Source: a virus. From it: a stretch of 59,811 bases of DNA. Positions within the stretch are counted from its first letter, which is position 1, and every line of letters starts with the position of its first letter. Under the pieces are notes generated by a model, which saw only the letters and a list, made by a program, of their open reading frames with translations, did not search any database and was not told where the DNA came from. The translations under genes were made by a program, and so were the position numbers. Location of the stretch: the IMG/VR virus record IMGVR_UViG_3300042806_000334, positions 1-59,811 of that record. One strand, written 5' to 3'. Positions 1 through 59,811 of the stretch are shown here, piece by piece.

Positions 1-2
1 GC

Positions 3-818
3 TTTAAACTTAAAACCATAAAATGGAGAGGGAAGGAGTATGCTAAACACGACTTCTGGCAAATGTGGGAACTAAGAGATGAAACTCTTAATGAAGAAGG
101 GGGAGACGTTGATTTAGAAGTTATTCCAATAACAGATGACAAAATACTTGCTTTGGCTAATGCTCTTGAAGTTGACCCTGCACTGATTGTAAAAAACGAT
201 GATTTAACTGGTAGGGGCTCAAGTTCGGAATATGGTAAAAACTTATATATTGTTATGAATGAAGACCAAGCAGAATATCTTGTACTTGATTCGAGTCAAG
301 CAAGAGATATGGCATATCGAAATGCAAGAGATTTTTACGAATCAGGCGATGCAAACTTAGATGAGTATACAAGTTATGTTGATATAGATGTTTTGATTGA
401 TATTTGGGAAGATAGTGAAAGAGATAGAATTAACTATGACACCGATTCTGATGTATTTGAATCTGCGGTCAGTGAAGATATATTATCAGAAGATGACTTT
501 GCAAAAGATGAAAACGGTAACCCTGACTATGAAAGACCGAAAGAACATGTTGATATTGACGATGTTCGTGAAAAGCTATTAGAAGCAAGATTAGAACGTT
601 ATAGTTCCCCATTTGAATGGATAGAAGACACATACGGAAGAAGAGAAGTATATACTTTTTTAGCGGATAATAACCTTTTTGATTTTGATGCTATTGCTTC
701 AGATGATATTGAAAACAACGGTTATGGTAATTGGTTAGCTCCTTATGACTATAAAGAGATAGACTTAGAAATTCAAGCAGAAAATGGTTTAAACATTTAT
801 GCTTACAGGGTGGCTTAA
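3..818 (+). CDS. Phage virion-associated protein, paralogue A (5' end outside window)
   Basis: The reading frame is open from base 3 with no stop before the first ATG at 63, and the residues upstream of that ATG read as ordinary protein. The gene is therefore treated as running in from the left edge; its true start is not visible. The protein is acidic and mostly helical or mixed. It is a clear tandem paralogue of the next gene: both have a VDLEVI segment near the start, an EYLVLD block, a long acidic middle and a C-terminal YAYRV ending. Similar proteins occur in large phages without known function; I infer an internal head or injected protein from its place in a cassette of mosaic virion-like genes. 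The next gene starts 2 bases after its stop. Confidence 0.7.
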   Translation, partial: FKLKTIKWRGKEYAKHDFWQMWELRDETLNEEGGDVDLEVIPITDDKILALANALEVDPALIVKNDDLTGRGSSSEYGKNLYIVMNEDQAEYLVLDSSQARDMAYRNARDFYESGDANLDEYTSYVDIDVLIDIWEDSERDRINYDTDSDVFESAVSEDILSEDDFAKDENGNPDYERPKEHVDIDDVREKLLEARLERYSSPFEWIEDTYGRREVYTFLADNNLFDFDAIASDDIENNGYGNWLAPYDYKEIDLEIQAENGLNIYAYRVA

Positions 819-820
819 TT

Positions 821-1564
821 ATGAGTGAACTACTTAAAAAGATTAAAAAGCTATTAGAAGAAAAGGAAGGTGTTGATTTAGAAGTCATTGAAATAAGTGA
901 TGAAAGAATTAACCTTTTAGCAAACCACTTAGAAATAAATCCTACAGACATAGTTACTGGTGCAGAGTTTCATAATAGTAAGCATTATGATGACATTTAC
1001 GTTGTTTTAGAAGACCAGTCAGAATATCTTGTTTTAGATGGCGATAAAGCAGAAAGACTTGCCAGGCAGTATGCTGGAGATTATTTTGAAGGAAACAGTG
1101 ATATATCCGAGTACCATTTAGATAACTTTGTTGATACAGCATACTTTAACGATTTTTGGAAGGACAATGAACAAGAAGACTTAAAAAACATGGATGATAG
1201 TGAGCTGTTAGAGCAAGCTGTTTATGCAGATATTTTAACAGAAGCAGACTTTGAAACAAATGAAGCAGGTGATGTAGATTTTGAAAAGCCTAAAGCAAAC
1301 GTAAATATTGGTAATGTTTTTGATGAATTACTTGAACACAGGATGGAACAATATACAGATGGTGTTGATTGGTATATCTCTAACTTTGGAAAAGAAGACT
1401 TTAAACAATTTGTTGAAGATAAAAATCTTCTTGACATAGAGTCAATGATTGACGATGAACTAAGTACTAATGGACGTGGTATTTACCTTGCCACATATGA
1501 TAATCAAGAAATATCTTTAGGAAAGATAAACGGCATAGATATGTATGCTTATAGGGTAGGTTAA
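821..1564 (+). CDS. Phage virion-associated protein, paralogue B
   Basis: This 247-residue acidic protein aligns along its length with the preceding gene product. Shared features are the VDLEVI motif (about residues 17-22), EYLVLD near residue 67, the NGRGIYLATYD stretch near the C terminus and the YAYRVG end. The pair looks like a local duplication that has diverged strongly. No enzyme motif is visible. Stop and start codons are separated by 2 bases on both sides, so it should be translated with its neighbours. Function unknown; head-internal or structural role is inferred from context only. Confidence 0.75.
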   Translation: MSELLKKIKKLLEEKEGVDLEVIEISDERINLLANHLEINPTDIVTGAEFHNSKHYDDIYVVLEDQSEYLVLDGDKAERLARQYAGDYFEGNSDISEYHLDNFVDTAYFNDFWKDNEQEDLKNMDDSELLEQAVYADILTEADFETNEAGDVDFEKPKANVNIGNVFDELLEHRMEQYTDGVDWYISNFGKEDFKQFVEDKNLLDIESMIDDELSTNGRGIYLATYDNQEISLGKINGIDMYAYRVG

Positions 1565-1566
1565 TT

Positions 1567-3408
1567 ATGGAAAACGAAAAAGTAGATTTAGAAGTCCTTC
1601 CAGCTCCAGACTACAAAAAAGATTCTAAACAGTTTATGGCAGGCATTAAAGCCAAAGCAAAAGAACATGGATTGGAAGTTGAATTCATACAAGACATATA
1701 CCCATTAAGACAAGACCCTATTTGGTATACCTCTAAAGGAGCAGTTGCTAGGGTTATTATTAATAAAGACATACATGTTCTTCTTTTGTCAACTGAAGGA
1801 AAGTTATACCTTGATAATAACATAGATATTAAAAGTGAAGATGACTTGGAAACAAATGGAATATTTACCGACGAACAATTAAATGAAGCCTTTGATGCCG
1901 GTGTGTTAGAGATTGACACTAATAGCACTTTCCTTATGGGACTTGTTGATTTAAGAAATGGCTATGGTGATGACTCCATAGATGTTTGGGGATTTGATTA
2001 TAATTATGATGACACTACAAGCTTAGAGGAAGCTTTTAATTTTGATGATTTTATAACTTTTTCACAAGAGTATATAAAACAGAATGAAGAAGAAAGTAAA
2101 TTAAAAGAAGATAAAGAGAACATAGAATTAGAACCAATAGAACAAGTAGATTACAAGAAAGGTTCTAAAGAGTATATGGACTCCTTAAAAGAAGAAGCCA
2201 AACAGTATGGGTTTGAGTTAATACTGCTTGAAGATTTATACCCATTAAGAAAGATGGCAAACTGGTATGATGGTGCGATTGCAGAAATAAAGTACTCAGA
2301 TAAAATTAGTATTATGATTTCTGCCTTCACTGATGATTTTGAAGTTAAATGGGTTGATGGTAATCCTAATGATAGGTTCTCTATGCCAAAAGAATTAGAA
2401 AGTATAGAAATTTTTACTGATGATGATTTGCAAAATTTTATTGACGAAGAGGTTATTGATGTAGATTATTATGGATTTTTCAACTTTTATATTACAGATG
2501 AAGATAGAAACTTTACAGGAACCTATAGTGATGTTATTTATGATACAGACCTTGGATTTGACCAACCATCAAACTTAGATTATGCATTTGACTTTAGAAG
2601 ATATAAAGAAGATGTTATACCTGCATATTTAAAAAGATATGCTAAGCAAGAATTAAATGAGAATAAAGAAGCAATAGCCAGATTTACAGACAAGTTTGGT
2701 AAAGAACTATCTGATAGGTTCTTTAAACTTAAACCAAGACTTAAATCCCCACAAAATGATATATCCCATTGGATGAAGAAAGATGCCAAGGAACTAGACA
2801 CAGTACTATCTGCCTTAGAAAAAACTAAAACAGTCAAACAGAAGGAAGAGGAGTCTAGAGGTGGTACTAAGTTACTATACTCTGATGAAAACTGGTCAGT
2901 TAGAGAAATACAAACCCTTGAAGCAAGTATTAAGTATGGTAAAGATACTAAATGGTGTATTTCTGGTGTAGACTGCGAAACACCTGCAATGTGGAAGAGG
3001 TATACAGAAAACATGCCGGATTTCCCAAAAGACAGCAGTGTATTCATTTTCTTTATAAGAAAGATGTATAGAGACAAGTATGCTGTTCTATTTAATAGGG
3101 ATAGGGGTAATTATATGATTTGGAATGCTATAGATAACCCTACAGCCTTCATTTCGGATGCCCCTAAGGTCAAAGGCTTACCAGACTTCAAAAAGGTTCC
3201 CCAAGAGCTTAAAAAGGCCCTTGCCCGTAGTTTAGATATATCCCCGGCCCAAATTGTAAAAATAAGTGAAAGTTTTGAAGAAATGTATGATGGAGACCAT
3301 TTTGAGAAGTATTTAGTGCAATTTAGGGATGAATCTGATATACTGATATCTAGACATCTTTATAGAAACCCGGACACTGGAGAATTTGATTCTTTAGAGG
3401 ATATGTAA
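1567..3408 (+). CDS. Mosaic virion-like protein with two repeated domains and a TKWCISG domain
   Basis: 613 residues. Two related N-terminal domains each start with a charged linker and a V/I-x-LE motif (VDLEVLPA near residue 6, IELEPIEQ near residue 187). Each then has YKK-(D/G)SK-(Q/E)-(F/Y)M, a PLR motif and a (G/E)IFTD(E/D) motif. A third copy is in the next gene. The C-terminal half holds a separate globular region with KWCISG near residue 462 and a LSD/EDM acidic end; this W-C-containing motif recurs in large phage proteins of unknown role. The architecture looks like a set of cargo domains joined by linkers, compatible with proteolytic maturation in the prohead, which is inference. No catalytic assignment is made. 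Confidence 0.7.
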   Translation: MENEKVDLEVLPAPDYKKDSKQFMAGIKAKAKEHGLEVEFIQDIYPLRQDPIWYTSKGAVARVIINKDIHVLLLSTEGKLYLDNNIDIKSEDDLETNGIFTDEQLNEAFDAGVLEIDTNSTFLMGLVDLRNGYGDDSIDVWGFDYNYDDTTSLEEAFNFDDFITFSQEYIKQNEEESKLKEDKENIELEPIEQVDYKKGSKEYMDSLKEEAKQYGFELILLEDLYPLRKMANWYDGAIAEIKYSDKISIMISAFTDDFEVKWVDGNPNDRFSMPKELESIEIFTDDDLQNFIDEEVIDVDYYGFFNFYITDEDRNFTGTYSDVIYDTDLGFDQPSNLDYAFDFRRYKEDVIPAYLKRYAKQELNENKEAIARFTDKFGKELSDRFFKLKPRLKSPQNDISHWMKKDAKELDTVLSALEKTKTVKQKEEESRGGTKLLYSDENWSVREIQTLEASIKYGKDTKWCISGVDCETPAMWKRYTENMPDFPKDSSVFIFFIRKMYRDKYAVLFNRDRGNYMIWNAIDNPTAFISDAPKVKGLPDFKKVPQELKKALARSLDISPAQIVKISESFEEMYDGDHFEKYLVQFRDESDILISRHLYRNPDTGEFDSLEDM

Positions 3409-3410
3409 TC

Positions 3411-3424
3411 GCTAAATTATATGA
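3411..3424 (+). promoter_or_regulatory. Class 3 (putative late) promoter element
   Basis: GCTAAATTATATGA, 19 bases before the gene at 3443, in the gap after the previous stop. Confidence 0.5.
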
Positions 3425-3442
3425 TAATTATAAGGATTACCA

Positions 3443-5227
3443 ATGGAAAATAACAAAGACCTTCTAAAGTTAATTTACAAACATACTCACATTAAGGATG
3501 AGAATGGGGAAGATGTACCCTTTTTCTGCTTTGTTCGTGACATAGTTGATACTGTTGATTTTGACATGTCTGAAGAACAGATTGCTCAAGTAGCTCTAGA
3601 TAATGGTTATAAAGTTTATAAAGCCTTTCCAGAAGAAACAATGGTAGGTGGTCTTATCCTTTGTGCAGAAGGTTGCCTTAAGGAAGCCATAGACAAGATG
3701 TACCAAGAGTTCTACGGAGAAGTACCAACGATAGAAGAATGGCCTTTAAAAGAAGAAATTAAAGAAGAAAAGGAAGAAGTTGACTTAGAACCATTAAACC
3801 CAGAAGTAGAGGCTAAAAAAGGTTCGGAGCAGTTTATGTCTAAGTTTATAGACAAAGCCGCATCGTATGGTGCCAAAATAGAGTTCTATCAAGGTATTTC
3901 ACCTCAAAGATTAGATTCTATTTGGTACTTTGGTAAAATTGCGTTACTTGAATATAATAATTTTGAAATATTGATTGCTTGCCACGGTGATGTTAAAATG
4001 TTTTTAGATGGGGTTGACGGTGCTTTAAGAGATGCTCAAGACCTAGAAGAAAACGGAATATTTACTGACGAACAGTTAGAGTCAGTTACTCAAGATAATT
4101 CTCTTTATTTTGATGCTGGAAACTGGTTTGATTTCTCCATAAAGAAAAAAAATTCGAGTGTATGGATTTATAGTGATGAGCTTGGTTATGATAATGTGGG
4201 AGATTTAAAAGAAATTTTAGATATAAAATTTTATATTGATATTGTTATACCAGATGTTATAGAAAGATACTATAGAACAAATGAAGGTATTGAATTAGAA
4301 CCCTCTAAAGACTTGCCCTTTAATTATGAAGAGGGACATACTTTAGAAGAGTATATGGACCTGTATGGAAAAGATTATGAAGACGGTTTTATTTGGGACT
4401 ATAGTTTAGAGGACCTTTTATATTATGTACAAGAAGACGGAGAAGAAGAATATAAAGATAGAATTTTTTGGTTAATAGACGACAGGTTCTATGAAATACC
4501 AAAACAGTTTGATGAAAGTTTAACAGAAGAGTCTGAAGATTTATTAGAACCCTCTTTAGTAAGTAAAGTTGCTCATAACATACAACAGGCTTATGAAAAA
4601 TCACATTCATGGGGTAGTATTATTGTTGAAAATGTTGTTTATGTGATTGCAGATGACGTTAGTGGATTTGAAGGTGTGTTATTAGACCCCAATAAAGATT
4701 ATAGAGGAATATGGTCTATTTACAAAATTGAAGGTGATGACACAATGAGTCCTGTAATTCAATATAATGCAAAACCAAGTACGATACAGGATTTGCATTT
4801 AATTGGTAAAGAACCTTTAAGTTATTTTGCAGGAAGAGAAGTTAAACGTTACGCTAATTTTATGGAACTATTTGCTGAATTAGCTCACGATTTTGGTGAT
4901 TCTGAAATATTCTCACCCGAACAATTAACCATCAATGAAGGTAAAAATAAAGACCCAAGACTTGTAAAAGCGGGTGTTTCAGGATACAATCAACCTAAAC
5001 GCACACCCAACCATCCTACTAAGTCACATATTGTTGTGGCTAAAGAGGGTGATAAGATTAAAACAATAAGGTTTGGTGAGCAGGGTGCTAAGACAGCAGG
5101 TAAGCCTAAGAAGGGTGAATCTGAAAGAATGAAGGCTAAAAGAAAGAGTTTCAAAGCTAGACACGCTAAAAACATTAAGAAAGGTAAAATGTCTGCTGCC
5201 TACTGGGCCGACAAAGTAAAATGGTAA
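3443..5227 (+). CDS. Mosaic virion-like protein with basic C-terminal domain
   Basis: 594 residues, preceded by a GCTAAATTATATGA element at 3411 and an AAGGA ribosome site. The middle carries the third copy of the repeated domain seen twice in the preceding gene, introduced by VDLEPLNP near residue 113; another IELEP junction follows near residue 283. The last 90 residues are strongly basic and end in MSAAYWADKVKW. They match from memory a small lysine-rich domain common in large phage head-associated proteins (RFGxQG, then KAKRKSFKARH). A nucleic-acid-facing role inside the head is plausible but inferred. The C terminus overlaps an in-frame ATG at 5221 of the next gene, whose better start is 5239. 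Confidence 0.75.
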   Translation: MENNKDLLKLIYKHTHIKDENGEDVPFFCFVRDIVDTVDFDMSEEQIAQVALDNGYKVYKAFPEETMVGGLILCAEGCLKEAIDKMYQEFYGEVPTIEEWPLKEEIKEEKEEVDLEPLNPEVEAKKGSEQFMSKFIDKAASYGAKIEFYQGISPQRLDSIWYFGKIALLEYNNFEILIACHGDVKMFLDGVDGALRDAQDLEENGIFTDEQLESVTQDNSLYFDAGNWFDFSIKKKNSSVWIYSDELGYDNVGDLKEILDIKFYIDIVIPDVIERYYRTNEGIELEPSKDLPFNYEEGHTLEEYMDLYGKDYEDGFIWDYSLEDLLYYVQEDGEEEYKDRIFWLIDDRFYEIPKQFDESLTEESEDLLEPSLVSKVAHNIQQAYEKSHSWGSIIVENVVYVIADDVSGFEGVLLDPNKDYRGIWSIYKIEGDDTMSPVIQYNAKPSTIQDLHLIGKEPLSYFAGREVKRYANFMELFAELAHDFGDSEIFSPEQLTINEGKNKDPRLVKAGVSGYNQPKRTPNHPTKSHIVVAKEGDKIKTIRFGEQGAKTAGKPKKGESERMKAKRKSFKARHAKNIKKGKMSAAYWADKVKW

Positions 5228-5238
5228 AAGGAGAAATT

Positions 5239-8200
5239 ATGGAAAAACGTATGTCACAAGGAATGTCAATTGAAGACATTGCAGAGAAACACAAAACAGG
5301 TATTAAAGCTATTGAGCTTCAAGTTGAAAAAGGTATTAAAGTTGAAAAAGAACACACTTCAAGTGAAGAAGAAGCTAGAAAAATAGCTATGGACCATCTT
5401 GTAGAAATACCCGACTATTATGATAGACTTTTAGCCATGGAAAAAGATGCTAAGAAAGATTTAGGTGAAGAGAAGAAATTTGCATCAGTTCCTAAAGATA
5501 AGGAATCTGGATTACCTAAAAAGTATGTAGCAGGTCTTTCTAAGTCTACAGCAAAGAAACGTGCTGCACATTGGGACAAAATGGCTAAGAAAAGTGATAA
5601 AGACCCTTCAGCATATAAACCTGCTCCAGGTGATGCCAATGCTAAAACTAAAGAGTCGGAATATACTAAAAAATATCGTCAAATGTATGGAGAAGAAATT
5701 GAATTAGATGAAGCAGCTAATGCTGGATTATCTAAGAAAGCTAAAGAATCAGGTGTTGCTCTTTCAACTTTAAAGAAAGTTTATGCACGTGGAGTAGCAG
5801 CTTGGAACTCTGGGCATAGACCGGGAACAACTCCACAACAATGGGGTATGGCAAGGGTAAACTCTTATATTACAAAAGGTAAAACATATTACACAGCAGA
5901 TAAAGATTTACGTGAAGCTAAAAAGAAACCATCTAAAGCTAGAGATTACAATGCTAAAGCCATGTGGGGTAGAGTTAAGGCTCAAACCTTTAAAGCTAAG
6001 AAAGGAAAAGGAAGCTATACTAGAAGAGCTAAACATAAAGGTATTTATGAAAGCAAAGTACTAACAGAAGGTGCGTCTAACTTTTCAACAATGAAAAACT
6101 TTCCATTACTTGTTTGGGTTGATTATGAAGAAAAATATGCAGAATGGATGGATGAAGCAAGGGACTATGTTGTAGAAAACCATGCAGAAGAGTTTAACAA
6201 TATGTCTGAAGATGAAATTGATGATTTAATTCAAGAAAGAATTGAAGAAATATCTTCCGATTATGACGTTACAATGTTAGATGAAGCAAATAATGAACTA
6301 TCAAACTTAAGAGAAGATGTCGATAGTTTTAATTATGATTTTAGAAACAAATTTGAAACAGATGATGAACCTGTTACCATTCAATCAGGGTACTATGAAG
6401 CATATCAACTTTATGTACCATATGAAAATGGTTTTAACGAAGAACAAAAAGCACACATAGAAGAGTTTTTATACACCATGAAAGAAAAGTATTTCTTAAC
6501 AGAGTTAGGTGGTGGCGGTTATGGTGGTATGGGTTATAAGAAAATAGACTCTGGAAAAGGTCTTAACCAAATAGAAATTGATGTTAAAGATGATGAAGAT
6601 TTAGAAGAAGAATTAGTTCCACCCTCAAAAGAAGTCGTTGATAGCTTTTTAGAAGTGTTAAAAGCTAATGGTTATAACATTGAATCAGTTAGACCTGATT
6701 ATAAAGAAGTATCTCCAGAAGGTGAGGTTCACATTCAAATAAAGAGCAAAGAAAATAAGTTTACAGAAGAAAACTTTGAAAAAGAATATGACAGAATGTC
6801 TGAAGTTATTCATAAATTTGACCCAACCCGTAAATTTCACATTACTTATAGTTTTGGGTTAATGAATGATGGTTTTGCTACTGCTGGTTTAGATGTAAGA
6901 GAAGAATGGGTTGACCCTAAAGCTATGGTCAACTTAGAAGAAGCCTCTAAAGATTTTTCTGGTAAACCAAGTAAAGACGATTTAAAGAAAGCTGCTAAGA
7001 GACACAAGAAAACTGATAAGAAAGGTGCTCGTGGTTGGTTTACAGTTTTAGGTTCAGGTAATGTTCAAAATAACATTAATAGGTTTAATTCCAGAGTCTC
7101 TACAGGTTCTGGTCCACAAACCTCACCTTCATCAGCTGGTTATGTTGCACCAGCAAGTGCTAGTTCATCTGGTGCTGGCTCTGCCCCTGCTGGTTTAGGA
7201 GAAGCTATTGAAGAACAATACTGTCTAACTGAAAAAGTTGAAAAACATGAAACCTTAAACCCAAAATTTTGGGAAGGTGGAAAGTTAAAAGCAGAAGTTG
7301 CTGATAAAATATTTGATATTGTAGACCTATTTGTTGAAGGCTTAGAAGAAAACGGTATTAAAATTATCATTAAAGATATTGTAATTATTGGTTCTAACGC
7401 TTCATACAACTATAGTGATACAAGTGACTTAGATGTTCACCTTATTGTTGATACTGAACAGTTGGAATGTCCTGGTGAACTATATCCATTCCTTTATAGC
7501 TCATATCGTTCTATCTTTAACAAGAAGTATGAAATAGACTTCTATGGTGTTGGTGTTGAATTATTTGTTGATACAGATGAAACTCAAACAGTTTCTAATG
7601 GTATATATAGCCTTAACACTGGTTGGGTTAAAGAACCGGTTAAAGAAAATATTCCAGAATTAGACCAAGAAAAGTTTAATGCAGAGTTTTCAAAGTGGGA
7701 AGATATGTACTTTGAACTGATTAAAGGTGAAAAAGAAATTGGCCCAGATGAAAAGCCTATCGATGTCATGCAAGAATCCTTGGAATCTGAGAAAATTGAA
7801 CAAATTGATGAGTTTATAGAAGATATTTATGAATTAAGAAAGGTTTCATTAAAAACAGATGGAGAATACTCTATCGGTAACCTTGTGTTTAAAGAAATGC
7901 GTTCTTTAGGTTATTTAGACAACTTAAAAGTTTTAAAAAATAAATTAAAGTCTCGTGAGTTATCTCTACAATCAGAACCTATAACAGAAGCATTAGAAGA
8001 AGGCATTGTTTCAACTAAAGCTGAAATTGATAGATTGGCTCAAATGGTTAAACAAGATAAAGGTGGAACCTACCTTATTAATGATAAGGGCGTACCTGAA
8101 AAGCAAGATTTGAAGTCAGGATTTCAAGTTTCTTTCTTTAGACCTGAAATAACCGATGCTGATATTAAGTTAATATTAGAAGTTATTGGTAATAGCTTTG

Positions 8201-8418
8201 GTCAGCAATATCTTGGTTTATATGACGGTTCTGGTGAAATAAGCTATACATTGACAAGCTCTCTCGCCAAAGAAGTAGCTAGAATCTTCAACCAATTCTC
8301 AGTTTGGGACAACGAACTCCAAAAAGACGAGCTTAATGTGTCTCACGATAAGTTGGCTAAGGTTGACTATAAAAAGGCAGCGGAAGAGCTGTCAGTTCTT
8401 CTCGGAAAGAAAAAATAA
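5239..8418 (+). CDS. Large mosaic virion protein with DUF5661-, DUF6321-, DUF5824-like and nucleotidyltransferase-like domains
   Basis: About 1059 residues. ATG 5239 is preferred over 5221 because AAAGGAG lies just upstream of it. In order: a GIKVEKEHT..DHL.EIPDYY segment resembling DUF5661 (residues about 25-70); GLPKKYVAGLSKSTAKKRAAHW with SAYKPAPGDA resembling DUF6321 (about 90-145); GLSKKAKESG..STLKKVY..GHRPGTTPQQWG..RVNS resembling DUF5824 (about 160-225); acidic regions; a Ser/Ala/Gly-rich linker; then GSNASYNYSDTSDLDVHLIVD-type sequence (about 717-737), the signature of a polymerase-beta-like nucleotidyltransferase with the D-x-D pair. Domain names are from memory of these families. 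Modular build and location suggest a virion or cargo protein. Substrate of the transferase domain is unknown. Confidence 0.75.
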   Translation: MEKRMSQGMSIEDIAEKHKTGIKAIELQVEKGIKVEKEHTSSEEEARKIAMDHLVEIPDYYDRLLAMEKDAKKDLGEEKKFASVPKDKESGLPKKYVAGLSKSTAKKRAAHWDKMAKKSDKDPSAYKPAPGDANAKTKESEYTKKYRQMYGEEIELDEAANAGLSKKAKESGVALSTLKKVYARGVAAWNSGHRPGTTPQQWGMARVNSYITKGKTYYTADKDLREAKKKPSKARDYNAKAMWGRVKAQTFKAKKGKGSYTRRAKHKGIYESKVLTEGASNFSTMKNFPLLVWVDYEEKYAEWMDEARDYVVENHAEEFNNMSEDEIDDLIQERIEEISSDYDVTMLDEANNELSNLREDVDSFNYDFRNKFETDDEPVTIQSGYYEAYQLYVPYENGFNEEQKAHIEEFLYTMKEKYFLTELGGGGYGGMGYKKIDSGKGLNQIEIDVKDDEDLEEELVPPSKEVVDSFLEVLKANGYNIESVRPDYKEVSPEGEVHIQIKSKENKFTEENFEKEYDRMSEVIHKFDPTRKFHITYSFGLMNDGFATAGLDVREEWVDPKAMVNLEEASKDFSGKPSKDDLKKAAKRHKKTDKKGARGWFTVLGSGNVQNNINRFNSRVSTGSGPQTSPSSAGYVAPASASSSGAGSAPAGLGEAIEEQYCLTEKVEKHETLNPKFWEGGKLKAEVADKIFDIVDLFVEGLEENGIKIIIKDIVIIGSNASYNYSDTSDLDVHLIVDTEQLECPGELYPFLYSSYRSIFNKKYEIDFYGVGVELFVDTDETQTVSNGIYSLNTGWVKEPVKENIPELDQEKFNAEFSKWEDMYFELIKGEKEIGPDEKPIDVMQESLESEKIEQIDEFIEDIYELRKVSLKTDGEYSIGNLVFKEMRSLGYLDNLKVLKNKLKSRELSLQSEPITEALEEGIVSTKAEIDRLAQMVKQDKGGTYLINDKGVPEKQDLKSGFQVSFFRPEITDADIKLILEVIGNSFGQQYLGLYDGSGEISYTLTSSLAKEVARIFNQFSVWDNELQKDELNVSHDKLAKVDYKKAAEELSVLLGKKK

Positions 8419-8461
8419 CTAAAACCATGTCTTTATTGCCGATATTCAGCGAAATACGTTG

Positions 8462-8475
8462 GCTAAATTATATGA
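8462..8475 (+). promoter_or_regulatory. Class 3 (putative late) promoter element
   Basis: GCTAAATTATATGA, identical over 14 bases to the element at 3411, 24 bases before the gene at 8499. Confidence 0.55.
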
Positions 8476-8498
8476 AGTAAAGAGGGTTAAAAATAACA

Positions 8499-9215
8499 AT
8501 GGAAATGCAAAAGTATATCGATAACATAAAACTAGAACTTACTGGTGGTGTTTTAGAGCTTGAGCTAAGCGACGAAGTCTTAGCCCAGGTTGTGACTAGA
8601 ACCCTACAAGAAGTTCAAAGGTATATTGACTCTACGGAACTTATTACAGTTCCTTTTGCCAGTTGTATTGATTTAACTAGCACTAAGGTAAGCTCTGTCT
8701 CTAGAATCTTTAGAACCGAAGGTTATACAGGTGATACTGCTACTGGTGGACCTACGACTGTATCTGACCCAATGTATGCCCAAATGTGGATGGCATTCAC
8801 TAACGGTGGCACTATGTATAACTTAAATGACTATATTCTTAACTACATGTCTTATAATACACTATTACAATTAAGAAACACAACTACTACTGACCTTGCT
8901 TTTAAGCAAGACCGTCAAACTAACAAACTTTATATTAATCAAGGGTTTGATAAACCTGCTTCTATTACCATTGAATACATCCCTATATTTCAAAGCGTAG
9001 AAGATGTTAAGAGTGATTACTGGACAGATATTATTCAAAGGCTATCCATTGCTCATACTAAGGTTATTCTTGGTAGAGTTAGAGGAAGATATAAACAATC
9101 TAATGCTCTTTGGACTCAAGACTCAGATGAAATGCTCGCAGAAGGTAATGATGAACTAAAAACCTTAAGAGAAACTCTGAGAGTAAATAGTCAAATGATA
9201 TATCCAATGGATTAA
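8499..9215 (+). CDS. Head-tail connector/neck protein (putative)
   Basis: 238 residues, preceded by a GCTAAATTATATGA element at 8462. It starts with an amphipathic helical region (KYIDNIKLELTGG..LELELSDEVL) and ends with a helix-rich segment containing KVILGRVRGRYKQSN. This layout is familiar from adaptor or neck proteins of T4-like gut and marine myoviruses, located between head and tail genes as here. No catalytic motif is visible. The assignment rests on family resemblance from memory and gene order, so the exact connector position is open. Confidence 0.55.
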   Translation: MEMQKYIDNIKLELTGGVLELELSDEVLAQVVTRTLQEVQRYIDSTELITVPFASCIDLTSTKVSSVSRIFRTEGYTGDTATGGPTTVSDPMYAQMWMAFTNGGTMYNLNDYILNYMSYNTLLQLRNTTTTDLAFKQDRQTNKLYINQGFDKPASITIEYIPIFQSVEDVKSDYWTDIIQRLSIAHTKVILGRVRGRYKQSNALWTQDSDEMLAEGNDELKTLRETLRVNSQMIYPMD

Positions 9216-9230
9216 AATAAGGAGAAAAAT

Positions 9231-11165
9231 ATGAACGATATTATTACAAAAGCATTCAAGGCATTAGAGGACATCGATATTAAAATAGAGCCAATTACTC
9301 GTAAACCTTTAAAAGAAGCAAAGGAAGAAGAAATTGCTGTTTTAGACGAACCTGAAAACAAAACAATTAAAGATTTGTTTATAGAAGCAGGTTCTTACGT
9401 CTTTACGCATGACTTTGAATTTGAAGGTAAAGAATACTCTCTATTCTTTGAAGCATTAAAAGATGGTGAATCAGCAGATATTCAGTTTGACGAATTTGAC
9501 CTTAAAAATATTGAAGATGTTCTTGTTCAGATTTTAGATGAAGAACGTAATTTTATTGCTGAACTTGAAGACTTACCTACGGATAAGCTAAAAGAAGCTG
9601 AAGGTGATAAAGTTGAACCATTGGATGTTAAGGTTGATGATGTTGTTGCCGCAGCTGAAGAAATCATTGTTCAAGGTGAACAAGTAGGAGAAAAGCTTGA
9701 AGAAGTAAAACCAGAAGAAAAAGAACATAAAAAAGAAGAAACATTACAACTTACAGGTTTTAATGAAGCTGCTTCACAATCCCAATTCTTCCCAGGAGAA
9801 GATGGCGATTTACCTGCAGGTGAGTTTGTTACTAAAAATAATATCACAGATTATAAAATTCAATGGGATTTAGACAAGGGTGGTTATCTTGTTTCTTGGG
9901 GAATGCCTATTGCAGAAGCTAAGAAAGAAGAACCTGTCAAGCCTATAAAAGAAGATAAAGATAAACCCAATCTTCCTAAAATTGTTATAATTCACCGTTC
10001 TGAGCTTGTTCATGATGAGGATGAGTTTGAAGAAGGTGGGGATTTAGAAGAAGCAATAACTTCTTGGTTAGATTCTAACTTTGATTTTGTGTTTCATAAC
10101 TATGACTACAAAATTAAGGGTGAAAACGCTGTGGTAACTAATATTCAATGGGACACATCTGAATCATTAAAAGAATCTCAACAATTCTCTTTAAGAGACA
10201 AAGATGAAATGGCAGATGCTAAAGAAGTTTTAACAGCAAATAAAGAAGAGGAAAAAATAGAACAAATCGTTGATGTCAATGCTGAAACGGTGGATGATTT
10301 AAAGAAGTCTTACATCGGAAGCACAATTCTTCAATGCCCTGTTTGCCGTACTATGATTTATAAAGACCCTAAAGATTTAGTTAAACCTGAGGGCGAAACT
10401 GCCGAAGGTGAAAACCTTTATAATGTTGGTGAAGATTGCCCACACTGTGGTGCTAAAGATGGTTTTGAATTAATTGGTCAAGTGGCTGCACTAAATGTTG
10501 CAACAGAAGTAAAACCTGAACCACCTATGGTTCAACCAGCAGAAGGAAAGCCCGCAGAAGAAAAACCTGTAGAACAACCTAAAGAAGAACAACCAGTTGA
10601 AGAAATTAAAGCTGAAGAAGAACAAGTACAAGTAGAACTAACCCCCGAACAACCTAAAGAAGAAAAAAAGGATAAAAAGAAAAAATCTAAGGCATCCTTG
10701 ATTCCAGAAGAACCAGTTGCTGAATCTTTAGTTGAAACTAAAAAAGAAGTGAAGGAAGATAAAATGTCAGAAAAATATCAAGATGTTATGTTAGAAAGTT
10801 TTAATGAGTCTAAATTTGACAGACTTGTTAAAAAGTACTTATCTGAAGTGTATGATAATATTCAATCTTACTCTACTACTCAAGGTAAAATCGATAACTC
10901 TTCAAACAAAATCATTATTGAAGGTAAGATAACTTTCAAGAGTGGTGTTATTAAAGATACTAAGTTTGTTTTTGAAGCCAGAGAAATTACCAAAAAGGGT
11001 AAGATTAAGTTTGTAGGAATTAACGAAACGTTTACCAAAAAGAAAGCATTTACCCTTGTTGGGTCTGTCGAAGGTGACAATATGTTAAGTGAAAGCTTAA
11101 CCTATAGTTATAAAGTAGATACTAAAAAGGTATATGGTCAGGTTAAAAACCCAACCAAACTGTAA
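9231..11165 (+). CDS. Glu/Lys/Pro-rich structural protein with a zinc ribbon
   Basis: 644 residues, ribosome site AAGGAG 5 bases before ATG. It has an IKIEPITRKP junction near the N terminus, long Glu/Lys/Pro-rich linkers, an FNEAASQSQFFPGEDGD domain (about residues 178-230), a zinc-ribbon module with CPVC near residue 367 and CPHC near residue 403, then a highly charged EEKPVEQP-type hinge and a C-terminal folded domain. Low-complexity charged linkers with small domains fit scaffold-like or cargo proteins. It sits between two connector-type genes. Function not recognised. Confidence 0.65.
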   Translation: MNDIITKAFKALEDIDIKIEPITRKPLKEAKEEEIAVLDEPENKTIKDLFIEAGSYVFTHDFEFEGKEYSLFFEALKDGESADIQFDEFDLKNIEDVLVQILDEERNFIAELEDLPTDKLKEAEGDKVEPLDVKVDDVVAAAEEIIVQGEQVGEKLEEVKPEEKEHKKEETLQLTGFNEAASQSQFFPGEDGDLPAGEFVTKNNITDYKIQWDLDKGGYLVSWGMPIAEAKKEEPVKPIKEDKDKPNLPKIVIIHRSELVHDEDEFEEGGDLEEAITSWLDSNFDFVFHNYDYKIKGENAVVTNIQWDTSESLKESQQFSLRDKDEMADAKEVLTANKEEEKIEQIVDVNAETVDDLKKSYIGSTILQCPVCRTMIYKDPKDLVKPEGETAEGENLYNVGEDCPHCGAKDGFELIGQVAALNVATEVKPEPPMVQPAEGKPAEEKPVEQPKEEQPVEEIKAEEEQVQVELTPEQPKEEKKDKKKKSKASLIPEEPVAESLVETKKEVKEDKMSEKYQDVMLESFNESKFDRLVKKYLSEVYDNIQSYSTTQGKIDNSSNKIIIEGKITFKSGVIKDTKFVFEAREITKKGKIKFVGINETFTKKKAFTLVGSVEGDNMLSESLTYSYKVDTKKVYGQVKNPTKL

Positions 11166-11169
11166 ATAA

Positions 11170-11664
11170 ATGGAAAAACAAGATACTGGATTACTTTTAA
11201 ACAAAAATAACATTAAGCTTTACCGTAGATATTTTAAGGAAATGACAAATCTCCTTGGAATAAATGTTATTTACCGAGCTCCGAGAGAGAATAAAACTTG
11301 GGATAAATATGGTGAGCTTGATACATTTTACTATGAACCAATTCTTGTAGGCTGTATTTTTGAAGAACATCCAACGGTTTGGACTATGAAGAAGTTAGGT
11401 TGGAACGCAGAACAAAATGAAACTATGTCTGTTATCTATGTTCCATATGACCTTGAAAAGCTTCAAGTAGGTGCCTTATTTATTGTTCCAAGTGGTATAG
11501 ATGGTTCTAAAGGCAGGCTTTTCCGTGTTGTTAGAATGTCTACCACCATGGTTTATCCTGCGAGTATATCTTGCATGTTAGCACCAGAATATGAAAATAC
11601 GTTTGAAAAAGGTCAAGTTGACCATGAAAAGAATGACTTTAACTTGCTAAATACAGAGGAGTAA
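11170..11664 (+). CDS. Neck/head-tail joining protein (putative)
   Basis: 164 residues, beginning 4 bases after the previous stop. The segment NIKLYRRYFKEMTNLLGINVIYRAP and the later PYDLEKLQVGALFIVPSG resemble a small conserved protein found between the head and tail-terminator genes of T4-like myoviruses of gut bacteria. No enzymatic motif. The role in the neck is inferred from that resemblance and from its position five genes before the tail sheath. Confidence 0.5.
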   Translation: MEKQDTGLLLNKNNIKLYRRYFKEMTNLLGINVIYRAPRENKTWDKYGELDTFYYEPILVGCIFEEHPTVWTMKKLGWNAEQNETMSVIYVPYDLEKLQVGALFIVPSGIDGSKGRLFRVVRMSTTMVYPASISCMLAPEYENTFEKGQVDHEKNDFNLLNTEE

Positions 11665-11667
11665 TAT

Positions 11668-12549
11668 ATGAAACTAATACAATTAAATGAACAAATATTA
11701 GTTGAAAAGACTCCAATCCCTGCTGGAGTTCTTTCTACAGAAGTTGCTGATTTTGTAAGTAAAGGTGAATATCAAAAAGCTTTTAACGCAGTTGCTGGAA
11801 CAGCCGGTGGTGATAAAGCAAATTCTCCTCAAAAAGTTATTTTAAATAGCTATATGGAAGAAATGTTTCCAGGTGCAGAGTTAGATAAAATAAAAGACTT
11901 TAGAGACTATCTTGAAAAACTTGTTATTGAAACAGGTTTTGATAATAACCCGGCTATTAAGTTTTTACAGGACTTTTTAAAAACACAAACTGATAAATCA
12001 AAAATGTCAAGAAAAGGATTTATAACATTTAATAATCTTTATGCTCAAGATGATATTGAAGATGTTGATTTTATATCCTCGGATTTAACTCCTATATTAA
12101 AGTCTGATATTTTTGAACAGGGGACAGAGAACGCACAAAAAATTATTCAAATACATAATGGAATAGTTAATTCTTACAGAAGATTTAATACAGATGCAAT
12201 AAAAGAAATTCAGGCAGAAAACACACCATTTGTTAAACTTAATATAGACTCTGATGGTGATTTAGATGATATTTCAAAAAAAGCATTGGCTAAAATGGTA
12301 ATATTTAGACCCGATGCGGCTAATCAATTAGACACCCTTAAAAATATTACTGATAAATTGACAAAACTTCAAACCAAGCCAACAACTCAACAAACCCCAA
12401 TCAAGGCAGAAAATCGTGTCACAGTTCCTTTGGCATCAACAGTAGAACCCTCTATGGAAGCTAAATTCAATGATATACTTAAAGATGTGAAAGCGGGGGA
12501 GATACCACAATTAATGAGGTTCTTGAAAAATAAAAAATTTGTAGGTTAA
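11668..12549 (+). CDS. Unknown protein in neck module
   Basis: 293 residues with ribosome site GAGGAG shortly before ATG. Mostly helical, mixed charge, with a Thr/Gln/Pro hinge (KPTTQQTPIKAE) separating a C-terminal helical tail of about 40 residues. I do not recognise a family. It lies in the connector operon, within 10 bases of both neighbours, so a structural or assembly role is likely but unproven. Confidence 0.6.
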   Translation: MKLIQLNEQILVEKTPIPAGVLSTEVADFVSKGEYQKAFNAVAGTAGGDKANSPQKVILNSYMEEMFPGAELDKIKDFRDYLEKLVIETGFDNNPAIKFLQDFLKTQTDKSKMSRKGFITFNNLYAQDDIEDVDFISSDLTPILKSDIFEQGTENAQKIIQIHNGIVNSYRRFNTDAIKEIQAENTPFVKLNIDSDGDLDDISKKALAKMVIFRPDAANQLDTLKNITDKLTKLQTKPTTQQTPIKAENRVTVPLASTVEPSMEAKFNDILKDVKAGEIPQLMRFLKNKKFVG

Positions 12550-12555
12550 AAAACT

Positions 12556-12960
12556 ATGAAAATTATTATAGAAACACAAGACGAATCATTTGCAAAAGAG
12601 TTTGTACCTCAAGTTCTAACAGACTACGTAATCACAAAGTATCGTGATACGAGTGCTAAAAAAATAAATGCATATCTTGAGAGCTACAACATAAAGCAGT
12701 CGGTAAGAAATATACTTCTATATGCCATAGAACACTTAAAGGTAACAAAAGAAGATAAAACTTACATATTAGAGGTAGATAAGAATAAAAATGTACCTGA
12801 CACAGTATTTAGTTTAGATACAGTAGTAAACTTGATTACTTATGGTTCGGCAACTGTTAAGGGGTATAACTTACTTCTAAAAGCATTCGAGTTTGTAAGT
12901 AAGAAGATAGTAACACTTAAAAAGACCTATATAGCGAAGAATAAAAATAAAGGAGAATAA
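12556..12960 (+). CDS. Unknown small protein in neck module
   Basis: 134 residues, lysine-rich and helical, ending in KTYIAKNKNKGE. No motif or membrane segment is visible. It is tightly linked to its neighbours (6 bases after the previous stop, 1 base before the next start). Possible chaperone or minor structural protein, by context only. Confidence 0.55.
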   Translation: MKIIIETQDESFAKEFVPQVLTDYVITKYRDTSAKKINAYLESYNIKQSVRNILLYAIEHLKVTKEDKTYILEVDKNKNVPDTVFSLDTVVNLITYGSATVKGYNLLLKAFEFVSKKIVTLKKTYIAKNKNKGE

Positions 12961-12961
12961 A

Positions 12962-13618
12962 ATGGCAATTAGTTTGATAGACGATGCATTATATGCCAAG
13001 ATTCAGGGTTGGATTAAAGACCCGAAGATGGTTATATTAAAGCCTAATGAAACATTAAGGCTATTTCAAACTGTTTCTGACCAAACTAATGATAAACCAT
13101 TAACCCTCCCTTTAATCGCTTTAAGCAGAGATAATGATGTAGAAATACTACAAACTAATAAAAAGCCTTTATCTTTTAGTGGTAGGATATTGGATGCAAA
13201 CAATAATAACGTTCAATTATTAAACGGAATACCTATTGTTGTAAGCTATCAATTAGATATTTATACAAAAACCTTTATTGAGGGGGATGAGTATCTTAGA
13301 AACTTTATATTTAACTTCGTTAACCACCCAAGAATGACCGTAACCATACCCTATAACAATATTAACTTTAAACATACGGCAAACGTTAGGGTAAGCTCAA
13401 CAGTTACGGATACAAGTGACATACCACAAAGGTTGTTCTCAGGTCAATTTACTAGATGGACAATTAGGTTAAATGTGGATGATTGCTACTTGTTCAGTGT
13501 ACCGATTAATACCACACCGTCAATCGAGCTTGGAACCGTAGATGTAGCCAGCGTTGAGATGGACCAAATTCAATCAGAAAACATCGAAACAGGCGAAATA
13601 ACCGAGATTGATGTGTAG
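12962..13618 (+). CDS. Tail terminator/completion-like protein (T4 gp15-like position)
   Basis: 218 residues, ribosome site AAAGGAG. The central part contains LTLPLIALSRD, KKPLSFSGR and a beta-rich region with YQLDIYTKT and RLFSGQFTRWTIRL. This matches from memory a conserved protein placed just before the tail sheath in many T4-like phages of Gram-positive and gut hosts. I assign a tail-terminator or tail-completion role from that placement. The C terminus is acidic. The gene closes the connector operon; about 130 noncoding bases with two class 3 promoter elements follow. Confidence 0.5.
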   Translation: MAISLIDDALYAKIQGWIKDPKMVILKPNETLRLFQTVSDQTNDKPLTLPLIALSRDNDVEILQTNKKPLSFSGRILDANNNNVQLLNGIPIVVSYQLDIYTKTFIEGDEYLRNFIFNFVNHPRMTVTIPYNNINFKHTANVRVSSTVTDTSDIPQRLFSGQFTRWTIRLNVDDCYLFSVPINTTPSIELGTVDVASVEMDQIQSENIETGEITEIDV

Positions 13619-13663
13619 GGGGTAGAGGGATAAAAATGTAACAAACAAGTAAAATACCAAAAT

Positions 13664-13701
13664 GCCAAATTATATGAATAATTACATGCTAAATTATGTG
13701 A
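13664..13701 (+). promoter_or_regulatory. Tandem class 3 elements before tail sheath
   Basis: GCCAAATTATATGA (13664-13677) and GCTAAATTATGTGA (13688-13701), one mismatch each to the consensus, 24 bases apart start to start. They precede the gene for an abundant structural protein. Confidence 0.55.
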
Positions 13702-13747
13702 ATTACGAGAATTACTTAAAAAACTAAATTAAGGAGAAAAGTAATAT

Positions 13748-14911
13748 ATGCCAAAAATCAAAATTACAGAACAGGACTTAACAGTAGCGGTTATCCCTCA
13801 ATCGGATAATGTTGTTTTTGTCCCTATCGCAGTTCCAGGTGATAGTGAAGTACCAACCTTTGAACCAACCCTGGTTACTAGCCTTGCTCAATTAACAGCA
13901 CTATGCCCAGAAGCAAGTGCCCAAGATGATGGTTGGATTATTGTAAAAAGACTTTTAGAATCTGGTTTACCAGTTCTTGTTCAAGGTGTTACAGCCTTGT
14001 CTGAAGTTGACTGGACAATTACTGGATTAGCTGACAAATCAAAATATGATATTAGATTCTTAACAGCAGGTGCTTTTGAACACTCTGTCACTGATTCTGA
14101 ATCAAGTCCTGCTGGTTTAGTCGACGACGGAACAAACGTTTTAATGATGCAATGTGCCAAATTACGTGGTGATGCTGTTGCTTTATGTGACCATGCCTCT
14201 ACGTTAACTACCTCTGCTGAAGTTAAAGCTTATGTTGGACTAGTTGGAGAAGAAGGCACATTCGGTGCAATGTTCTCTCCCTGGGTTAAGTTCATTGAAG
14301 GCGGTGAAGAAATTACTTTACCGGGTTCATTTGCATTCTTAGCTGCTTATGCTTTATCTGTATTGAATAGCAATCCTTCTTGGTTTGCTGTTGCCGGTGC
14401 CGCAAGAGGTGTTGTTCCAGGATTAGTTGGCACAACCGCTAACTTCGGTTCTTATGATATTAATATCTTACAAGGCCGTAGCACAGATGAAAATGATTTA
14501 GATACAAACGAAGGTGTTGCGATTAACCCAATTTGCTTTGTGAGACCTTTCGGTACATTAATCTGGGGTAATAGAACATTGAAGGACAATGAAGGTGGAA
14601 CAACAGCCTTATCATTCCTTAACGTTCGTAACCTAGTCTCAGAATTAAAGAAAGTTCTTTATAGAACAGCACGTGGTTTGACGTTTGAACAAAACAGCGA
14701 TGTTTTATGGATTAAGTTTACTTCACTTCTCTATCCTGTCCTAGACAGAATGTTAAGTGGTAATGGTATAGCCAGCTATAGAGTTATTAAACAAGCTACT
14801 ACAGCTAAAGCTAGACTTAAAGCTTCGATTAGAATATTCCCAATTGAAGCTGTAGAAGACTTTGAATTATCAGTTGTGTTAGAAGATGAATCCACAACGG
14901 TAACAGAATAA
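13748..14911 (+). CDS. Contractile tail sheath protein
   Basis: 387 residues with ribosome site AAGGAG. The C-terminal domain shows the typical sheath order: a GTLIWGNRTL strand, SFLNVRNLVSELKKVLYRTARGLTFEQN helix region and an IRIFPIEAVEDFELSVVL end. It forms the contractile outer cylinder around the tube. At 387 residues it is much shorter than T4 gp18 (about 659), keeping a core sheath and lacking large surface domains. Two GCTAAATTA-type elements upstream (13664, 13688) and the gp19-like tube gene two genes downstream support high late expression. Confidence 0.9.
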   Translation: MPKIKITEQDLTVAVIPQSDNVVFVPIAVPGDSEVPTFEPTLVTSLAQLTALCPEASAQDDGWIIVKRLLESGLPVLVQGVTALSEVDWTITGLADKSKYDIRFLTAGAFEHSVTDSESSPAGLVDDGTNVLMMQCAKLRGDAVALCDHASTLTTSAEVKAYVGLVGEEGTFGAMFSPWVKFIEGGEEITLPGSFAFLAAYALSVLNSNPSWFAVAGAARGVVPGLVGTTANFGSYDINILQGRSTDENDLDTNEGVAINPICFVRPFGTLIWGNRTLKDNEGGTTALSFLNVRNLVSELKKVLYRTARGLTFEQNSDVLWIKFTSLLYPVLDRMLSGNGIASYRVIKQATTAKARLKASIRIFPIEAVEDFELSVVLEDESTTVTE

Positions 14912-14931
14912 ACGGAGGATAAAAAGATATT

Positions 14932-15294
14932 ATGGAAATCAAAGAACAACAACAACAAGTTAATGCTGATGCAGAAGTAAAAATCATTGAAGCTAAAACT
15001 AAAACAGCAAAAGAACAAGCCAGTAAGCGTATTGGTTTATGGGGATTACCAACACTCATTATTTTAGTGGGTATGGCTATCTTTAGTTCATTGCTATTAG
15101 ATACAGCAGCCTTACCAGCCGTTATTGGTTTAGTGTCTTCGGTCTCAATGGCTTTAATTACCTTATTACAAGGTATTACAGGTGTTAAAGATGAATCAGT
15201 TAAATCTGAAAAAACAAAAATAGGGGTTTCTGATGAAGGTGTTAAGGTTTCATCGCCTGATACCGAAATTGAAACTAAACCTAGTAAGGAATAG
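14932..15294 (+). CDS. Two-helix membrane protein between sheath and tube genes
   Basis: 120 residues. A hydrophilic N terminus with EQQQQVNADAE precedes two hydrophobic helices (about residues 37-54 and 59-80, first starting GLWGLPTLIILVGMA), then a charged C-terminal tail. The layout resembles a small holin or other phage inner-membrane protein, but there is no endolysin nearby and position between sheath and tube genes is unusual for lysis genes. Function unknown; membrane location is a prediction from hydrophobicity. Confidence 0.65.
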   Translation: MEIKEQQQQVNADAEVKIIEAKTKTAKEQASKRIGLWGLPTLIILVGMAIFSSLLLDTAALPAVIGLVSSVSMALITLLQGITGVKDESVKSEKTKIGVSDEGVKVSSPDTEIETKPSKE

Positions 15295-15306
15295 GAGAAA
15301 TAAAAT

Positions 15307-15906
15307 ATGTCAGACAAACAATTAGGCACCTATCACATGATAGACAACGCTAACCCATCATTGTATGAGGTAGCACGTTCTAATAACTTTGAATTCATTG
15401 TGAATGGGGTTAGTTCAATCTTAAAAGCAGGTGCTATTGTTGCACCAGGTGCTACACCACAAGCCTCGGATTTAGTTCCATCGACAGGTGATGACACAGT
15501 TAGACTTTCAGTAGCAAGAGCTTTCGTACCGAACTTTACTCAAGATGAAGTGGTAATTCAACGTGGTAACACCAAAATGTATGCTGCTGGTGTTCCTACC
15601 TTTGAAGCAGGAAGCCTTGTAGTTAATGACTTTATTGGTATTGATACAAAATCTGTTATCTTAGCTTGGCAAAGATTATGCTACGATGCGACAACCGAAA
15701 GAGTTGGACGTATGGCAGACTATAAGAAAACCTGTTTCTTAATTGAATATACTCCTGACTATCAAATCGTTCGTAAATGGAGATTAGATGGTTGCTGGGT
15801 AAAAGGTATTAGTGAAAGCGAATTTACGATGGAAGATGGCGGTAAGAGAATGATTACTGCTAACATCCGTTTCGACAGAGCTATGCCTATCTACGACGAA
15901 GAATAA
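15307..15906 (+). CDS. Tail tube protein (T4 gp19-like)
   Basis: 199 residues, ribosome site AGGAG. The order of motifs NNFEF near residue 27, beta-rich core, LAWQRLCYDA near residue 119, an EYTPDYQIVRKWRLDGCWVKG segment and a GGKRMITANIRFDRA end match the T4 gp19 family of tail tubes. Subunits stack into the inner tail tube inside the sheath. It follows the sheath gene with one small membrane-protein gene between. A hairpin terminator downstream at about 16056 closes this highly expressed block. Confidence 0.88.
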   Translation: MSDKQLGTYHMIDNANPSLYEVARSNNFEFIVNGVSSILKAGAIVAPGATPQASDLVPSTGDDTVRLSVARAFVPNFTQDEVVIQRGNTKMYAAGVPTFEAGSLVVNDFIGIDTKSVILAWQRLCYDATTERVGRMADYKKTCFLIEYTPDYQIVRKWRLDGCWVKGISESEFTMEDGGKRMITANIRFDRAMPIYDEE

Positions 15907-15921
15907 GCCTATTAAAAAAAC

Positions 15922-16047
15922 ATGGACTTTATTATTAGTCAGATAAGAACTGACGGAATGTTAATTGTACTGGCCTTGTTCCATACGGCTGTAATTACTT
16001 CTATAGCAATATCGTTACATAAGATAGCTAAAAACACTAAAAAGTAA
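15922..16047 (+). CDS. Small single-span membrane protein
   Basis: 41 codons: ATG 15922, TAA 16045. The peptide has one hydrophobic stretch (GMLIVLALFHTAVITSIAIS) and a lysine-rich C terminus ending KIAKNTKK, as expected for a small inner-membrane protein. No good ribosome site is seen, only A-rich sequence, so translation may depend on coupling to the tube gene 15 bases upstream. It sits directly before a hairpin terminator. Reality as a gene is uncertain. Confidence 0.4.
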   Translation: MDFIISQIRTDGMLIVLALFHTAVITSIAISLHKIAKNTKK

Positions 16048-16055
16048 TAAAATAT

Positions 16056-16085
16056 AAAGGAATCTAGCAATAGATTCTTTTTATT
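16056..16085 (+). terminator. Rho-independent terminator after tail tube block
   Basis: GAATCT (16060-16065) pairs with AGATTC (16072-16077) around a 6-base loop; flanking AAAG/TTTT extends the stem and the 3' arm runs into TTTTTATTT. It lies after the tube and small membrane genes and before a class 3 promoter element at 16120. Confidence 0.7.
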
Positions 16086-16119
16086 TACCAATATCTTTAT
16101 AATTTATAAATTTTATAAT

Positions 16120-16133
16120 GCTAAATTAGATGA
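16120..16133 (+). promoter_or_regulatory. Class 3 (putative late) promoter element
   Basis: GCTAAATTAGATGA after the terminator at 16056 and 21 bases before ATG 16154. Confidence 0.55.
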
Positions 16134-16153
16134 AAGGAAAAGAGGTTAAATAA

Positions 16154-16372
16154 ATGTCAAACATTAAAATTGAAGAGTTGGCAAAACAAGTAGAAAAGAA
16201 GCTTGTTGCACTTGAAATGTCAAAGGACATGTGGAAACAGATTAGAATGGAAGCTGTCTCCCGTGACCTTTCATTTTCAGCTATGGTAAGACTAATTGTT
16301 AGCAAGTACCTAAGAGAAAATGGTGCTAAATTAAATGGTACTATGAAAGAAGAGGAATTACAAGGTGAGTAA
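16154..16372 (+). CDS. Small ribbon-helix-helix-like protein
   Basis: 72 residues. After a helical N terminus, the segment MSKDMWKQIRMEAVSRDLSF followed by SAMVRLIVSKYL has the strand-helix-helix spacing of CopG/Arc-type DNA-binding proteins. A class 3 element (16120) and AAAGAGG ribosome-site-like sequence precede it. The last 8 bases overlap the next gene. It could be a small regulator expressed with virion genes, but a small structural role cannot be excluded. Confidence 0.55.
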   Translation: MSNIKIEELAKQVEKKLVALEMSKDMWKQIRMEAVSRDLSFSAMVRLIVSKYLRENGAKLNGTMKEEELQGE

Positions 16373-17123
16373 GAATAACTATACAATTTCTGAATCCTAT
16401 ACACTGCCGTCAAAGGGCTTAATCTATGAAAAGCCTATTGACCCTACTTTTACTGTTCGCTCAATGACTACAGCAGAAGAAATGAAGAGATTATCCCCAA
16501 CGGAAACTCCTTATAAGGTTATGTCTGAAATTATTGAAGACTGTCTAACTAAAAAGTTAGAGGTTCCTGTTTATGATTTATATTTAGGTGATTATCAATA
16601 TCTATTATTTAAGCTCAGAACAGTCACCTATGGCCCTCAATATAAGATGGCTATTCAATGCCCTAACTGTGGTGAAGTAACTGTTTCTACAGTTGATTTA
16701 GATGGTTTATCTGTTACTGAGTATGATGAGTCTATCCATGAATTAAAGATGGTTCATTTACCTCAATCCGATAAGAAGATTGAATTAAAGCTTCAAACCC
16801 CTAGAATTGTTGAAGAAATAGCAACAAAGACTAAAGAGCTTAAAAAACGCTTAAAAGATACAACAGTAGACCCAACTTTGATTATAACCTTACAATCTAT
16901 TATAAAAACAGTTGATGGTCAAGTTCTTAACCCAGTTGCGTTAGAATCATTTGTTAGAAAGCTTCCCATGAAGGATGCTAACTTATTATTACAGATTTCC
17001 AAAAAACTTAATGGAAAGGTAGGCCTTGACAACGAAGTTGTCTGTAAATGTGGCTCATGTGGTTACGATGTGGTTACCACGTTTCGCTACACATCTGAAT
17101 TTTTTGGACCCACAGTTGACTGA
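16365..17123 (+). CDS. Baseplate hub assembly protein, T4 gp26-like, with zinc motif
   Basis: 252 residues. YTLPSKGLIY near the start, TVRSMTTAEEMKRLS and YLLFKLRTVTYGPQYK are features I associate with the T4_baseplate (gp26) family. CPNCG near residue 101 and CKCGSCG near residue 228 give two Cys pairs that could bind zinc. It overlaps the preceding gene by 8 bases using AAGGTGAG as ribosome site, and lies two genes before the tape measure. It ends at TGA, a rare stop here, right after a T6 run; a +1 frame continues there (see 17068). Confidence 0.7.
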   Translation: MSKNNYTISESYTLPSKGLIYEKPIDPTFTVRSMTTAEEMKRLSPTETPYKVMSEIIEDCLTKKLEVPVYDLYLGDYQYLLFKLRTVTYGPQYKMAIQCPNCGEVTVSTVDLDGLSVTEYDESIHELKMVHLPQSDKKIELKLQTPRIVEEIATKTKELKKRLKDTTVDPTLIITLQSIIKTVDGQVLNPVALESFVRKLPMKDANLLLQISKKLNGKVGLDNEVVCKCGSCGYDVVTTFRYTSEFFGPTVD

Positions 17124-17325
17124 CGATGGTAAACCTTATGGTCCTTGGAGATATAAACAAATAGTAAAAGAATCTTATATTATAACAAAAAACACACATA
17201 CGTCATACGCTGATGTGTTAGCAATGACACCAGCAGAAAGGGAATTCTTCATAGAGTTCTTATCAGAGGACTTTAAGAAGCAACAAGAGCAAATAGACCA
17301 AATTAAAAAAAGCAAAGAAAAATAA
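17068..17325 (+). CDS. Small helical protein before tape measure; start or frameshift unresolved
   Basis: The region after the gp26-like stop is open in the +1 frame and encodes DPQLTDDGKPYGPWRYKQIV, then a helical lysine-rich tail ending KSKEK. From memory, a similar protein in related phages begins about at DPxLxDDGKPYG. ATG 17068 is the first in-frame ATG, TTG 17026 has a weak AAAGGT site, and TTG 17106 is also possible; none has a strong ribosome site. Alternatively it is made by +1 frameshift from the upstream gene at GAATTTTTTGG. Its place just before the tape measure is typical of tail assembly chaperones. Confidence 0.6.
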   Translation: MWLPRFATHLNFLDPQLTDDGKPYGPWRYKQIVKESYIITKNTHTSYADVLAMTPAEREFFIEFLSEDFKKQQEQIDQIKKSKEK

Positions 17326-17340
17326 AGGAGAGGAGTTAAA

Positions 17341-19599
17341 ATGGCAATAGAAAAACCAAAACCCAGTGTAATTAATGAGTTAGTTGATATTGAAACAACT
17401 ATTAAAGAAGCTGGGCTTGCCTATGAAAAGGCTAAAAGAAACCAAATCATGGCCGATAGAAAAAAGCAAGAACAAGCTATTGTTGATTTTAAACTTCAAC
17501 TTGAACAAAACAACTCAAAGTTAACGAATGAACAACGTAAAAAATTAGAAAAAGAATTCATTAGAGATTATCAAGCAGTTAGAGTAGCAGAAGAAAGAAA
17601 GTTGATTAGAGAAAGATTTAACCTAGAAAAAAAGAATCAAATAGAGTTTTATAAAGAAAACTCAAAACAAGCAGACAATCAAAGAAAAGCACAGGATATA
17701 CTACTAAATAAAGAGTTAGAAATAGCTAAACTTCGTTCCAAGGTTATTTTAGATGAAAAAGGTGTTGTTGTAGGAGAAAAAAGCCCTGTCAAACAAATTT
17801 TAGATAATCTTAAAGCAGATTTAAAACAAGCAGGTGGAAAACTGGTTAATGGTTTAGTTAATATAACTAAACAACTTGATGGTGAAATTAATTCTGTTAT
17901 TTCAACCTTTGCTCAGTACCAAAGCTCTATTAATACTAGATTACAAGGTACAGCAAGCACATTTACTCAACTTCAAGGTAGTTTAACTTCTGGACTAGGT
18001 GTTAGTCCTTTTGTTAGAACATCTTCGATGTTAGAAAATTTAAATGAGTTAGTTGCTCAAGGTATTGCTTTTAACCTTGAACAAAGAGCATTCTTAGATA
18101 CAGTGAGTGAAAAGATTGCAACAACATTTGATGTTGCTAACTCCTCTCTTTTAAGAATTGTTAAGTTACAACAAGAAGATTCGACTGCTTCCCGTTTAGG
18201 TCTTGAAGCCGGTCTTACAAGATACTTCAATGAGATGTTTCAAGATACTCAGTATTTGTCTCAAACATTTGATTCTGTAACGGATGCCCTTTTAGAAGCC
18301 ACTTCTTTAATGGGAACTAAACAATCAGTAGAATTTGAATATGTGGTTCAAAAATGGTTAGGTTCATTAAGTGCAGTAGGAACAAGTGAAAGTACAATTA
18401 GGTCACTTGCTGAAGCACTTGGATATTTAGGTGCAGGTAATGTTAATGCTTTAAGCTCAAGCAGCATGCAAAACCTTTTAGTCATGGCTGCCTCAAGAGC
18501 AGGTCTTGATTACGCTTCTATTTTAACAGATGGATTGAACGCTGTCAATACTAACACATTGTTACAAGCAGTGGTTGGTTATATGCAAGAAATAGGTCAA
18601 ACAGGAAATAAAGTTGTAGCATCTCAATTTGCTCAAACTTTTGGTCTTAGTGTATCTGACCTGAGAGCTGTAGGTAACTTAACAGGTGATTTAGATGCAA
18701 TCACTACTAACATGATGTCTTTTGCCGGTACTATCAATGAGTTAGGAAGTCAATTAGGAATGATTAATGAGCGTGTATCTATTGCTGAAAAAATTCAAAA
18801 TGTAATGTCTAACATTAAATTTGGTATTGGTCAAGGTATTGCAGAAACACCACTTTTGGCAGGCATGTGGGCATTAACAGATTTAATTCAAAGTACAACT
18901 GGTGGTATAGCTATTCCCTCTGTGATGGCTGCAGGGTTTGGAATAGACATGGAAACAACGGTTGAAAACTTAATTAAAACAGGTATAGTTGGTGCTTCCG
19001 TCATAGGTAAAATAGGTGATTTGTTTAAAGGATTAAACCAAGCAGGTAATATGGAAAGCTTATTAGGTGTATATGGAATAGGCTTAGACCCAACAGCAGT
19101 TACAAGGAGAGGAACAGGATTTGGAAGGGCCAGAGGAAGGTCTACTTCTGCAGCTACTTTTGTTGGTTCCGGTGATTCTGAAGGTATTGTTTCATTTGAA
19201 ACACAAAAAGCAATGGCCCCAGCAGAAGCACAACAACAAAGGGCTAAAGAAGAACAAAAAACATCTAACGACATCTTTAATTACTTAGTATATCTACTAG
19301 ACCCAAAACTTAGCACAATGACTCAGCTACTCGGTTCTATGGCAGGTTATAATGTCACGATGGGTGGTGCAACAAATGTTGTTAATGAACAAAGTAAATA
19401 TATCATGAATTATGGGACATCAATTAGTGTATCAGCACCTCCTGCCATACCTGCCGAACCATCCCAGAATACAAACTCTGAAAACCTAAATCAACTTTAT
19501 ACTAATGTTTCTAATATACTAACTGCATTAAAAGGGGATTTAAAAGTAACGGTAACTAATGTAAATGAGTTTTCAAGAGAGCTTAATAGGCCAATATAG
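17341..19599 (+). CDS. Tape measure protein
   Basis: 752 residues, ribosome site AGGAG. The N-terminal 150 residues are a charged coiled-coil-like helix (QEQAIVDFKLQLEQNNSKL), followed by a long Ala/Gly/Ser/Leu-rich region with hydrophobic segments (GIGQGIAETPLLAGMWALT near residue 495) and a low-complexity C terminus. This composition, plus position after a chaperone-like gene and before baseplate hub genes, fits the tail length ruler. At about 1.5 angstroms per residue the tail would be near 110 nm, which is an estimate. Confidence 0.8.
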   Translation: MAIEKPKPSVINELVDIETTIKEAGLAYEKAKRNQIMADRKKQEQAIVDFKLQLEQNNSKLTNEQRKKLEKEFIRDYQAVRVAEERKLIRERFNLEKKNQIEFYKENSKQADNQRKAQDILLNKELEIAKLRSKVILDEKGVVVGEKSPVKQILDNLKADLKQAGGKLVNGLVNITKQLDGEINSVISTFAQYQSSINTRLQGTASTFTQLQGSLTSGLGVSPFVRTSSMLENLNELVAQGIAFNLEQRAFLDTVSEKIATTFDVANSSLLRIVKLQQEDSTASRLGLEAGLTRYFNEMFQDTQYLSQTFDSVTDALLEATSLMGTKQSVEFEYVVQKWLGSLSAVGTSESTIRSLAEALGYLGAGNVNALSSSSMQNLLVMAASRAGLDYASILTDGLNAVNTNTLLQAVVGYMQEIGQTGNKVVASQFAQTFGLSVSDLRAVGNLTGDLDAITTNMMSFAGTINELGSQLGMINERVSIAEKIQNVMSNIKFGIGQGIAETPLLAGMWALTDLIQSTTGGIAIPSVMAAGFGIDMETTVENLIKTGIVGASVIGKIGDLFKGLNQAGNMESLLGVYGIGLDPTAVTRRGTGFGRARGRSTSAATFVGSGDSEGIVSFETQKAMAPAEAQQQRAKEEQKTSNDIFNYLVYLLDPKLSTMTQLLGSMAGYNVTMGGATNVVNEQSKYIMNYGTSISVSAPPAIPAEPSQNTNSENLNQLYTNVSNILTALKGDLKVTVTNVNEFSRELNRPI

Positions 19600-19611
19600 G
19601 AGGAATAGATT

Positions 19612-21015
19612 ATGTTAAGATTTAACAATAACAACATTATAACAGGTGAAATAAAGCAACTGCTCAAGCAATTTAACTTGCCTAAGGTAAAAGTGTGGAA
19701 AGAAGGTGTTAAAGTATTCCCAGAAGTATTTTATATTAAAGATAATATATTAGGAAAAGGTGTTGAAGTTAGTGGAAGTGAAGCCACATTCCAACCCATA
19801 AGAAACTATATTTATGGTGAAAATATTATTAACTTGACTAAAAACCTTGCTGTATATGATACAATATATGATTCTTATACCCATAAATATTTAGGGGATT
19901 ACCTTAGATTCTATAGGGATATGAAAAACATTAATTTAATGAGTATGTATAATTGTTTTTCAAACGAACTTGCTAAAAACCTTAATATACAAGTTAAAGA
20001 TATAACAGGTAATGTAAAGTTTACATTTGACACTGCTAATGATACCTTTAAGATTTATATGGTACCAGTTAAGTTTTTTGAAAAATATACGATTGGTATA
20101 GAATGTGATACTAAAATAGAAATTATTGCAGGTTTATATGACAATGAAAAAGTAATTAACTTTTCAGATGACCCTGAAGATATTACTCTTTATGACCACA
20201 CCTATGTTAAAAAAGTGGGCACAAGAATAAGTTCACCGTTTTTATATAAAAAACTTGTTGACTTAGGCGATATCCTTACAAAAAGACTTTACGAACAAGA
20301 AACTAATTTAAAGTTGTTTATTAAAGTTCCTGCAACTTCTACTTCTTCTGTTGTTGTTTTAGAAGGTGACTTTGTTAAGTCAGCTGAACTTCATTTTGAA
20401 GATGACCCAACCTTTGCTAGTCGCAAGGTTAGCTTTGAAGTGTGCAACTTTGAAACAGGTACAACTAACATAGATGGTCAATCATTTGTTTATAATGGTG
20501 GAAACATAGAAAGAAAGTATTTATCCAGACCACAATTGTTAGACTTTAACTCTACAGTTAGTTATCCTTTTTCTAATAGATTGATAGAGTACTTATTTGG
20601 ACATGTTATTACATCAAATGAAGAAATACTTAATAACGTTTCTAGGTTGCAAAAAAGACTAGTTCAAAGATATAATGAATATGTGGTTGATAAGAATGGT
20701 AATTTTATATATCAAACAGATGTAAACGGTGATTATATCCTATCCGACAATACAACAATATCCATAGCCAGTTTTAACGCATTACCTTCAACAGACCCTA
20801 AAAGAAAGATGAGACTTAAAATTCATAAGTTTGTGGGCATGCCAACAATTATTAATGAATCTACTATATGGTCAACAAAACTAAGAAACGTTACATATGA
20901 TGTAATCATTAGCTCCAATGTTGAAAATGCTGCTAACTCTAACAAGTTCGACTTAATTGGTTTTATTGATAAAGACTCCGAACAAGCAATCGGTGAATAT
21001 GTGGAGGTTAAATAA
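19612..21015 (+). CDS. Baseplate or tail-associated structural protein
   Basis: 467 residues, ribosome site AGGAGG. Beta-rich throughout with segments such as IRNYIYGENIINLTKNLAVYDTIYDSYTHKYLGDYL. I recognise it only as a conserved protein between tape measure and gp53-like genes of similar phages. No enzymatic motif. A baseplate or tube-initiator role is inferred from position. Confidence 0.6.
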   Translation: MLRFNNNNIITGEIKQLLKQFNLPKVKVWKEGVKVFPEVFYIKDNILGKGVEVSGSEATFQPIRNYIYGENIINLTKNLAVYDTIYDSYTHKYLGDYLRFYRDMKNINLMSMYNCFSNELAKNLNIQVKDITGNVKFTFDTANDTFKIYMVPVKFFEKYTIGIECDTKIEIIAGLYDNEKVINFSDDPEDITLYDHTYVKKVGTRISSPFLYKKLVDLGDILTKRLYEQETNLKLFIKVPATSTSSVVVLEGDFVKSAELHFEDDPTFASRKVSFEVCNFETGTTNIDGQSFVYNGGNIERKYLSRPQLLDFNSTVSYPFSNRLIEYLFGHVITSNEEILNNVSRLQKRLVQRYNEYVVDKNGNFIYQTDVNGDYILSDNTTISIASFNALPSTDPKRKMRLKIHKFVGMPTIINESTIWSTKLRNVTYDVIISSNVENAANSNKFDLIGFIDKDSEQAIGEYVEVK

Positions 21016-21017
21016 TT

Positions 21018-21602
21018 ATGGCAGAAAAATTAAATCTTATTACTAACTATATATACTTATACCATACAGAGGAATTTTTAATAATTCCAACCTACCCAGA
21101 ACAAATAACAGATTCAATGCAATCAACTTTTGGTAGCACGAACGCCTTAAGTAGAAGTGCACCCGTTTTCTCATACAGTAATTCAGGTCCTAGAACAGTT
21201 CAAATCAGTTTAAATCTTCACAGGGACATGTTAGATGATGTAAATTTAAATGTTAGCAATTTAAGAATAGAAAATCTTAATGATGATTATGTTGACACTT
21301 TGATTAAAAAACTTCAATCTATAGCCTTACCAAGATACCTTGCAGGTTCTAAAACAGTAACACCTCCAATGGTTGCAGTTAGATTTGGGGATGAAATATT
21401 TATTAAAGGTGTTGTAAATGGTGGTATCACAGTAACATATAACAAGCCAATTATTATTGTTAATGGTAATGAATCTAAGTATGCTCAAGTAACTGTAGGA
21501 TTCACGGTATCAGAAGTTGACCCATATGATGCATTATCAGTTGGCCTTCTTGGTGGGTTCAGAGGCTTAACAAGAACCAATAATATCATAAAGGAGAAAT
21601 AG
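21018..21602 (+). CDS. Baseplate tube-junction protein (T4 gp48/gp54-like position)
   Basis: 194 residues starting 2 bases after the preceding stop. IPTYPEQITDSMQSTFG and SNSGPRTVQISLNLHRDML point to the tube-fold family that caps the hub and nucleates the tail tube. It is followed by a gp53-like LysM protein, as is common in contractile injection systems. Assignment to gp48/gp54 rather than another tube-fold protein is tentative. Confidence 0.5.
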   Translation: MAEKLNLITNYIYLYHTEEFLIIPTYPEQITDSMQSTFGSTNALSRSAPVFSYSNSGPRTVQISLNLHRDMLDDVNLNVSNLRIENLNDDYVDTLIKKLQSIALPRYLAGSKTVTPPMVAVRFGDEIFIKGVVNGGITVTYNKPIIIVNGNESKYAQVTVGFTVSEVDPYDALSVGLLGGFRGLTRTNNIIKEK

Positions 21603-21606
21603 GAAA

Positions 21607-21933
21607 ATGGATAGTTTAACAAGTAAACAAAAACGAACAGACTACGATGCAATATCTAGATATGCACCATTTTTCTTTTACTACCACATTAAAGATGATA
21701 AGTTTGTTTATGGTTTAACCTCCCACTTATTAAAGAATGCTGAATACGTTGCACACACTGTTCAACCTTTTGATACCTTAGATTCATTAGCTTTGAAGTA
21801 TTATGGAAGACCAGACTACTATTGGATTATAGCAGACTACAATAGAATTAAAGACCCTTTTATATCTCTCCATGGCTCGATTAATATTATACAGATTCCT
21901 AACTTAGGTCAAGTAACATTTGAGGTAAGATAA
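21607..21933 (+). CDS. LysM-like baseplate protein (T4 gp53-like)
   Basis: 108 residues. The C-terminal half reads as a LysM-type module: HTVQPFDTLDSLALKYYG, then PDYYWIIADYN and a QIPN end. Short LysM proteins with an N-terminal extension occur as baseplate wedge components (T4 gp53 class) or tube-hub linkers. Its stop overlaps the next gene's ATG region, indicating translational coupling. Confidence 0.7.
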   Translation: MDSLTSKQKRTDYDAISRYAPFFFYYHIKDDKFVYGLTSHLLKNAEYVAHTVQPFDTLDSLALKYYGRPDYYWIIADYNRIKDPFISLHGSINIIQIPNLGQVTFEVR

Positions 21934-23210
21934 TGAGCTCAGTAAATCTATTAGGATATACAACAAGAGTTGAGACACCTTTTGTAAAAGTAAAGATAGG
22001 TGATTATACTTTTGGTGTTTACGAAAATACCGATTTAGTTAGAGGTCAGGACTCTTTGGGCATCTATAGACTTGAGAAAGTTAAATATCCCAATTACGTT
22101 CAGGGCTTGACAATAACAAAAATTAATGGTAGAGTAAATAAGTATACCCTATCTATTTCATATCCAATTACACAGGATAATGACCCAAACTTCTTTGAAA
22201 AGGTATTTAGTAGTGTTTCTCAAACAAGAAAGATAGTTTTTAGTTACGGTGATTTATCTGCACCTAGTTATATCTATCGAGATGAAGAAGCCATTATTAC
22301 AGGAATAACTTCGTCTTTTGCATCTGGTGCCTCAAGTTCAAGCGGAGGCAGGATAGATTACACTATCAATGCAACAAGTTCTTCTATACTTGCTTCGAGT
22401 GGGGCATGGAATTTTGCTTCTAGAACAGCTAAACCAAGTCAAGTTATTCAAGAATTACTATATCAAGAAAAGTATGGTCTTTTAGAATTATTCCCAGGCA
22501 TGAGAAATAGACCACTTGTAGAAACACGTGGATTAATAGCAGGTGATGATAAATCAGTATTTTTAAAAAGACAGATTAGTATGTCTGTTCTTGATTACTT
22601 AAATTTTTTAGTTAACTCTATGGCAGGTGAAACAACAAACTCATTGCAAAAAAGTAAAATATACTCTTTAGTTATAGTAGATGATACCTCAGGTGATTTT
22701 GAAGGTCCGTACTTTAAAGTTGTCCCTGTTACAAAACTAACCGACGATTTACAAACATATCAAATAGATATAGGTTACCCTTCTCAGAATATAGTCACAG
22801 ACTTTAGTCTTGAAAATAACTTAACTTATTCTTTATTTTATAACTATCAACAAGACATTAATGATGCTGAATTTACTCAAAGAATAGATGATAATGGTAA
22901 TTTAGTAGAGGTTTATGCCCCTGTTATATCTTCAGGTAATAGTAATTTTGTTACTGCCGAGTCTGATAAAACATGGTGGACTAAGGTTACAGAGTATCCA
23001 ATCACTGCCTCAATAACTTTAAAAGGGTTATTAAGACCAGCACTATTAATGACACGTGTGAGATTAAATGTTTATTATTATGGTAGAAAGCATATTAGCT
23101 CTGGTTTATATATCATTACGGCTCAAGAAGACAGGATAGATTATAGTGGTTATCGAACAACTTTAAAGATAACCCGCATTTCTCCAGACAACTCTGAGTT
23201 TATTGAATAA
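21933..23210 (+). CDS. Baseplate hub protein (gp27-like)
   Basis: 425 residues. Beta-rich with a Ser/Gly loop (SSFASGASSSSGG) near residue 130. The order LysM protein, this protein, OB-fold spike protein mirrors gp27-gp5 organisation, so I assign it as the hub to which the central spike attaches. The DRIDYSGYRTTLKITRI end is typical of hub tube-fold domains. Assignment is by position and fold impression rather than a diagnostic motif. Confidence 0.6.
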   Translation: MSSVNLLGYTTRVETPFVKVKIGDYTFGVYENTDLVRGQDSLGIYRLEKVKYPNYVQGLTITKINGRVNKYTLSISYPITQDNDPNFFEKVFSSVSQTRKIVFSYGDLSAPSYIYRDEEAIITGITSSFASGASSSSGGRIDYTINATSSSILASSGAWNFASRTAKPSQVIQELLYQEKYGLLELFPGMRNRPLVETRGLIAGDDKSVFLKRQISMSVLDYLNFLVNSMAGETTNSLQKSKIYSLVIVDDTSGDFEGPYFKVVPVTKLTDDLQTYQIDIGYPSQNIVTDFSLENNLTYSLFYNYQQDINDAEFTQRIDDNGNLVEVYAPVISSGNSNFVTAESDKTWWTKVTEYPITASITLKGLLRPALLMTRVRLNVYYYGRKHISSGLYIITAQEDRIDYSGYRTTLKITRISPDNSEFIE

Positions 23211-23216
23211 AGGTTG

Positions 23217-23222
23217 TATAAT
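23217..23222 (+). promoter_or_regulatory. Class 2 promoter element (GTTGTATAATA)
   Basis: TATAAT preceded by GTTG and followed by ATAGT directly before ATG 23228. The spacing (TATAAT-N5-ATG) would give a leaderless or nearly leaderless message if this is a -10 box. Confidence 0.45.
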
Positions 23223-23227
23223 ATAGT

Positions 23228-24877
23228 ATGATAACTAAAGGATACGTAATTAAAAAATCACCAGATACTGCAAACAAGTATTTAGTAAGAATACCTGTTT
23301 TTGAAACTGCCGGTGTGGGTTTAACACAAGACCAGATTAACAGTTCCATAGTAGAATGCACTCTATCTCAAAATCCTGGAACTTATGAAGGGCTGAATCC
23401 AGGAGATGCGATTTTTGTTGGATTTGAAGATAATTTATATTCTAAACCTATTATTTTAGGCAAATTATATAAGGGAATAGAAGATAATCCTTCTGCCTAT
23501 CAGTATAACGTAGATTTAAAGGTTACTCACAAAGCAACACTTCCAATAGATACAACGATAGGAAATGTTCCTTTTGATAATGTTTTAAACTATTTTGACT
23601 CTATTAATACTGCAATAGATAGGTTAAGTACTCAAAAAGATGGTGCCGCTAGCCTTATTCTTTATCCGACAACAGCTAGTGCAGATGTTTCTGGTTATTT
23701 TAAAATGGTTAACTCTCTTGATGACCCTAGTTATAATACTACACCAGTAAATGTTCCAACAGGGGTTATAAATACCAACAATCAATTATTAGCAAGTTTA
23801 ATATCTGATTCTAATATATTAAGTGGTTTTACAGGAACTATTAATATAAGAACAATCGGTAATATAAAAAGAACTGCCGGTAATAACAATCAATACGCAG
23901 CATTTTATTTTCAAATATTTAAAAGAGATGCTTTAGGAACAGAAACACTATTAGCAACTTCTAGTGCCACCCCCGATGTTATTATATCAAACATTTATGA
24001 GGAGTTTAGTGCTGATGCACTTTTAAATGATGTTTTATTTTTAAGCACAGATAGAGTTGTTATTAAATACTATGCTGAACTTACAGGCAATGTTGGTTCT
24101 AATTATGATTTTCAATTTGGTGGAACAAGCCCTGTAAGAACACTGTTCCCTATTCCTTTATCGACAATACCAACCCCAAAAGCGTTAAATGTTCTTACAA
24201 ACACCTCTAATTTTAATAGTATTTTATCTTCAGCTGATAATACAGTTCAAAAAGCACTTGATAAGCTTGATGACCATACTCATGATACTAGATACTTAAG
24301 ATTAACAGGGGGAAATATTTCTGGAAACTTAACTGTAAGTGGAACAACTTCTTCAGCTTTATTTTATTCTTCTCAGACTAATGGTTCAGGTAATCTTGGT
24401 AATTGGAATACTTTTTACTCTGTACTTTATGAGGAACCGTTCCTTTTAGATTTGAGCACTATTCCAGGATGGGCAACAGTATTAAGTTCAAAAGAAGTTA
24501 GAATAACAGTAGATGCTGTAAGTGAAGGTTTTAATATAAGACACAAAAGCACAAGTGGTGTTAATATACAAAGACAAAGATATAGGTCAACTTCCGCTAT
24601 ACTTAATTGGACAGGTACCAGGTCTGTTTCAGCAGGAAATCCAGTTTTATTTTCACCTTTTTCATCTGGCGATAAATCTTTAATTGTACTAGAAAGAATG
24701 AACTTTCCAGAAACAGATGGTATGTATTGGTTTAATGGAAGAATATATTACTCTAACTCCGGTTACTCTGACCTTCTTATAGAGGGCCCTTTAGTCCCTT
24801 ATTTTTTAGAGATATATAGCACAGGTGACCAAAGCTCTACTGTATATACGACAATACACATTGAATATCTATTGTAA
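23228..24877 (+). CDS. Baseplate spike protein with gp5-type OB domain and fibre-like C terminus
   Basis: 549 residues. The first 85 residues (ITKGYVIKKSPDTANKYLVRI, then GLNPGDAIFVGFEDN and PIILGKLYKG) match the N-terminal OB fold of gp5/VgrG-type spikes. Unlike T4 gp5 there is no lysozyme domain. The rest resembles a fibre or collar: HTHDTRYLRLTGGNISGNL near residue 350, a motif common in phage tail fibres, followed by a beta-rich domain. It may be a spike-hub protein carrying a receptor-facing extension. It starts unusually close to a TATAAT element and has only a weak, distant AAAGG. Confidence 0.7.
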   Translation: MITKGYVIKKSPDTANKYLVRIPVFETAGVGLTQDQINSSIVECTLSQNPGTYEGLNPGDAIFVGFEDNLYSKPIILGKLYKGIEDNPSAYQYNVDLKVTHKATLPIDTTIGNVPFDNVLNYFDSINTAIDRLSTQKDGAASLILYPTTASADVSGYFKMVNSLDDPSYNTTPVNVPTGVINTNNQLLASLISDSNILSGFTGTINIRTIGNIKRTAGNNNQYAAFYFQIFKRDALGTETLLATSSATPDVIISNIYEEFSADALLNDVLFLSTDRVVIKYYAELTGNVGSNYDFQFGGTSPVRTLFPIPLSTIPTPKALNVLTNTSNFNSILSSADNTVQKALDKLDDHTHDTRYLRLTGGNISGNLTVSGTTSSALFYSSQTNGSGNLGNWNTFYSVLYEEPFLLDLSTIPGWATVLSSKEVRITVDAVSEGFNIRHKSTSGVNIQRQRYRSTSAILNWTGTRSVSAGNPVLFSPFSSGDKSLIVLERMNFPETDGMYWFNGRIYYSNSGYSDLLIEGPLVPYFLEIYSTGDQSSTVYTTIHIEYLL

Positions 24878-24888
24878 GGAAAATACTT

Positions 24889-25506
24889 ATGGAAAATATA
24901 TTAAACGTAACATTTGACGTTATAAATAGCATAAATCAGAAAGATTCTAATGATTTAGTATCTTTTAATAATACTATTGACGATATTGTTAGAATATCTA
25001 TTACAGGGTCATCTTTATTTAAGGAAAATCCTAAAGATATAGACTATCTTGTTTTAGTAAAGAACTTTAAACAAGGACAAAGGTTTACCCATATAGTTCT
25101 TGATACTAAACCATATGATTTTTTTATTGTTGATATTGAGGTATATAAAGAAATCCTTATTCACAGTAGACCATCACCAACCAATATGTTTAATGTAAGT
25201 TTTTATATAAATGATACAGTTTATGGTGACTTTCAATTTAATTATAACATAAAAAACTACGAAAATCAACAAAAAAGAGCCATAGTGAGATATTTAGAAA
25301 ATGCTTTATTTAATCCTTATAGGTCAACCTTTAAGAACATATGGTGGCATTACTTGACTTTAAAGTTCCTAGAAAATCAACAATATGTAATTACAAACGA
25401 AGATAAAGAGAAGATGACAAGGTGGTCAAATCAACAAATGACCGAAGAGGACATAGCATACTGGAAAAATATGTTAAATAAATTGAAAGAAGAAGGGGTA
25501 GTTTAA
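24889..25506 (+). CDS. Nucleotidyltransferase-fold protein
   Basis: 205 residues. ITGSSLFKENPKDIDYLVLV near residue 35 has the G-S then D-x-D arrangement of polymerase-beta-like (MNT-type) nucleotidyltransferases, and DFFIVDIEVY about 35 residues later could supply the third acidic residue. The C-terminal half is helical. It lies between spike and gp25 genes, an odd location for an enzyme. Substrate and target are unknown; the fold assignment is from motif pattern only. Confidence 0.55.
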   Translation: MENILNVTFDVINSINQKDSNDLVSFNNTIDDIVRISITGSSLFKENPKDIDYLVLVKNFKQGQRFTHIVLDTKPYDFFIVDIEVYKEILIHSRPSPTNMFNVSFYINDTVYGDFQFNYNIKNYENQQKRAIVRYLENALFNPYRSTFKNIWWHYLTLKFLENQQYVITNEDKEKMTRWSNQQMTEEDIAYWKNMLNKLKEEGVV

Positions 25507-25528
25507 TGTTTAGGCGGTGTTTATTAAC

Positions 25529-25542
25529 GCTAAATTAGATGA
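25529..25542 (+). promoter_or_regulatory. Class 3 (putative late) promoter element before gp25
   Basis: GCTAAATTAGATGA, identical to the element at 16120, 31 bases before ATG 25573. Confidence 0.55.
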
Positions 25543-25572
25543 TATGAAATATAAGGATATAAGGAAAAACAC

Positions 25573-25959
25573 ATGATAAGTATACAATTCCCAAAAATGT
25601 TTAACTCAAGCTCCACCAATGTCACAAAGACTGACTCACAGTCTACAATGCAAAATTTGTTAGCATTGTTAGGTTCAGAAAGAACTGAGTTTGTTGGTGA
25701 CCCGCAGTTTGGTGTTGCCATAAAAAGATACATTTTTGAACAAAATAACTTTGTTTTGAGGGATATCATTATAGATGAGCTTTATACTCAAATATCAATA
25801 TTTGTACCTCAAGTCATTATTAATAGAAAGGATATCATTATTACACAAACAGGAACAGGAAAAAGGGCAAAGTTAGAAGCAACGATAAAAGTTACAAATC
25901 GCTTAGATTTCACAACAAATACCTTCAATCTGGTGTTGTTTAATAACGAGGAGCAATAA
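25573..25959 (+). CDS. Baseplate wedge protein gp25-like
   Basis: 128 residues. TMQNLLALLGSERTEFVGDP followed by FGVAIKRYIFEQN is the core of the GPW/gp25 family. The family forms part of the wedge inner ring linking baseplate to sheath initiation. A class 3 element (25529) and AAGGA ribosome site precede the gene; it is followed 2 bases later by the gp6-like gene, the usual pairing. Confidence 0.85.
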   Translation: MISIQFPKMFNSSSTNVTKTDSQSTMQNLLALLGSERTEFVGDPQFGVAIKRYIFEQNNFVLRDIIIDELYTQISIFVPQVIINRKDIIITQTGTGKRAKLEATIKVTNRLDFTTNTFNLVLFNNEEQ

Positions 25960-25961
25960 AC

Positions 25962-28900
25962 ATGATTAACCAAGAAGAATTAAATATTAGCAATAAGTCC
26001 TACGTAAATAAGGATTTTCAAAAGCTTTACCCTGAAATATTGGAGTTAGCAAAACAGCTATCTGCCAAGTGGGACCCATCAACATCTAACGAAAGTGACC
26101 CAGGTGTTGTTCTTTTGAAGCTTTTAGGTTTTATTGGTGATAAACTTAACTACAACATTGATAAAAACATTTTAGAAGCCTTTATGCCTTCTGCTACCCA
26201 AGACAGTTCAATGAGAAACTTAGCAGAAATAAATGGTTACTTCCCAAGATACTACCAATCAGCAACCTCTGATATATCGTTTATGTATACTGGCAACAAG
26301 TTAGGAACTGGCCAAGCCTTTACCTTAAAAGCTTTTGAAACAACTGTAACCGATGTAGATAACTCAATAACCTATACATTGTTAGAGGATTGCATTATTA
26401 ACTCAAGATTTGTTACGGTCAGAGCCTCTGCTATTGAAGGTAAATTACAACCCTTAACAGTTAATAACGTTCAAGAAATACACCTTGCTAACCTTGATGA
26501 TAACAATAGACTCTATTTCCCAGAATCGTTTGTTGCTGAAAACGGTGTTTTTGTTCAAAGAATTACCGATACTAATAACTTCTGGACAAGAATTAATAAT
26601 CTTAACACTTCAGAACCAGGTCAATTAGTTTACAAGTTTGGGTTTGATTCTGTAAAAAATCTTCCTTATTTGGAATTCCCTTCCGATATCTCAAGTATTA
26701 TAGGGGATGGATTATTTGTTAATTATATTAGAACAACAGGTTCTAGTGGGAACGTCAAAGCAGGTTTCTTAACAAGATTGACTTCTCCTTCACAAATTTT
26801 TGTTGATGGTAATCCTTCTATTACAGTTTACCCAGATACAAATGAAAATCAAAGTGAAACTACTGTATTAAGAATTAGTAATCTCTCTGATTCTGTTAAT
26901 GGTCAAGACCCTGAATCAATTAATGAAATATATAACTCATTTAAGAAGTTTGTTGGAACATTTGACACATTAGTAACCAGTCGTGATTATGCTAACGCTA
27001 TCTATAATCTTTTAACCTCAGACAGTAAGAATATTGTCTCTAACGTTCAAGTGGCAGACAGAAGAACAGATATTAACTACTCAAATCAAATTCTTTCATT
27101 TAATCAATTTGGACCAGTTAAACTTAATGCCTCGAATAGTGCCGACATTACCCCTTTTGATTTATGCTTGTACCCTTTAAATCCTATTATAACTTCCTAT
27201 AATCTTACCACTTATAATAACACTTTCTTACCTTTAAATGATTTAACAGAGTTAAAAGCAAGTATTGAAGATGCTAAAACCATTTCCCACAACTATAAAA
27301 CGCTTTTAGATAGTGATGTTTATTTATATAAAAACTATTATAAGTTAAACGCTAAGATTTCTACAAACTATAGGGTTAACACGTTTGAACAAAACTCTAT
27401 TCTTTCAAACATTAATGATGCTTTATACAGAACATTTAATTCAAGAGAGTTAGATTATGGTTATGAAATACCATTCGACACATTATTAACAACCATTCAA
27501 GGTGCCGATACAAGAATTAAAAACGTTTCTTTAGAAGAACCTGAACTCTACACTAAGGTCATGACAAAGGATAAGACAGAAACATTGTTGCTTGACCCTG
27601 CCAATAAGCAACCATATTTAAACCTACTCACAAAGAATATCCTTGCTGGAAGGGCCTCCTTATTTGACTATAACAATAACTATAACTTTGAATTTGGTCA
27701 AAGTGCTGTTTTGTTAAATGATGAAGGAAGTTCTGTAGATTCAGACTTTATCCATGAGAATATCATTAGATTAACTACAGAAGTTACTATTCCGGAATCA
27801 GAATTTAATAGTTTAAACGGTTATACATTAAAAGACAATGAATATGTTCAAGCCATTGCCCCAAGTCTAGCCACTGAAGTTATTTATCCTGCTTATGTAA
27901 ATTATCGCTGGTCTGGTTTAACACCTTCTTCTACAGTCCCTGAAAACGAAGAGCATATTATCACAGGTGATGAATACCTTATTGTAAACTATGTTGATAG
28001 CAATAGTAATAGCATTGCAATTAAATATACATCTGACAGTGTAATTACCTATAAGATATCTAAAGAAAGAGAATCCGGTGAAGAATACTATACATCTGTT
28101 TTAGTTTCAACCGTTCCTGCAACTGTGAATATTTTTAGACCTGTTGGTTTGACATTATCTGTCCCTACAGACTACTCTATTTCAGGAATTGTTACAACTA
28201 AAAAGATTAAATTTGGTGTGGATGAATTAGATTTTTACACTCTTGGAACTGAAGAATCTATTGAAAAGAGACGTTTTGTTGAAACAACATTAACTTCAAG
28301 CTCCTTACCTTGCTACTGGATTACCAAAGATAGTGAAAATGCTTTATTCACATCTGCAGACGCTATCTATGAAGGCGAAGGAAGTGAAGAAGTTTTAGTT
28401 GGATATCAAAGAGTTTTAGGTGAAAATGAGTTCTTTATGTATTCTAATAGTGCTTTAACTGAACTAGAAGTTTTAGGAAGTGGCACAAGATTAACCTTAA
28501 ACACAACTGTTGCAGAAGATTTAAATAAATGGAAGATTATCTTCTCAGATGTAGAAGAAAAAGTTGAAATTACCACAGTTAGTGAAAGAGGCCTAGCAGC
28601 TTTTGAAAACTATAACTGGAGATATAGAAACTTTAATCCTGATATATACAACTTAAAGATAGAAGAAATGTCAATATTAACCCTATCTACAGGTGATACC
28701 ATTAAACTAACAACAGCATCAAGTGAAGCAACTTTAAGTGATATTACTAATGATTGGATTCAAGTATCTAATGATTGGGAAATTTCTTATACAATAGATG
28801 GTGAAACTAAAATATTACCGGCATATAGTTCAACCTATGTTTGGGAGATTCGTTCTAGATTGGACCTCAATTCTGGCCCACAATTAAAACAAAAGATTTT

Positions 28901-29780
28901 AACAAATCAAACTATAACCCTAGTACTATCTGATGGTTTAGGTGGTGAAATAGTGAGAGTTCTTGACGGTAACGTTAATATTAATAGTTACATTGTGTTT
29001 AATACCTTACTACAACAAGCAGGTGGTGAAGATTTAGACATGCAAGTTACCTACTTAAGTGGTCAAACTTCTTATGATGTTTCTGCTTTCACATTTGACT
29101 ATACGGTTCCTACCTATACTGAAACAGACGGAAAGATTGTAAATATTGAAAAGAGACCTTCAGGATATTATCAAATTAATCTTCAAAATCTTGAAGTTGA
29201 TTCCTCAGATGTTGCTACTGTTGACTTGCCCGTTGTATCTTACTTTGATGTTGGAGCAAGGGTAAGTGAAGATGGTGCAACTCAATTATTAATGATATAT
29301 TGGGACCACTCCTTAAGTGGTTCTACAACAGTTGATTTAAATGCCACAGGAACAGGTGGTATAAGAAAATATAATTCTGGAACATCTTATACATCAACCT
29401 TAGCATTAACACCAGGAATTAATATTATTGAATTTAATACAATATCTGAACTTTCCTTAAGCATTTCTGAACCATCAACTGGAACAGACATACTTCAATT
29501 AAGTCCTGTTTCATTAACATCGGGATATAACTCATCCTTTAACTTGACTGTTTCTGATGTAGAAGATTCTAACGGTATTCTTGAAAAAATAGCTACCCTA
29601 GACGAAAACGGAGTATTCTTCTATAATGGAACACTAGATAGCTTTTCTTTAATTGAATTTGATGACATCTCAGACCCCAGAGCTTTATTTGACAACAATA
29701 ACTTAGCTAATAGGTTTACATTAAGTCAAATAGATTTTGAAGGTTCTAGCATTGAAATTGTGAGAACATCAAGGATATAA
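25962..29780 (+). CDS. Baseplate wedge protein gp6-like/baseplate J-like
   Basis: 1272 residues. The N terminus contains WDPSTSNESDPGVVLLKLL followed by GDKLNYNIDKN, typical of gp6 and baseplate J family proteins, and a middle section with FDTLVTSRDYANAIYNLL. Wedge proteins of this family form the ring around the hub and transmit the contraction signal. It is longer than T4 gp6 (about 660 residues), the extra length being beta-rich repeats in the second half which may carry surface or fibre-attachment functions. Confidence 0.82.
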   Translation: MINQEELNISNKSYVNKDFQKLYPEILELAKQLSAKWDPSTSNESDPGVVLLKLLGFIGDKLNYNIDKNILEAFMPSATQDSSMRNLAEINGYFPRYYQSATSDISFMYTGNKLGTGQAFTLKAFETTVTDVDNSITYTLLEDCIINSRFVTVRASAIEGKLQPLTVNNVQEIHLANLDDNNRLYFPESFVAENGVFVQRITDTNNFWTRINNLNTSEPGQLVYKFGFDSVKNLPYLEFPSDISSIIGDGLFVNYIRTTGSSGNVKAGFLTRLTSPSQIFVDGNPSITVYPDTNENQSETTVLRISNLSDSVNGQDPESINEIYNSFKKFVGTFDTLVTSRDYANAIYNLLTSDSKNIVSNVQVADRRTDINYSNQILSFNQFGPVKLNASNSADITPFDLCLYPLNPIITSYNLTTYNNTFLPLNDLTELKASIEDAKTISHNYKTLLDSDVYLYKNYYKLNAKISTNYRVNTFEQNSILSNINDALYRTFNSRELDYGYEIPFDTLLTTIQGADTRIKNVSLEEPELYTKVMTKDKTETLLLDPANKQPYLNLLTKNILAGRASLFDYNNNYNFEFGQSAVLLNDEGSSVDSDFIHENIIRLTTEVTIPESEFNSLNGYTLKDNEYVQAIAPSLATEVIYPAYVNYRWSGLTPSSTVPENEEHIITGDEYLIVNYVDSNSNSIAIKYTSDSVITYKISKERESGEEYYTSVLVSTVPATVNIFRPVGLTLSVPTDYSISGIVTTKKIKFGVDELDFYTLGTEESIEKRRFVETTLTSSSLPCYWITKDSENALFTSADAIYEGEGSEEVLVGYQRVLGENEFFMYSNSALTELEVLGSGTRLTLNTTVAEDLNKWKIIFSDVEEKVEITTVSERGLAAFENYNWRYRNFNPDIYNLKIEEMSILTLSTGDTIKLTTASSEATLSDITNDWIQVSNDWEISYTIDGETKILPAYSSTYVWEIRSRLDLNSGPQLKQKILTNQTITLVLSDGLGGEIVRVLDGNVNINSYIVFNTLLQQAGGEDLDMQVTYLSGQTSYDVSAFTFDYTVPTYTETDGKIVNIEKRPSGYYQINLQNLEVDSSDVATVDLPVVSYFDVGARVSEDGATQLLMIYWDHSLSGSTTVDLNATGTGGIRKYNSGTSYTSTLALTPGINIIEFNTISELSLSISEPSTGTDILQLSPVSLTSGYNSSFNLTVSDVEDSNGILEKIATLDENGVFFYNGTLDSFSLIEFDDISDPRALFDNNNLANRFTLSQIDFEGSSIEIVRTSRI

Positions 29781-29783
29781 TTT

Positions 29784-30464
29784 ATGATTAAAACACAGAA
29801 TAATGTACCTGAATATTACTACAACGAATCAAGAGACTTTCAATTGATTGGAAGAATTTTTGAAGGTGTTTTCAATGCTTCTAAAACAGCAACAGACACC
29901 ATTGTTAATACACCTTTATCCAGTAACTTTGATTCTTCCCTTTTAGATTTAGTTACTAAAACTGTAGGATTTGAATCTAAGCACAAGTATGACGTTCCTA
30001 ATTTAGTGGCACTTGTTAACTCATTTAAAAGTATTCTTAGAATTAAAGGTACTAAAAAATCAATAGAAGACTGTGTTAGAGTATTACTAAAAGCACAAAA
30101 CATAAATGAAGAGTTTGAAGTATTGGTTGACTCTTCTACATCTGTGTCAAGTGAAGGTACAATTTACAACAGAGATGTACTTATCTATATACCTAAAGAA
30201 GTAAAAGATATTGCTTTATTAGAAGATATGTTAGATTACGTATTACCAGCAGGATTTAATTACTCAATCATTATTGCTAGTATTGAAGGTCAAACAGTTG
30301 GTGCTGATGCTGTATCAGTTGATACAATAGCTACTAGCCCGAACTATACAAGCACACAACTAGGAACAGTGACACCTGGACTAGTTACCCTTGATACAGA
30401 TGAGCTAAATAATGCAACTAAAGGTGTTACAGATAATACGGTTATTGTCTGGCCAAGTATTTAA
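29784..30464 (+). CDS. Baseplate protein, gpI/gp7 C-terminal-like
   Basis: 226 residues. Residues 30-110 (SNFDSSLLDLVTKTVGFESK, then LRIKGTKKSIEDCVRVLL) match the tail protein I type domain that follows baseplate J proteins in contractile phages; the KGT(K)KSIE motif is characteristic. The C terminus is Thr/Val-rich. Order gp25, gp6-like, this protein, then fibre genes is the standard wedge operon. Confidence 0.7.
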   Translation: MIKTQNNVPEYYYNESRDFQLIGRIFEGVFNASKTATDTIVNTPLSSNFDSSLLDLVTKTVGFESKHKYDVPNLVALVNSFKSILRIKGTKKSIEDCVRVLLKAQNINEEFEVLVDSSTSVSSEGTIYNRDVLIYIPKEVKDIALLEDMLDYVLPAGFNYSIIIASIEGQTVGADAVSVDTIATSPNYTSTQLGTVTPGLVTLDTDELNNATKGVTDNTVIVWPSI

Positions 30465-30478
30465 GGAAGGATAAAATT

Positions 30479-30985
30479 ATGGCAAAAACAAAAGAAAAAC
30501 AACAACAAACAAATGCATCGGTAGGATATATCGGTAATGTTGAAATTAAGTTGGTTCGTGGCAAAAAAACCATTAAAACGATTAAAACACATAACGAAGG
30601 TAAGTTACCATTATTCTCTTTCTTGGCTAGTGCTTTAATAGGAAGCTTTGATGCTGGTGGTGCACCAAGGTATGTTATGTTAGGAAATGGTGCTACAGAT
30701 GCCGTAGCAGAACAAGTTTCAACAAACGCTATACCTTACTCTAACGTTTCTATAGAAACTAATTCAGCAGAAGGTGACACACATGCTAGTGCTATATTTA
30801 AATTTTTAATACCCTTTTCATCTGTTTCTGCAGGTGAGGAGATAAATGTGGTAAGATTGTATAGCCAAAACTCAACAAGTTGGAGTAATCATATCGCTTA
30901 TTTCCTATTAGATGAACCCATTGAATCTGATGGTAAATCAAATATATTGATTACTTGGACAATGAAGATTACGAATCAGTTATAA
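30479..30985 (+). CDS. Probable fibre-adaptor or receptor-binding accessory protein
   Basis: 168 residues, ribosome site AAGGA. After a short Gln/Thr linker the protein is beta-rich (GNVEIKLVRGKKTIKT, then PRYVMLGNGATDA), similar to small baseplate or fibre adaptor proteins in phages of Gram-positive bacteria. It lies between the wedge genes and the long fibre gene. No adsorption motif can be named, so the role is contextual. Confidence 0.5.
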   Translation: MAKTKEKQQQTNASVGYIGNVEIKLVRGKKTIKTIKTHNEGKLPLFSFLASALIGSFDAGGAPRYVMLGNGATDAVAEQVSTNAIPYSNVSIETNSAEGDTHASAIFKFLIPFSSVSAGEEINVVRLYSQNSTSWSNHIAYFLLDEPIESDGKSNILITWTMKITNQL

Positions 30986-30993
30986 AAAAATTG

Positions 30994-30999
30994 TATAAT
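30994..30999 (+). promoter_or_regulatory. Class 2 promoter element before fibre gene
   Basis: TTGTATAATA followed at once by AGGAGA. If this is a -10 box, the expected transcription start would fall at or after the ribosome site of 31014, so its role here is doubtful. Confidence 0.35.
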
Positions 31000-31013
31000 A
31001 AGGAGAAACCATT

Positions 31014-32921
31014 ATGGCAAAATTAAAAAGTACAGCAGTAAAAGTATACCCAACAGCCTTTAGAGGACCCGCCTCTGGGTCAACTAAGTATAACCCTGAA
31101 TCCAGATTAAATACTGAATTCAATGTTACCAACCTTACAAACAGAGTTGTTTCTAAGGATAGCTTTGTTATTGATTGGAATTCAACAACAAAGATTATTA
31201 AATTTAATATTCATGGTTATTACTTTGAAAGTAATTTAACAGAATTTTTAGGTGTTGGTGGTGCCGGTGTTGCATGGACAAACTTATATGCTTCTATTAA
31301 GTTATTACCTTTCCAAACAAGTGAATCTGGCAATACTACATATAAAGCTTTTACATTAGTTGGTACAGAAGATTCTGGTTCAACAGTTTCTCCTTCAGGT
31401 AGAATTTTAGACGTTGATGATGCTGGTACCTATATTTTTGAAGGTGTTGATTTACACCAAACAGCTATTAACCCAGCTGCAGGTAGTGATGTTTATGAAT
31501 TACATTTATTATCTGGTGGTCCATCTGCGTGGGCAATACCTTTAACTAGTAGGTTAAAATTTGTAGCAACTGATGTCGAAGGTTTACCAAAAATTAATAA
31601 TGATTTAACTTTAGATACGGCTGATACAGTATTTGCTCCAATCACTGCTGGTACACTTGACCAAGTGTTAGTATCTGCTGGTGGTTCTTTAGCACCTGTT
31701 TGGGAAAATCAATCAGACTTAATTGCAGGTAAAGCTACCCAACTTGAAACATCAAGAAACTTATGGGGAAGACCTTTTAATGGCACCTCTGCTATTTCTG
31801 GTGCAATTACGGGTACAGGTAATATCACACCCACAACAAATAATACAAGCAACATAGGTGCTTCAGACAACGTATATGCTAATGTTTTTGCTACAACCTT
31901 TACAGGTAACTTAACTGGCAACGTAACGGGAGATGTTTCAGGAAATGCCGGAACAGTGACTAATGGTGTTTATACTACAGGGGACCAAACAATTGGTGGC
32001 AATAAAACATTTACAGGAACTATTAGTGGAATCACTCCAACAATGGTTGGTGCTGAACCCGCCAATGCAAACATTCAAGCACACATTAGTTCAACAAGCA
32101 ACCCACACAGTGTAACAAAAACACAAGTAGGTTTGGGCAATGTAACAAATGATGCTCAAGTTAAAAAACGAGCTTTAGGGTCAACAAGTGGAAATGTTCC
32201 AACTTGGAATGGTACATCCGGTGATGCTCTCAACGATGGGTATTCAGTTCAAACAACGTTATCAAGTTCCACTACAGCACTAGTTAGAGCAGATGCAATA
32301 CAAACTGCTTTAAACCTGAAAGCAAATTTAAGTGGTGCAACTTTTACAGGCTCAGTTTCTGGTTTAACACCTGCTACAACTTCAAACAATACTACATTTG
32401 CTACGACAGCTTTTGTTAAAAATAAACTTGTTGATTTTGTTAAATATGATTACTCTCCCGGACAAACCTTAACTGTCTCTACAACATATGCAAACACTGG
32501 CTTGCAAATAACCGATTTAAAAACAAATACTTTTTATAAATTTAAAGTTTATGTAACATATACTAGAAGTAGTGGCACAAATGTTACAGGTGTTAATTTT
32601 ACATTGATAAACAACCATACTGGTGGAAGTCCTAACCCCGATGGTACATTCTTTGCTGTATCTAACGCTACCCCTACTGCTACTTCTCTTACCTTAATGG
32701 GATTAAAAGTCATTTCAAGTTCTGCAAGTGATTCCAGTGCTCTACAACTTCCATCTCTTAATAGTTTTGTTGGGACTTCTTTCTTTATACTAGAAGGAAC
32801 ACATTTTACAGGAGCTTCTACTTCATTAACACTTCAATATAAATATACAAGCGGTGCTAATGTTGGAGAACTTAACATTAATCCTGGTTCCTATATGTTA
32901 ATTGAAGAAATGTTTATATAA
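31014..32921 (+). CDS. Tail fibre protein
   Basis: 635 residues. Typical fibre sequence features: short Gly/Thr/Asn-rich repeats (TFTGNLTGNVTGDVSGNAGT), the SNPHSVTKTQVGLGNVTND module near residue 365, and KANLSGATFTGSVSG. These modules form trimeric fibre shafts in many phages. The C-terminal 170 residues are a different beta-rich domain, probably the receptor-binding tip. No chaperone-type autoprotease motif is visible. Confidence 0.85.
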   Translation: MAKLKSTAVKVYPTAFRGPASGSTKYNPESRLNTEFNVTNLTNRVVSKDSFVIDWNSTTKIIKFNIHGYYFESNLTEFLGVGGAGVAWTNLYASIKLLPFQTSESGNTTYKAFTLVGTEDSGSTVSPSGRILDVDDAGTYIFEGVDLHQTAINPAAGSDVYELHLLSGGPSAWAIPLTSRLKFVATDVEGLPKINNDLTLDTADTVFAPITAGTLDQVLVSAGGSLAPVWENQSDLIAGKATQLETSRNLWGRPFNGTSAISGAITGTGNITPTTNNTSNIGASDNVYANVFATTFTGNLTGNVTGDVSGNAGTVTNGVYTTGDQTIGGNKTFTGTISGITPTMVGAEPANANIQAHISSTSNPHSVTKTQVGLGNVTNDAQVKKRALGSTSGNVPTWNGTSGDALNDGYSVQTTLSSSTTALVRADAIQTALNLKANLSGATFTGSVSGLTPATTSNNTTFATTAFVKNKLVDFVKYDYSPGQTLTVSTTYANTGLQITDLKTNTFYKFKVYVTYTRSSGTNVTGVNFTLINNHTGGSPNPDGTFFAVSNATPTATSLTLMGLKVISSSASDSSALQLPSLNSFVGTSFFILEGTHFTGASTSLTLQYKYTSGANVGELNINPGSYMLIEEMFI

Positions 32922-32926
32922 AGTTG

Positions 32927-32932
32927 TATAAT
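32927..32932 (+). promoter_or_regulatory. Class 2 promoter element before thioredoxin-nrdBA operon
   Basis: AAAGTTGTATAATA 45 bases before the thioredoxin ATG, leaving room for a leader and AAGGAG ribosome site. No TTGACA at the usual spacing. Confidence 0.6.
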
Positions 32933-32976
32933 ATAGTGAACAGATAAATATCATATTGTAAAGGAGATGTAAAAAT

Positions 32977-33231
32977 ATGACAAAATTAATCGCTTTTAAA
33001 GCTGCATGGTGTGGACCGTGCAAAATGTTAACACCAATTCTTAAAGACCTTCAAAAGGAAGGCTTTGATATTGAAATGGTTGATGTAGATGAACAAACAG
33101 CTAGAGCAGAAGAAAATGGTGTTTTAAGTATTCCTACCCTCGATTTTTATGACGGTGATAAGAGATATCGTCGTGAAGTTGGATTTAAGACAAAAGAACA
33201 ATTAATTAAGTACTTTAAGGAAGTTCTTTAA
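32977..33231 (+). CDS. Thioredoxin/glutaredoxin-like protein
   Basis: 84 residues with the active site WCGPC at residues 11-15 and cis-proline region SIPTLDFY near residue 50. It is a short thioredoxin-fold reductant; next to ribonucleotide reductase genes it most likely re-reduces the C-terminal cysteine pair of the large subunit. Starts with AAGGAG and is followed 1 base later by the beta-subunit gene. Confidence 0.88.
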   Translation: MTKLIAFKAAWCGPCKMLTPILKDLQKEGFDIEMVDVDEQTARAEENGVLSIPTLDFYDGDKRYRREVGFKTKEQLIKYFKEVL

Positions 33232-33232
33232 T

Positions 33233-34471
33233 ATGAGAGTCAAAAAACGAGATGGAACGGTGGAATCTTTAAACCACGCTAAAATTGAAAGTGCAATTAC
33301 AAGAGCACTGGCAAGTGTTGGTACTAAAGACTATGGTTCTTTACCTCAACACATAGCAAATGATGCAATTACTGAAATAGCAGCTAAAAAGCTAGATGTT
33401 ATTCACGTAGATGAGATTCACACTATTGTGGAAAACATTTTAATGAAACGTGACCTTTTTGAACTTGCTAGGGAATATATTGGGTACCGTGTTGCCAATA
33501 AGCGTAGTGTGTTTAAAAAGAGAGCAAACTTAAAACCTTATGAATATCCTGACTTATTAGAATATGTTAATGCTATCAGACACTCTTACTGGATTCATAC
33601 AGAGTTTAACTATACTAGTGATATTCAAGATTTAAAGGTTAATTTAAGCAAAGAAGAAGCAGAAATAGTTAACCGTGCTATGTTAGCAATTTCACAAATT
33701 GAAGTCCAAGTTAAAACATTTTGGGCTAAAGTTGGTGATAGATTACCAAAACCAGAGGTTCAAAGTGTAGGTGCTACTTTCGCTGAGTCTGAAGTCAGAC
33801 ATGCTGATGCTTACTCAAACCTTTTAGAGTTGATGGGATTAAATGAAGAATTTAAGAAAATCTTAACAATTCCTGCCATTCAAAAGAGAATTGCTTATTT
33901 AGACCAGGCCATTCAATACCAAGTAGAAGATAGAGATTATTTCAAAAATGTTATTTTATTCTCTATGTTCGTTGAAAATGTGTCTCTTTTCTCTCAATTT
34001 TTAATCATGATGTCTTTTAACAAGCATCGTAATGTTCTCAAGGGAATTTCAAATGCGGTAGAGGCAACTTCTAAAGAAGAAGACATTCATGCTAGATTTG
34101 GGTTTGATATTGTTAATATCATCAAAAAAGAAAATCCACGTTGGTTTACTCAAGACATTATAGATAGAATAAAAGAGATTACACTAAATGCCTATGAAGC
34201 AGAATCTGAAATCGTGGATTGGATTTATGGTAATAGTGATTTAGACTTTTTGCCTAAACAATTAGTTAAGGAATTTGTTAAAGACAGATTTAATCAATCC
34301 ATGAAAGCAATAGGTTTAGAAGAAGTCTTTGAAGTAGATAAAGTCAAAGTTAAAGAGACGGCATGGTTTGCTGAAGAAATGCTGGGAACTAAAAATGTAG
34401 ATTTCTTTGTAAAAAGAAGCACAGCATATTCTAAGAAAACAAAATCATTCACTGAAGACGATTTATTCTAG
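33233..34471 (+). CDS. nrdB: Ribonucleotide reductase beta subunit with N-terminal ATP-cone
   Basis: 412 residues. Residues 1-92 are an ATP-cone (KRDGTVESLNHAKIESAITRAL). The ferritin-like core follows, with likely metal ligands E157, E187 and H190 (EVRH), E248, E283 and H286 (EDIH), and Y194 at the position of the E. coli radical tyrosine (EVRHADAY). The C terminus FTEDDLF is the usual acidic tail that docks into the large subunit. Normally the allosteric cone is on NrdA; here NrdA lacks it. Beta subunits with fused cones are known from some bacteria, where dATP inhibits by altering the oligomeric state of beta. Confidence 0.9.
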   Translation: MRVKKRDGTVESLNHAKIESAITRALASVGTKDYGSLPQHIANDAITEIAAKKLDVIHVDEIHTIVENILMKRDLFELAREYIGYRVANKRSVFKKRANLKPYEYPDLLEYVNAIRHSYWIHTEFNYTSDIQDLKVNLSKEEAEIVNRAMLAISQIEVQVKTFWAKVGDRLPKPEVQSVGATFAESEVRHADAYSNLLELMGLNEEFKKILTIPAIQKRIAYLDQAIQYQVEDRDYFKNVILFSMFVENVSLFSQFLIMMSFNKHRNVLKGISNAVEATSKEEDIHARFGFDIVNIIKKENPRWFTQDIIDRIKEITLNAYEAESEIVDWIYGNSDLDFLPKQLVKEFVKDRFNQSMKAIGLEEVFEVDKVKVKETAWFAEEMLGTKNVDFFVKRSTAYSKKTKSFTEDDLF

Positions 34472-34487
34472 TAAGGAGGAATAATAC

Positions 34488-36140
34488 ATGGCATTCGAGT
34501 GGCTTAACAAAGAATCGAGAAAATTCTTATCTCGTGGTTATCTAATGGAAGGACAAACTGCAGAAGAAAGAATTAGACAAATTGCTAACAAAGCAGAAGA
34601 GTATTTAGGCATTCCTGGATATGCTGATAAGTTTTATGACTATATGGGAAGAGGATTCTACTCACTTTCTTCTCCTGTCTGGTCCAACTATGGCATTGAT
34701 AGAGGATTACCTGTGTCTTGCTTTGGTTCTTATATTGAAGATAGTATGGATTCTATTTTATATGGACACGCTGAAAACGGTATGCTCATGAAAGGTGGGG
34801 GTGGAACTTCAGGTTATTTTGGTGAACTTCGTGGTCGTGGTGCTCCAATTAAAGATAGTGGAGAATCTAGTGGTGCAGTTCACTTTATGAGAATGTATGA
34901 CACCTTAGCTTCTGTTGTGTCGCAAGGTAGTGTGCGTAGAGGATTCTTTAGTGCATATTTACCCATCGAGCACCCTGATGCAGAAGAATTCTTAGACATT
35001 GGCACTGAAGGTAACCCTATTCAAGGACTTACTCACGGTATCACTGTTTCTGATGCTTTCTTACAAAAGGTTAAAGATGGTGATAAACAGGCTCGTAAAT
35101 TATGGGCTAAAGTTCTTCAACGAAGAAGTGAGATAGGTTATCCATATATTTTATTCTCTGATAATATTAATAATGGAAGACCTGATGTCTATAAAGATAA
35201 AGATATGAAAATCTTTGCTAGTAACATGTGCTCTGAGATTGCATTACCTTCTAATCCTAATGAAACTTTTACATGTGTTCTTTCTTCAATTAACTTACTA
35301 CACTGGGAAGAAATCATTAAAACAGATGCGATTGAAGTTCTTACTTACTTTTTAGACACTGTTGTCACTGAATTCATCAACAAGACAGAAGGCAAAGAAT
35401 ATCACAAACGTGCAAGAAACTTTGCCATTAGACATCGTGCTCTTGGTTTAGGTGTATTAGGTTGGCATTCTTATTTACAATCAAACATGCTTTCTTTTGA
35501 AAGCCGTAGTGCAGCTAAGAAAAACTTAGAAATTGCCAAGACATTAAAAGAAAGAACTTACAAAGCCTCTGCTGAATTAGCAGCCAAGTTTGGTGAACCA
35601 GAAATTCTTAAGGGTTATGGAAGACGTAACACTACCTTAATGGCGATTGCCCCTACAAAGAGTTCCTCTGCCATCTTAGGACAGGTTTCTCAATCCGTTG
35701 AACCTGAGTTCTCTAACTACTATGTTAAAGACTTATCTAAGTCAAAAACAACAATTAAGAATCCATACCTTAAAGAATTATTAAAAAAATATGACAAAGA
35801 CACTGAAGAGATTTGGGACTCTATTCAAAAAGCAGATGGTTCGGTTCAACATCTTAAATTCTTAACTCAAGAAGAACGTGAAGTATTTAAGACCTTTGCT
35901 GAGATTAATCCACGTGCCATTATTGACCAAGCAGCTGTTCGTCAGGAATACATTGACCAAGCTCAATCTATCAACCTAATGATGCCAGCCAGTGTTCCAG
36001 TTAAAGAAATTAATGCTTTAATGCTTTATGCTCACGATATGGGTGTTAAAACATTATACTATCAATACGGCATGAGCCAAGCACAAGAACTGTCTCGTAA
36101 AAAGGTTATGAGTGAAGGTTGTGTAAGTTGTGAAGGCTAA
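34488..36140 (+). CDS. nrdA: Ribonucleotide reductase alpha subunit, cone-less class I
   Basis: 550 residues, ribosome site AAGGAGG. Key residues: C78 (PVSCFG) and C263 (TCVLSSINL) as the redox pair, C248 within NMCSE as the thiyl cysteine with N246 and E250. LYYQYG near the C terminus carries the tyrosine pair. The C-terminal CVSC (545-548) receives electrons from thioredoxin. It begins directly with the catalytic domain and has no ATP-cone, explaining its short length. It makes deoxynucleotides for phage replication with the preceding two proteins. Confidence 0.93.
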   Translation: MAFEWLNKESRKFLSRGYLMEGQTAEERIRQIANKAEEYLGIPGYADKFYDYMGRGFYSLSSPVWSNYGIDRGLPVSCFGSYIEDSMDSILYGHAENGMLMKGGGGTSGYFGELRGRGAPIKDSGESSGAVHFMRMYDTLASVVSQGSVRRGFFSAYLPIEHPDAEEFLDIGTEGNPIQGLTHGITVSDAFLQKVKDGDKQARKLWAKVLQRRSEIGYPYILFSDNINNGRPDVYKDKDMKIFASNMCSEIALPSNPNETFTCVLSSINLLHWEEIIKTDAIEVLTYFLDTVVTEFINKTEGKEYHKRARNFAIRHRALGLGVLGWHSYLQSNMLSFESRSAAKKNLEIAKTLKERTYKASAELAAKFGEPEILKGYGRRNTTLMAIAPTKSSSAILGQVSQSVEPEFSNYYVKDLSKSKTTIKNPYLKELLKKYDKDTEEIWDSIQKADGSVQHLKFLTQEEREVFKTFAEINPRAIIDQAAVRQEYIDQAQSINLMMPASVPVKEINALMLYAHDMGVKTLYYQYGMSQAQELSRKKVMSEGCVSCEG

Positions 36141-36156
36141 TTTCATAAAAAAGTTG

Positions 36157-36162
36157 TATAAT
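36157..36162 (+). promoter_or_regulatory. Class 2 promoter element
   Basis: AAAGTTGTATAATA in the gap after nrdA, 31 bases before the zinc-ribbon gene. No -35 match at the usual spacing. Confidence 0.55.
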
Positions 36163-36193
36163 AAGATAAGGGATAAGGAAATTAAATATTATT

Positions 36194-36502
36194 ATGGAAA
36201 ATAAGCCAAATTACATTATTTGCCCTAAATGTGGTGCAGAATACCTCCCAGCAGAAGTATTTTACCCAGATGAAGTGTTAGGTAACCCAGAAAACATTGT
36301 CAGGGATAAAAAGGGTAAAATTGAGTTTTACTTGGGTGAGTCAATTAATTTAACAGAAGAATTTACTTGCTATACTTGCAACTGTAAGTTCACTGTAGAA
36401 GGGGCAGTTAAGTTTTCTACTAAAGAATCCTCACTTGCTAAGTTTGATGAGGACTATAAAACAGTAGTGTACTCAAACAGGTCATCTTTAAAAGAAAACT
36501 AA
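36194..36502 (+). CDS. Zinc-ribbon protein
   Basis: 102 residues. CPKCG (residues 9-13) and CYTCNC (near residue 58) form a four-cysteine zinc ribbon around a charged loop. Such small phage proteins may bind nucleic acid or polymerase, but nothing specific can be assigned. It precedes the SNF2-type helicase by 11 bases. Confidence 0.6.
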   Translation: MENKPNYIICPKCGAEYLPAEVFYPDEVLGNPENIVRDKKGKIEFYLGESINLTEEFTCYTCNCKFTVEGAVKFSTKESSLAKFDEDYKTVVYSNRSSLKEN

Positions 36503-36513
36503 AAAGAAAAAAG

Positions 36514-38187
36514 ATGATACACATCTTCGAGGATAAACCAAACAAATTATCCGGGAATACTTCGTTATTCCTTTCTTTTTCTTTTAATCAAGATGTTATT
36601 AACATTATTAAATCAAGTGGCTCTTCTAACTACGGTAAAACTACTAAATTGTGGGAAGTTCCTGTTACAAGCTTAGCCTATTTACTTGATAACCTGGTTT
36701 ATTATGATGACATTAAACTGACGATTAAAGAAGAAAATGAGAAAAAAGAAGAGGTCTTACCTGTCTTAAAGTATAGAACAAAACCATTCCCATACCAACT
36801 TGAAGGTATAACCTATGGTTTAAATCATGATAAATGGTTACTTTTAGACTCACCAGGCCTCGGAAAGTCTCTCCAGACCATTTACCTTGCCGAAGAGCTA
36901 AACGCTCAACGTGGGCTTAAACACTGCCTTATAGTATGTGGTGTGGCAACCCTGAGAGCAAACTGGGAAAAAGAGATAAAAAGACACTCAAATAAGGATT
37001 GTGTCATTATAGGCAAGAAAACCAACTCCAAAGGCAAGGTTAAGTGGGAAACCATACCTAAGAGAGCAGAACAGCTTAGAAGCAAGATAGATGAGTTCTT
37101 TATCATCATGAACATTGAAACCTTAAGAAGTAATGAAGTTATAGAAGCCCTTAAGGAAAATGTTAATGAAATAGACATGATTATCTTTGATGAAGCCCAT
37201 AAAGCTAAGGGATGGTCAAGCCAACAAGGCAAAAACCTATTGAAATTGAAGGATTTCCGCTATAAAGTAGCGTGTACAGGTACAATCCTTATGAATAACC
37301 CTTTAGATGCTTTTGTACCTTTAAAATGGATAGATGTTGAAAAAGCAACTGTTACAACCTTTAAAAACCAGTATTGTGAGTTCGGGGGGTTTGGAGGGTA
37401 TGAGATTGTAGGGTTTAAGAACCTAAATTTGCTCAAGGACGAGCTGGAAATATGTTCCCTAAGAAGAACTAAGGATTTACTTGATTTACCCCCTAAAAAC
37501 GTTATAAATGAGTTTGTAGAGCTTTCTGAAGAGCATAGAGCCTTTTATGACAGTGTAAAAGATGGGGTTAAGTCTGAATGTGATAAGGTAGAACTTAACA
37601 GTGCCAATATTTTGGCCCTAACGACTCGTTTAAGGCAAGCAACGAGTTGTCCTAGTGTTCTGACCTCAACCCCTATCGTTTCGTCGAAATTAGAGCGTGC
37701 TATTGACCTTGTAGACGAAATTGTGGGAAATGGTGACAAAGTAGTCATTATGAGTACCTTTAAAGAGCCTGTTTATCTTTTACAGGAGGCATTAAAGAAG
37801 TATAATCCTCTTATAGGCTTAGGAGACCTAAAAGACTCAGAAGTATCAAATAACATAGATTTGTTTCAAAATGAATCAAAATATAAGGTTTTCATAGGAA
37901 CTACCAGTAAAGTGGGTACAGGGATAACTTTAACGAGTGCTAGGTATATGATTTGCCTTGACTCCCCCTGGACATCAGCCTTACAAGAACAGGTGGAGGA
38001 TAGAATTCACCGAATAGGTTCTAAAGAGCCAGTATTCATTTATAGACTTATTGCTGACAATACAATAGACGTTATGGTGGCTAAATTGTTAGAAAAGAAG
38101 AAAGCCATCAGTGATTTTATTGTCGACGATGCAAATGACGAAGACACCATGAATATATTAAGAAATTACATAAAAGAGGAGATTTAA
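36514..38187 (+). CDS. SNF2-type superfamily 2 helicase/ATPase
   Basis: 557 residues. Motif I DSPGLGKSLQT (about 112-122), motif II FDEAHKAKG (about 227), CTGTILMN as motif III near residue 252, the C-terminal helicase lobe with VVIMSTFKEPV, and TSARYMICLDSPWTSALQEQ followed by RIHRIGS (motif VI, arginine finger). The SWI2/SNF2 features are clear. Phage members remodel or translocate on DNA in replication or recombination, comparable in role to T4 UvsW, which is inference. N-terminal 90 residues form a small accessory domain. Confidence 0.88.
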   Translation: MIHIFEDKPNKLSGNTSLFLSFSFNQDVINIIKSSGSSNYGKTTKLWEVPVTSLAYLLDNLVYYDDIKLTIKEENEKKEEVLPVLKYRTKPFPYQLEGITYGLNHDKWLLLDSPGLGKSLQTIYLAEELNAQRGLKHCLIVCGVATLRANWEKEIKRHSNKDCVIIGKKTNSKGKVKWETIPKRAEQLRSKIDEFFIIMNIETLRSNEVIEALKENVNEIDMIIFDEAHKAKGWSSQQGKNLLKLKDFRYKVACTGTILMNNPLDAFVPLKWIDVEKATVTTFKNQYCEFGGFGGYEIVGFKNLNLLKDELEICSLRRTKDLLDLPPKNVINEFVELSEEHRAFYDSVKDGVKSECDKVELNSANILALTTRLRQATSCPSVLTSTPIVSSKLERAIDLVDEIVGNGDKVVIMSTFKEPVYLLQEALKKYNPLIGLGDLKDSEVSNNIDLFQNESKYKVFIGTTSKVGTGITLTSARYMICLDSPWTSALQEQVEDRIHRIGSKEPVFIYRLIADNTIDVMVAKLLEKKKAISDFIVDDANDEDTMNILRNYIKEEI

Positions 38188-38188
38188 A

Positions 38189-38716
38189 ATGAAAGCAACA
38201 CTTATTATCCACCCAGCAGACCCTACCACAGACATGTTAAAGTTAATCTATGAACATAGAGACTTCACAGTTGTTAATGACGGTAACATTCCCGAAGAAG
38301 ACCTTAGAACCATGATTGAAGAGCACGATAGGATTATCATGCTTGGTCATGGAACACCTTCAGGATTACTTAATCCACAAAGAGGGGGATATCTTATTGA
38401 TAGCAGATATGCAGATTTGTTAAAAGAAAAAGAAACAATCTCTGTCTGGTGCCACTCTGACCAATTCTTTAGAAAACACGGAATCAAAGGTTTCCATACG
38501 GGAATGATTATTTCTGAAGTTTACGAAGCCCAAGCAGTATTAGGGGAAACACCCTTAGACGAAGAGGAAACATTAGACAATATGATTAAATTCTCTCAAA
38601 TTATTGCAGACTCTTTAGATATGACCCCACTTCAAATGAAAGATTATGTGCTAGATAAATACGTTGGAAACGACAAAGTAACACTTTATAACAGAAAAAA
38701 CATAATTGTGTTGTAA
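38189..38716 (+). CDS. Caspase/CHAT-like fold candidate of unknown function
   Basis: 175 residues. A hydrophobic strand followed by H54-G55 (RIIMLGHGTPSGLL) and a second hydrophobic strand followed by C88 (ETISVWCHSDQF) reproduce the His-Gly and Cys signature of clan CD cysteine peptidases. Spacing of 34 residues is within a plausible range for a reduced fold. I recall proteins with the LGHGTPxGLL motif in other phages, annotated as hypothetical. It is co-transcribed with the helicase (1 base gap). Enzymatic activity is unproven. Confidence 0.5.
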   Translation: MKATLIIHPADPTTDMLKLIYEHRDFTVVNDGNIPEEDLRTMIEEHDRIIMLGHGTPSGLLNPQRGGYLIDSRYADLLKEKETISVWCHSDQFFRKHGIKGFHTGMIISEVYEAQAVLGETPLDEEETLDNMIKFSQIIADSLDMTPLQMKDYVLDKYVGNDKVTLYNRKNIIVL

Positions 38717-38733
38717 TTTTCAAGAAATAATTG

Positions 38734-38739
38734 TATAAT
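38734..38739 (+). promoter_or_regulatory. Class 2 promoter element
   Basis: AATTGTATAATA 33 bases before ATG 38773, with TTGTAA 17 bases upstream as a weak -35. Confidence 0.5.
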
Positions 38740-38772
38740 ATATTGAAAACATATTGAAAGGAAACTTAAATT

Positions 38773-39087
38773 ATGAAACAAATTGTAAGAAACTATTCAT
38801 ATTATCAAGGGGATTTTAGAAATAATATTAAACCTGTTGATATTATCGGGCAAATTAACCATGACCTTAAGAAGAACCCTTCTTGGTCTATCAAACTGTT
38901 AACCTACATTAACGATGATACGGTTTGCACGGTTGTCTATGATATTGATGAATCTACCCGGGTTTTAGTAGAATCAAAGAAAGAGATGCCATTTATTAAT
39001 CCTGAAAAGATTGAAGTTGTGACTAACGAAGCTACTACTACCAGCACGTCTGGTGGTAATAACGATAACATAAAGGTTACCATTTAA
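38773..39087 (+). CDS. Unknown small protein
   Basis: 104 residues with ribosome site AAAGGAA. Beta-rich, KLLTYINDDTVCTVVYDID in the middle and a Thr/Ser/Gly/Asn-rich C-terminal tail. No family recognised. Starts an operon with the next unknown gene after a class 2 element. Confidence 0.6.
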   Translation: MKQIVRNYSYYQGDFRNNIKPVDIIGQINHDLKKNPSWSIKLLTYINDDTVCTVVYDIDESTRVLVESKKEMPFINPEKIEVVTNEATTTSTSGGNNDNIKVTI

Positions 39088-39088
39088 G

Positions 39089-39394
39089 ATGAACGCAAGC
39101 CCTATCTGGATGCCAAGGTATTGGGATAAGATGGTTCTGGTTGACAGGAAGAATATTAAAAGAGGTAAAAACTATCTTTACTTCGTGGTTGACCCTAAGT
39201 ACCCTTATCTGTATTCATTTGATGGCGATAAGGTTTTAAAAGAATGTAAACTGACTTCTAACGGCAAGATTTATTGTTATCAAATACCATTAGACTGGCT
39301 TGTTAGTGAAGGTGACCTTCCTCAAGAGTTTATATCTACCAAAGATGCTGAGTATAAAAAATACCAAAAAACATTGAAGAGGAATAAACGTTGA
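39089..39394 (+). CDS. Unknown small protein
   Basis: 101 residues, basic, aromatic-rich (YLYFVVDPKYPYLYSFDGDK). No recognised family. It begins 1 base after the previous stop and is the last gene before the 430-base noncoding region. Confidence 0.55.
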   Translation: MNASPIWMPRYWDKMVLVDRKNIKRGKNYLYFVVDPKYPYLYSFDGDKVLKECKLTSNGKIYCYQIPLDWLVSEGDLPQEFISTKDAEYKKYQKTLKRNKR

Positions 39395-39416
39395 AAATGA
39401 ACGAAACAACCTTCTA

Positions 39417-39432
39417 GCTAAATTATATGTGA
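39417..39432 (+). promoter_or_regulatory. Class 3 (putative late) promoter element
   Basis: GCTAAATTATATGTGA, same core as elements before virion genes. It is the first of three promoter-like signals ahead of the structured RNA. Confidence 0.45.
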
Positions 39433-39441
39433 ACATTAGTG

Positions 39442-39470
39442 TTGACATTCACTTTTGTTTATGTTATAAT
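39442..39470 (+). promoter_or_regulatory. Class 1 promoter P1 for structured RNA
   Basis: TTGACA (39442-39447), 17-base spacer, TATAAT (39465-39470) with TGT just before (extended -10). A consensus sigma-A type promoter. Confidence 0.85.
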
Positions 39471-39486
39471 TAGTAGTGTCAGGATA

Positions 39487-39510
39487 AGTGATAAAAAAAA
39501 TAAAATCACT
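39487..39510. other. Dyad between tandem promoters
   Basis: AGTGAT (39487-39492) and ATCACT (39505-39510) flank an A-rich loop. It lies between the two promoters and ends 6 bases before the second -35, so it could be an operator or a short hairpin in the P1 transcript. Confidence 0.35.
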
Positions 39511-39515
39511 CTTGC

Positions 39516-39544
39516 TTGACAAATGTCTAAAAGTATGATATAAT
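39516..39544 (+). promoter_or_regulatory. Class 1 promoter P2 for structured RNA
   Basis: TTGACA (39516-39521), 17-base spacer, TATAAT (39539-39544) preceded by TGA (extended -10). Expected start near 39551, just before the run of hairpins. Confidence 0.88.
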
Positions 39545-39550
39545 ATATAG

Positions 39551-39815
39551 GTACGATTAAGAGGACGATAACCTCCTGTGATAACCAGGACCCGATGGAT
39601 TCGGGATAAAAGTGAGATTAAAAAGGTCTCAGACCAACTAACACTCAGGGTAATGGGGTGTTGACTTCCAGAGAATCAGGACTGGATATTGGAAGGAAGA
39701 AACCTTCAGAGCTGGCAGTTGAATCGTCAACGTTCGGGCCAGTAGCAGTTTCTGTGGTAAACCGTCGGTAACCAACCCGCTGGGACAAAAACAGGAGCTG
39801 CACAATTTATTTATA
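39551..39815 (+). ncRNA. Putative structured noncoding RNA
   Basis: No gene covers this 430-base gap. Downstream of two consensus promoters, about 265 bases hold many local helices and a visibly higher GC content than the surroundings. TCCTG/CAGGA (39574-39578/39586-39590), CCCGA/TCGGG (39591-39595/39601-39605), TGAGA/TCTCA (39613/39627), AACAC/GTGTT (39640/39658), TCCAG/CTGGA (39667/39682), GAAGG/CCTTC (39692/39703), and CTGGC/GCCAG (39712/39738) enclosing GTTGA/TCAAC (39718/39727). GATAA recurs in or beside the first three hairpins. It does not look like tmRNA, RNase P RNA or a tRNA. It could be a free RNA or the leader of the next gene. The 3' end is uncertain. Confidence 0.65.
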
Positions 39816-39827
39816 ACAGGAGATGCC

Positions 39828-40703
39828 ATGACAAAAAAAGAACTTAGACAACTTATTGATGAGTCGTTAATGCGTGAAATTGATAATGCAATCAATCATG
39901 CATATGATTTAGATTTTAAGCTGAATGAAGAATGGTTACATGGAATAACATCTGACTACTTTAAAGAACATTATGAAAACCACGTTCTACAGCCACAAAA
40001 AGGTGAGAAGTGGACAGAGTTCCCAGGCAGAAGTAAAGATGGTGAATACAGAATTAAAATGCCTCCAATGACAAGAGAACAGTATGAAGCAAAAGCAGAT
40101 GAATTAGCTCTCACACCGAATGTGTACCCCCATACAGATAAAACACATAATTTTATAGGTGGTGTTGCTTACACGTTAAAAGATAATGTACGAAGAGAAG
40201 CTTACGTAAAAATAAGAAGACACTCTCAATATATTATTGATGGTAAGTTTACTGTGACAGGTGAATCAGAAAATTTAAATAGGATGTCAGAAATTGTTGT
40301 TTATAAAAAAGCACCTGACGGTTCTAATTTAATTATTACTTACATGTTAGCTAGAAATATTTTAAATGCTTTACTTAATTTTAGATGGGTCGGTGATTTA
40401 CCTGAATCAGAAACAAGAGATACTAGAGAACCAACTTACTATTTAATTGTTGATAATTATGAAACAGTTTCTGGTGACAAGTATTTTGAAACCGTTAAGT
40501 TTACATCATACCCAGAAGCATCTAAATACTTCTCTTCAAACAAAAAATCATCTCAGCTTATCAAGGTGGAAAATAGCATTAAAAAGGTTCAATCACAAAA
40601 GAATCCAGCTAATGTGATTCCTGAAGTTAAAAGCAAGGATGATAAAATAAACAACCTTAAAGAGGCAATCCAATTCCTTAACAGAAATAATTTTAATAAA
40701 TAA
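39828..40703 (+). CDS. Unknown protein downstream of the structured RNA
   Basis: 291 residues, ribosome site AGGAG 7 bases before ATG. Helical N terminus with HYENHVLQ, a central part with MTREQYEAKADELAL and a beta-rich section with YVKIRRHSQYIIDGK. The His/Arg-rich order vaguely recalls phage BECR (barnase/EndoU/RelE-like) nuclease domains, but there is no diagnostic motif and I do not assign it. Its expression would come from the same tandem promoters as the RNA. Confidence 0.55.
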   Translation: MTKKELRQLIDESLMREIDNAINHAYDLDFKLNEEWLHGITSDYFKEHYENHVLQPQKGEKWTEFPGRSKDGEYRIKMPPMTREQYEAKADELALTPNVYPHTDKTHNFIGGVAYTLKDNVRREAYVKIRRHSQYIIDGKFTVTGESENLNRMSEIVVYKKAPDGSNLIITYMLARNILNALLNFRWVGDLPESETRDTREPTYYLIVDNYETVSGDKYFETVKFTSYPEASKYFSSNKKSSQLIKVENSIKKVQSQKNPANVIPEVKSKDDKINNLKEAIQFLNRNNFNK

Positions 40704-40706
40704 TGC

Positions 40707-40735
40707 TTGACTTAGTATACAAGCTATGATATACT
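40707..40735 (+). promoter_or_regulatory. Class 1 promoter
   Basis: TTGACT (40707-40712), 17-base spacer, TATACT (40730-40735) with TGA extension; start expected about 15 bases before the next ATG. Confidence 0.8.
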
Positions 40736-40757
40736 AAAAAAGAAAGAGGTGAAGAAG

Positions 40758-41156
40758 ATGATTAAATTATTACATATTGAGAAGCATATTCCTGACAGTG
40801 TCTTAAAGACTGTTGCTTGGTTACAAAGTAAAATTGATGTAACTAAAATGTCTTTATCTAGACATATTCAAGAACACTTAGAAGGTGGTGACCACAAACA
40901 CGGTTATAACAAAGAAGGTCTTTTAAAGTGCATTCAAAATTTAAAGACCAATCCAATTAACCCGTTTGAAGTTGAAGTGGAAATTAAACCTGACAATAAA
41001 TACTTTGTTACAAAGTATGTTGTTAGAATGCCCTACGATAAAGACCGTGACATTAGTGTTTCCATACGTGGAAATAAGATTATCACTGCCTGGTTAAACC
41101 ATGTAGATGATATTCATTACACACTTGATTTATCTAAGTACCACGATAGCTTATAG
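40758..41156 (+). CDS. Unknown protein, possible BECR-type nuclease domain
   Basis: 132 residues from ATG 40758, chosen over GTG 40749 because AGAGGTG lies 7 bases upstream. The end ITAWLNHVDDIHYTLDLSKY resembles from memory the C-terminal strand region of phage-type barnase/EndoU/RelE-like domains, and HIQEHLEGG lies in the N-terminal part. Catalytic residues cannot be assigned with confidence. It has its own consensus promoter, suggesting early expression. Confidence 0.5.
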   Translation: MIKLLHIEKHIPDSVLKTVAWLQSKIDVTKMSLSRHIQEHLEGGDHKHGYNKEGLLKCIQNLKTNPINPFEVEVEIKPDNKYFVTKYVVRMPYDKDRDISVSIRGNKIITAWLNHVDDIHYTLDLSKYHDSL

Positions 41157-41185
41157 TTGACAAGTCATTAAAGATGTGATATAAT
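41157..41185 (+). promoter_or_regulatory. Class 1 promoter for putative sigma gene
   Basis: TTGACA (41157-41162), 17-base spacer, TATAAT (41180-41185), TGA extension. The -35 abuts the previous stop codon. A strong AGGAGGT ribosome site follows. Confidence 0.88.
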
Positions 41186-41229
41186 AGAAGTAAGATGTCA
41201 ATCATGAAACCATAGGAGGTTTAATATAC

Positions 41230-42060
41230 ATGATAAAAGATATGTACAACAGTTTCTACATGAGTGCTAGTCGATTAGGTGATTTTCAATCAATGTCTAA
41301 GACAGAGCTTGCTAACGGGTATTGTGATGCAGATGATGCTAATGATACTGTTAAACGAGACCAATACTACTCTGCTTTAATGTTGCGTTATTGGTTTAAA
41401 GTTTTTGACTTTGCAGAAAAGTCTGACTTTGCTAGACTGGAATTAGAAGATTTTGTTTCTTGGCTTTCTGAGTCTTTAGATATTGGTCTTAAATACCGCA
41501 GATGGCGAGACCCCTCAAACCCTTTAAGCAAAGACCCCAATGCCCCTGACAAAGTTTTTAACCGTTGTTTCTTTTCAACAAGACGACGTTGGTATGCCCA
41601 TTTTAATAAAAACAAACGAAAGATAAACTATTTAGCAGATTCTATTGATAGACAAGTTGATACTTTTGATGATGCAGCTGATATCGTTATCCAAAACACT
41701 GAAGACGTGGGTGTTCAAGATGCAGGTGTTTCTATTGTAGAAGCTCTTGTTCGTGGTGGTAAAGTTGTTCAAGCTTTGATTATTGATGCCATTGCACATC
41801 AAGATACTTTCAATTACAATGCTAAAAAACGTGACTACCTCTTTAGTCCATCAAAAGTGGTGGAACATCTTAATACTATTGACAGCCGTTATATCAACTA
41901 TTTCAATTCTACATATGGTGTTGATAAAAATGAGTTAGCTAAAATTGCTGTTAAGTTATCAAAGACACCTAAAAAAGAATTAAAAAACTATATCGAACGA
42001 ACCTTTAAGAACATTAAGAGTGACCCAAGTGTTCTTAAAACCCTAAAAGAAAGTCTTTAA
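41230..42060 (+). CDS. Putative phage RNA polymerase sigma-like factor
   Basis: 276 residues. YYSALMLRYWFKVFDFAEKS is followed by LELEDFVSWLSESL and a basic aromatic stretch NRCFFSTRRRWYAHFNKNKRK, an order resembling the core-binding and -10-reading regions of divergent sigma factors seen in gut myophages. A helical C-terminal part could contain a further DNA-binding region. I recall similar phage proteins annotated as sigma factors, but no canonical motif proves it. A consensus promoter and AGGAGGT suggest strong early synthesis. It is a good candidate to recognise the class 2 or class 3 elements of this genome. Confidence 0.5.
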   Translation: MIKDMYNSFYMSASRLGDFQSMSKTELANGYCDADDANDTVKRDQYYSALMLRYWFKVFDFAEKSDFARLELEDFVSWLSESLDIGLKYRRWRDPSNPLSKDPNAPDKVFNRCFFSTRRRWYAHFNKNKRKINYLADSIDRQVDTFDDAADIVIQNTEDVGVQDAGVSIVEALVRGGKVVQALIIDAIAHQDTFNYNAKKRDYLFSPSKVVEHLNTIDSRYINYFNSTYGVDKNELAKIAVKLSKTPKKELKNYIERTFKNIKSDPSVLKTLKESL

Positions 42061-42063
42061 GAT

Positions 42064-42651
42064 ATGAAAAAATTACTGGCATTTGTACTCTATGTTGTTA
42101 TGTGGTTTCTGCCTTTATGGTATAAAGTCAGGTATATTTTCCTTAAACCAATCAAACACAGTCCAACTAAGTTGGATATAAAAGATGTTGAAAAAGAACT
42201 TGACACTTTAATCAAAAACTTTGTTTATACTTATGACGGTGTTAAGGAAATTGGCGATGCTATTGTTCCACCTGACTATGCTCTTTATCAACTTCAAAAC
42301 AGCAAGTTGTTTGATGACTGTGATGGGTTTCATGCAGCTGCCTATGAACTACTTACAAAGGCTGGGTATAAAACATCCTTAGTGACATCTCTAAATGATA
42401 ATGTTATGTCTAATCATGTTATGGTGTTATTTGAACACGATAGAAACCTTTACTTAGTTAATTACAACACTGTCAAGAATGTCTTTAAAGGACCTATCGA
42501 TAACTTATCTATTCAAGAGTTTAATAACGGTCTCAGGACATTATTTACAAAAGAATGTAATTCTCAATCAAGATATATGTTTGGTACGGTGTTTACAAAG
42601 AGTCGTTGGTTCAAAAGAATCAATCTATATAAGTTCTTTAAGAACAAGTAA
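42064..42651 (+). CDS. Membrane-anchored transglutaminase-like cysteine hydrolase
   Basis: 195 residues. The N terminus has a hydrophobic helix (LLAFVLYVVMWFLPLWYKV) consistent with membrane anchoring. DDCDGFHAAAYELL near residue 88, SNHVMVLFE near residue 118 and LVNYNT near residue 132 provide a Cys-His-Asp/Asn order as in transglutaminase-like or papain-fold domains. Phage relatives with this DCDGFH motif are known to me only as uncharacterised. Might act on cell envelope or protein substrates; inferred. Confidence 0.5.
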   Translation: MKKLLAFVLYVVMWFLPLWYKVRYIFLKPIKHSPTKLDIKDVEKELDTLIKNFVYTYDGVKEIGDAIVPPDYALYQLQNSKLFDDCDGFHAAAYELLTKAGYKTSLVTSLNDNVMSNHVMVLFEHDRNLYLVNYNTVKNVFKGPIDNLSIQEFNNGLRTLFTKECNSQSRYMFGTVFTKSRWFKRINLYKFFKNK

Positions 42652-42663
42652 GGAGATGGTAAT

Positions 42664-43374
42664 ATGTTAGATTTATTGAACCCAAATAATTATGTAAGTG
42701 TTAATATTCCCCTTGCTAAAATGTTTGGTTTAGATGCCGCTATTTATTGTTCAGAGTTACTTAATATTTATGACAAGGCAAAAAGAAAAGATAAACTTGT
42801 CAACGGTGATTCTTTTAAAGTAGATAGAAGCTACATTGAAAAGCGTACCACTGTCTCTATTGATAGACAACTTGAAATAGATTCTATTTGGCAACAGATT
42901 AACTTAGTTATTAAAGACAAGGATAATCAAGATGTTATTAAAATAGACACTCAAATAGTGGCAAGTTTAATGGCAGGTACAAATACAACGATAAAACCAA
43001 TTACCGTTAGTATCCCATCATCAATGCCCTTAAGGGGTGAAGAAAAGTTTGAGTATATAAAATCACAGTTACAAGACGGTGACCAGGATATATTACAAGC
43101 TTTAAAAGATTGGGTTGATTCTGCAAGAGCACATTCTAAGGGGAACAATATTGAACATTCTACTGTTAAAATATTTAAAAAACATCTTGACGAATATGCC
43201 GGAAGCAATAAGGAACTCAAATTAAAGCTTATTGAGATAGCAATTATCCATAAACACATTTCTTTTCAGTGGACTATAAATGAATATGAAAAGAACTATG
43301 CTAAAACTAAATCGGATAAACCCAAGTCAGAAACAGTAAAGACAAACAAATCGTTTGGTAAAATGAAATTCTAA
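42664..43374 (+). CDS. Replication initiator/DnaD-like protein (putative)
   Basis: 236 residues. The N-terminal region (LLNPNNYVSVNIPLAKMFGL, then SYIEKRTTVSIDRQL) reads as a winged-helix domain like those of phage replisome organisers, and the C-terminal part (LKLIEIAIIHKHISFQW) resembles DnaD-type helices. Located upstream of the helicase loader and DnaB-type helicase, it would fit an origin-binding role. Fold assignment is by impression and not diagnostic. Confidence 0.5.
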   Translation: MLDLLNPNNYVSVNIPLAKMFGLDAAIYCSELLNIYDKAKRKDKLVNGDSFKVDRSYIEKRTTVSIDRQLEIDSIWQQINLVIKDKDNQDVIKIDTQIVASLMAGTNTTIKPITVSIPSSMPLRGEEKFEYIKSQLQDGDQDILQALKDWVDSARAHSKGNNIEHSTVKIFKKHLDEYAGSNKELKLKLIEIAIIHKHISFQWTINEYEKNYAKTKSDKPKSETVKTNKSFGKMKF

Positions 43375-43392
43375 TAAAGGAAAAAATAAAAT

Positions 43393-43602
43393 ATGCACAC
43401 AATGGAAAGTCTTTTAAAAAAATATGGTAAGGTTGAAGCAAGATTTTATGGTGGAAAAGTTCAAGGTGTAATTAATGGTTATTCTTTGGAAATAGACACC
43501 TTTGAATATGGTTTTACTGTTTACTTGTTTCTTAATGGTGGTATAAGAAAGTTCTTTGAGACCATTGGTCAATTGGAAAGTTTTTTAAATTCATTAGCAT
43601 AA
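43393..43602 (+). CDS. Unknown small protein
   Basis: 69 residues, beta-rich, GGKVQGVINGYSLEIDTFEYG in the middle. No family recognised. AAAGGAAAA ribosome-site-like sequence precedes it; a tRNA promoter follows within 5 bases of the stop. Confidence 0.5.
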   Translation: MHTMESLLKKYGKVEARFYGGKVQGVINGYSLEIDTFEYGFTVYLFLNGGIRKFFETIGQLESFLNSLA

Positions 43603-43606
43603 ATTG

Positions 43607-43635
43607 TTGACATTAATAGCTATTAGTTGTATAAT
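43607..43635 (+). promoter_or_regulatory. Promoter of tRNA cluster
   Basis: TTGACA (43607-43612), 17-base spacer, TATAAT (43630-43635). The -10 is preceded by GTTG as in class 2, but it is the only class 2 type site with a full -35. Confidence 0.85.
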
Positions 43636-43646
43636 AGTTACGTAAT

Positions 43647-43721
43647 CCTCTTGTAGCTCAGGGGTCAGAGCAAGCTCCTTATAAGGGCGAGATGGAAGTT
43701 CGACTCTTCCCGAGAGGACCA
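43647..43721 (+). tRNA. tRNA-Ile(TAT)
   Basis: Acceptor CCTCTTG/CGAGAGG, D stem GCTC/GAGC, anticodon loop CTTATAA with anticodon TAT, T stem GGAAG/CTTCC, encoded CCA. The outermost anticodon-stem pair is mismatched (A-G). It would read AUA, a codon frequent in AT-rich phage genes. Confidence 0.9.
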
Positions 43722-43726
43722 TGTAT

Positions 43727-43802
43727 GCCTGTTTAGCTCAGTTGGTAGAGCAACGCACTTGTAATGCGTAGGTCAGTGGTTCGAATCCTCTAACAGGCAC
43801 CA
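43727..43802 (+). tRNA. tRNA-Thr(TGT)
   Basis: Acceptor GCCTGTT/AACAGGC, anticodon stem ACGCA/TGCGT, loop CTTGTAA with TGT, encoded CCA. One mismatch in the T stem. Reads ACA. Confidence 0.92.
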
Positions 43803-43830
43803 GACTAAAAATTAAAAGAAAGGAGATTCT

Positions 43831-43998
43831 ATGGACTTAATTATTGGTGTGATTATTGCCCTGGCAGGTGTTGGTTTCATGTATTGGAATCTTACCCCAG
43901 ATAGTGCCCCAGATAGTTTAGTAGGATATTTCTTTAAAATCTTACTGATGGGAGTAGCACTTGTCTTAATCGGATTTGGCATCTTAGCCATCTTTTAA
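43831..43998 (+). CDS. Small two-helix membrane protein inside tRNA cluster
   Basis: 55 residues with AAAGGAG ribosome site. Two hydrophobic spans (LIIGVIIALAGVGFMYW and ILLMGVALVLIGFGILAIF) joined by a short loop TPDSAPDS. This small hydrophobic hairpin lies between tRNA-Thr and tRNA-Arg. It could be a holin-like or superinfection-exclusion protein; no further evidence. Confidence 0.6.
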   Translation: MDLIIGVIIALAGVGFMYWNLTPDSAPDSLVGYFFKILLMGVALVLIGFGILAIF

Positions 43999-44040
43999 TC
44001 ATAAGACCTGAGCATGTCTTAAAACGGCTCTATTGAGTAT

Positions 44041-44116
44041 ACCCCGGTAGCTCAGTGGATAGAGCATCAGCCTTCTAAGCTGTTGGTCACAGGTTCGATT
44101 CCTGTTCGGGGTGCCA
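44041..44116 (+). tRNA. tRNA-Arg(TCT)
   Basis: Acceptor ACCCCGG/TCGGGGT, discriminator G, encoded CCA. Anticodon loop CTTCTAA gives TCT, which reads AGA, the main Arg codon of AT-rich phages. Confidence 0.92.
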
Positions 44117-44118
44117 TA

Positions 44119-44153
44119 AAAATAACTGAGAGGAGGGTTATTTTCTAAATAAC
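44119..44153 (+). promoter_or_regulatory. Mutually exclusive hairpins before helicase loader
   Basis: GTTATTTT (44137-44144) can pair with AAAATAAC upstream (44119-44126) or, as GTTATTT, with AAATAAC downstream (44147-44153). An AGGAGG box (44131-44136) lies in the loop of the first hairpin and just before the second. Confidence 0.35.
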
Positions 44154-44157
44154 GTTG

Positions 44158-44163
44158 TATAAT
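44158..44163 (+). promoter_or_regulatory. Class 2 promoter element adjacent to helicase-loader ATG
   Basis: GTTGTATAATA with 5 bases between TATAAT and ATG 44169, the same spacing as at 23217. Confidence 0.45.
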
Positions 44164-44168
44164 AAGAT

Positions 44169-44789
44169 ATGATAGACATTAAACAATTCAAATTAGATTA
44201 CTTGTATAAGAAAGCCCTTATCTCGGAAAGACAGAAACAACGAATAGATTTGTTTTTAGATGACGATGGAGTAGATTTAGAAGCATATAAAACCTTAAAG
44301 AGTATTGAAGAGTCTATAGTGGATTTTGTTAGGGGTGGTCAGAATTTATACATTCACTCAACTACTACAGGAAATGGAAAAACATCTTGGTCAATTAGAA
44401 TGGTTCAGGCTTATTTTGAAAAGATATGGTCAAAGACAGAATTAAAATGCCGTGCATTGTTCATCAGTGTTCCTCGGTACATGTTAGCCATTAAAGATAA
44501 CATATCCGAAAAGAGTGACTATGTAGATTACATTAAAAAGAATGTTATGACAGCAGACATTGTTATCTGGGACGAAGTTGGTACTAAAGGTTTGACAGAA
44601 TTCGAGCATGAAAACATTATGAGTTTAATCAATGCTAGAATAGATGCAGGTAAGACAAATATCTATACTTCAAACTTAGACAATGACCAACTATTGAAAG
44701 CCGTAGGAAAAAGACTACACTCTCGGATTTCAAAGACTTCATACAGTGTAGAATTAAAAGGACAGGATAGAAGAGGATTTAAATCATGA
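44169..44789 (+). CDS. Helicase loader ATPase (DnaC-like)
   Basis: 206 residues. Walker A TTGNGKTSW (about 66-74), Walker B ADIVIWDEVGT (about 125-135), sensor-like IYTSNLDND, and an arginine-bearing RLHSRIS near the end. This is the AAA+ layout of DnaC/DnaI loaders, which place the replicative helicase on DNA; the helicase gene is two genes downstream. The start has no normally spaced ribosome site; AGGAGG is 32 bases upstream with a hairpin between. Confidence 0.82.
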   Translation: MIDIKQFKLDYLYKKALISERQKQRIDLFLDDDGVDLEAYKTLKSIEESIVDFVRGGQNLYIHSTTTGNGKTSWSIRMVQAYFEKIWSKTELKCRALFISVPRYMLAIKDNISEKSDYVDYIKKNVMTADIVIWDEVGTKGLTEFEHENIMSLINARIDAGKTNIYTSNLDNDQLLKAVGKRLHSRISKTSYSVELKGQDRRGFKS

Positions 44790-45034
44790 AAGTAATCAAA
44801 AGAAAATATGTTATGTCGTTAGTGTTTGATTTAGTTGTATTGTTAGTAGGTAGCGGTCTATTATACCGTTTATCTTTAAACATGTTAGAATCACCATCTT
44901 TAAACAACCTTGTGTTTGTTATTATCAATGCTGCGGTTATTGGTGGTTTCTTAGTGGACACTGTTTTTGAAGCAATCATTTACTTTACTTTTAAAAAGAT
45001 TGTAACAGTTCTTAAAACTAATGACGAAGAATAG
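44786..45034 (+). CDS. Small two-helix membrane protein
   Basis: 82 residues, start overlapping the loader stop by 4 bases (ATGA). Two hydrophobic segments (SLVFDLVVLLVGSGLLY and NLVFVIINAAVIGGFLV) with a basic N terminus. No family recognised. Coupled to replication genes but probably membrane-located. Confidence 0.6.
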   Translation: MKVIKRKYVMSLVFDLVVLLVGSGLLYRLSLNMLESPSLNNLVFVIINAAVIGGFLVDTVFEAIIYFTFKKIVTVLKTNDEE

Positions 45035-45048
45035 TCTAAATAAAGTTG

Positions 45049-45054
45049 TATAAT
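45049..45054 (+). promoter_or_regulatory. Class 2 promoter element before helicase
   Basis: AAAGTTGTATAAT 22 bases before the GTG start at 45076; AGAGGTG ribosome site lies between. Confidence 0.5.
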
Positions 45055-45075
45055 TAAGTGGAGAGGTGATAACTA

Positions 45076-46365
45076 GTGATTCAATTACAATTTTTAAATT
45101 ACGTATTAAATTCTAAGGATTCTTCCCTTATTGTTTTAAACAATCTCAATGAAGGTCATTTTAGTGACTATAAGGGAGAATTTGCCTATATCAAAAGACA
45201 CTTGGATAAATATGGTAATATCCCAGACTTAGAAAGCTTTTTATCATCCTTTCAAGAATTTGAAGTTATCAAAGTAAATGAAACTCCTCAATATCTTATT
45301 GAAGAGTTATTTACCGACTATAAGACAAGAAAACTTGCTGAGGTCTTTAATAAGGTAAGAACTCTTTTAATGGCAGGCAAGGTTGATGAGGCTACCAGAC
45401 TTTATCAAGAAGAAGCAGAAAACTTCTATGTAGGTGTTTCTTTACAATCGGTTGATATCCTTAAAGATACAACACGTTATGATGCTTACTTAGAAAGAAC
45501 TAAAGACTTTAACAAGTACTATATCTCAACTGGTTTTAGAGAACTTGACCAAATTATTGGTGGTTGGGACAGACAAGAAGAACTTGCTACCATCGTTGCT
45601 CGTACTAACTATGGTAAATCTTGGATTCTCTTAAAATGTGCTGCAGCAGCTGCTAAGCAAGGTCTTAAAGTTGGAATCTACTCAGGTGAAATGAGTGAAC
45701 GTAAAGTCGGTTATCGTATTGACACCCTTGTCGGACATATTCCTAACGGTAGTCTTATTCACGGTAATATCTCTATTCAAAGTGAATATGAACAATTCAT
45801 TAAACAGCTTCCTACCATGTTTACTGGTTCCCTTAAGGTTTTAACACCTAACATGATTAATGGGCCAGCAGATGTTAATGCCTTACGATTGTTTATTGAA
45901 AAAGAAGGTTTAGATATTCTTTTCGTAGACCAGCTGTCTTTATTAGAAGACTATAGACACGGCAAGACACCTGTTGAAAAAGCTGCTAACATCTCTAAAG
46001 ACTTAAAGAACCTTCAAGTACTTAAACGTGTTCCTATCGTTTCTGTTTCTCAACAAAACAGAACTAAGAACGAAGGTGGCGGTGTTGATACAACTCAAAT
46101 CGCACAGTCAGACCGTATTGGTCAAGACAGCACCTGCATTATCTTTTTAGAAAAAGATGAAGACATTATTAAACTTAACCTTGTTAAATCAAGAGACAGT
46201 GCTAATGGTAAAGTGTTATCTTACTTAGTAGACTTCAATAAGGGTGACTTCACCTTTATCCCTGAAGAAGTGGAAGAAGGTCAACAACCACAACAGCCAC
46301 AACAAACCGGGAATGATTACCCCACACAACCCAATAAAGAATCAACAGGAGAGGATGTATTCTAA
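45076..46365 (+). CDS. Replicative DNA helicase (DnaB-like)
   Basis: 429 residues, GTG start with AGAGGTG ribosome site. RecA-fold core: GFRELDQIIGGWDRQEELAT, Walker A ARTNYGKSW (about 175-183), Walker B ILFVDQLSLLED, VSVSQQNRT and the AQSDRIGQDS motif of DnaB-family helicases. An N-terminal 130 residues resemble the primase-interacting domain. The Gln/Pro-rich C-terminal tail is a flexible extension. Unwinds DNA at the phage fork with the loader and primase encoded next to it. Confidence 0.9.
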   Translation: MIQLQFLNYVLNSKDSSLIVLNNLNEGHFSDYKGEFAYIKRHLDKYGNIPDLESFLSSFQEFEVIKVNETPQYLIEELFTDYKTRKLAEVFNKVRTLLMAGKVDEATRLYQEEAENFYVGVSLQSVDILKDTTRYDAYLERTKDFNKYYISTGFRELDQIIGGWDRQEELATIVARTNYGKSWILLKCAAAAAKQGLKVGIYSGEMSERKVGYRIDTLVGHIPNGSLIHGNISIQSEYEQFIKQLPTMFTGSLKVLTPNMINGPADVNALRLFIEKEGLDILFVDQLSLLEDYRHGKTPVEKAANISKDLKNLQVLKRVPIVSVSQQNRTKNEGGGVDTTQIAQSDRIGQDSTCIIFLEKDEDIIKLNLVKSRDSANGKVLSYLVDFNKGDFTFIPEEVEEGQQPQQPQQTGNDYPTQPNKESTGEDVF

Positions 46366-46369
46366 AATT

Positions 46370-46564
46370 ATGGAAAAAACTGAAAAATCTAAAATATTAA
46401 GTAAAATTAAGGAATTAGAACACCTTGAAAAGGTTTATATTTCTTATTCTTCAACTTACAATGAAAAAGACACTCAACCGATTAGAGAAAGCCTTTTAAA
46501 ACAAGCAAAGTCTATTAGAAAAGAAATAGAAGATTTAAAAAGATTATTAACATTAAATGATTAA
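46370..46564 (+). CDS. Small coiled-coil-like protein
   Basis: 64 residues from ATG 46370 (ATG 46355 also possible, adding 5 residues and sitting only 3 bases after AGGAG). Strongly charged and helical, KILSKIKELEHLEKVYISY and SIRKEIEDLKRLL. Overlaps the helicase end region and the primase start by 8 bases. No family recognised. Confidence 0.55.
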   Translation: MEKTEKSKILSKIKELEHLEKVYISYSSTYNEKDTQPIRESLLKQAKSIRKEIEDLKRLLTLND

Positions 46565-47582
46565 AATAAACGATAGTAGATACATAGAAGAACCTATTGA
46601 AAAGATTCTTCAATTAATCCGTCAAGAAACATCAGATAATGGTGATATGTTTTTGAGAGATATCACTAAACGTGGTAATCACTTTGTTGTCACATGTCCA
46701 TTTCATGCTGACCATAAAGAAAAGAAACCAGCATGTACTGTCTTTGCTGCTAAGCATAATGAATTTGAAGAAGGAGATTACCACTGTTTCGTTTGTAACG
46801 CACACGGTAATTTCCCTCAATTTGTTTCTGGTTGCTTTGAAAAGAATGAGTCTTTTGGAAGAGAGTGGTTATTAGAACGTTTTGGCAATACATTTGTTGA
46901 AAGGGAACTAACTTTACCACTTATTGACTTAACAAGGCATAAAGACAAAGAACCAGATTACTTAGATGAATCTATACTAAATACCTTTGAATCCTACCAC
47001 CCATATATGACAACCCGTAAGTTATCTAAAGAGGTATGTGAAAGATTTAAGGTTAAGTATGACCCTAAGACTAGCAGTATTGTATTTCCTGTTTGGGATG
47101 AATTTGGAAAGCTTTATATGCTTACTAGACGTTCCGTAAAGGATAAAACCTTTATTATAGATGCAGCTAAGGAAAAACCCATATATTTAATGAATCACAT
47201 TAAAGAAAACGACATATCCTATGTTGTAGTGGTAGAAAGTCAAATCAATGCCTTAACATGTCTTTCTTATGGTATACCGGCAGTTGCAACCTTCGGAGTT
47301 GGGATTACCACAAAACAGTTTGAAACATTCAATAGAAGCAATGTTAGACACTATATTCTAGCATTTGACGGTGATGAAGCAGGAAGACGTGGGACAGCAA
47401 AATTCATCAAAAACATAAGAAAAGATGTATTTATAGATGTTCTCGATATTCCTGAGGATAAAGATATTAACGATTTGGATAAACAAACCTTTATATCTTT
47501 ATTAGAAAATAAACAATTAAACTATGAATCCCTTAAAAAAGTGTATGATTCAAAACTATTGGGGAGAAAAGTTACTATATGA
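46557..47582 (+). CDS. DNA primase (DnaG-like, CHC2 and TOPRIM)
   Basis: 341 residues. Zinc-binding residues C47, H50 (CPFH) and C77, C80 (CFVC) form a CHC2-type finger. A TOPRIM core follows with VVVESQINALT near residue 223 and AFDGDEAGRRG near residue 273. The combination makes it the primase laying RNA primers. It lacks a C-terminal helicase domain, which is supplied by the separate DnaB-like gene. Confidence 0.9.
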   Translation: MIKINDSRYIEEPIEKILQLIRQETSDNGDMFLRDITKRGNHFVVTCPFHADHKEKKPACTVFAAKHNEFEEGDYHCFVCNAHGNFPQFVSGCFEKNESFGREWLLERFGNTFVERELTLPLIDLTRHKDKEPDYLDESILNTFESYHPYMTTRKLSKEVCERFKVKYDPKTSSIVFPVWDEFGKLYMLTRRSVKDKTFIIDAAKEKPIYLMNHIKENDISYVVVVESQINALTCLSYGIPAVATFGVGITTKQFETFNRSNVRHYILAFDGDEAGRRGTAKFIKNIRKDVFIDVLDIPEDKDINDLDKQTFISLLENKQLNYESLKKVYDSKLLGRKVTI

Positions 47583-47604
47583 CTTAAAAGTTTAAAAAAA
47601 GTTG

Positions 47605-47610
47605 TATAAT
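47605..47610 (+). promoter_or_regulatory. Class 2 promoter element
   Basis: AAAAGTTGTATAATA 29 bases before ATG 47640; no TTGACA at the usual distance. Confidence 0.55.
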
Positions 47611-47639
47611 AATATAGAAGCACAGAAAGGAGATTAACA

Positions 47640-47798
47640 ATGATTCACTTAGAATTAAAAGTTGAAGAAGCACAGTTGGTGTTAAATGCGTTATCGCAAT
47701 TACCCTTCGCTCAAGTGGCTGGCTTAATTGCTAACATTAGAGCTCAAGCAGAAAAACAACTTCAACAACCAGCAGCCAAAACAGAAGCCGCAGAATAA
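47640..47798 (+). CDS. Small conserved-type protein before SSB
   Basis: 52 residues, ribosome site AAAGGAG. MIHLELKVEEAQLVLNALSQLPF followed by QVAGLIANIRAQAEKQL: one amphipathic helix pair with an Ala-rich tail. The V..VLNAL..LP pattern occurs in small phage proteins encoded near replication genes. Function unknown. Confidence 0.65.
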   Translation: MIHLELKVEEAQLVLNALSQLPFAQVAGLIANIRAQAEKQLQQPAAKTEAAE

Positions 47799-47829
47799 AT
47801 AAATAAAAAAAAACATAAAGAGGTAAATT

Positions 47830-48630
47830 ATGGCAAACATTAGTTTCGCAGATTACGAAAACAAGAAAAGTACTAACACATCCAACAAGGAATATAAAGT
47901 TGGTTACTTTTCGCTCAAAGACGATGGTGATGACGCAGTTGTGCGTTTCGCCTATAGTTCAGTACAAGAATTTAATATTGTTACTGTTCACGTTGTGAAA
48001 ACAACAGGTAAAGATGGAAAAGAACTTTACAAACGTGTTTTCTGCTTACGTGAAGCAAACGAACCAATGGCTAAATGCCCACTTTGCTTAAGTGGTAATA
48101 AAGTTGTTGATAAGTTCTACGTTAAGCTTATTGAATACGTTAAAGATGACAACGGAAACATTGTGCCTAAAGCACGTGTTTGGGAACGTCCTGCCAAGTT
48201 CGCACGTGAATTAAAATCATTCATGGATGAATATGGTGATTTAACCAACTTCGTTTTCAAGGTTAAACGTCGTGGTACACGTGGAAGCACTGACACCACC
48301 TATGACATTATCCCTGTTCGTCAAGAAATCTACAAACCTGAAATCTATGTCAAAGATTTTGCTGACTTTGAAGGTTTCAAAATGGCTGGAAGCTTTTACT
48401 TAGTTAAGACTGCTGATGAAATTAACACCTTCTTAAAAACTGGTGATTTCCCACGCACTGAAGCTATTGCTGAAAAGACTGGTAGTTATTCTAGACCAGC
48501 AGTTTCTGCTGCTCCTGCAACTCCTAAACCAGCTCCTCAACCTACGACCCCTGCTCCCGAACAACCAAAGCCTACCACAACAGGTCAATCTAGCCCAATC
48601 GAAGGCAGACCTCAACGTTATAAGTTTTAA
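47830..48630 (+). CDS. Single-stranded DNA-binding protein (gp32-like class)
   Basis: 266 residues. N-terminal FADYENKK, an OB-fold core with VVRFAYSS and VFCLREANEPMAKCPLC containing a CPLC zinc-like pair, then YVKDFADFEGFKMAGSF. The C-terminal Pro/Ala/Thr tail leads to a basic end rather than the usual acidic one. It coats unwound DNA and lies between primase and polymerase genes, as expected for phage SSBs. Confidence 0.8.
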   Translation: MANISFADYENKKSTNTSNKEYKVGYFSLKDDGDDAVVRFAYSSVQEFNIVTVHVVKTTGKDGKELYKRVFCLREANEPMAKCPLCLSGNKVVDKFYVKLIEYVKDDNGNIVPKARVWERPAKFARELKSFMDEYGDLTNFVFKVKRRGTRGSTDTTYDIIPVRQEIYKPEIYVKDFADFEGFKMAGSFYLVKTADEINTFLKTGDFPRTEAIAEKTGSYSRPAVSAAPATPKPAPQPTTPAPEQPKPTTTGQSSPIEGRPQRYKF

Positions 48631-48644
48631 TAGGTATTAACAAA

Positions 48645-50225
48645 ATGAATGCCGATATCTTTAATTTTGAATTGGGTGTTTCTAACTCAGCGGAAAAGAC
48701 CCAAAAAATAATCAACAAGGTCAAAAAGCCCAAAGAGGCTAAAGTCACTGTTGAAAAGAAAATCAAGTCTAAGAAAATATCGGTAGAAGAAAAGATTTCT
48801 TTAATCACTGAGAAAGTTAATAAAACCTTAGAAAAACAAAAAGATGATGTTTTAGTTATTAGAACGAAACAAGAGTTCTCTAATTATATAACTCAAGCTA
48901 TTCATAACGACATCATCGCTATAGACACTGAAACAAATAACTCCCTAGACCCACTAACTGCAAAGTTAATGGGTCTCTGTGTCTATACTCCTAATAATAA
49001 AAAAGTATACATTCCTGTAAACCATGTTGATTATAAAACCGGAGAAAAGCTCCCAAATCAACTTACAGAACAAGATATAAAAGAAGAACTGTCTCGTGTT
49101 GTAGATGCTCAAATTTTGACCATCATGCACAACTCAAAGTTTGATTTCCAAGTTATCAAAACAACTTGTGGTATCGAACTTCCCTGCTATTGGGATACAA
49201 TGATTGCTGCCAAGCTTATTGATGAAAATGAATTGGCAGGATTAAAACAACAGTATATTTTACATATTGATTCAGAACAAGAAAAATACTCTATTGAAGA
49301 CTTATTTGAAAAAGAAGAATATGCTATCTTTCCACCTGAAGTTTTTGCATTATATGCTGCTACAGACCCTTACATGACTTATAAACTATATGAATATCAA
49401 AAACCAATCATGGAAAGTGAAGAGTATAAAAAAGTTAATAACCTTTTCCGTGAAGTAGAAATGCCTGTTATTCGTGTAGTTGCAGAAATGGAACTCGCTG
49501 GTATTGAACTTGACAAAGAATACGCAAAGAGACTTAGTGTCAAATATCATGCTAAGTTAGATGAATTAGATAAAAGAATTGCCGTTGAATTAGACAAGTA
49601 TAAATCTAGAATAGATGCCTGGAGAACAACTCCTGATGCTAACACTAAACCTAAAAAGAAGTCAGGTGAAGATGGTGGTAAATCCAAATCAGAACAATTA
49701 CCTGATGTTATTAACTTAGGAAGTCCGACTCAACTTGCTATCCTGTTATATGATGTAATTGGTGTTGAGCAAGTAAGTAAAGAAAGTCCACGTGGTACTG
49801 GGGAAGATATTCTTGAGGCTATCAATATACCTCTATCTAAACTTATCTTAGAAAGACGTGGTTTAGTTAAACTATTAGATGCTTTTATCGATTCCTTACC
49901 TCAAAAGGTTAATCCTATTGATGGAAGAGTTCACGGTCATTTTAATCAATATGGTGCAGCCACTGGACGATTCAGTTCTAGTGACCCTAACCTACAACAG
50001 CTTCCAGCATCAAATAAAGAAATACGTATGATGTTTAAAGCCAAGACAGACTACAAGGACGTAGAAATATCAAAGGATGAGTTTTATGAAGTAAGTAATA
50101 TCTCAGAGGTTCAAACAAGTAATGGGTGGAAACGTGTCAAAGATGTTGTTCCAGGTGATATTATTGAAGGAGATGTAGTAAAAAGAGTGAAAACTGAAGA
50201 AAAGTACACATATTTATATATTTAA
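48645..50225 (+). CDS. DNA polymerase family A, N-terminal fragment with exonuclease and Hint-like insertion
   Basis: 526 residues. 3'-5' exonuclease motifs: IDTETN near residue 93, MHNSKFD near residue 164 and AATDPYMTYKLYE. The thumb follows, and RFSSSDPNLQQLPASNKEIRMMFKA marks the approach to motif A. After MMFKA the sequence changes to FYEVSNISEVQTSNGWKRVK then VVPGDIIEGDVVKRV, which resembles a Hint/intein-like beta domain inserted before motif A in some phage polymerases. The frame stops at 50223-50225 without reaching motif A. The remaining polymerase is encoded after a GIY-YIG gene from 51072. Confidence 0.85.
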   Translation: MNADIFNFELGVSNSAEKTQKIINKVKKPKEAKVTVEKKIKSKKISVEEKISLITEKVNKTLEKQKDDVLVIRTKQEFSNYITQAIHNDIIAIDTETNNSLDPLTAKLMGLCVYTPNNKKVYIPVNHVDYKTGEKLPNQLTEQDIKEELSRVVDAQILTIMHNSKFDFQVIKTTCGIELPCYWDTMIAAKLIDENELAGLKQQYILHIDSEQEKYSIEDLFEKEEYAIFPPEVFALYAATDPYMTYKLYEYQKPIMESEEYKKVNNLFREVEMPVIRVVAEMELAGIELDKEYAKRLSVKYHAKLDELDKRIAVELDKYKSRIDAWRTTPDANTKPKKKSGEDGGKSKSEQLPDVINLGSPTQLAILLYDVIGVEQVSKESPRGTGEDILEAINIPLSKLILERRGLVKLLDAFIDSLPQKVNPIDGRVHGHFNQYGAATGRFSSSDPNLQQLPASNKEIRMMFKAKTDYKDVEISKDEFYEVSNISEVQTSNGWKRVKDVVPGDIIEGDVVKRVKTEEKYTYLYI

Positions 50226-50257
50226 CACCCACCTATATCTTACTGTGAAAAGTCACA

Positions 50258-50271
50258 GCTAAATTAGGTAA
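50258..50271 (+). promoter_or_regulatory. Class 3 promoter-like element before homing endonuclease
   Basis: GCTAAATTAGGTAA, a weaker match to the class 3 consensus, just after a CTGTGA-AAAG-TCACAG hairpin (50243-50258) and followed by AAAGGAG. Confidence 0.35.
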
Positions 50272-50285
50272 AGGAGAAATAATAT

Positions 50286-51008
50286 ATGATTGTGTATAAG
50301 ATTACTAACAGGATGACGAATAAGTGCTATATTGGCATCACAGAGAAGAGTTTAGAGGATAGGTGGTATGGACACCTTACCAGACTAAAAAACGGTGACC
50401 AGAGGCATCTATATAGCTCAATGAGGAAGTATGGTATAGAAGCCTTCACCATTGAAATAATAGACGAAACAGACAATTATGAAGAACTTCTTAAAAAAGA
50501 GAAATATTATGTATCTTTATATGATTCCTTCAATAATGGGTATAATATGACAAATGGCGGTGATGATAACCCTATGAACGTGGGATTGGTAAAGGATAAC
50601 CATGATGCTAAAATGAGAAGTAAAGATGTAAGAAGCAAGATTTCATTATCAATGAAGGCATATAGAGAGAAGAAACCCTTCTCTAAAGAGCACAGAGATA
50701 AAATTTCTGAGGCTATGAAGGGGAACAAGAACTTCGGCTCCGGTGATACTCGTTCAGTAGGTTGCTATTGTGTACTCAATACTGGAGAAAGGTTTGAGTT
50801 CCATTCCATAAAAGATGCAACAAAGTGGTGGTTTGAAGCCTTTCATCCGTTTGGTGATAACTATGCTGAGTGTACGTTCCAAAGGAAAATTAAAAAATCT
50901 ATTAAAGGAGAGCCTATTACATATGTATCCTCCCATAATAGCAATAAGAAACACCCCGATGGTAAAAAGGTTATTGTGGTAGATAATATTAAATGGTTCA
51001 AGCTATAA
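50286..51008 (+). CDS. GIY-YIG homing endonuclease with NUMOD-type DNA-binding modules
   Basis: 240 residues. VYKITNRMTNKCYIG at the N terminus is the GIY-YIG core, with R27 in EDRWYGH as the likely catalytic arginine and KEKYYVS later. HRDKISEAMKGNKNFG is a NUMOD3-type module, and GERFEFHSIKDATKWW a NUMOD1-like helix-turn-helix. Such enzymes cut allele-specific sites to spread their gene. It interrupts the DNA polymerase coding sequence. It carries its own class 3-like element and ribosome site. Confidence 0.9.
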   Translation: MIVYKITNRMTNKCYIGITEKSLEDRWYGHLTRLKNGDQRHLYSSMRKYGIEAFTIEIIDETDNYEELLKKEKYYVSLYDSFNNGYNMTNGGDDNPMNVGLVKDNHDAKMRSKDVRSKISLSMKAYREKKPFSKEHRDKISEAMKGNKNFGSGDTRSVGCYCVLNTGERFEFHSIKDATKWWFEAFHPFGDNYAECTFQRKIKKSIKGEPITYVSSHNSNKKHPDGKKVIVVDNIKWFKL

Positions 51009-51017
51009 AGAAAGTTG

Positions 51018-51023
51018 TATAAT
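51018..51023 (+). promoter_or_regulatory. Class 2 promoter element between endonuclease and polymerase C-terminal part
   Basis: AAAGTTGTATAATATAGT, with ATG 5 bases after TATAAT (51029). It could drive the downstream polymerase fragment independently. Confidence 0.45.
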
Positions 51024-51071
51024 ATAGTATGAAGAATGTTTTATTAAAAACAGGAAAAGGAGGTGGTGTCA

Positions 51072-51131
51072 ATGAAAAAGTCAATTAAAACTAGAGTTCC
51101 TTATACTTTAGTTGGAAGTGACTTTTCGTGA
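51072..51131 (+). CDS. DNA polymerase, short middle fragment ending in motif A
   Basis: 19 residues starting at ATG 51072 with a strong AAGGAGGTG ribosome site. It encodes KKSIKTRVPYTLVGSDFS and stops at TGA. VGSDFS is the start of family A motif A, with the metal-binding aspartate. The next bases give the rest of motif A in another frame. Either this is the true start of the C-terminal fragment, joined by a recoding event, or a leader-like coupling peptide whose stop overlaps the GTG of the next frame. Confidence 0.55.
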   Translation: MKKSIKTRVPYTLVGSDFS

Positions 51132-52165
51132 GTTCGCAACAAGAACCACGAATGCTTTCAAACTACTCCGGTGACGAAGATATGATTCAAGCTTATAAAG
51201 ATGGCAAAGACTTATACGCTACCATCGCTAGTAGTGTTTATAAGAATGATTACTGGGATAACATGGAGTTCCGTCAAGATGGAACACCTAATCCAGAAGG
51301 TAAAAAGAGACGTAATGCCTGTAAAACACTTTTGTTAGGTATTATGTATGGTCAAGGTGTTACAGCTGTTGCTGAAAGCATTGGAAGCTCTATTCAAGAA
51401 GCCCAGTCTATTATTGATGGTTTCTATAACTCTTTCCCTAAAGTAAAGGGTTGGATGGATGAAACCACAGCCTTTGCCAAGAAAAATGGCTATGTAGAAG
51501 ACTTGTGGGGCAGAAGACGTAGATTGCCGGATATATCCTTACCTAGATTTGAAATATCCTATAATAATGCTTCAAAAGACCAATCCCCCTTTAATCCACT
51601 TCTTGGCACTGCTGATAGAAAACAAGATGATAAAGTCATTGCTCTCTTCTATAAAAAATTAGAAAATGCCAAATTTAAAAAAGAAGTTGATGCTGTAACT
51701 CAAGATGCAGCAAAATACGGTATTAAGATAAAGAATAATGGTGGTTTTATTGCTCAGGCAGAACGTCAGTGTGTTAATGCTAGAATCCAAGGTGGTTCGG
51801 CTACCATGACTAAGATTGCCATGAATAAACTCTTTAGAGATGAAGAGTTAAATAAGTTAGGGTTTAAATTACTTCTAACGGTGCATGATGAGTTAATTGG
51901 TGAATGCCCTAAAGAAAATGCAGATAAAGTAGCTAAAAGACTTACTTCTGTTATGAAGACCTGTATTGATGATGTTTCTTCTGTACCATTCAAATGTGAT
52001 GCTGATGTTAGTGAGCACTGGTACTATAACGATTATGTTAGCACATTAAAACAGGAGTATAAAAAGATACTTCCAAGCTTAAGCAAAGAGGATGCAATTC
52101 AACACATTATTTTAGAGCATACCGAAATGTCTCCAGAAGAAATTAGAAGAATACTCACTGAATAA
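51128..52165 (+). CDS. DNA polymerase family A, C-terminal palm/fingers fragment
   Basis: 345 residues from GTG 51128, reading SSQQEPRMLSNYSGDED (second half of motif A), KRRNACKTLLLGIMYGQG (motif B, fingers) and LLTVHDELIGECP (motif C with the second catalytic aspartate). GTG overlaps the TGA of the middle fragment as GTGA. Alone it lacks the motif A aspartate, so it can be active only if joined to, or assembled with, the upstream parts. Its sequence otherwise looks intact and conserved rather than decaying. Confidence 0.85.
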   Translation: MSSQQEPRMLSNYSGDEDMIQAYKDGKDLYATIASSVYKNDYWDNMEFRQDGTPNPEGKKRRNACKTLLLGIMYGQGVTAVAESIGSSIQEAQSIIDGFYNSFPKVKGWMDETTAFAKKNGYVEDLWGRRRRLPDISLPRFEISYNNASKDQSPFNPLLGTADRKQDDKVIALFYKKLENAKFKKEVDAVTQDAAKYGIKIKNNGGFIAQAERQCVNARIQGGSATMTKIAMNKLFRDEELNKLGFKLLLTVHDELIGECPKENADKVAKRLTSVMKTCIDDVSSVPFKCDADVSEHWYYNDYVSTLKQEYKKILPSLSKEDAIQHIILEHTEMSPEEIRRILTE

Positions 52166-52169
52166 GTTG

Positions 52170-52175
52170 TATAAT
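52170..52175 (+). promoter_or_regulatory. Class 2 promoter element before sliding clamp
   Basis: AAGTTGTATAATAAA starting just after the polymerase stop, 17 bases before ATG 52193; AAAGGA ribosome site between. Confidence 0.5.
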
Positions 52176-52192
52176 AAAGAAAGGACATAAAT

Positions 52193-53308
52193 ATGATTAT
52201 TCAAACAAAGTCGTTCCAAGAAAGCTGCAAAAAGATTTTAGAAGCTGTAGACACTAACATTTCATCTGTCGTTAATGAAACCTTAGAATTAGAAGCCAAC
52301 GGTAAGGTATTAAACTTAAACGTTACTAATAAGGAATACTATGTGTCTGTAAAGATGCCATTAGACATTGAAGTTAAGCTTCATGCTGTAGTTAATGCCC
52401 AGCTCTTCCTTAATCTTATCAGTAAAATAACCACAGGAACCTTGGAACTAGATGTTGTGGATAATACATTAGTTTTAAAAGCAAATGGTAACTATAAGAT
52501 ACCAATGATTTTTGATGACACTGAGATTGTTGAATTGCCTAAAATTAACATTGAAAATGTAACAAATACTTTCAGTATTAAAAACTCTATCTTACAATCT
52601 ATCCTTAAGTATAACACCAAGGAATTACTCAAGAATGGTGGTGCTTCCCCTGTTCAAAAACTCTTCTATATTGATGAAAAAGGTGCCATTACGTTTGCAA
52701 ACGGTGCATGTGTTAATAACTTTACACTAGACCAAAAGGTAGTTCTTACTTTAACTGAAAAGATTGTCAGACTGTTTAAACTATTTAAATCAGAATCTGT
52801 TAACTTTAACATGGGATTCGATGCACTTGAAAGCGGTGTTGTAGCCCAAAAGGTTTCTTTCTCTGATGACCAAGTAACTTTAACATCTATTATTACAACT
52901 AAAGAAGAGCTTGTCAATAAGTTCCCGGTTCAAGGAATTAGAAAATGGACTGAAGAAACCTATGACTACACTATTACGATTGACAGATTAACCTTATTAG
53001 AATCTATCAACAGATTGTCTTTATTCTCTAAAAACGGTTCAGACCTTGGTTCTACACACATGAGTTTTGGAGTTGATGGTGTAACAGTGTTGGACTCTAA
53101 AAAAGAAAACAATGAAGAAGTTAAGTATGTTAATAAAGTTGATAAATTAAAGAAACCATATGAAGCAAGTTTTGATACAAATGATTTAAAGTTAACTTTA
53201 GAAACATCTGAAGGACAGTATATTGTTGTATCTTTTGGGAATAACCGGGCAGCTGTCATTAAACGAAATGATATTAGTAACATTATTCCAGAGGTTCAAG
53301 CTAATTAA
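52193..53308 (+). CDS. DNA sliding clamp (DnaN-like)
   Basis: 371 residues, the size of bacterial beta clamps (about 366). Repeating beta-alpha units such as FQESCKKILEAVDTNI, TLELEANGKVLNLNVTN and a C-terminal YIVVSFGNNRAAVIKR end fit the three-domain clamp fold. No short motif proves it, but length, N-terminal KSFQESCKKI pattern and position directly after the polymerase support it. It would tether the phage polymerase to DNA. Confidence 0.72.
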   Translation: MIIQTKSFQESCKKILEAVDTNISSVVNETLELEANGKVLNLNVTNKEYYVSVKMPLDIEVKLHAVVNAQLFLNLISKITTGTLELDVVDNTLVLKANGNYKIPMIFDDTEIVELPKINIENVTNTFSIKNSILQSILKYNTKELLKNGGASPVQKLFYIDEKGAITFANGACVNNFTLDQKVVLTLTEKIVRLFKLFKSESVNFNMGFDALESGVVAQKVSFSDDQVTLTSIITTKEELVNKFPVQGIRKWTEETYDYTITIDRLTLLESINRLSLFSKNGSDLGSTHMSFGVDGVTVLDSKKENNEEVKYVNKVDKLKKPYEASFDTNDLKLTLETSEGQYIVVSFGNNRAAVIKRNDISNIIPEVQAN

Positions 53309-53310
53309 TT

Positions 53311-53778
53311 ATGTCCAAAGGAAAGCAATTTGAATTAGTTTTAAAGGAAGACTGGAAGGCAAGTATGCCAAATTCCAGCATTGATAGGTTATATGACTCT
53401 GTCAGTGGTTATAAGACTATATCAAACATTAGTGACTTCATTGGTTACAAGATGCCTTACATATTTTATTTAGAGGCCAAGACTATTAAAGGAAACACCT
53501 TCCCTTTCCAGAATCTTAGCCAGTATGAAAAGCTTTCGTCTAAAGTTGGAATAGAAGGTGTAAGAGCAGGAGTTGTAATATGGTTCTATGAACACGACCG
53601 TGTAATATACGTTCCCGTGTCAACCATTACTAAAATGATGACAGATGGTAAAAAATCAGTAAACATTACTACAATAGATACAGAAGGTTATAGATTTATA
53701 AATATACCTTCAGTTAAAAAAAGAGTGTTTATGACATCTGATTATAGTGTCCTTATGGCCACTAAGGAAGGAGAATAA
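53311..53778 (+). CDS. RecU-like Holliday junction resolvase
   Basis: 155 residues. N-terminal GKQFELVLKEDW, D44 in SDFIGYKMPYIFYLEAKTIKG with E56 and K58 forming the E-x-K of the nuclease core, and NLSQYEKL as the following helix. This matches RecU-type resolvases of low-GC Gram-positive bacteria and their phages. It would cut Holliday junctions during phage recombination or packaging, near the RecA/UvsX gene. Confidence 0.75.
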   Translation: MSKGKQFELVLKEDWKASMPNSSIDRLYDSVSGYKTISNISDFIGYKMPYIFYLEAKTIKGNTFPFQNLSQYEKLSSKVGIEGVRAGVVIWFYEHDRVIYVPVSTITKMMTDGKKSVNITTIDTEGYRFINIPSVKKRVFMTSDYSVLMATKEGE

Positions 53779-53779
53779 A

Positions 53780-54361
53780 GTGTCTGATACAATATTAACA
53801 GGATTAGATACGACTAAAGTAGAAAAAATATTAGCAGAAACAACTGTTAACGTTACCTACTTTAACAACGCTTGTGCTGAGGTAATCAAGAAATACAGTG
53901 AGCCTCTAGATAACTTAATGAGTGATTTATATGTTGAATGCATTAAAGACGGAAACGCAAATGTCAATACATTAAATAAATATTACTTAGAATTGTCTAA
54001 CATGGTTTACTTTATGATTGATAAGTTAGAGCAACTTGGTGTTTATGCAGATATGGCAAGAAGTGCTTCAAAGGAAGTCTATTCAAAGAGCTACCTATCA
54101 AATCAAGTCAAAGAAGCAGGCACAGGAAAGAATAAGACTACTGTTGCAGAGTTACAGGCTCAAGCTGAATTGTCTTCTCAATATGAATCTGTTGTGGCAT
54201 CTATCTATGACCATGCATATAAAGTGGTTAAAGGTAAATTACAAAGTGCCCAAGACATGATGAATACCTTGAGAAAGATTCTTACAGTAAAAGGAACTGA
54301 AATGCAATTGTCTTCATTCGGCCCACAACAAAATAGAAGTGGGTTTGACGGGAATGAATAA
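53780..54361 (+). CDS. Helical protein in recombination cluster
   Basis: 193 residues from GTG 53780, which has GGAGG-like ribosome sequence upstream; an in-frame GTG at 53747 would overlap the previous gene. Helical, with Lys/Glu-rich heptads and YDHAYKVVKGKLQSAQDMM near the C terminus. A recombination-mediator role like UvsY is possible given the UvsX/RecA gene two genes on, but no motif supports it directly. Confidence 0.6.
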   Translation: MSDTILTGLDTTKVEKILAETTVNVTYFNNACAEVIKKYSEPLDNLMSDLYVECIKDGNANVNTLNKYYLELSNMVYFMIDKLEQLGVYADMARSASKEVYSKSYLSNQVKEAGTGKNKTTVAELQAQAELSSQYESVVASIYDHAYKVVKGKLQSAQDMMNTLRKILTVKGTEMQLSSFGPQQNRSGFDGNE

Positions 54362-54741
54362 TGTACCACACGATTAATATACCGTTGTCAATTAGTTCAG
54401 ACTTGGTCCCTAATGTGGACATGGAATACGCATTTAACGTTTTAGAGAACCTGAATGATATTACACAGTACTTATTTGAAGAAGAGTATGGGATTAAGTA
54501 TCAATACTCTACATGGTATCTTCAGGATGGTGCAAGAGAATTTGTTAAAAACCTTGAAACACTATGGAACACAAAATCATTAGATGCATTTACTTTATAC
54601 ACAAAAGACCTCAAGTTTATAGAGTGGTTAAAAGAAAAGTATTACGAAGATGCTAAAGAGCAATATCTTATAGAAAACATTGTTTATTACGATTACGACT
54701 CAGATGAAGAAGATGAAAATATACTAAATCTGTATGAATAA
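54361..54741 (+). CDS. Unknown acidic protein
   Basis: 126 residues, beginning on the last base of the previous stop (TAATG). Aromatic-rich with a strongly acidic end (YDSDEEDENILNLYE). No family recognised; acidic C-terminal tails occur in proteins that bind SSB or replication partners. Confidence 0.55.
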   Translation: MYHTINIPLSISSDLVPNVDMEYAFNVLENLNDITQYLFEEEYGIKYQYSTWYLQDGAREFVKNLETLWNTKSLDAFTLYTKDLKFIEWLKEKYYEDAKEQYLIENIVYYDYDSDEEDENILNLYE

Positions 54742-54757
54742 CTTTATTAAAAAGTTG

Positions 54758-54763
54758 TATAAT
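54758..54763 (+). promoter_or_regulatory. Class 2 promoter element before recA/uvsX
   Basis: AAAAGTTGTATAATAAA 21 bases before ATG 54785; AAAGGAG ribosome site between. Confidence 0.55.
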
Positions 54764-54784
54764 AAATAGAAAAGGAGATTTATT

Positions 54785-55933
54785 ATGGGTGACTTATCGT
54801 CGGTATTAAAAGAAATAGGAAAGAAGTATGGAGAAAACGTTGTCAAGGTTGGAGTCGATGACTTAGCTATTGATGGTGTATTATCCCTAGGTTCCCCCAC
54901 ATTTGACTATTGTGTCTATGGTGGAATCCCTGAAGGCCGTATCATTGAATTAAGCGGTGCTGAAGGAAGCGGTAAAACCACTACAGCCTTTATGATTGCT
55001 GGTTCTTATCAGAAGGAAGAAATCAAACGTAACCCTAAGAAACCACGTTCTATTATCTTATTAGATAATGAAGGAACAGCTGACCCCATCTGGGCCAAGA
55101 AGTTGGGTTATAACATGGATGAAGATGCTAAAGTTCCTACCATCATCATTAGACCTGAAGGTCAAAACGCAGAACAAATCTTTGATATGGCATTAGACAT
55201 GTTAAAGACAGGTGAAGTTGGGTTAATGATATTTGACTCTATTGCTACCCTTGTTCCGATGCAAATTTCTGATGAGTCTATGGAAAAGAAGCAAATGGGT
55301 GGTATCTCAGTTGCCTTAACTAGATTCGCAAACACTGCCATCGGTCTATTACGTAAATACAAAGCAACTTTAATAGCAATTAACCAAGTTCGTGAAAACT
55401 TAAGTGGTTATGGTGACTTCTTATTGACTCCTGGCGGACGTGCTTGGAAACATGCTTGTTCATTACGATTGATGTTCAAACGTGGTGAGTTCTTTGATGA
55501 AGAAGGAAATAAACTCACTAAAGCAGCTGAGTCTCCAGCAGGTCATATCATTGAAGTAGCCGTGCTTAAAACTAAAGTCTGTAAGTGGGATAGAAAAGTA
55601 GGTTATATGCATCTTAACTATGTTAATGGTGTAGACTACCTAGAAGATACCATTGACGTTGCTACACACTTCGGTTATATTGATAATAGTATTCAAGGTT
55701 CTTATGGAATCACTGACCCTGACACAGGAGAAGTCTTAACAAAGATTCGTGGTAGAAAGAACCTTAAACCTTACTTCCTTGAAAATAAGAAGGTTTGGAA
55801 TAAGTTACATAAAAATGTTTATGATAAGTTATCAGCAAAAGATGAAACAAGCGTAACAGCCTTTAATAAAATGTTAGATGAAGATATTGAAAAGAAATTT
55901 GGTGTAGATTTAAAGAAAGAAGAGGCCGAATAA
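54785..55933 (+). CDS. RecA/UvsX-like recombinase
   Basis: 382 residues. Walker A GAEGSGKTTT (58-67), Walker B LMIFDSIATL, LIAINQVRENLSGYG (L2 region and signal) and LTPGGRAWKHACSLRL. These define the RecA/UvsX strand-exchange family. It drives recombination-dependent replication and repair together with SSB, RecU-like resolvase and the SNF2 helicase in this window. Strong AAAGGAG start. Confidence 0.92.
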   Translation: MGDLSSVLKEIGKKYGENVVKVGVDDLAIDGVLSLGSPTFDYCVYGGIPEGRIIELSGAEGSGKTTTAFMIAGSYQKEEIKRNPKKPRSIILLDNEGTADPIWAKKLGYNMDEDAKVPTIIIRPEGQNAEQIFDMALDMLKTGEVGLMIFDSIATLVPMQISDESMEKKQMGGISVALTRFANTAIGLLRKYKATLIAINQVRENLSGYGDFLLTPGGRAWKHACSLRLMFKRGEFFDEEGNKLTKAAESPAGHIIEVAVLKTKVCKWDRKVGYMHLNYVNGVDYLEDTIDVATHFGYIDNSIQGSYGITDPDTGEVLTKIRGRKNLKPYFLENKKVWNKLHKNVYDKLSAKDETSVTAFNKMLDEDIEKKFGVDLKKEEAE

Positions 55934-55934
55934 A

Positions 55935-56315
55935 ATGTCAGATTCATCTGTTAATAGAATTGTTTTCTTAAAAAGAAATTATCGTAGAGTTGAAGATTTA
56001 TACCTTCGTGTCTCCCAACAAATTCAACTGTTGATGGAAACTGGTTATGTATGTGTTGTATTTGAAATTAATGCCGGTGACGGTGCTATTATTCTAGAAT
56101 TTAATCCAAATGCTAAAAATGAAGACTTACAACAACCACATTGGTTATATCCAGATGAGGCAGAATATTTACGTAAGTATCAACGTGATGTAGATATTGA
56201 AAGACACAAAGATGAACTTAATGAGCTAGAATCTGAAAAGTATGATGAAGAAGACGAAGAAGAAATTGTTGCACCAATTAAAAAACCTAAAAAGAATAAT
56301 AAGGGAGATGCTTAA
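55935..56315 (+). CDS. Unknown protein with acidic tail
   Basis: 126 residues, start 1 base after recA stop. A folded N-terminal part (VCVVFEINAGDGAIILEFN) is followed by a highly acidic stretch (KYDEEDEEEIV) and a basic end KKPKKNNKGDA. No family recognised; translationally coupled to the nuclease gene downstream (ATG overlaps its stop). Confidence 0.55.
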   Translation: MSDSSVNRIVFLKRNYRRVEDLYLRVSQQIQLLMETGYVCVVFEINAGDGAIILEFNPNAKNEDLQQPHWLYPDEAEYLRKYQRDVDIERHKDELNELESEKYDEEDEEEIVAPIKKPKKNNKGDA

Positions 56316-56665
56316 TGGCTAAAGAAGGAACAACAAGATACTTTAGTGACTTACAAGAAAAGTCTGTATGCAAGCTACTTGGGTCTCAACAAGTATCTGG
56401 TTCCGGTTCTGGACACTTTCGTAAAGGAGATTGCGTTCATCGTAACGCATCTCTTTTAATTGAATGTAAAACAGTTGTCACTGATAAGGAATCAGTCTCT
56501 ATTAAAAAAGAATGGTTGACAAAGAATAAAGAAGAAGCATTTACGCAAAGACTTAGTAATGGTGTTATTGCATTTAACTTCGGACCAAATCAACCAAACT
56601 ACTTTGTTATCGATGAAAAGATGATGAAGTTTCTAACTGAGAAATTAGAAGAAGAAAATAAGTAA
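56315..56665 (+). CDS. PD-(D/E)XK-type nuclease (Holliday junction resolvase-like)
   Basis: 116 residues. SGSGHFRKGDCV supplies the conserved D with the preceding Gly/Ser loop, and LLIECKTVVTDKESVSIKKEWL the E-x-K and following helix. The C-terminal VIAFNFG strand completes the small resolvase-like fold. It is similar to phage nucleases annotated as Holliday junction resolvases and is in a recombination cluster. It may process branched DNA alongside the RecU-like enzyme. Confidence 0.75.
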   Translation: MAKEGTTRYFSDLQEKSVCKLLGSQQVSGSGSGHFRKGDCVHRNASLLIECKTVVTDKESVSIKKEWLTKNKEEAFTQRLSNGVIAFNFGPNQPNYFVIDEKMMKFLTEKLEEENK

Positions 56666-56674
56666 GGGGAAGCT

Positions 56675-57331
56675 ATGTCACATTTAATTGTTAATTTACC
56701 ATCTATCAATGTTTGGGTAAGAAAAGAATATCTTACTGATTTTAAACATGGTAAGGGCGAATTTGTAAGAGGAGTATGGATATCTGCTAAAAGCATTCCA
56801 GGTAGGGCATTCTATTTTGAAACGTACTTACCTGAATACGGTGCCATGTATGATAAGTTACCTATCTCTGCATTTGTATCAAGTCCTGTCACACCCACAC
56901 CTGATTTAAAGTTACCTGACTTACAATTCTGGAACTGTATGGATTATGGCATTACCGTGTTGAGAAAATCTTTTATTAGCTCAATGGACTTTGAGTTGTA
57001 TACACGTTCAGGAGCTAAAATGAAAGGTTCTTATCTATTTACTCTTGACAATTATCACGGGGATGTTAATATGATAGATACTAACACTTCAGAAAAGCCT
57101 GATGAACACAAATCTCACAACGTAATACAATTAGCAAATGGTCAGTTCGCAATCTATCCAAACAATAGAATGAGAATTTATGACTTAAGTTTAACACCAG
57201 AGAAACCATTAAAACCTGATTTTAAAGTTTCTACACAAATGTATCAAGTAGAGAATGGATTAGATTGGAAGAGATTAGGCGATACAGACGAATATTTCTG
57301 GAAGAACTCTGACGAAGATTTTGAAAAGTAA
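56675..57331 (+). CDS. Conserved-type phage protein of unknown function
   Basis: 218 residues. Beta-rich, Pro-rich; RKEYLTDFKHGKGEFVRGVW, then GRAFYFETYLPEYGAMYDKLP and a WKNSDEDFEK end. I recall similar unassigned proteins in phages next to recombination genes; no function is known to me. Last gene of the recombination operon. Confidence 0.6.
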   Translation: MSHLIVNLPSINVWVRKEYLTDFKHGKGEFVRGVWISAKSIPGRAFYFETYLPEYGAMYDKLPISAFVSSPVTPTPDLKLPDLQFWNCMDYGITVLRKSFISSMDFELYTRSGAKMKGSYLFTLDNYHGDVNMIDTNTSEKPDEHKSHNVIQLANGQFAIYPNNRMRIYDLSLTPEKPLKPDFKVSTQMYQVENGLDWKRLGDTDEYFWKNSDEDFEK

Positions 57332-57340
57332 ACAAAAGTG

Positions 57341-57369
57341 TTGACAAGCTAAAGACAGTATGATATACT
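57341..57369 (+). promoter_or_regulatory. Class 1 promoter
   Basis: TTGACA (57341-57346), 17-base spacer, TATACT (57364-57369), TGA extension. Precedes a GGAGG site and the gene at 57393. Confidence 0.82.
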
Positions 57370-57392
57370 TTAGTTACAACGGAGGAAAAATC

Positions 57393-57755
57393 ATGTTGGA
57401 AAACTTAGTAGACAAATGCCGTCAGCTCCAAATGCAACAAGAGAAACTTGAAGAAGAAGTTAAAGCACTTAAGTCTCAAATCTCTGAGCAAATGGTAAAA
57501 GAAGGTTTAGAAAAGTATATCTCACCGTCTGGGGTGTTGGCACAACTTTCTGAAAAAGAAACCTTCAAATACTTAGACGAAGCAGCTATGGTTGCTTGGT
57601 GCGAAAGTAATAACCACCCAGAATACGTCCAAAAGAAGATTGTAACTACAGAGCTAAATAAAGAGTTGAAGAAGGGAATGTCCTTGACCGAGGCCTTAAA
57701 ACCCAACTTCACACGCACTGTAGCACAAGTCCTTACTGTTAAAGATAGTAAGTAA
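57393..57755 (+). CDS. Coiled-coil protein with small C-terminal domain
   Basis: 120 residues. ATG 57393 follows a GGAGG site; an upstream in-frame start at 57360 would lie within the promoter region. N-terminal coiled coil (QLQMQQEKLEEEVKALKSQI) and a helical C-terminal domain. Independent class 1 promoter suggests early expression. Function unknown. Confidence 0.6.
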   Translation: MLENLVDKCRQLQMQQEKLEEEVKALKSQISEQMVKEGLEKYISPSGVLAQLSEKETFKYLDEAAMVAWCESNNHPEYVQKKIVTTELNKELKKGMSLTEALKPNFTRTVAQVLTVKDSK

Positions 57756-57765
57756 GGACAACCAT

Positions 57766-58148
57766 GGGCCTGTCATGGTTTCGCTTAGCACATCAGAGCC
57801 TCAACTGCATCGGTTGGTCACCTAAAACCAAAAAAACAATAACTGCTAAATCTTTATTTAGCCGAGTCTCAGCCTTCTTCAGCAACTTGTTTGCTCCTGT
57901 AATGGCCCTTAGCTACTAACAAACCTGTAGCGACTCCGAAGACCTGTGATGTCTAGTAACAGCAATCTTCGTAATATCTAGACTGGCAGAAGTTGACTTA
58001 GTAGTTTCTCATCCTTCTGCGAGAAACAGAAACTAAGAAGACACAGTTATCGTCCATTATGATTGTGTCTCCACCTAAAGTGGAACAAGATGTAGATGTT
58101 GTGGTAAAGAGTGTTAATACAGGGGTTCGACTCCCCTCAGGTCCACCA
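57766..58148 (+). ncRNA. ssrA: Transfer-messenger RNA (tmRNA)
   Basis: 383 bases. Acceptor GGGCCTG pairs with CAGGTCC plus A and encoded CCA, with G3-U70, the alanine identity. D-like CATGGTTTCG and T arm AGGGG/CCCCT are present. TTAGCAC (57784) pairs with GTGTTAA near the 3' end (P2). Three H-type pseudoknots follow the tag: CGAAGA/TCTTCG with GTCTAG/CTAGAC, CAGAAG/CTTCTG with GTTTCTC/GAGAAAC, and AGACACA/TGTGTCT. Resume codon GCT at 57845; a 24-codon tag starts AKSLF and ends PVMALSY, with TAA (57917) in the loop of the GCTAC/GTAGC hairpin. The tag end is not the usual LAA. It rescues stalled ribosomes by adding the tag. Confidence 0.95.
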
Positions 58149-58149
58149 T

Positions 58150-58226
58150 CGCCAGTTGGAGAAGTGGCTTAACTCACTACCCTTTCACGGTAGCATTCAT
58201 GGGTTCGAATCCCATACTGGTGACCA
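58150..58226 (+). tRNA. tRNA-Glu(TTC)
   Basis: Acceptor CGCCAGT/ACTGGTG, discriminator A, encoded CCA; anticodon stem CTACC/GGTAG with loop CTTTCAC (anticodon TTC); T stem ATGGG/CCCAT. It starts 2 bases after the tmRNA, so both are likely processed from one transcript. Confidence 0.9.
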
Positions 58227-58243
58227 AAATTATTAAATAGTTG

Positions 58244-58249
58244 TATAAT
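58244..58249 (+). promoter_or_regulatory. Class 2 promoter element
   Basis: ATAGTTGTATAATA 21 bases before ATG 58271, with GGAGGT ribosome site between. Confidence 0.5.
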
Positions 58250-58270
58250 ATATTGCATGGAGGTAAAAAT

Positions 58271-58966
58271 ATGCTAACAGAAGAACAAATCAAACAAAAC
58301 AAAGAAAAGTTCATTGAATTGGTTAAATCCATCTCAATTGAAGGGGCCAACATTGATGGTCTTATTTCCTTTTTAGAGGGGAGTGATTTCTTTAATGCAC
58401 CAGCATCTACTCAGTACCATTCATCCTTTAAAGGTGGTTTATGCCAACACTCTTTAAATGTTTATTCTAATCTTACGAAGATTGTTAATACTTTTGCCAC
58501 TGAACACACGGTTATTACATCTACAACTGAAGATGGTATTGAAACAGAGGAAAATATTGTTAAGCCCAAATACTCATCAGACACTCTAAAGATTGTCGGA
58601 TTGCTTCATGACCTATCAAAAGTAAATTTCTATGAGAAGTATGTTCAAAATAAAAAGGTTTACTCACCAAACGGTAGTAAGCATGATGAGTTGGGTAACT
58701 ATGACTGGGTGTCTGTAGAGTCCTATAAGGTCATTGATGCCAAAGATAGAATGATTGCAGGAAGCAAGGGTATGAACTCTTTCTTACTTGTAAGCAGATT
58801 TATCCCTTTAGAACATGAAGAAGTTATTGCTCTTGTTAATCAGTATGCTGGAAGTGACAAATCCGAAAACACAGAAGATTTACCTTCCATATTAAACAAA
58901 TATAACTTAGCTGTTTATCTTCATATGGCAGATACTATTTCTACTTATTGCACGGAAAAAGTATAA
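58271..58966 (+). CDS. HD-domain phosphohydrolase
   Basis: 231 residues from ATG 58271, chosen for the GGAGGT site 5-10 bases upstream. CQHSLNVYSNL supplies the first His, LLHDLSKVNFYE the central HD pair, and a later His and Asp (HEEVIALV, HMADTIS) complete the set. HD enzymes hydrolyse nucleotides or nucleic-acid derivatives; the phage substrate is unknown. Stop overlaps the next start (TAATG). Confidence 0.78.
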   Translation: MLTEEQIKQNKEKFIELVKSISIEGANIDGLISFLEGSDFFNAPASTQYHSSFKGGLCQHSLNVYSNLTKIVNTFATEHTVITSTTEDGIETEENIVKPKYSSDTLKIVGLLHDLSKVNFYEKYVQNKKVYSPNGSKHDELGNYDWVSVESYKVIDAKDRMIAGSKGMNSFLLVSRFIPLEHEEVIALVNQYAGSDKSENTEDLPSILNKYNLAVYLHMADTISTYCTEKV

Positions 58967-59331
58967 TGAACAAGTTAATTAAAAATGAACTAAACAAAGT
59001 CTCAGTTGCTGACCTTTCAAACTATGACAAAAGTAAAGGTGAGTTTTTAATTCCACGCATACGTAAGATTAGATTAGAAGAAAACTCTTATTACATTATT
59101 AAACTAGACCCGATGTTATTAAATCCTGGTGAAATGTCTGTGCTATCTTCCAATTGGAACCACGGAACATTTCCACCCCACAAGTACTTAAAGATTGACG
59201 TATCAAAGATTCTAGGTAAGATGGTCAAAGTAAACAGTATTGCCTATGACTATGATAACAAGCAAGATTTAAGCAGTGCATGGTCAGGTTGGTTGCCTAT
59301 TGAACAAGTTGAAGTGTTAGAAAAGATTTAA
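58966..59331 (+). CDS. Unknown protein
   Basis: 121 residues from ATG 58966, coupled to the HD gene by a TAATG overlap. RIRKIRLEENSYYIIKLDPMLL and NWNHGTFPPHKYLKIDVSK are conspicuous. Beta-rich, no recognised family. Confidence 0.6.
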   Translation: MNKLIKNELNKVSVADLSNYDKSKGEFLIPRIRKIRLEENSYYIIKLDPMLLNPGEMSVLSSNWNHGTFPPHKYLKIDVSKILGKMVKVNSIAYDYDNKQDLSSAWSGWLPIEQVEVLEKI

Positions 59332-59334
59332 CTT

Positions 59335-59811
59335 ATGGAAAAAGAAGAAAGAAAATATCTAACTGAAGAAGAAAAAAACACAGTGGGAAGAGAATGTTGT
59401 AGTTGTGGTTCAACAGTTAATATTCATTATCATCACATAGTTCCAACTTCTTTAGGGGGTTCTAATAGAATATCTAATTTTGCATGTGTATGTATTGAAT
59501 GTCACGGGTTAATACACCACCAAAAAAAGCATTTTTTTAAAAATCAAGTAAAAGGAATAGAAGAAGCCAAAAAAGGGGGTAAATATACAGGAAGAAAACC
59601 AAAACAAATTGATGAAGTTAAATTTTTAGCTATGTGCGAAGAATGGCAAAACAAAAAAAGAACGGCAACAAGCATTATGAAAGAGTTTAACATTAAAGGT
59701 AATACTTTTTATAGGTGGATTAATCAATATAATGAAAAAAATCCCGAAAAAAAGATGGTGGTTAAAAAGCAAAGCCCAAAACTAAAAAGTGCTAACAAAA
59801 GACCTCATATT
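59335..59811 (+). CDS. HNH endonuclease with resolvase-type helix-turn-helix, 3' end outside window
   Basis: 159 codons to the window edge, no stop. ECCSCGST and CVCIECHGLIHH supply two zinc-binding Cys pairs around the HNH core with HYHHIVP and GGSNRISN. From about residue 85, GRKPKQIDEVKFLAMCEEW and KEFNIKGNTFYRWINQY resemble the C-terminal helix-turn-helix of serine resolvases. This combination suggests a free-standing homing endonuclease with an added DNA-binding module. The C terminus is cut by the window. Confidence 0.8.
   Translation, partial: MEKEERKYLTEEEKNTVGRECCSCGSTVNIHYHHIVPTSLGGSNRISNFACVCIECHGLIHHQKKHFFKNQVKGIEEAKKGGKYTGRKPKQIDEVKFLAMCEEWQNKKRTATSIMKEFNIKGNTFYRWINQYNEKNPEKKMVVKKQSPKLKSANKRPHI

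Follow-up and report, generated by a model that had tools for sequence, protein, structure and literature searches.

A homing-endonuclease cassette in a split phage DNA polymerase and the case for a short programmed hop over a stop codon

A mobile homing-endonuclease cassette very probably splits the family A DNA polymerase gene of the phage analysed here, with programmed translational bypassing, in the form of a short stop-hop, keeping the cassette harmless. The window, by which we mean the whole analysed stretch of 59,811 nucleotides (IMG/VR record IMGVR_UViG_3300042806_000334), carries one such gene, and the same construction recurs in many related phages of gut type. The split, the stop codon, the gap, the codon matching, the covariation of a hairpin, the selection and the scatter over the polymerase tree were read from sequences; the hop is inferred, without product, peptide, ribosome profile or transcript data.

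In the proposed course of events the N-fragment would end in a dead intein-like tail and the C-fragment would start at its own Shine-Dalgarno sequence and ATG. After 19 codons the Ser-tRNA would stand on TCG in the P site with TGA in the A site. The peptidyl-tRNA would then release, the mRNA would slide by 8 nt and the tRNA would re-pair with a second TCG, and reading would restart at CAA to give ..GSDFSQQEPR... The two polypeptides are inferred to assemble afterwards into a polymerase. Plausibly the motif A site that the endonuclease itself recognizes is also lost through the insert; by this inference the carrier would be immune and the cassette could spread. With less assurance, we consider it probable that a widespread class of cassettes, combining a dead intein-like domain, an exchangeable endonuclease and a hairpin/stop-hop module, enters essential phage genes at their catalytic codons and can be tolerated only through hops of 5-15 nt over a stop codon, whose high efficiency is itself an inference, with no distal nascent-peptide signal.

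Organization of the polymerase locus

The gene is a family A DNA polymerase. Both fragments match PF00476, and the catalytic Asp of motif A sits in a mini-ORF at the start of the C-fragment (Table 1). This mini-ORF begins with ATG at 51072 and after 19 codons ends in ...VGSDFS-stop: GAC TTT TCG (51120-51128) is followed by TGA (51129-51131), GT, a further TCG (51134-51136) and, from 51137, CAA CAA GAA CCA CGA. Taking out eight bases joins GSDFS to QQEPR and restores motif A, which is an unbroken GSDWSQQEPR in L011, the closest of the unsplit relatives. The insert and the motif restored by its removal had been described in an earlier note on this DNA, and on both points it was right. It missed that the gene is split also about 1.1 kb further upstream, and that a GIY-YIG endonuclease gene lies between the polymerase halves.

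The N-fragment is collinear with unsplit relatives. Its DNA match to L011 stops at about 50044 and is picked up again only at about 51134, so the tail, the endonuclease gene, the mini-ORF and the insert look like one acquired unit, a putative cassette spanning about 50045-51136. Mobile DNA, which the note had listed as an alternative to bypassing, is therefore part of the same picture, the insert being one end of the mobile cassette. The Shine-Dalgarno sequence of the C-fragment is a strong one, and a similar sequence precedes the C-fragment in nearly all split relatives. The polymerase is surrounded by a replication module (DnaB-like helicase, primase, processivity factor, resolvase and UvsX-like recombinase), and no second DNA polymerase was found among the window ORFs tested, which are a subset of all ORFs.

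Sequencing error was ruled out as the source of the insert: three other metagenomic contigs (L001-L003) have the window sequence, insert included, unchanged, and the insert recurs in many contigs.

Table 1. Positions of the polymerase features in the window and of the motif B sites in related phages (sites are given as take-off codon/insert/codon of resumption)
Feature	Record	Position	Strand	Basis or sequence
Polymerase N-fragment, 3'-5' exonuclease domain and family A polymerase to ..IRMMFKAK	window	48645..50044	+	PF01612, PF00476 matches
C-terminal tail of N-fragment, ~60 aa and stop, degenerate intein/Hint-like, 5' part of cassette	window	50045..50225	+	absent in unsplit sister L011
GIY-YIG (NUMOD3-like) homing endonuclease gene between polymerase halves	window	50286..51008	+	PF01541, E 6.5e-9
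Shine-Dalgarno AAAGGAGG of C-fragment	window	51056..51063	+	sequence
Mini-ORF MKKSIKTRVPYTLVGSDFS-stop, start of C-fragment, with motif A catalytic Asp	window	51072..51131	+	sequence
Lower hairpin stem, 5' arm	window	51074..51083	+	RNAalifold, pair counts on 11 ungapped sites, swap test
Upper hairpin stem and loop (51089-51094 with 51108-51113)	window	51089..51113	+	RNAalifold, pair counts, swap test
Lower hairpin stem, 3' arm, extending into take-off codon	window	51119..51127	+	RNAalifold, pair counts, swap test
Take-off codon TCG, Ser of motif A	window	51126..51128	+	sequence
Bypassed 8 nt (putative): stop TGA, GT, landing codon TCG	window	51129..51136	+	sequence
Remaining polymerase, resuming at CAA (QQEPR..)	window	51137..52165	+	PF00476, E 4.3e-50
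Motif B site	L221	4950-5080		TTG/TGACGAAACTTG/GCA
Motif B site	L223	4940-5080		ACT/TAGCGTACT/TAT
Motif B site	L277	4890-5020		CTT/TAGGGCCGTA/GCT
Motif B site	L137	near 1108	-	CTT/TAGCGCTA/GCC

Recurrence of the insert in related phages

Relatives, numbered with the prefix L, were gathered by protein search and with a degenerate DNA pattern consisting of motif A, a stop, a gap and QEPR. In viral contigs this pattern gave 22 matches, 21 being this polymerase and one a chance match, and the same pattern with GAT replacing GAC gave none. When 257 Gb of genome contigs were searched for prophages, 18 matches were obtained, all by chance and none in a polymerase. The occurrence of the insert is far beyond chance.

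Altogether, the phage contigs hold 30 distinct sites of this type, 26 in motif A (L110 included, L105 counted together with L081) and four in motif B. Motif A examples, written as in Table 1, are TCT/TAGTCT/CAA, TCG/TAAGTCA/CAA, GCC/TAGCT/CAA, TCT/TAACAGTGAAAGTCA/CAG and GAA/TAGCCTGAG/CCA. Every one of the 30 lies in a split gene; the insert is absent from all 83 unsplit relatives and from nine further split genes that were examined. The start codon of motif A carriers lies 17-19 codons upstream, counting the motif A Ser, or in a few about one codon more. At the motif B sites a Shine-Dalgarno/ATG mini-ORF with its own hairpin is again present, and an intein-like tail was detected upstream in three of the four. 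Two of these sites belong to close relatives, L221 and L223, with take-off points three codons apart, and in both cases landing is on a codon identical to that of take-off.

Stop codons, gap lengths and codon matching

Only two things are constant across the sites, namely a stop (TAG, TAA or TGA) immediately 3' of the last sense codon, seen in 30 of 30, and a resembling codon before reading resumes. At 25 motif A sites the stop is TAG in 18, TAA in five and TGA in two, and the inserts, 5-15 nt long, are distributed 10/7/8 by frame. Landing and take-off codons are identical at positions 1 and 2 in 19 of these 25, with 1.2 expected, and in 23 of 30 when L110 and the motif B sites are added; identity at all three bases is found in fewer. 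The match is far above chance but not perfect, since seven of the 30 landing codons differ at position 1 or 2 (TCC to GCT three times; TCG to GCG, to TTG and to CCG; CTT to GTA). Where the take-off codon has been relocated to Ala, Glu, Leu or Thr, the landing codon follows it (GAA to GAG or GAT, GCC to GCT, TTG to TTG, ACT to ACT). Alternatively, the landing codon could be a remnant of the codon that stood originally where the insertion took place.

As a Ser take-off codon TCA was never used (0 of 20, with TCT, TCG or TCC instead), despite being the commonest in unsplit genes (33 of 83). TCA is a frequent landing codon. In one pair, L016 and L018, the C-fragments are 95% identical with a dN/dS of 0.04 and the inserts are 9 and 8 nt long, so the gap length has changed while both flanks remained in use.

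An apparent stop reassignment was noticed in three relatives, L007 and L028 fitting TAG=Q and L004 fitting TGA=W. Reassignment was ruled out as the explanation of the sites, for the inserts of these three use other stops or are absent; in the TAG=Q phages L007 and L028 they contain TGA or TAA, not TAG.

Hairpin upstream of the take-off codon

The hairpin of the carriers is under selection. In it, the first part of the mini-ORF is paired with the codons that immediately precede the stop, enclosing the upper stem. Over the 50 nt upstream of take-off the folding z is -2.15 in carriers against +0.14 in unsplit genes (P 6e-9), and in a synonymous-codon control with the protein kept fixed the mean z was -2.76 for 30 carriers against +0.41 for nine non-carriers (P 3e-5). 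RNAalifold, unprompted, returned nearly the same structure from 11 ungapped sites, with compensatory changes at six pairs; pair 15-51, for instance, occurs as A-U (5), U-A (3), C-G, G-C and G-U. The covariation score was 0.402 as compared with 0.216 after shuffling (0/500), and the signal was lost when the partner was slid by 1-3 columns. Each hairpin with its own arms gave -12.6 kcal/mol and with swapped arms -8.2 kcal/mol, with 0 of 20000 permutations as good, whereas in the nine insert-free split genes the values were -4.5 and -4.6 and 10640 of 20000 permutations did as well, i.e. no hairpin signal. There was no signal for a hairpin 3' of the gap (down60 z -0.08), nor did we detect a conserved A-site stem-loop.

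When TCG occupies the P site, the upper stem would have only just emerged from the ribosome and the lower stem would still have its 3' arm inside, so that this stem, zipping up in the ribosome's wake, would favour forward sliding. This mechanical role is inferred and modelled on the 5' stem-loop of T4, which has been proposed to act in such a way (PMC5009743, PMC11194080).

Mobility of the cassette

Carriers of the insert are dispersed over the polymerase tree. A tree built by a quick method from 101 C-fragments requires 15 changes in insert status, at least 13 of them forced by strongly supported branches; gains and losses cannot be separated on it, and one long branch (L111) is uncertain. 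The endonuclease slot is occupied by a GIY-YIG gene in the window, L019, L089, L211, L220 and L225, a LAGLIDADG-like gene in L020, an MTES_1575 nuclease-like gene in L018 with a similar ORF in L137 and, as judged by eye, HNH-like HHIIPR proteins in L010 and L081. In roughly half of the carriers the cassette lacks an endonuclease gene. An endonuclease linked to the bypass, together with a scattered distribution, is the criterion for a mobile cassette of the MobA/byp kind, and it is met. L016 and L018 have mini-ORFs with a single difference in 63 nt, as against differences at 31% of third positions in the C-fragment, which on sequence grounds suggests either a recent transfer or a constraint at the nucleotide level.

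Tails related to that of the window occur in split relatives. An AlphaFold (AF2) model of the tail-domain family, made from an unsplit gene that keeps the domain in frame, reached a pLDDT of 90 with 36 sequences, and its first 24 matches in PDB were all inteins or Hint relatives (MchDnaB-1, gp41-1, PI-SceI, Mtu RecA), at a modest Z of 6.5-3.8. Sequence profiles agree weakly: the gp41-1 intein was the best match (E 0.021), and PT-HINT was found in 3 of the 36 members. The tails have no conserved splicing nucleophile (Cys/Ser1), and the exon is not preceded by a C-intein; with no catalytic residues seen and the C-intein missing, protein splicing would not be expected. The domain stands in frame, between IRxxFxA and motif A, in 12 unsplit polymerases (L014, L192, L229, L238, L240, L241, L243, L244, L253, L268, L269 and L281), and within the fetched loci it was confined to polymerases, bar a few spurious partial matches. 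We infer that the tail is a degenerate intein surviving from an earlier invasion. The polymerase N-fragment of L111 (7351-9309) has an extra intein-like stretch containing a TPDH motif.

Alternative explanations

Bypassing of the kind known from T4 gene 60, as the earlier note had suggested, gained support from the immediate stop, the 5-15 nt inserts in every frame, the landing codons that track take-off, the covarying hairpin upstream and the intact, selected ORFs on both sides, and it is the sole reading that fits a construction found 30 times, with no product observed so far.

Removal at the RNA level, with the 5-15 nt as a mini-intron or a group I intron remnant excised from the mRNA, survives best among the alternatives and is still very unlikely. 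It draws on genuine group I introns exactly at the Ser/QQEPR boundary in L032 (5758-6000), L034 and L086, which mark a preferred invasion site; Rfam confirmed only that of L032 (RF00028, 61.8 bits). The window has no group I or II intron, with no match at E up to 5 in 49800-51600, and carrier loci searched at the gathering threshold have none at the insert site. The insert position, moreover, shifts among Ser, Ala and Glu codons and motif B, and excision requires neither a stop at the boundary nor a matching codon. A group I intron lies elsewhere in L020, in its polymerase N-fragment (1060-1293, 76.5 bits).

A polymerase of three pieces, in which the mini-ORF peptide ends at the stop, translation re-initiates downstream and the pieces assemble, deserves slightly less credit. 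A GTG does overlap the stop in the window (51128), and the earlier note had considered a split polymerase starting there; such a fragment would lack the catalytic Asp, left on a peptide of 17-22 residues, and in most relatives there is no start codon at the point of resumption. The first start in the C-fragment is usually 4-15 codons in (90 in L111), past the motif A residues. Neither the hairpin nor the codon matching would be explained.

Decay, with the polymerase a pseudogene and the insert an indel or scar, is harder still to credit. Split genes with mobile DNA often deteriorate, and the note had allowed for an indel, but this is contradicted by 30 distinct sites, the selected hairpin, the complete replication module around the gene and purifying selection, under which both flanks of the insert are, with a dN/dS of about 0.03-0.11 in comparisons of closely related pairs.

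Stop readthrough or single-base frameshifting is the least credible of all. Readthrough occurs commonly in certain phages, and apparent recoding of TAG or TGA is seen in some relatives, but gap lengths in all three frames with all three stops in use fit no single frameshift type or readthrough, and readthrough would put extra residues into the catalytic motif.

Relation to known bypassing systems

To our knowledge, a natural ribosome hop in a bacterial virus is well established only for phage T4 gene 60. In common with the T4 gene 60/MobA system, the polymerase is split by a homing endonuclease, the gap comes early in the C-terminal fragment, the stop directly follows the take-off codon, the landing codon is matched and an RNA stem-loop stands just 5' of take-off. 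Two features of T4 were tested for and not met: the long gap (50 nt in gene 60) and the nascent-peptide signal (KKYK-type, 25-30 residues upstream). With only about 16-22 codons up to take-off, a distal signal of the T4 type is impossible at motif A. Since both are missing, the polymerase system is a variant of programmed bypassing and not a member of the T4 system. It further differs in that the entire mini-ORF is a hairpin, the landing match is often imperfect, many phages with many gains or losses and several endonuclease types are involved, two active-site motifs are hit, and a dead intein-like tail is present.

Fractured genes with split inteins, reportedly described by Dassa in 2009, share the order of an N-half with an intein-like tail, an endonuclease gene and a C-half, but in the polymerase cassette neither catalytic residues nor a C-intein can be seen. 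The byps of Magnusiomyces mitochondria are likewise numerous short inserts skipped in translation, with imperfect landing allowed and a mobile origin; the polymerase inserts differ from them in occurring in bacterial viruses and in a single gene family, always with a stop, a position-specific coding hairpin and a linked endonuclease. Synthetic stop-hops (Weiss 1987, cited in PMC5009743) also cross a stop between matched codons few nt apart, whereas the polymerase sites are natural and recurrent and have a covarying hairpin.

According to a 2016 review a natural in-frame stop-hop was not known (PMC5009743), and a 2024 paper names efficient programmed bypassing only for one phage gene and yeast mitochondria (PMC11194080). 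For tmp of mycobacteriophage Corndog, a bypass close to an HNH gene has been put forward as a possibility (PMC4351075). Searches of the open-access literature turned up no description of a phage DNA polymerase with bypassing. The thirty natural variants, with their different gaps, codons, stops and hairpins, amount to a ready experiment on how the ribosome releases and re-grips the mRNA, and they lend weight to the view that endonuclease cassettes evolve bypassing as a protective component. They are also a warning that gene callers will label such polymerases broken.

Other features of the window

A tmRNA was identified at 57766-58148 (Rfam RF00023, 91 bits), where ARAGORN made no call, and it is adjoined by a tRNA-Glu (58150-58226). 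The tRNAs for Ile, Thr and Arg lie at 43647-44116, and a ferredoxin-like auxiliary gene at 56675-57331 (phrog_3704, E 5e-108).

Follow-up and report, generated by a model that had tools for sequence, protein, structure and literature searches.

A phage tmRNA with a long tag that lacks the LAA end, and its likely ties to ClpX-less Bacilli

In the tmRNA cycle, alanylation at the G3–U70 pair is followed by SmpB-guided entry into a stalled ribosome, resumption at a GCU codon and release at UAA, and the tag added in this way determines what becomes of the rescued fragment. ClpXP needs the two terminal residues of the tag. LAA-less tags are known in Mollicutes, where the co-evolution of tag and protease has been described, and tmRNAs are carried by the mycobacteriophages Bxz1 and Wildcat and by Bacillus phage G. 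What do phages use a tmRNA for, and must its tag match the protease of the host? According to published surveys, phage tmRNAs occur in 402 of 18,146 phage genomes (PMC9004378), some huge phages encode both a tmRNA and SmpB (PMC7162821), and by 2014 ten tmRNA phages had been named, one of them with little beyond the tRNA-like domain (PMC4131195). The pattern described here, of a phage tag ending in LSY and a likely host group without ClpX and LAA tags, makes these standing questions directly testable.

The tmRNA gene and its tag

The window, by which we mean the whole virus record analysed (linear, 59,811 bases), contains a full-length, one-piece phage tmRNA gene with an encoded CCA end at 57766–58148 on the plus strand, where all the features given below also lie. 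A cmscan search of Rfam matched family RF00023 at exactly these positions and over the entire model (1–374 of 374), scoring 91.1 bits (gathering score 47; E 4.1e-34), and this was the sole tmRNA in the record. ARAGORN reported four tRNAs in the window and missed the tmRNA; surveys based on ARAGORN alone can overlook divergent phage tmRNAs. The preliminary description, made from the sequence before any search, had proposed a complete tmRNA with the same boundaries, and both the covariance model and the base pairing bear it out.

The structure comprises 13 helices with 85 pairs, including three H-type pseudoknots, and in the window sequence every one of the 85 is a standard base pair. The 5' strand of the P1 acceptor (GGGCCUG, 57766–57772) pairs with 58138–58144 and contains G3 of the G3–U70 pair, which together with the T arm (AGGGGUUCGACUCCCCU, 58121–58137) and the CCA end completes the alanine-acceptor features of a tmRNA. 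The 5' strand of P2 (57785–57811) forms 20 pairs with 58089–58117. The stop codon of the tag lies in the loop of a hairpin with five pairs (GCUAC/GUAGC, 57912–57931), and the pseudoknots follow at the PK2 (57937–57983, 11 pairs), PK3 (57986–58035, 15 pairs) and PK4 (58039–58084, 18 pairs) positions. The acceptor, P2, stop-codon hairpin and pseudoknots named in the preliminary description, as well as the resume codon and tag frame, are thus all present. The structure is also fully paired in a 94%-identical homologue (L004), and four pairs are changed on both sides between the two sequences (columns 26–347, 34–340, 174–205 and 278–303 of alignment A2): two in P2, one in the PK2 pseudoknot and one in the PK4 pseudoknot, with the PK3 pseudoknot invariant. 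Slid versions of the structure paired 38–44% of cells and gave no compensatory change; 39 of 500 shuffles reached the observed pairing values, a weak control with two distinct sequences. Because only two sequences are compared, and the structure was drawn on the same two, the Rfam score bears most of the weight.

One element departs from the usual pattern and was absent from the preliminary list of features: the conserved UUCGAC of the D-loop region is missing, and UUCGCU is found in its place at 57780–57785. Five Bacilli genomes have tmRNAs with the same variant (see below), so we regard it as a variant position that does not exclude the gene from the tmRNAs.

The AAUAACU motif upstream sets the tag frame, which runs from the GCU at 57845 to the UAA stop ending at 57919 and encodes AKSLFSRVSAFFSNLFAPVMALSY, 24 residues. 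It alone is both open and provided with a resume motif, and its peptide ends in LSY rather than LAA or VAA. The +1 frame reads LNLYLAESQPSSATCLLL and the +2 frame starts with a stop; none of 14 successive start positions gave a peptide with an LAA end. The frame chosen in the preliminary description, with its long LAA-less tag, therefore stands. In L004 the tag is AKSLFSRVAAFFSNMFAPVMALSY, which differs by S9A and L15M, plus one silent change, and keeps the terminal FAPVMALSY.

A tRNA-Glu gene (UUC; 58150–58226, ARAGORN) follows the tmRNA after one spacer base. A complete tmRNA beside tRNA genes on a phage genome is an arrangement shared with Bxz1, Wildcat and phage G. A promoter-like TTGACA-17-TATACT (57341–57369), whose second hexamer is preceded by TG, is located upstream of an open reading frame (ORF) at 57393–57755, the tmRNA and the tRNA-Glu; it is a consensus match only, one of seven such sites found in the region against 5.3 expected. 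The ORF at 57393–57755, directly upstream of the tmRNA, is small and weakly similar to Pam3 gp33-like proteins.

Related phages and viral tags

Two further contigs (L002 and L003) carry a gene identical to the window tmRNA, and none of the group's four contigs has a truncated tmRNA. On the contig that holds L004, a second stretch (L016) contains 16 of the 18 window proteins compared, in the same order and with 59–96% identity; it lacks a GIY-YIG gene and the ORF at 57393–57755. More distant relatives (L005 and L006) share flanking genes with the window, the protein encoded at 58271–58966 being 50% and 42% identical; their records, which may be incomplete contigs, gave no tmRNA match, and neither did five contigs related by their DNA polymerase, above the cut-off. 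This distribution points to local gain or repeated loss, a reading limited by the incompleteness of contigs.

Judged from aligned sequences, three other phage-type contigs carry tmRNAs of the window type, with tags of 24–26 residues. The tag of L188, a 230-kb virus recovered in a second viral scan, is AKSIFNKIANFFRGFGAQRVAALA, and it aligns with that of the window ungapped, with 8 identities in 24 and a BLOSUM62 sum of 34, a value equalled or exceeded by 2 of 100,000 shuffles. For L081 (ANSIKNKIANFFRGFGAQRVAALA) the sum is 20 (94 of 100,000 shuffles as good), and the last 35 bases of its gene are identical to those of the window gene. The tags of L081, L188 and L148, a contig discussed below, retain an -AALA end. 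These three and a 333-kb phage (L092) combine UUCGCU with a nearly window-like 3' end, and L004 also has UUCGCU (in L092 it was read from the 5' end of the gene). None of the 18 window proteins has a relative in the examined stretches of L081, L188, L092 and L148, so phages with no visible relationship in those stretches have this tmRNA type in common. A pattern search for further viral tmRNAs with UUCGCU yielded, beyond the known members, what seem to be chance TTCGCT occurrences before ordinary tRNA or tmRNA ends. Among the matches listed, the tmRNA region found only tRNA-like pieces in annotated phages, and a search with one window protein found no annotated phage relative. A tree of the tRNA-like domain does not resolve the position of the window; its nearest leaf after L004 is L029, a viral tmRNA whose tag ends in LAA.

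The viral tags were surveyed by scanning viral contigs with a tmRNA 3'-end pattern, which returned at least 120 stretches. After leaving out 43 pattern loci without an ARAGORN tmRNA, in many of which the contig starts inside the gene, 73 loci with 58 distinct tags were kept. Among the matches listed, 34 of the 58 tags end in LAA or VAA, 48 in AA and none in Tyr. Both its tag type and its UUCGCU set the window tmRNA apart from the phage tmRNAs already known. Long tags, presented in the preliminary description as unusual, are less rare in viruses than was implied, since 11 of these 58 listed tags have at least 24 residues.

A candidate host group among the Bacilli

A search of a genome collection with the T-arm pattern gave one match, L148, on a 3.4-kb contig of the metagenome-assembled genome (MAG) UBA3835, placed by NCBI among uncultured Bacilli, in an order that we take to be possibly RF39. 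The tag of L148, read by hand, is ANTNSIFNKIANFFRGFGAQRVAALA. The MAG also has a separate tmRNA of its own, with the tag DNSYMRAPRAQSLCLA, which makes L148 probably a contig of phage origin that was grouped with the MAG; it may be misbinned.

A tmRNA was found in 127 of 147 genomes of the UBA3835 order. ARAGORN gave tags for 111 of the 130 loci taken; for 11 of the other 19 the best-scored candidate was a tag-like peptide, none of them ending in LAA or VAA. Leaving out two second tmRNAs (L189 of genome G135 and L191 of G028), the 109 remaining loci, with 84 distinct tags, include no LAA end and two VAA ends. Their tags have 8–21 residues, with ends that include FAA, ACA, AAC, ARA and CLA, and in three genomes they end in AY (GNYNYSYAY, GNYNYALAY and EDDYIPYANATPAMAYAY, that is, SYAY, ALAY and MAYAY). 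None of these host tags is identical to that of the window. In G135 two tmRNA genes (L189 and L216), separated by about 3.5 kb, encode almost identical tags that end in SAI. The usual GTTCGA T loop is missing from the 3'-terminal region of the tmRNAs of G138 and G153 (L193 and L194).

The proteases were examined in 29 genomes hand-picked for varied tags, 27 of the UBA3835 order and two of the wider class. At E 1e-20, ClpX was found in none of the 29, with ten of ten bacterial controls positive. Lon was detected in 28 of them, which means that the missing ClpX is not an effect of MAG incompleteness. In the likely host group, 28 of the 29 genomes examined thus combine Lon with a missing ClpX, an arrangement that the host of the window phage may share. 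Across this uncultured order the loss of ClpX and the loss of LAA tags coincide, and phages seem to follow.

Several features link the window phage to this group. Five genomes of the UBA3835 order, the best five of 395 in the class, have a tRNA-Glu with 92% identity to that of the phage, whereas annotated phages and plasmids among the matches listed reach about 80–82% over most of its length. P2, P3 and the resume motif share 48–52 nt at 83–85% identity with three tmRNAs of the order (L149, L193 and L194). The tmRNA type in common with L148 is a third link. The C-terminal half of the window tag is nearest to host tags of a PAM...Y/A type; for L182 and L196 p is about 0.01, with no correction for the several comparisons made. 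Like the tmRNAs of the order, the phage tmRNA has an LAA-less tag, with -AY ends in three of the host genomes and a similar stretch from P2 through P3 to the resume motif; unlike it, they have shorter tags, none equal to that of the phage, and keep GAC in UUCGAC in 106 of the 111 called by ARAGORN.

Other observations count against a precise placement of the host: UUCGCU is found in five Bacilli tmRNAs outside the order (L294, L295, L307, L317 and L318, whose tags end in AC and are 18 or 24 residues long), and the tRNA-Glu is 91% identical in three genomes outside it. Two more genomes of the class have tags akin to that of L188 (VKTKLANFFGGNQAVAFAA and the manually read SNKISNAFASLFRVNSAALA; shuffle p 0.003 for both), which are not significantly akin to the window tag (p 0.29 and 0.14). 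No relative of the phage was found by DNA polymerase in the 395 Bacilli genomes at E 1e-40. We infer as host a ClpX-poor part of the Bacilli rather than one named order.

Proposed function and neighbouring genes

The reading that we hold with slightly more belief than doubt is that of a working ribosome-rescue RNA suited to hosts without ClpX, whose products would most likely be degraded by Lon. The host would be one of the uncultured, small-genome Bacilli related to Mollicutes in which ClpX was lost; its enzyme would charge the phage tmRNA with alanine, and its SmpB would carry it. Pfam scans of 40 window ORFs (the window has 76 ORFs of at least 80 amino acids on both strands) revealed neither SmpB nor a protease, so we assume, as a weak point of this reading, that SmpB comes from the host. 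On entering a stalled ribosome, the RNA would shift translation to its own frame and cap the nascent chain with AKSLFSRVSAFFSNLFAPVMALSY. Where ClpX is missing, an LAA end would have no reader and host tags could drift to ends such as -FAA, -ACA, -AAC, -CLA and -ALAY; the phage tag, with its long aromatic stretch and an end of small residues and Tyr, would follow the host style and is probably host-matched rather than an invention of the phage alone. Lon, or FtsH, would most likely read it, so that fragments would be destroyed and ribosomes freed for phage translation.

The nearest precedent is Mesoplasma florum, which lacks ClpXP and whose LAA-less tag is read by Lon (Gur and Sauer 2008, as reported in PMC8138137). 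The likely hosts resemble it, and the SY end would be most simply understood as a degradation signal given up where it has no reader, with Lon taking over. The likeness to Mesoplasma florum and other Mollicutes consists in a long LAA-less tag and in likely hosts that bear Lon and no ClpX; this is a likeness of tag type, and the differences are that the tag is on a phage and that Lon would be its reader only by analogy. Against reading by Lon count the ClpP-like genes in 8 of the 29 genomes, which leave room for a ClpCP-type reader, and the preference of a Yersinia Lon, reported in PMC11986505, for a terminal His and not Tyr, with further residues also important. Reduced-genome orders related to Mycoplasmatales have been described in a paper whose accessible text does not mention ClpX (PMC10868615). 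Phage tmRNAs and the LAA-less tags of Mollicutes are already known; the tag family, its link to a ClpX-less lineage and the breadth of LAA loss there were not met in the literature searched (few subscription papers). More tentatively, and quite possibly wrongly, a ClpX-less lineage of Bacilli may have re-tuned its rescue tags to another protease and the tmRNA family of its phages in parallel, the N-terminal AKS[IL]F...FF adding, for example, stronger capture by Lon or delivery to the membrane.

The preliminary description had also suggested rescue as an escape from ClpXP, for which nothing specific was found, ClpXP being probably absent from the host group; the ClpX and Lon counts, the missing LAA ends and some Tyr ends among the host tags favour two of its other suggestions, that the tag suits an unusual host or directs products to another protease. 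A related reading seems unlikely to us: ribosomes would be freed, but the tag would act as a non-degron or as a helix that seeks the membrane, and truncated proteins would survive or reach the membrane. SY does stand in place of the two terminal residues that ClpXP requires, and the tag is among the most hydrophobic (equalled or exceeded by 6 of 58 distinct viral tags among the matches listed and by 2 of 84 distinct host tags), but the presumed reader is missing anyway from the likely host group and L081, L148 and L188 retain their -AALA end. The hydrophobic moment of residues 1–17, significant in L188 (shuffle p 0.006), is not significant in the window (p 0.06), and the idea of an amphipathic helix was dropped for the window tag.

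The gene might instead be a passenger, part of an acquired tmRNA/tRNA-Glu cassette that has no role now. The records of L005 and L006, possibly incomplete, are without a tmRNA, as would be expected in this case; four compensatory pairs and a tag frame kept open in two homologues of 94% identity, and a full-length gene in every contig of the group, make it improbable. We give still less credit to a decoy, a UUCGCU tmRNA that would bind SmpB or the ribosome, rescue poorly and thereby block trans-translation by the host. Its precedent is phage DS6A, for which a tmRNA reduced to the tRNA-like domain was proposed to act in this way (PMC4131195), and a departure from UUCGAC also occurs in five phage-type relatives of the window tmRNA. 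The tag frame, resume motif, pseudoknots and acceptor of the window tmRNA are nevertheless intact, and the five Bacilli genomes with UUCGCU indicate that this variant is compatible with function.

Some features of the other genes were noted. DNA polymerase A (48645–52165) is divided into two ORFs (48645–50225 and 51128–52165) with a GIY-YIG endonuclease ORF between them; in L016 the two parts are 22 bases apart, with no endonuclease. The ORF at 56675–57331 has about 70% DNA identity over some 280 bases to cyanophage ORFs labelled purM or ferredoxin, and since it has no Pfam match these names look like carried-over labels. Genes for the small and large chains of ribonucleotide reductase occupy 33233–36140, followed by an SNF2-type helicase gene at 36514–38187.
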